Origin: an uncultured Ruminococcus sp.
GTDB lineage: Bacteria; Bacillota; Clostridia; Oscillospirales; Ruminococcaceae
Reading direction: 5' to 3'
Assembly: GCA_900556055.1 (NCBI GenBank)
Contig: USNJ01000048.1
Coordinates: 1 to 12,597, forward strand
DNA length: 12,597 nt
Below are positions 1-12,597 of the stretch, piece by piece. The position numbers and the translations under genes are program-made. A model generated the notes under the pieces. It searched no databases. It saw only the letters and a program-made list of their open reading frames with translations, and was not told where the DNA came from. Every line of letters begins with the position of its first letter. Position 1 is the stretch's first letter.

Positions 1-726
1 GCCGTTCCTGTGGACGAGACCCTACTGGTGGTGGACGCCATGACCGGTCAGGACGCTGTGAACGTTGCCAAGACCTTCAACGAGAAGGTGAGCATCGACG
101 GCATCATCCTCACCAAGACCGACGGCGACACCCGCGGCGGTGCGGCACTTTCGGTGCTGGCCGTTACCGGCAAGCCCATCAAGTTCCAGGGCACCGGCGA
201 AAAGCTGGACGATCTGGAAGTGTTCCATCCCTCCCGCATGGCCAGCCGCATCCTGGGCATGGGCGATGTGCTGAGCCTCATCGAGCGCGCACAGGAAACG
301 GCAGACGAAAAGGCTGCCGAAGAGACCGCCCGGCGGATGATGGAGAACAAGTTCGACATGAACGACATGCTGGACCAGTTCGCACAGATCCGCAAGATGG
401 GCGGTGCAGGCGCGATGCTGAGCATGCTGCCCGGCGGCAGCGGCATCGATCCCAGTCAGGTCGATGAAAAGGCGTTCGACCGCATTGAGGCCATGATCTA
501 TTCCATGACCAAAGAAGAACGTGAGAAGCCCTCCATCATCAATCCCAAGCGCAAGCGCCGCATCGCGGCCGGCAGCGGTACCACCGTGGCCGACGTGAAC
601 AAGCTGCTCAAGCAGTTTGAGATGATGCAGAAGATGATGAAGCAGTTCAAAAAGAGCCCCAAGGGCTTTGCCCGCAGGCTGGGCGGCATGATGGGAAATC
701 CCGGTGCCTTCCGCGGGCTGAAATGA
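1..726 (+). CDS. ffh: Signal recognition particle protein Ffh, C-terminal part (5' end outside window)
   Basis: Ffh is the GTPase of the signal recognition particle. It binds 4.5S/scRNA and signal peptides at the ribosome and delivers them to FtsY at the membrane. The frame is open from base 1 (A-V-P-V-D-E), so about 242 residues are present of a usual ~450. The end of the G domain is visible ([12 protein letters not shown], the TKTDGD guanine-specificity motif, then [14 protein letters not shown]). The methionine-rich M domain follows, with the RNA-binding helix-turn-helix segment [20 protein letters not shown] and a run of Met residues near the end. It is followed by rpsP, a usual Firmicutes arrangement. 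Codon use is strongly GC-rich (GCC, CTG, ATC, CGC), unlike the genes after rpsP. Identity is certain from the motifs; only the start is missing. Confidence 0.97.
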
Positions 727-744
727 TTTTTTTGTGATACAACC

Positions 745-786
745 CCCTTGCGGGTTTGTACAATATAAACAACGCGCCCGCAAGGG
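745..786 (+). repeat. 10-bp perfect inverted repeat upstream of rpsP
   Basis: CCCTTGCGGG (745-754) and CCCGCAAGGG (777-786) are exact complements around a 22-nt AT-rich loop. In RNA this gives a stable hairpin between the ffh stop and the rpsP ribosome site (TGGAGG, 804-809). No T tract follows, so it is not an intrinsic terminator. A processing, mRNA-stability or translational-control hairpin is possible; this is inference. Confidence 0.6.
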
Positions 787-818
787 CCGCACAAAACAAT
801 TTTTGGAGGATATTTACC

Positions 819-1061
819 ATGGCAGTTAAGATTCGTCTGCGCCGCGTTGGCGCCAAGAAGGCTCCCTTCTATCGTGTTGTTGTTGCTGACAGCCGCTTCC
901 CCCGCGACGGCCGTTTCATCGAGGAGATCGGCACCTACGATCCCAACCAGGAGCCCTCTGTGATCAAGATCGACGCTGAGAAGGCAAAGCAGTGGATCGC
1001 CAACGGCGCACAGCCCACTGATACAGTTAAGGCTCTTTTCGCTAAGAACAACGTACTGTAA
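819..1061 (+). CDS. rpsP: 30S ribosomal protein bS16
   Basis: bS16 is a small primary-binding protein of the 30S subunit. The 80-residue product begins [20 protein letters not shown] and contains the family-typical [22 protein letters not shown] stretch. Length fits the family (80-90 residues). The ATG at 819 follows TGGAGG at 804-809, and the product then starts with the canonical MAVKIRL; an in-frame TTG at 756 only adds an unrelated leader. Codon use is GC-rich for most of the gene but shifts in the last ~15 codons (ACA, GTT, CTT, GCT), where it starts to resemble the genes downstream. Confidence 0.97.
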
Positions 1062-1133
1062 TTTTTGTTGCATGCGTTTTTGGGTGTTCCGATAAGGACA
1101 CCCACCTCTTTGCGAGGGTCAAAGCTAATTACT

Positions 1134-1164
1134 GCAAAGCGGTCAGTGCCGCCTTGCATTTTTT
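1134..1164 (+). terminator. Intrinsic terminator after rpsP
   Basis: GCAAAGCGGT (1134-1143) pairs with GCCGCCTTGC (1148-1157) over 10 positions with one A-C mismatch and one G-U pair, around a 4-nt loop, followed by A and six T. A second hairpin (GGGTGT...ACACCC, 1082-1103) lies just upstream. It separates rpsP from khpA, so khpA probably has its own promoter or relies on readthrough. Confidence 0.75.
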
Positions 1165-1220
1165 ATAATCTGATACTGTGAGCGAGCTTGCGGTATCGTC
1201 ATTTTTAAGGAGTGAATGAC

Positions 1221-1454
1221 ATGGAAGAGCTTCTCAAGGCAATCGCATCAGGACTTGTAGAGCATAAGGAAGACGTTTCCGTTACCGTAGATGAACCCGA
1301 TGCTGAGGGCGTTGTTGTTTATCATCTTCACGTTGCGTCCGATGATATGGGACGTGTTATCGGCAAGCAGGGCAGGATCGCTAAGGCTATCAGAACAGTT
1401 ATGCGTGCAGGCGCAGGCAAGATAAACCAGAAGATCATGGTTGAGATCGACTGA
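1221..1454 (+). CDS. khpA: KH-domain RNA-binding protein KhpA (YlqC family)
   Basis: Small single-KH RNA-binding protein of 77 residues; in Firmicutes relatives KhpA pairs with KhpB/Jag and affects cell division and RNA biology. The KH signature is visible: IGKQGRIAKAIRTVMRA carries the GxxG loop (GKQG), after a beta-rich half with VVVYHLHVASDDMGRVIGK. I chose ATG 1221 because AAGGAG (1207-1212) lies 8 nt upstream; the GTG at 1212 would overlap the ribosome site itself. Its position between rpsP and rimM matches the conserved Firmicutes cluster. Codon use is now AT-richer than in ffh. Confidence 0.93.
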   Translation: MEELLKAIASGLVEHKEDVSVTVDEPDAEGVVVYHLHVASDDMGRVIGKQGRIAKAIRTVMRAGAGKINQKIMVEID

Positions 1455-1476
1455 TATTTCGCAGAATATGACTTGC

Positions 1477-1528
1477 AGGGAATATTGTGTGACGCCGATT
1501 TATCGGAATGGCACGGTGTTCCCTTTTT
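1477..1528 (+). terminator. Intrinsic terminator after khpA
   Basis: As RNA, 1477-1490 pairs with 1511-1524 over 14 positions (several G-U pairs). An inner CCGAT/ATCGG helix lies at 1495-1499 and 1502-1506, and T1524-T1528 follows. It sits 22 nt after the khpA stop, directly before the inverted-repeat cluster. Confidence 0.7.
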
Positions 1529-1530
1529 AT

Positions 1531-1675
1531 TTAATGTCTGCTCAACAACTGAAAAAGTGCGTAGAAGCTTTGCTTCGGAGTGCTTTTTCAGTTGTTGGGT
1601 GCAAGGATTTTTGGCGATTTAGCCAAAAATCCTTGCACCTTGCCGCCCGTTAGCGGCGGCAAAAGCAGACATTAA
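1531..1675 (+). repeat. Four-way (cloverleaf) inverted-repeat element
   Basis: A closing stem TTAATGTCTGCT (1531-1542) / AGCAGACATTAA (1664-1675), 12 bp and perfect, encloses three hairpin arms that abut with no spacers. Arm 1 (1543-1597) has 15 perfect bp, CAACAACTGAAAAAG / CTTTTTCAGTTGTTG, topped by a GAAGC-TTT-GCTTC mini-hairpin. Arm 2 (1598-1639) has 18 perfect bp with loop GATTTA. Arm 3 (1640-1662) has 8 perfect bp, TTGCCGCC / GGCGGCAA. Only A1663 is left unpaired at the junction. No convincing coding sequence or promoter lies here. Function is unknown; it may be a REP/MITE-like mobile element or a structured leader of rimM-trmD. Confidence 0.85.
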
Positions 1676-1685
1676 TCAGGTAGTA

Positions 1686-1767
1686 CGGCACAAATCTTTG
1701 ATTTGTGCCGCTGAAAATCCTGTATTACAGGATTTTCAGTCAACAACTGCCCGATGGGCAGTTGTTG
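1686..1767 (+). repeat. Tandem array of three perfect hairpins before rimM
   Basis: Three abutting inverted repeats: CGGCACAAATC / GATTTGTGCCG (1686-1710, 11 bp, loop TTT); CTGAAAATCCTG / CAGGATTTTCAG (1711-1739, 12 bp or more, loop about TATTA); and, after T1740, CAACAACTGCCC / GGGCAGTTGTTG (1741-1767, 12 bp, loop GAT). The last shares CAACAACTG/CAGTTGTTG with arm 1 of the cloverleaf. The array is flanked by AGTACGG at 1682-1688 and 1768-1774. With the cloverleaf it fills almost all of the khpA-rimM gap. Confidence 0.85.
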
Positions 1768-1794
1768 AGTACGGACTATTTATGGAGGGATCAG

Positions 1795-2331
1795 ATGAAA
1801 AAATATCTCGAAATAGCAAAAATCGTCGCTGTTCAGGGAATAAAGGGTGAGGTCAGGGCACAGTATTGGTGCGATGATCCCGAGCTTCTCTGCGAATTCG
1901 ACACGCTCTATTTTGACGCAAACGGCAAAGATCCTGCTGAAATTGAGTATGCACGTCCGCACAAAAACGTCGTTGTCATGAAGATAAAGGGCATTGATAC
2001 GCCCGAGCAGGCGCAGACTCTCCGCAATAAGATACTTTTCATGGACAGGGACGAAACTGTGCTTCCCGAGGGCTGCTATTTTATTCAGGATCTGATCGGT
2101 CTGGACGTTGTTGATGCGGATAACGGACGAAATTACGGAAAGATCACCGATGTTTCCTCATATGGCGCATCCGATATCTACACCGTCCGCAAAAACGGAA
2201 AGGACTTTCTTTTTCCCGCAGCACCCGAATTTATCGAAAAGACGGATATCGAGGGCGGAAAGCTGCTTATCCGCCCGATAGCGGGAATATTCGATGATGA
2301 TACCGAGGACGTGAAAGAAAATGAGGATTGA
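1795..2331 (+). CDS. rimM: Ribosome maturation factor RimM
   Basis: RimM assists assembly of the 30S head and binds uS19. The 178-residue product opens with YLEIAKIVAVQGIKGEVRA, the typical N-terminal barrel motif (VxxxGIKGEV). It carries the PRC-barrel half with YFIQDLIGLDVVDADNGRNY, GKITDV and FLFPAAPEFIEKTD. The end is acidic (DDDTEDVKENED). Start ATG 1795 is preceded by GGAGG at 1784-1788; a longer reading from 1705 would translate the hairpin array and is rejected. It overlaps trmD by 11 bases, which implies translational coupling. I see no clear promoter between the hairpin array and this gene. Confidence 0.96.
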   Translation: MKKYLEIAKIVAVQGIKGEVRAQYWCDDPELLCEFDTLYFDANGKDPAEIEYARPHKNVVVMKIKGIDTPEQAQTLRNKILFMDRDETVLPEGCYFIQDLIGLDVVDADNGRNYGKITDVSSYGASDIYTVRKNGKDFLFPAAPEFIEKTDIEGGKLLIRPIAGIFDDDTEDVKENED

Positions 2332-3070
2332 TATTGCAACGCTTTTCCCCGAGATGTGCGAGAGCGTGCTGTCCGAAAGCATCATCGGAAGGGCGAGAAA
2401 TGCGGGAAAGATCGAGATACACTGCCATCAGATAAGGGATTATACCCTTGATAAGCACCGCCGCGTGGACGATACTCCTTATGGCGGAGGAATGGGCATG
2501 GTCATGCAGGCGGAGCCGATATTCAGGTGTTATAACGCTGTCTGCGGAACAATTCCCGAGAAGCCGCATACTATATATATGTCCCCGAAAGGAAAGGTCT
2601 TTACGCAGGAAAGGGCGGTGGAGCTTTCGCAGAAGCCGTATATTTTCATTCTCTGCGGACATTACGAGGGTGTGGATCAGCGTGTTCTGGATAAAATAGT
2701 TGACGAGGAGATCTCCGTCGGCGATTATGTCCTGACAGGCGGCGAACTGCCTGCGCTGATAGTTGCCGATGCTGTTGCGAGAATGTGCGATGGTGTACTT
2801 CCAAGCTCGGAATGCTACGAGGAGGAGAGCCATTTCAGCGGACTTCTTGAATATCCGCATTACACACGCCCCGAGGTCTGGGAGGACGCAGAAGTGCCGC
2901 CTGTCCTGCTGACGGGACATCATAAGAATATAGCTGCGTTCAGGCATGAGGAGGCGCTGAAGATAACCGCAGAGCGCCGCCCCGATATGTATGAGCGGTA
3001 TATGGAGCTGCATCCGCCGGCACCGCCTAAGAAAAAACGCCGCCGCAGAACCGATGAGGAACAGTCGTAG
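2321..3070 (+). CDS. trmD: tRNA (guanine-N1-)-methyltransferase TrmD
   Basis: TrmD makes m1G37 in tRNAs reading CNN/GNN codons, preventing +1 frameshifting, with S-adenosylmethionine as donor. The 249-residue product has the N-terminal RIDIATLFPEM, the conserved DDTPYGGGMGMVM segment, the knot region ILCGHYEGVDQRVLD, and EISVGDYVLTGGELPALIVA, all of the SPOUT trefoil-knot fold. Length matches the family (240-255). The C-terminal tail is unusually basic (PPKKKRRRR). ATG 2321 lies inside the end of rimM. A 6-bp hairpin, ACAGTC-GTA-GACTGT, spans the stop (3061-3075); I see no proper terminator. Confidence 0.97.
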   Translation: MRIDIATLFPEMCESVLSESIIGRARNAGKIEIHCHQIRDYTLDKHRRVDDTPYGGGMGMVMQAEPIFRCYNAVCGTIPEKPHTIYMSPKGKVFTQERAVELSQKPYIFILCGHYEGVDQRVLDKIVDEEISVGDYVLTGGELPALIVADAVARMCDGVLPSSECYEEESHFSGLLEYPHYTRPEVWEDAEVPPVLLTGHHKNIAAFRHEEALKITAERRPDMYERYMELHPPAPPKKKRRRRTDEEQS

Positions 3071-3075
3071 ACTGT

Positions 3076-3392
3076 CCGTCATTATGCACATTGACCTATA
3101 AATATATTCAATGTTGAAAGGTTTGATAGCTATTCAACATATGAAAACATGGTCAGCTCGAAATAAATAGCACAATAAGCTGTTAAATAAATCCATTATC
3201 TGTAACAATGTAAATTATAATAAACGTTTTCATAGTGAAAAAAATATTGCTTTTGCACAAAAAAAGCCGTTGAAATTTGTTTATTTGCAATGAAGATTAG
3301 TTAATATTCACAAAACAAACAGCCTAAAAGCGGGCGGGATTAATTCAAATAGCAGAAATTATCAAAATTCTCGTTTTTATCACAAAATTACG
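3076..3392. other. AT-rich intergenic region between trmD and ptsH
   Basis: No open frame worth calling. Visible elements are an interrupted dyad ATGTTGAA (3111-3118) / TTCAACAT (3133-3140), a TTTTCA-TAG-TGAAAA dyad at about 3228-3242, and TAATAAACGTTTTCAT at 3218-3233. The last resembles a CcpA cre site on the minus strand with one mismatch at a conserved C. I see no clear terminator for trmD and no RNA gene I recognise. Confidence 0.5.
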
Positions 3393-3421
3393 TTGACTAT
3401 AACCGTCTGACAGGGTATAAT
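3393..3421 (+). promoter_or_regulatory. Sigma-A promoter of ptsH
   Basis: TTGACT (3393-3398), 17-bp spacer, TATAAT (3416-3421). Expected transcription start near 3428, giving a leader of about 60 nt before ptsH. Confidence 0.85.
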
Positions 3422-3490
3422 ATTCATATACAAAGGCGATTTCTATATATCGTTAATTAAGATATGGGTATAAGATAGGAGAGAAGTATT

Positions 3491-3763
3491 ATGTACGTTA
3501 AAGATGTAATGGTTCAGAATCAGGTTGGTCTTCACGCACGTCCTGCAACATTCTTCATCCAGAAGGCAAATGAGTTCAAGTCCTCTATCTGGATCGAAAA
3601 GGAAGAGCGCAGAGTAAACGCTAAGAGCCTTCTTGGTATCCTTTCCCTCGGTATCGTAGGCGGTACAGCTATCAGAATCATTGCTGACGGTGCTGACGAA
3701 GAAGCTGCTGTAAACGGTCTTATCGAACTGGTACAGAGCGGTTTTGCTGAGGAAAGCAGATAA
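3491..3763 (+). CDS. ptsH: Phosphocarrier protein HPr
   Basis: HPr relays phosphate from PEP via EI to PTS sugar permeases. In Firmicutes it is also phosphorylated by HPr kinase to act as CcpA co-repressor. The 90-residue product has His15 and Arg17 in GLHARPA and Ser46 in NAKSLLGILSLGI, both regulatory residues intact, so it is a true HPr rather than Crh. Ribosome site AGGAG at 3477-3481 lies 9 nt before ATG 3491. It stands alone between its own promoter and terminators, with no ptsI next to it; genes for enzyme I or sugar permeases are not in this window. A role mainly in catabolite regulation is possible but not shown here. Confidence 0.96.
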   Translation: MYVKDVMVQNQVGLHARPATFFIQKANEFKSSIWIEKEERRVNAKSLLGILSLGIVGGTAIRIIADGADEEAAVNGLIELVQSGFAEESR

Positions 3764-3783
3764 TTTTGCGCCTGTTATTTTTG

Positions 3784-3812
3784 AGCCTGTGTCCTTGTGA
3801 CGCAGGCTTTTT
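3784..3812 (+). terminator. Intrinsic terminator of ptsH
   Basis: AGCCTGTGTC (3784-3793) pairs with GACGCAGGCT (3799-3808) over 10 positions (one G-U), loop CTTGT, T tract 3808-3812. Confidence 0.85.
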
Positions 3813-3820
3813 GTTTGCAT

Positions 3821-3870
3821 AAAAAACGCCGCAGTTCGGGATCAACGTTCGCTGAACTGCGGCATTTTTT
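3821..3870. terminator. Bidirectional terminator between ptsH and the convergent kinase-like gene
   Basis: GCCGCAGTTC (3828-3837) and GAACTGCGGC (3854-3863) form a perfect 10-bp stem. It has A6 on the left (3821-3826) and T6 on the right (3865-3870), so it can stop transcription from both sides. It lies one base beyond the stop of the minus-strand gene. Confidence 0.85.
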
Positions 3871-3871
3871 A

Positions 3872-4645
3872 TCAAAGAAACTTTTCTATCTCGGAATATG
3901 CAGTTGTGAAGTCATTCTGCGGATCGTTTATGACAGTTGACCTTACAGGCAACGAAGAAAGTATCTCAAGCTCACGCCGCTGACGTTCGCAAAGTGCCGA
4001 TATATAGCCGTCAAATCCGCTCAGACTGTTTGCTTTGCCGTATTCGCCGTCGCAGTGATAATGAATGACGGAATTAAGCCAGTCATCGCCTCTTTCGGGG
4101 AGTGCGGCTCTTATGCTTTCGGCTATGTCGTTGTTTCTGAGATAGATAACTGTCGGGGACATATCCTTAACGACCTCGCATATCTTTGCTATGTATTCCG
4201 CTGATACGGATATGTCAAAGTTAAAACGAATCATTGTTTCGCACATAGGGTTTTGCAGAAGTACGCAGTTTAATACGTAGATGCTATCGGCATTTTCCGC
4301 AAAGCTGCGCCATTTTTCAAGCATGATGGGATATTCCGTTTCCCAAGGAAGGAAGTCGTAGATCTTATACTTCAGTGCTTTATCAAAAAGTTCCCCGCTT
4401 ACTGCCGAAAGAGGGAGGATATATCCGTCCGGACGTATCTCCGAATGTTCCGAAATATGCAGAAGTTCATCTTCCGTGAAGCCGTTGAACGCTTGCTTTG
4501 GTATAAATGCGTGAAATTCGTAGTCGGCAGGGTGTTTGCCGCTGCCCTCATCAATGCATATCCCATGTACCTTTTCCGCAATGAATTTCGCTGCCGTGCT
4601 TTTCCCCGAGCAGGGCAGCCCCTCAACTATGTACAATTTTCCCAT
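3872..4645 (-). CDS. P-loop NTPase, nucleotide-kinase-like, function unknown
   Basis: The 257-residue product starts MGKLYIVEGLPCSGKST, with a Walker A loop GLPCSGKST at residues 9-17 right at the N-terminus, as in small-molecule and nucleoside/nucleotide kinases. Further in, SPTVIYLRNNDIAESIRAAL followed by ERGDDW resembles the strand plus arginine-rich lid of thymidylate-kinase-like folds. No signal peptide or membrane segment is seen. I chose ATG 4645 because AGGAGG (4655-4660) lies 9 nt upstream; an in-frame start at 4672 would fall beyond this site. It has its own near-perfect promoter and a terminator, so it is monocistronic. The substrate is not predictable from sequence alone. Confidence 0.8.
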   Translation of the reverse strand: MGKLYIVEGLPCSGKSTAAKFIAEKVHGICIDEGSGKHPADYEFHAFIPKQAFNGFTEDELLHISEHSEIRPDGYILPLSAVSGELFDKALKYKIYDFLPWETEYPIMLEKWRSFAENADSIYVLNCVLLQNPMCETMIRFNFDISVSAEYIAKICEVVKDMSPTVIYLRNNDIAESIRAALPERGDDWLNSVIHYHCDGEYGKANSLSGFDGYISALCERQRRELEILSSLPVRSTVINDPQNDFTTAYSEIEKFL

Positions 4646-4674
4646 GATGTTTACCCTCCTGTTCTTTGGCAAAT

Positions 4675-4703
4675 ATTATAACATATCGGAATGTTTATGT
4701 CAA
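4675..4703 (-). promoter_or_regulatory. Consensus sigma-A promoter of the kinase-like gene
   Basis: On the minus strand: TTGACA (4703-4698), 17-bp spacer, TATAAT (4680-4675). Both hexamers are perfect. The -35 begins one base after the T tract of the terminator of the upstream ABC operon, a very tight junction. Confidence 0.9.
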
Positions 4704-4704
4704 C

Positions 4705-4734
4705 AAAAAGCCGATGCACGGAAAATGCATCGGC
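4705..4734 (-). terminator. Intrinsic terminator of the trpXYZ-type operon
   Basis: On the minus strand GCCGATGCA pairs perfectly with TGCATCGGC (9 bp; plus-strand 4710-4718 and 4726-4734) with a 7-nt loop, followed by TTTTT (4709-4705). It ends the operon 5 bases after the ATPase stop. Confidence 0.88.
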
Positions 4735-4739
4735 ATATA

Positions 4740-5531
4740 TCAATCAAGTATCATTTTATCGCTGAGAGCGTCCTCGGCATTTGACGAATAAAGCTTCATG
4801 AGCTTCTCAACAGTCATGCCGCTGCGTTCCTCGCCTTCGATCTGCATAAGCAGCCTGCCCTGGCTGAGAACTATGGTCTTGTTGCCGTATTCAAGGGCAT
4901 TTTTGATGTTGTGGGTTATCATAAGGGTAGTGATATTGTTTTCGGTGACTATCTTGTCGGTTATCTCCATTACCTTGTCGGCGGTCTTGGGGTCGAGTGC
5001 CGCAGTATGTTCATCGAGAAGAAGGAGTGACGGAGTAACGATAGTTGCCATAAGCAGTGTTATCGCCTGACGCTGACCGCCCGAAAGCAGTCCCACGGGG
5101 GTTTTTAGTCTGTCTTCAAGTCCAAGGTCAAGCTCTCTGAGCTTCTCACGGAAAAGCTCGCAGTCTTTTTTGTTTATTCCTGCGGCAAGGCTTCTGTGCT
5201 TTCCGCGGCTGTATGCAAGCCCGAGATTTTCTTCAATAGTCATATGCGGTGCAGTGCCTTTAAGCGGATCCTGGAACAGTCTGCCTATATATCTTGCACG
5301 CTTATATTCGGGGAGGGGAGTGACGTTTTTGCCGTCTAACAGGATAGTTCCGCTGTCCGTCTTATAGCTTCCGCAGATGCAGTTCAAAAGGGTGGATTTG
5401 CCTGCGCCGTTCGAGCCGATAACCGTGACGAAATCTCCCTTATTGAGTGTAAGATTGAAATCGGAGAGTGCTTTTCTCTCATTGACCGTGCCGGCATTGA
5501 AGGTAATGTTTACGTTTTTTAGCTCCAGCAT
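4740..5531 (-). CDS. trpZ: ABC transporter ATP-binding protein (TrpZ-like)
   Basis: Cytoplasmic ATPase powering the importer, 263 residues. Motifs in order: Walker A GSNGAGKST (39-47), Q-loop LFQDP (Gln87), signature LSGGQ (149-153), Walker B LLLLDE (169-174) and switch His207 in ITHN. All catalytic residues are present. It belongs to the ATPase group that accompanies DUF534-type binding proteins (COG1101). Start ATG 5531 has AAGGAGG upstream and lies one base after the permease stop (TGA-T-ATG), so the two are coupled; a longer in-frame start would read into the permease gene. Last gene of the operon, followed by a terminator. The tryptophan assignment rests on family and T-box context. Confidence 0.85.
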   Translation of the reverse strand: MLELKNVNITFNAGTVNERKALSDFNLTLNKGDFVTVIGSNGAGKSTLLNCICGSYKTDSGTILLDGKNVTPLPEYKRARYIGRLFQDPLKGTAPHMTIEENLGLAYSRGKHRSLAAGINKKDCELFREKLRELDLGLEDRLKTPVGLLSGGQRQAITLLMATIVTPSLLLLDEHTAALDPKTADKVMEITDKIVTENNITTLMITHNIKNALEYGNKTIVLSQGRLLMQIEGEERSGMTVEKLMKLYSSNAEDALSDKMILD

Positions 5532-5532
5532 A

Positions 5533-6393
5533 TCACGCAGCCTCCTTTTTCTTTTTCCTGAACAGCTTGATAACATCGGGGATAAATATTGCGGCAGCAA
5601 CGATTATTGCCGAGAAAAGCTTGAGGTCGATGGCTTCCATGCCGATCTTGAGTGCCGCAGCAAGGACAAATCTGTAAATGATCGCACCGAGAACGGCGGA
5701 GATGATGCTGTTGAGGACCGAGCGTCTGCCGAAGATAGCTTCGCCGATGATGATCGATGCAAGACCGATAACGAGCATTCCGACACCGCCGTTTGCGTCA
5801 GCGAAGTTCTGATACTGTGCAAGAACGCCGCCAGAGAGCGATACAAGAGCGTTTGCGATCGCAAATCCCATGATCTTCATAGCGTCCGAGTCAATGGACG
5901 ACGCACGGACCATGAACTCATTATCACCGGTGGCACGGAGCGACATTCCGAGCTGAGTTTTCAGAAATCCGTAAAGAAGGAGCATTGCTGCGATAAGTAT
6001 AATTCCCGAAACAAGTATATCGGGCAGATCTGTGATATTGAAAACAGTTGTTTTTCCGTAAAGTGAGATGTTCGGCTTTTTGCCCATGATGCGAAGATTT
6101 ATCGAGTAAAGAGCGGTCATGGTGAGGATACCTGCGAGGATAGGCTGAATTTTCATTTTCGTCTGGAGAACGCCTGTTACAATGCCCGCCGCCGCACCTG
6201 CTGCGATCGAAAGAAGAATTCCGAGGAACGGATGACCGTTGTATGCGAACACTACGGAAACTGCAACTCCGAGCGTAAAGGTACCGTCAACGGAAAGGTC
6301 GGGTATATCGAGTATGCGGAATGAGATGAAAATTCCGAGCGCAAGCAGCGCATAGATCAGTCCAAGCCCGAAAGCTCCCGTAAAAGCTGCCAT
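5533..6393 (-). CDS. trpY: ABC transporter permease (TrpY-like)
   Basis: Membrane permease of 286 residues, highly hydrophobic throughout with roughly eight or nine membrane segments. The N-terminus (LIYALLALGIFISFRILDIP followed by DLSVDGTF) and the internal LRATGDNEFMVRASSID resemble branched-chain-amino-acid-type (LivH/M) permeases and COG4120. Only one permease is encoded, so a homodimeric channel is likely. The end is basic (RKKKKEAA). ATG 6393 is preceded by AAAGGTGG, the same ribosome site style as the upstream binding protein gene. It lies 79 bases after trpX with a GC-rich hairpin between them, and is coupled to the ATPase. Confidence 0.87.
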   Translation of the reverse strand: MAAFTGAFGLGLIYALLALGIFISFRILDIPDLSVDGTFTLGVAVSVVFAYNGHPFLGILLSIAAGAAAGIVTGVLQTKMKIQPILAGILTMTALYSINLRIMGKKPNISLYGKTTVFNITDLPDILVSGIILIAAMLLLYGFLKTQLGMSLRATGDNEFMVRASSIDSDAMKIMGFAIANALVSLSGGVLAQYQNFADANGGVGMLVIGLASIIIGEAIFGRRSVLNSIISAVLGAIIYRFVLAAALKIGMEAIDLKLFSAIIVAAAIFIPDVIKLFRKKKKEAA

Positions 6394-6418
6394 TCTTTAT
6401 CCACCTTTCATAGCACAC

Positions 6419-6443
6419 ATGGGGCAGATGTTCTCCGCCCCAT
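6419..6443 (-). other. Intercistronic hairpin between trpX and trpY
   Basis: In the minus-strand RNA, AUGGGGCGGA (6443-6434) pairs with UCUGCCCCAU (6428-6419) over 10 positions with one G-U, loop GAACA. No T tract follows, so it probably protects the binding-protein mRNA end or sets differential expression rather than terminating. Such hairpins are common after binding-protein genes; the role here is inference. Confidence 0.6.
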
Positions 6444-6472
6444 TTATAATAGTATAGTTTATTGTATTCAGA

Positions 6473-7507
6473 TTATTCTGCTGCTGTTTCCTCGGAAGAA
6501 GTGCCCATCATAACGAGCTTAGGATCGTTTGCAATGGATTCGGGAAGTGTAAGACCGAGTGCATTCAGTGTGTTTTCGTTTACGAATATCGAAAGATCTT
6601 CATCGAATACCTTAACGGGGATATCCTTTGCCTGCTTTTCACCGTTCAGGATAGAAGCTGTCATGTCAGCTGTTTCACGGCCGAGGTCTGTGTACTGGAT
6701 TCCGACTGTTGCAAGGCCGTTGTCATTTACCATTGAATCAGCGCCTACATAGAAGGGGATCTTAGCATCGATGAATACCTGAGCAGCTACCTGCATTGCG
6801 GAAGCAACTGTGTTGTCGATAGGGGAGAATACAGCATCGCACTTTTCAGCAAGTGACTGTGCAGCCTGCTGAATTTCGGAAGTGTTTGTAACAGCTGCTT
6901 CGATAAGTTCGATATCCTTGTCAGCGAGATAAGCCTTCACCTGTTCAAGGCAGGAAACGGAGTTATCCTCACCGGAATTGTAAAGATAGCCGAGCTTCTT
7001 GATATCGGGTGTGACAGTCAGTGCCATATCAAGGATCTTGCTTACCTGGAGCGCATCGGAAGTGCCTGTGATGTTTCTTCCCGTGCTTTCAAGCGAATCA
7101 CAAAGACCTGCGCCGATAGGATCGGTAACAGCGGAGAATACAACGGGTATCTCATCGGAAACATTTGCAGCAGCCATAGCTGTCGGAGTTGCGATCGCAA
7201 CGATGATATCGCACTTGTCGGACTTGAAGCCGTCAACTATCGAATTTGCTGTGGAAACCTCGCCGTTTGCGGATTTGTAATCAAATACTGTGTTTTCGTC
7301 GGTAAATCCAAGCTCGTTCATTCTTTCAGTGAAGCTGTCTCTGATAGTATTCAGCGAGGGATGCTCAACGATCTGGATAACGCCGACTCTCTTCTTTTCG
7401 GAATCGGAGCTTTTTGCATCGGATGAACAGCCGGCGAAAGCTGTGAGTGCTGTAAGGCACGCTGCGGAAACTGCTGCGGTCTTCTTGAATACGTTTGCGA
7501 TTTTCAT
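6473..7507 (-). CDS. trpX: ABC transporter substrate-binding lipoprotein (TrpX-like, DUF534 family)
   Basis: Extracellular ligand-binding lipoprotein, 344 residues. It has a lysine-containing N-region, a hydrophobic core and a lipobox TAFAGC with Cys27 as the expected lipidated residue, then an S/D/K-rich linker. The mature part (KKRVGVIQIVEHPSLNTIRD, AIATPTAMAA, SAVTDPIGAGLC, PDIKKLGYLYNSGEDNS, PIDNTVASAMQVA, PFYVGADSMV) is typical of the ABC_sub_bind/COG2984 family used by TrpXYZ. ATG 7507 has AAGGTGG upstream; longer in-frame readings run into the T-box leader and are rejected. First gene of the operon. Ligand tryptophan is inferred from the leader's UGG specifier. Confidence 0.88.
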   Translation of the reverse strand: MKIANVFKKTAAVSAACLTALTAFAGCSSDAKSSDSEKKRVGVIQIVEHPSLNTIRDSFTERMNELGFTDENTVFDYKSANGEVSTANSIVDGFKSDKCDIIVAIATPTAMAAANVSDEIPVVFSAVTDPIGAGLCDSLESTGRNITGTSDALQVSKILDMALTVTPDIKKLGYLYNSGEDNSVSCLEQVKAYLADKDIELIEAAVTNTSEIQQAAQSLAEKCDAVFSPIDNTVASAMQVAAQVFIDAKIPFYVGADSMVNDNGLATVGIQYTDLGRETADMTASILNGEKQAKDIPVKVFDEDLSIFVNENTLNALGLTLPESIANDPKLVMMGTSSEETAAE

Positions 7508-7550
7508 AAGAAATCCACCTTTCAAAATGCGGCGATGAGCGTGGACGCAA

Positions 7551-7827
7551 AATAAAAACGCCTGCCCATGAGATAACTCAAGGACAGACGTGAAATAAAC
7601 ACACCTGCGGTACCACCTTGCTTGATATTCAACCGAATATCCGCTCAATAAGAGTCGCCGAAATCATTAAACTCTCTGCCCTGTAACGTGAGCACACGTT
7701 GCGGAATTTCCTCCGCACCCTCAGGAGCCCATTTGTCCGCACCGTGGCTGTCGGTTTTCAGCTGCCCCGACTCTCTGCAAGCCCGTGAAACGGTTTTACT
7801 TCTCCGTCATCGGTTTATTTGGTTTAT
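7551..7827 (-). promoter_or_regulatory. T-box leader, probably tRNA-Trp responsive
   Basis: Minus-strand leader of the trpXYZ-type operon. The T-box motif AAGGTGGTACCGC (7619-7607) is preceded by a GATATTC/GAATATC hairpin and by GCGG that can pair with its CCGC to form an antiterminator. Stem I has an AGTA motif on the 5' side, a GCAGAGAG AG-bulge and a UCGG/CCGA distal stem. On the 3' side the loop ACAAAUGG is followed by G and then CUCC, which pairs with GGAG, placing UGG (7731-7729) as specifier. The terminator hairpin is 7590-7582 with 7567-7559 (9 bp with G-U pairs) plus a T tract at 7558-7551. Uncharged tRNA-Trp should stabilise the antiterminator and allow transcription. Confidence 0.88.
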
Positions 7828-7833
7828 GTATAC

Positions 7834-7862
7834 ATGATAGCACGGCGAATATGTTTTGTCAA
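7834..7862 (-). promoter_or_regulatory. Sigma-A promoter of the T-box/trpXYZ operon
   Basis: Minus strand: TTGACA (7862-7857), 17-bp spacer, TATCAT (7839-7834). Start expected near 7827. It sits only 23 bases beyond the stop of the upstream chemoreceptor gene, with no terminator between. Confidence 0.85.
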
Positions 7863-7885
7863 TAGTTATTTTATGAATTTTTTGT

Positions 7886-9256
7886 TTATAAGACTGCCGA
7901 ATCAGCGATATTTTTTAGCTGCCTTACCTCATCTGCGACCTTGGAAGCTGTTTCTGTGCTTGAAACTGCGGTCTGCGAGTTTCTGTTCACGGCTTCTGAG
8001 ATCTCGCTCATTTTGCTCATTATCTGAGCTGCGGATTCAGCCTGAGCCTGTGTCATTTCAGTGATAAGGCGGGCATGCTCGGAACTGCGTCCCGAAATGC
8101 CAATGACATTTTCCATTCTATCGGCGACATTTTTAGCAAGCGTCATGCCCTTGTCAACAGCACTGATAGATGTTCCGATAAGTGCGGATGTGCTGCTTGC
8201 GGCTTCGGCGGATTTCGTTGCGAGATTGCGCACCTCATCGGCAACGACTGCAAATCCCTTGCCGGCTGTGCCTGCCCTTGCTGCCTCGACAGATGCATTC
8301 AGCGCAAGGATATTCGTCTGGAACGCTATGTCCTCTATCGTCTTGATTATGCCCTCTATGCGGTGTGAAGCGTCGGTCATTTCGTCCATGGCGGCTAGCA
8401 TATTCTTGACTTCTTCGTTATTTTCGATCAGCATGTCGGAGCTTTGCTTTGCGGCTTCCGCTGCCTTTTCGGACTCGTTCTGGCTCTTTTCCGCATCATC
8501 GGATATGCGTGAGATATTCTCGGTTATTTCGGCTATTGCGGATGCCTGTTCCTCTGCCGATGCGCTCAGTGATGTGGATATATTTTCCATATCGGAAACG
8601 GATTCTGCAAGCTTGCCTGATATTTCGGCGATCTGTGATACGGTCTCCGACTGGCTGTCCATCAGCGCACTTGTGCGGGACATCTGCTCATTCACCTGAT
8701 CGAGAAGTGCTGTTGATTTTTCGTTTGCGGTCTGCGCTTCGGTGATAAATCTTACTAAGCATTTCACGAGATACATGATAAGAACAGCACCGATATTTAT
8801 GCCGAGTATTCCTTTGATAATGCTTTCGGTTGATGCGCCCTCATAAAATATATTCCTGAAAAACAGTCCCGCTGCGGATACAGCATCCATTATGACCCAA
8901 TGAACAATAAGATTCTTTCTGCTGAAATAAATCGCTGCGATCGCCATTGATGCCAGGATAAGTGGGAACATATCCTGAAGTTCGTGCTTTGCGGTCGAGA
9001 TTATCAGGATAGTGAGCAGCTGTGCCTGCGAGAGTATCATGCCTCTTGCTGCCGGCGCAGACGATCTTCTCATCAGAAAGACTGCTGCCGTTACGATCAC
9101 ACCTACTGATGCGGTGATAAATCCGGCTGTCACTGCACCGGATATTATATTTACGACCCCGAAGATCAGGCAAACGCTGAATATCGTTATCAGATGGATA
9201 TTCACCATTTTTTCTGTTATAAGAGTGCTGAGCGATATGGAATTATTTTCACTCAT
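7886..9256 (-). CDS. Methyl-accepting chemotaxis protein with membrane-embedded N-terminus
   Basis: Chemoreceptor-type signalling protein, 456 residues. Residues ~20-170 form about five or six closely spaced membrane segments with only short loops, so there is no large external ligand domain, and no HAMP domain is recognisable. The rest is a long coiled-coil cytoplasmic domain with the conserved hairpin tip [20 protein letters not shown] and [15 protein letters not shown], which contacts CheA/CheW in known receptors. The input is probably something sensed in or through the membrane; this is inference. ATG 9256 follows a purine-rich AAGGGGG site about 13 nt upstream, weaker than those of its neighbours. 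No other chemotaxis gene lies in the window. It has its own promoter. Confidence 0.9.
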
Positions 9257-9300
9257 TATACAGCTTTCCCCCTTTTTGACTGAACAATATGTTGATAATT

Positions 9301-9330
9301 ATTATAGCATATTCAACGTATTAATGTCAA
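9301..9330 (-). promoter_or_regulatory. Sigma-A promoter of the chemoreceptor gene
   Basis: Minus strand: TTGACA (9330-9325), 18-bp spacer, TATAAT (9306-9301). It is divergent from the promoter of the MgtC-family gene. Confidence 0.82.
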
Positions 9331-9401
9331 TATATCTGGCGTTTGTTCAGCAATATTCACAATATATGAGTCTTATTTATGTACTGATATTATGCTGCGG
9401 A

Positions 9402-9425
9402 GACATATTTTATAATAAATATGTC
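9402..9425. repeat. Perfect 9-bp dyad in the divergent intergenic region
   Basis: GACATATTT (9402-9410) and AAATATGTC (9417-9425) are perfect inverted repeats around TATAAT. It lies about 22 bases upstream of the -35 of the MgtC-family gene and between two divergent promoters, a plausible operator position. No protein can be named. Confidence 0.55.
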
Positions 9426-9446
9426 GGGAAAATGCTGTATGCGGGA

Positions 9447-9475
9447 TTTACAAATTGCCATTTAAATGGTATAAT
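9447..9475 (+). promoter_or_regulatory. Promoter of the MgtC-family gene with a palindrome in its spacer
   Basis: TTTACA (9447-9452), 17-bp spacer, TATAAT (9470-9475). The spacer ends in CCATTTAAATGG (9458-9469), an exact 12-bp palindrome abutting the -10. The expected start near 9482 leaves only about 14 nt of leader, so the ribosome site AAAGGAGG (9481-9488) would be at the extreme 5' end. Confidence 0.75.
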
Positions 9476-9495
9476 ATAAAAAAGGAGGCGGTAGT

Positions 9496-10194
9496 ATGAT
9501 CGACAGGCTTATAGATATGCTGATCCCATATGCGGAGGTGTCTTTCGGCGTAAAGGCTGTGCTGAGGCTTATCGCTGCGGGAATGCTCGGCGGATTTATC
9601 GGAAATGACAGGGAACACATAAACCGTCCCGCAGGAATAAGGACGCATATTCTTGTCTGCATAGGTGCGGCACTTACGGTCATAACCTCGGAATTTGTCT
9701 GCGTGCGCTATCAGGGGGCAATGAACGTCGATCCGACAAGACTTGGAGCGCAGGTAGTCAGCGGAATAGGCTTTCTCGGTGCGGGAACCATACTCAAAGA
9801 GGGATTCAGTGTAAAGGGACTGACGACGGCTGCAAGTCTGTGGGCTGTATCCTGCGTAGGACTTGCACTCGGTGCGGGATTTTATGCGGGAGGTATTGCG
9901 GCGACACTGCTTATCTTCCTGACTCTCAGGGCAGCAAAGCATATTTTCATGGGGCGCAGTGAAACGGGAACCATCGCTGTAAAGGTAGGCGATCTGAACG
10001 ACGCTGTTCCGCAGATCGCAGCGATTTTCAGAAAAACAGGTATTATCCCGATAAATTCGGAAATACTTGTAGGAAACGGGGGAGACACCGAGATACGCTA
10101 TCTTGTGGCTCTTCCCAGCAATAAGGAGCTTTTCAGATATACCGCAGACAAGATCAAAATGACGGACGGAGTGCTTTCCGTTCACTGTGAATAG
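9496..10194 (+). CDS. MgtC/SapB-family inner-membrane protein
   Basis: Membrane protein of 232 residues. The N-terminal part has about four membrane segments and the family's conserved sequence: RLIAAGMLGGFIGNDREH, then RPAGIRTHILVCIGAALT, RLGAQVVSGIGFLGAGTI and VKGLTTAASLWAVSCVGLAL. The C-terminal ~75 residues (from GTIAVKVGDLNDAV) form a soluble ACT-like domain. MgtC homologues affect magnesium and phosphate homeostasis, and in some pathogens restrain the F1Fo ATPase; the role in this organism is unknown. ATG 9496 has a strong AAAGGAGG 7 nt upstream. Monocistronic, with its own promoter. No riboswitch-length leader is possible between promoter and gene, unlike Salmonella mgtA/mgtC. Confidence 0.9.
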   Translation: MIDRLIDMLIPYAEVSFGVKAVLRLIAAGMLGGFIGNDREHINRPAGIRTHILVCIGAALTVITSEFVCVRYQGAMNVDPTRLGAQVVSGIGFLGAGTILKEGFSVKGLTTAASLWAVSCVGLALGAGFYAGGIAATLLIFLTLRAAKHIFMGRSETGTIAVKVGDLNDAVPQIAAIFRKTGIIPINSEILVGNGGDTEIRYLVALPSNKELFRYTADKIKMTDGVLSVHCE

Positions 10195-10224
10195 CTTTAC
10201 GTGAATTTTACAAATCTTCGCCCT

Positions 10225-10259
10225 GCATTTTTTTGTTGGTGCGGTTCTACAAAAAATGC
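10225..10259. repeat. Inverted repeat downstream of the MgtC-family gene
   Basis: GCATTTTTTTGT (10225-10236) and ACAAAAAATGC (10249-10259) are complementary apart from one extra T. It is A/T-rich and lacks a GC stem followed by a T tract, so it is a poor intrinsic terminator; a weak bidirectional terminator is the best guess. Confidence 0.35.
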
Positions 10260-10295
10260 GGAAAAAGGTTGAAATGCATAGTGAAATTTGCCGTC

Positions 10296-10324
10296 TTGAC
10301 ATTTGACATAGCCTGATTTATACT
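10296..10324 (+). promoter_or_regulatory. Sigma-A promoter of pyk
   Basis: TTGACA (10296-10301), 17-bp spacer, TATACT (10319-10324). The leader to the pyk start is about 87 nt. Confidence 0.85.
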
Positions 10325-10417
10325 TTAAAGTAGGAGAAAATTTTTGATGTTTGAAATCCGGTCAATTCACCTGAATGGCATGAACGGTTTTTACTTAAGG
10401 TATGGGAGCTGAAACTA

Positions 10418-11851
10418 ATGAGAAAAACTAAAATTGTATGTACAGTAGGACCTGCGACCGACGATGATAAAACACTCGAAAACATGATGAAAGCCGGCAT
10501 GAATGTCGCAAGATTCAACTTTTCGCACGGCGATTACGAGATGCACCGCAAGCGTTTTGAGCAGGTCGTAAGGCTCAGAGAAAAGCTTGGACTGCCCATT
10601 GCGACAATGCTGGATACCAAGGGACCTGAGGTCCGCCTCGGAAAATTCAAGGACGGCAAGCCCGTCGAAATAAAGGACGGCGGCGAAATAATCCTCACTA
10701 CCGAAGATATTGAATGTACGGCGGAAAAGGTCTCCGTTTCATTCAAGGAGCTTCCCGCAGATGTCAGCATCGGAATGTCGATACTCATAAATGACGGCGT
10801 TATCGAGCTGAAGGTGCTGAAGATATCCGGCAAGGAGATACTCTGCAAGATAATAAACGGCGGTACGCTTTCCGATAACAAGGGCGTTAATATCCCCGGA
10901 GCAAAGCTTTCTATGCCGTATCTCTCGGAAAGGGATATGTCCGACCTCGAATTCGGCGCAAAAATGCAGTATGATTTTATTGCGGCATCGTTTGTGCGTT
11001 CTGCTGCTGACGTGAACTACCTCAGAAAGTTCTGCCACAGCCTTGGCTGGTATTCGCCCAGGATCATCGCAAAGATCGAAAATATGGAGGGCGTTGAGAA
11101 TATCGACGAGATACTCGAAGCTGCTGACGGCATAATGGTCGCAAGAGGCGATATGGGCGTTGAGATACCTTTTGAGCAGATCCCCGCTATCCAGAAGGAT
11201 ATTATCCGCAAGGGATACAAGGCCGGCAAGCAGGTCATCACAGCGACTCAGATGCTTGAATCAATGATAACAAATCCCCGTCCGACAAGAGCGGAGATCA
11301 CAGACGTTGCGAATGCTATATATGACGGAACATCTGCGATCATGCTTTCGGGCGAGACTGCTGCGGGCAAGCACCCTGTTGAGGCAGTCCAGACTATGGC
11401 GCTTATCGCAAGAACGACCGAGAAGGATATAAACTACGAGAGCCGCCTGTATGCAAGAGCTGCCGACCACAGCACAAGCATCGCAAATGCAGTTTCGCAT
11501 GCTGCCGTAACAACCGCACTTGACCTCGGCGCAAAGGCTGTCGTTACCGTTACAAAGTCGGGTGCAACCGCAAGAATGATATCGAAATTCCGCCCCGGCT
11601 GCATGATAATCGGCTGCGCTACAAGCAGCATAATCATGCGTCAGATGAATCTTTCATGGGGTGTTTATCCAGTTCTTATCGATGAAAAATCCAGTACCGA
11701 TGAGCTTTTTGAGCATGCACTCAGCAGATCGGTCGAGAGCGGTCTCCTCGAAAACGGCGATATTGTCGTTATAACAGCCGGAATCCCCCTCGGCGTTTCG
11801 GGAACCACAAATATGCTGAGAGTTGAAAAAGCAGTCGTTGCTGCCGAATGA
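10418..11851 (+). CDS. pyk: Pyruvate kinase
   Basis: Final glycolytic enzyme: phosphoenolpyruvate plus ADP to pyruvate plus ATP. The 477-residue product opens RKTKIVCTVGPATDDDKTLE with NVARFNFSHGDY and LDTKGPEVR. Next come the beta-barrel B domain and the active-site lysine segment IIAKIENMEGVENIDEIL with VARGDMGVEIP. The signature ATQMLESMITNPRPTRAEIT and SAIMLSGETAAGKHPVEAV follow, and last the C-terminal allosteric domain. Length fits the short bacterial form, without the extra PEP-utiliser-like C-terminal domain found in Bacillus. ATG 10418 has GGGAG (10404-10408) upstream. Monocistronic; the neighbouring mgtC-like gene and downstream region are unrelated to glycolysis. Confidence 0.98.
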   Translation: MRKTKIVCTVGPATDDDKTLENMMKAGMNVARFNFSHGDYEMHRKRFEQVVRLREKLGLPIATMLDTKGPEVRLGKFKDGKPVEIKDGGEIILTTEDIECTAEKVSVSFKELPADVSIGMSILINDGVIELKVLKISGKEILCKIINGGTLSDNKGVNIPGAKLSMPYLSERDMSDLEFGAKMQYDFIAASFVRSAADVNYLRKFCHSLGWYSPRIIAKIENMEGVENIDEILEAADGIMVARGDMGVEIPFEQIPAIQKDIIRKGYKAGKQVITATQMLESMITNPRPTRAEITDVANAIYDGTSAIMLSGETAAGKHPVEAVQTMALIARTTEKDINYESRLYARAADHSTSIANAVSHAAVTTALDLGAKAVVTVTKSGATARMISKFRPGCMIIGCATSSIIMRQMNLSWGVYPVLIDEKSSTDELFEHALSRSVESGLLENGDIVVITAGIPLGVSGTTNMLRVEKAVVAAE

Positions 11852-11872
11852 TATTATAAAGTGAATATTTTG

Positions 11873-11923
11873 TGCATAAAATCACTGTGCGTTTTAGCGG
11901 GACGCGCAGTGATTTTTTATGCA
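11873..11923 (+). terminator. Intrinsic terminator of pyk
   Basis: AATCACTGTGCGT (11880-11892) pairs with ACGCGCAGTGATT (11902-11914) over 13 positions with one G-U, then T tract 11913-11918. An outer TGCATAAA / TTTATGCA (11873-11880, 11916-11923) extends the symmetry, so it could act in both directions. Confidence 0.88.
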
Positions 11924-12017
11924 TTTTTGTATATTTTGCCTGCTTTTCATTACGCTTTCATATTTCTATCACATTGGCAGTATATACTTTAACCATAGTC
12001 AAAGAGGAAAAGACAAA

Positions 12018-12167
12018 ATGAAAAAAGCTCATAAAATTTCTCTTTAAATATATAATGCGGGAACGCTTTCCCCCTTGATGCGTTCCCGTGCGATTGCCTC
12101 ACAGCTGTCCGCGGAAATATCCAAGGCACTGTTTGACCATATAACAGCCGCAAAAAATAACGGCTGA
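12018..12167 (+). pseudogene. Small ORF interrupted by an in-frame stop (or 9-codon leader peptide)
   Basis: ATG 12018 follows a purine-rich AGAGGAAAAG and encodes MKKAHKISL, then TAA (12045-12047). The same frame stays open past this stop to TGA 12165-12167. It contains an ATG at 12078 with no ribosome site, giving RSRAIASQLSAEISKALFDH followed by ITAAKNNG, which looks like a small helical protein. A 9-bp inverted repeat, CGGGAACGC / GCGTTCCCG, lies across this segment (from about 12058). It may be a decayed ~49-residue gene, a leader peptide with attenuating hairpin, or chance. I recognise no family. Confidence 0.35.
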
Positions 12168-12258
12168 ACAAATTTGCGAAAAATGCTGTCCTTCCGGGCA
12201 TGGAAAGGGCAGCGAACAAACCACTATCCTTATCCGAGGTTTTTCATAAATCCCCCAT
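12168..12258. other. Structured non-coding stretch
   Basis: A hairpin GCTGTCCTTCC / GGAAAGGGCAGC (about 12187-12215; one bulge, loop GGGCAT) and AGCCG...CGGCT just before it. No ORF is supported. Together with 11990-12167 and the terminator at 12260-12288 it could be one ~280-nt transcript, but no strong promoter is visible upstream (only a TATACT-like -10 around 11985-11990 without a good -35). Confidence 0.35.
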
Positions 12259-12259
12259 A

Positions 12260-12288
12260 CCCGATTGTCCGCAAGACAGTCGGGTTTT
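12260..12288 (+). terminator. Intrinsic terminator in the right intergenic region
   Basis: CCCGATTGTC (12260-12269) pairs with GACAGTCGGG (12275-12284), 10 positions with one G-U, loop CGCAA, then TTTT. It implies a transcript arriving from the left that is not accounted for by pyk, which already has its own terminator. Confidence 0.78.
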
Positions 12289-12358
12289 CTCTTTATCGCA
12301 GTTAAATTTTAAGTTAAATGCAGGTTAATTTAATCTGAACTGTCATTTTACATCAATC

Positions 12359-12412
12359 TTAAACGTTTAATTTGTTAAGTTATACAAAAGAGAGCGTTTA
12401 AAGTTATACAAA
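12359..12412. promoter_or_regulatory. Probable operator cluster upstream of the last promoter
   Basis: A perfect palindrome TTAAACGTTTAA (12359-12370), then two exact copies of AAGTTATACAAA (12377-12388 and 12401-12412) 24 bp apart, the second preceded by GCGTTTA. They end 7 bp before the -35. The upstream stretch 12300-12335 also repeats GTTAA words. Suggests activator or repressor sites; the protein is unknown. Confidence 0.55.
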
Positions 12413-12419
12413 TGCCGTG

Positions 12420-12448
12420 TTGACAAACTTGCGAAAAGTTGTTATAAT
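12420..12448 (+). promoter_or_regulatory. Consensus sigma-A promoter of the rightmost gene
   Basis: TTGACA (12420-12425), 17-bp spacer, TATAAT (12443-12448), both hexamers perfect. The ~50-nt leader contains a 7-bp hairpin TTATGAG / CTCATAA (12460-12466, 12479-12485) just before AGGAGG (12493-12498). Confidence 0.9.
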
Positions 12449-12504
12449 AAATAAGTGATTTATGAGAAAAACCGAATACTCATAATAATTTCAGGAGGTT
12501 TACT

Positions 12505-12549
12505 ATGAAAAATACCAAGAGATTTCCTCTTGGGTTTTTGGATGTCTAA
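12505..12549 (+). CDS. 14-codon ORF with a terminator-like hairpin inside
   Basis: ATG 12505 has a perfect AGGAGG 6 nt upstream and encodes MKNTKRFPLGFLDV, then TAA. Within it CCAAGAG (12515-12521) and CTCTTGG (12527-12533) form a 7-bp stem followed by G and TTTTT, resembling a weak intrinsic terminator. It overlaps the ORF at 12542 in the -1 frame. Either a leader peptide coupled to the next gene, or the true start of that gene broken by one extra T in the T5 run. I recognise no family. Confidence 0.5.
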   Translation: MKNTKRFPLGFLDV

Positions 12550-12597
12550 TGGTACAGGCGCTTTCTATAACAACAGTGCTTACTTGCCTGTCGATAA
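12542..12597 (+). CDS. Start of an unrecognised gene, 3' end outside window
   Basis: From ATG 12542 the frame reads MSNGTGAFYNNSAYLPVD and runs open off the window edge. It overlaps the 14-codon ORF by 8 bases and has no good ribosome site of its own, so it would need translational coupling, a -1 frameshift, or fusion to the upstream ORF if one T of 12535-12539 is an error. Too short to assign a function. Confidence 0.4.
   Translation, partial: MSNGTGAFYNNSAYLPVD

What the first reader, a model, noticed from the sequence alone, without database searches (positions are those of the whole stretch)
1531..1767. Cloverleaf-plus-hairpin array filling the khpA-rimM gap
Nearly every base of this ~240-bp stretch is in a long, mostly perfect inverted repeat. 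The first half is a four-way junction: a 12-bp closing stem with three arms of 15, 18 and 8 bp that abut directly, with one unpaired base. The second half is three more abutting 11-14 bp hairpins. The CAACAACTG/CAGTTGTTG word recurs in the first and last arms, pointing to internal duplication. Ordinary leaders do not pack perfect repeats this densely; it may be a non-autonomous mobile element (REP/BIME/MITE-like), a structured regulatory RNA of rimM-trmD, or a DNA cruciform site.
Basis: seen in the sequence. Interest (0 to 1): 0.8.

Follow-up and report, generated by a model that had tools for sequence, protein, structure and literature searches.

The report
Six-hairpin mobile DNA repeat
The hairpin cluster in front of rimM is a 243-base jumping DNA repeat without genes of its own, found in many copies in some related gut bacteria, and its hairpins look as if they are kept perfect by DNA copying itself rather than by an RNA job.

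Summary
The unit is 1534-1776 (243 bp, non-coding) between 6-bp direct repeats TATTTA, folding into two closed junctions with six hairpins. It is best read as a MITE. The closest held genome has a 98% full-length copy elsewhere; exact right-end motifs number 41 and 53 in two other genomes. The two closest relatives have 72-73-nt khpA-rimM gaps without the element. Adjacent 6-bp direct repeats flank 21 of 50 end pairs, 3.7 expected. Insertion sequences with NF033578 'IS5 family' transposases have very similar ends and TANNTA-type targets, so they are the likely class of mover; the exact partner was not found. Stems covary strongly, but wobble pairs show no clear RNA-strand bias (50:30 with G-U-allowing structures, 44:33 without) and every apical loop occurs in both orientations among 31 copies. 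That favours DNA-level hairpin copying over an RNA fold. No Rfam match at gathering score. Verdict: a known kind in an elaborate new form, inserted here behind a terminator-like stem and before the rimM ribosome-binding site; any effect on rimM-trmD is untested.

The parts
1478..1528 (+). Terminator-like stem (GGGAATATTGTG / CACGGTGTTCCC) and T-run behind khpA; the element lies directly behind it
   Evidence: Read from the sequence. The terminator scan did not list it; its loop exceeds that tool's 8-base limit.
1528..1533 (+). Left copy of the 6-bp target duplication TATTTA (first base shared with the T-run)
1534..1776 (+). The MITE, 243 bp
   Evidence: Ends shared by the copies
1534..1549 (+). 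Left terminal repeat ATGTCTGCTCAACAAC; 1534-1542 also pairs with 1664-1672 as the closing stem of junction 1
1543..1597 (+). Hairpin A (18 bp plus a 5-bp cap)
1598..1639 (+). Hairpin B (18 bp)
1640..1662 (+). Hairpin C (9 pairs)
1664..1672 (+). Right side of the closing stem of junction 1 (inverted copy of the left end)
1683..1686 (+). GTAC, left side of the closing stem of junction 2 (partner 1769-1772)
   Evidence: GTAC/GTAC becomes GTGC/GCAC in the G302 copies
1687..1709 (+). Hairpin D (10 bp)
1710..1740 (+). Hairpin E (14 bp)
1741..1767 (+). Hairpin F (12 pairs)
1761..1776 (+). Right terminal repeat GTTGTTGAGTACGGAC (imperfect inverse of the left end)
1777..1782 (+). Right copy of the target duplication TATTTA
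1784..1797 (+). rimM ribosome-binding site GGAGG and start codon ATG 1795-1797, directly behind the element
   Evidence: Read from the sequence

Best explanation
1534-1776 is a MITE: a non-coding, non-autonomous transposable element with imperfect terminal inverted repeats, inserted at TATTTA, which was duplicated (6 bp). Inferred: a DDE transposase of the NF033578 'IS5 family' type moves it in trans, because insertion sequences of that type in the same bacterial family have very similar ends and the same kind of target. Inside, two back-to-back junctions carry six near-perfect palindromes whose arms stay complementary and whose loops flip, most simply because the palindromes are copied arm to arm by template switching during DNA replication. 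In this window one copy landed behind a terminator-like stem after khpA and before the rimM ribosome-binding site. Shown: dispersal, gaps without the element in the two closest relatives, direct repeats, similar ends and targets of the IS, covariation, loop inversion. Inferred: movement in trans, the identity of the mover, template switching.
For: Full-length 98% copy in G001, the genome of the closest relative, whose own khpA-rimM gap is 73 nt; L002 gap 72 nt. 10 of 396 family genomes match at E<=1e-6, with two candidates scored in each genome listed. Exact R-end motifs 41 in G124 and 53 in G302; L-end motifs 22 and 34; reversed-pattern control 0 in all ten genomes. Adjacent 6-mers identical in 21 of 50 end pairs, 14 of the 25 that are 241-245 bp; 2000 re-pairings mean 3.7, maximum 10. 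IS ends GTGTATCCTCAA in G115: of 23 distinct ends read, 19 abut TANNTA and 4 abut TANNNTA. L326: 1,522-bp decayed IS, end ATGTCTGCTGAACAATTG, TSD TAATTA. L320: IS right end, hexamer, then a six-hairpin element with similar ends. Loops in both orientations.
Against: 29 of 50 end pairs lack an exact 6-bp repeat, and a few of the 50 are doubtful pairings; none of the six 45-46-bp forms has an exact repeat. NF033578 is not matched in G124, G059, G383, G001, G307 or G002; in G302 the best match is an N-terminal fragment with a different end, GTCTCTCC. L317's repeat is 7 bp. No alignable empty site was obtained: the gap sequences of L001/L002 are too diverged from the window's to show the junction base by base. 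Homology of the L320 element with this one is borderline. G-U-allowing structures gave a G.U excess, 50 to 30, p 0.03.
Confidence: 0.85

Rival explanations
1. A structured regulatory RNA of the khpA-rimM-trmD transcript (attenuator, leader or mRNA stabiliser) kept by selection on the RNA.
For: Very stable fold; strong covariation; it lies directly before rimM; with G-U-allowing structures G.U departures exceed A.C, 50 to 30, p 0.03.
Against: The same unit occurs at many unrelated places in other genomes and not in this gap in the two closest relatives. No Rfam match at gathering score; best relaxed hit 25.3 bits against 60. Without G-U in the structures, 44 to 33, p 0.25. Loops flip.
Confidence: 0.05
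2. A REP/BIME/REPIN-type element moved by a Y1 HUH (RAYT) transposase.
For: Dispersed, mostly intergenic palindromes; Y1_Tnp genes in 4 of 6 carriers; compensatory changes are also described for REPINs (PMC3116915, passages).
Against: 6-bp direct repeats, which single-strand Y1 transposition is not expected to make (recalled); no Y1_Tnp match in G302 or G001; only weak, 3-mismatch end motifs near two of the four Y1 loci.
Confidence: 0.04
3. A MITE whose hairpins are kept by selection for a structure needed in transposition (folded single strand or protein-binding hairpins), not by template switching.
For: The six-hairpin plan is kept in 31 copies from six genomes plus the window and recurs in the diverged L320 element.
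Against: Forms with far fewer hairpins (73, 114, 126, 178 bp) also carry exact 6-bp repeats, so the full array is not needed for insertion; loop inversion is not predicted.
Confidence: 0.3
4. An assembly artefact in this record.
For: The start of the window (ffh) has unusual composition and low identity to the nearest relatives, so the record may be mosaic.
Against: The same unit recurs in separate assemblies with different flanks.
Confidence: 0.02

Closest known systems
Bacterial MITEs in general (review PMC10969869, three passages seen)
   Same: Short, non-coding, terminal inverted repeats, direct repeats, intergenic, strongly folded; ends like those of an IS group.
   Different: Six palindromes in two closed junctions with loops found in both orientations; not described in the passages seen.
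BOX elements of Streptococcus pneumoniae (PMC3049150, passages seen)
   Same: Modular length variation, terminal repeats, target duplications, a proposed IS mover (ISSpn2) through similar ends.
   Different: BOX varies by tandem boxB modules; here the forms differ by loss of whole hairpins. No sequence comparison with BOX was run.
REPINs (PMC3116915, passages seen)
   Same: Palindromic mobile units with compensatory changes in the stems.
   Different: RAYT-associated doublets around 71 bp; here DDE-type 6-bp target duplications and up to six hairpins.
Insertion sequences with NF033578 'IS5 family' transposases (L317, L326, the G115 IS)
   Same: Ends of the type RTGTCTNCT(C/G)AACAA or GTGTATCCTCAACAA and a TANNTA-type target.
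   Different: 1.5-1.6 kb where complete, coding for a transposase (decayed in L326); ends not identical to this element's.

Membership tests
MITE | Short and without a transposase gene | tested here: met
   243 bp; the ORFs overlapping it are mechanical
MITE | Terminal inverted repeats | tested here: met
   Imperfect: RTGTCTGCTCAA against GTRCGTRCTCAA, longer with hairpins A and F
MITE | Target-site duplication of fixed length | tested here: met
   6 bp exact in 21 of 50, control mean 3.7; one exact 7-bp case
MITE | Many dispersed copies per genome | tested here: met
MITE | Orthologous site empty in a relative, junction read base by base | tested here: inconclusive
   L001/L002 gaps of 73/72 nt lack the element but are too diverged to align at the junction
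MITE | Ends shared with an autonomous element | tested here: inconclusive
   Similar, not identical, ends and same target type in NF033578-type IS; partner in the element-rich genomes not found
REP/BIME/REPIN | Associated RAYT (Y1) transposase | tested here: not met
   No Y1_Tnp match in G302 or G001; weak end motifs at two of four Y1 loci
REP/BIME/REPIN | No target-site duplication (recalled) | tested here: not met
BOX element | boxA/boxB/boxC sequence modules | not tested
   Compared by published description only
IS5 family (of the presumed mover) | Transposase above the NF033578 cut-off | tested here: met
   Five of five long proteins score 378-437 bits against 275; this concerns the IS, not the element
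structured regulatory RNA | Covariation in the stems | tested here: met
   35 of 99 pairs change on both sides; score 0.229 against 0.106, 0 of 500 shuffles; but further pair types 81 against 77.6, 68 of 500
structured regulatory RNA | Strand-specific wobble (G.U over A.C) | tested here: inconclusive
   88:88, 50:30, 44:33 without G-U in the structures
structured regulatory RNA | Conserved position at this gene | tested here: not met
   Absent from the gap in L001 and L002; copies at many other sites
structured regulatory RNA | Transcribed and folded as RNA | not testable with these tools
   No expression data

The most novel reading that the evidence does not exclude
The array is a self-repairing palindrome parasite: each hairpin is recopied arm to arm and its loop flipped by replication template switching, so a selfish DNA repeat gains textbook RNA-like covariation with no RNA function. 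It would be a natural record of hairpin template switching and a clear false positive for covariation-based RNA discovery.
Probability: 0.45. Interest if true: 0.7.

Novelty: new variant of a known kind. Interest (0 to 1): 0.5.

Why it matters
It is an elaborate MITE (six palindromes, two junctions), abundant enough in some genomes that many copies lie at contig ends, and it passes a covariation test by a route that may not involve RNA. Many copies with flipped loops give direct material for the question how DNA palindromes stay perfect, which PMC8794818 raises for RNA genes (abstract seen). Searches for papers on such elements in Ruminococcus, Faecalibacterium or Clostridia and on multi-hairpin MITEs listed none among the titles shown (11 of 11, 3 of 3, 12 of 35 and 20 of 82); the library is open-access only and the lists were partly cut.

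Tried and rejected
Own-genome search: no genome is held for the window. Phage and plasmid collections, distant mode: no match. Viral contigs: 0 exact matches to one 18-mer of the left end. DDE_Tnp_1 and Y1_Tnp loci of six carriers were scanned for element ends; only the G115 IS was informative. Single ends in L217, L238 and L240 were checked for an autonomous element; no transposase-like ORF was recognised by eye in the ORF lists, and no family search was run on them. Promoter scan of 1060-1860: 0 found; 3 terminator-like sites, none in the element. tRNA control for wobble: only 2 tRNAs in the 80 loci, dropped. One of the ~1-kb khpA-rimM gaps of other relatives (L005) was opened: it holds a 349-aa ORF; the others were not opened.

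Rows dropped or doubtful: of 37 hits, 6 were the same copies read backwards, leaving 31 for the alignment. The 50 pairs include doubtful pairings (such as L241, L238, L216, L134, L127, L145 at 1756, L212 at 846); they were kept in the count. For one search I left out 9 of the 50 and used other coordinates for L212, giving 41, of which 38 had enough flank. The wobble count (88:88) used one window-derived structure with hairpin E misaligned for G302; redo it by subfamily. Loop counts (C 3 and 2 ties, E 1) were redone with centred windows (C 5, E 3). An earlier count said that all ~40 IS copies abut TANNTA; that was too strong (19 of 23 ends read, 4 with one base more; the pattern itself contains the TA).

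Full report
Observation. The stretch folds extraordinarily well (-155.1 kcal/mol, z -16.5, 0 of 200 shuffles) and is nearly all inverted repeats. No Rfam family reaches its gathering score in the window; the highest-scoring relaxed hit over 1440-1810 is 25.3 bits against a gathering score of 60.

Dispersal. No whole genome is held for the window, so its TrmD was used to fetch the best 80 of 404 related loci. In the two closest, L001 and L002 (titles: uncultured Ruminococcus sp., Oscillospiraceae bacterium), the khpA-rimM gap is 73 and 72 nt and holds a short terminator-like hairpin but not this element. The genome of L001 (G001) has a full-length copy at 98% identity on another contig, and partial copies. 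Among 396 genomes of that family, 10 match at E<=1e-6 (two candidates scored in each genome listed, so a lower bound). A search of eight carriers gave many copies, most in G124, G302 (72-76% identity) and G115, many at contig ends; the match counts there include palindromes matching themselves and the list is cut. Exact R-end motifs number 41 in G124 and 53 in G302 and L-end motifs 22 and 34; these are ends, not copies. Seven of ten genomes have them; the reversed-pattern control gave 0 in all ten.

Boundaries and target duplication. Fifty end pairs (40-254 bp) were taken from fetched loci. The 6-mers abutting the two ends are identical in 21 of 50 (14 of the 25 pairs of 241-245 bp); 2000 random re-pairings gave a mean of 3.7 and a maximum of 10. 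For exact repeats of 5 or 7 bp at the same junction the counts are 0 and 1. The repeat is typically TANNTA; in the window it is TATTTA. The other 29 are not explained; decay, recombination and mis-assembly are possible, and a few pairings are doubtful.

Forms. Besides the ~243-bp form there are forms of 73 (L089), 114 (L225), 126 (L228, L229), 178 (L182), 221 (L198) and 224 bp (L176), all with an exact 6-bp repeat, so the full array is not required. Six palindromes of 45-46 bp (L208-L213) carry no exact repeat. Of 38 copies with enough flank, 32 lie outside predicted ORFs in the modelled empty site; the six inside cases include the window itself, where the 213-aa ORF is presumably the rimM frame extended upstream.

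The presumed mover. G115, a carrier, holds an IS with 41 exact matches to the motif TARTGTATCCTCAA. Of 23 distinct ends read without asking for the TA, 19 abut TANNTA and 4 abut TANNNTA. The transposase C-terminus matches PF13586 and, partly, NF033578. Relatives occur in 16 of 396 genomes. Their ends vary on the same design: ATGTCTGCTGAACAATTG (L326), GTGTCTACTCAACAACC (L323, L331), ATGTCTACTGAACAA (L320, L321, L325), ATGTCTACCGAACAG (L322), GTCTCTCCTCA (L315, L317). L326 is a decayed 1,522-bp IS with repeat TAATTA; L317 is 1,597 bp with a 7-bp repeat TAATATA. Five of five long transposases score 378-437 bits against the NF033578 cut-off of 275. In L320 an IS right end, a hexamer and a six-hairpin element with similar ends stand in a row; the hexamers flanking that element are TACTTA and TATTTA, not identical, and its sequence similarity to the window element is borderline (score 27; 500 shuffles maximum 26). 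Against: NF033578 is not matched in six of the ten element carriers, among them G124 and G001; G302 has an N-terminal fragment with an end of the GTCTCTCC type. The link is to a class of IS, not to an identified partner.

How the hairpins are kept. In 31 full-length copies (13 from G124, 7 from G302, 4 from G383, 3 from G346, 2 from G115, 1 from G001, and the window) a structure of 99 pairs has 93.4% of cells paired, 35 pairs with changes on both sides and a covariation score of 0.229 against 0.106 in shuffles (0 of 500); the number of further pair types, 81, is not exceptional (68 of 500). Slid controls are far lower, but related rows inflate such figures. Wobble: with structures that allow G-U, distinct G.U and A.C departures are 50 and 30 (p 0.03); with subfamily structures without G-U they are 44 and 33 (p 0.25). 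The second is less biased towards G.U; together they show no clear RNA-strand selection, though old insertions drifting freely would also give symmetry. Compensated cells (27, of which 23 in the mixed G115/G346/G383 group) exceed the 0.7 expected from independent changes; shared ancestry is not removed. Loops: nearer to the inverted than to the forward consensus in 3 (A), 3 (B), 5 (C), 3 (D), 3 (E) and 10 (F) of 31 copies. The clearest are 25-nt A caps in L125 and L135, 13 edits from the forward consensus but 6 and 4 from its inverse; in short loops the margin can be a single edit and substitution cannot be excluded. Loop inversion with arm homogenisation is what template switching between hairpin arms is reported to give (PMC8604942, listing abstract; PMC8794818, abstract).

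What it does here. The element sits directly behind a terminator-like stem with a T-run and a few bases before GGAGG and the rimM start. No sigma-70-like promoter was found in 1060-1860. If transcription reads through, it lengthens and folds the rimM leader; this is inference.

Verdict. A MITE (about 0.9), probably moved by an IS5-family-type transposase (about 0.75), its palindromes perhaps maintained by DNA hairpin copying (about 0.45). The overall confidence of 0.85 refers to the MITE reading with a DDE-type mover.

Noticed in passing
window 1-1060: ffh and rpsP at the start have GC near 0.6 and GC3 of 0.82 and 0.67, and ffh is only 65.6% identical to L001 at protein level while khpA is 95% and trmD 90%: a mosaic record or horizontal replacement. 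The synteny itself is normal.
   Followed up: partly
L005:4456-5505: In one of the relatives with a ~1-kb khpA-rimM gap the gap holds a 349-aa ORF with a likely membrane segment; about 20 other loci have gaps of similar size that were not opened.
   Followed up: partly
L209-L213: 45-46-bp palindromes with two right-type ends in G302, without exact target repeats; one (L212) lies in a perfect palindrome extending into its flanks.
   Followed up: partly
L151 (same copy as L145) and L172: Elements abutting another element end with a shared hexamer between them, as if inserted side by side.
   Followed up: no
L323:1488-1754: A 267-bp remnant between two IS-type ends, flanked by TATATA on both sides, looks like an internally deleted IS, i.e. 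a young MITE of another kind.
   Followed up: no
window 3819-3872: A 19-bp, 95% complementary inverted repeat behind the HPr-like gene: probably an ordinary terminator.
   Followed up: no
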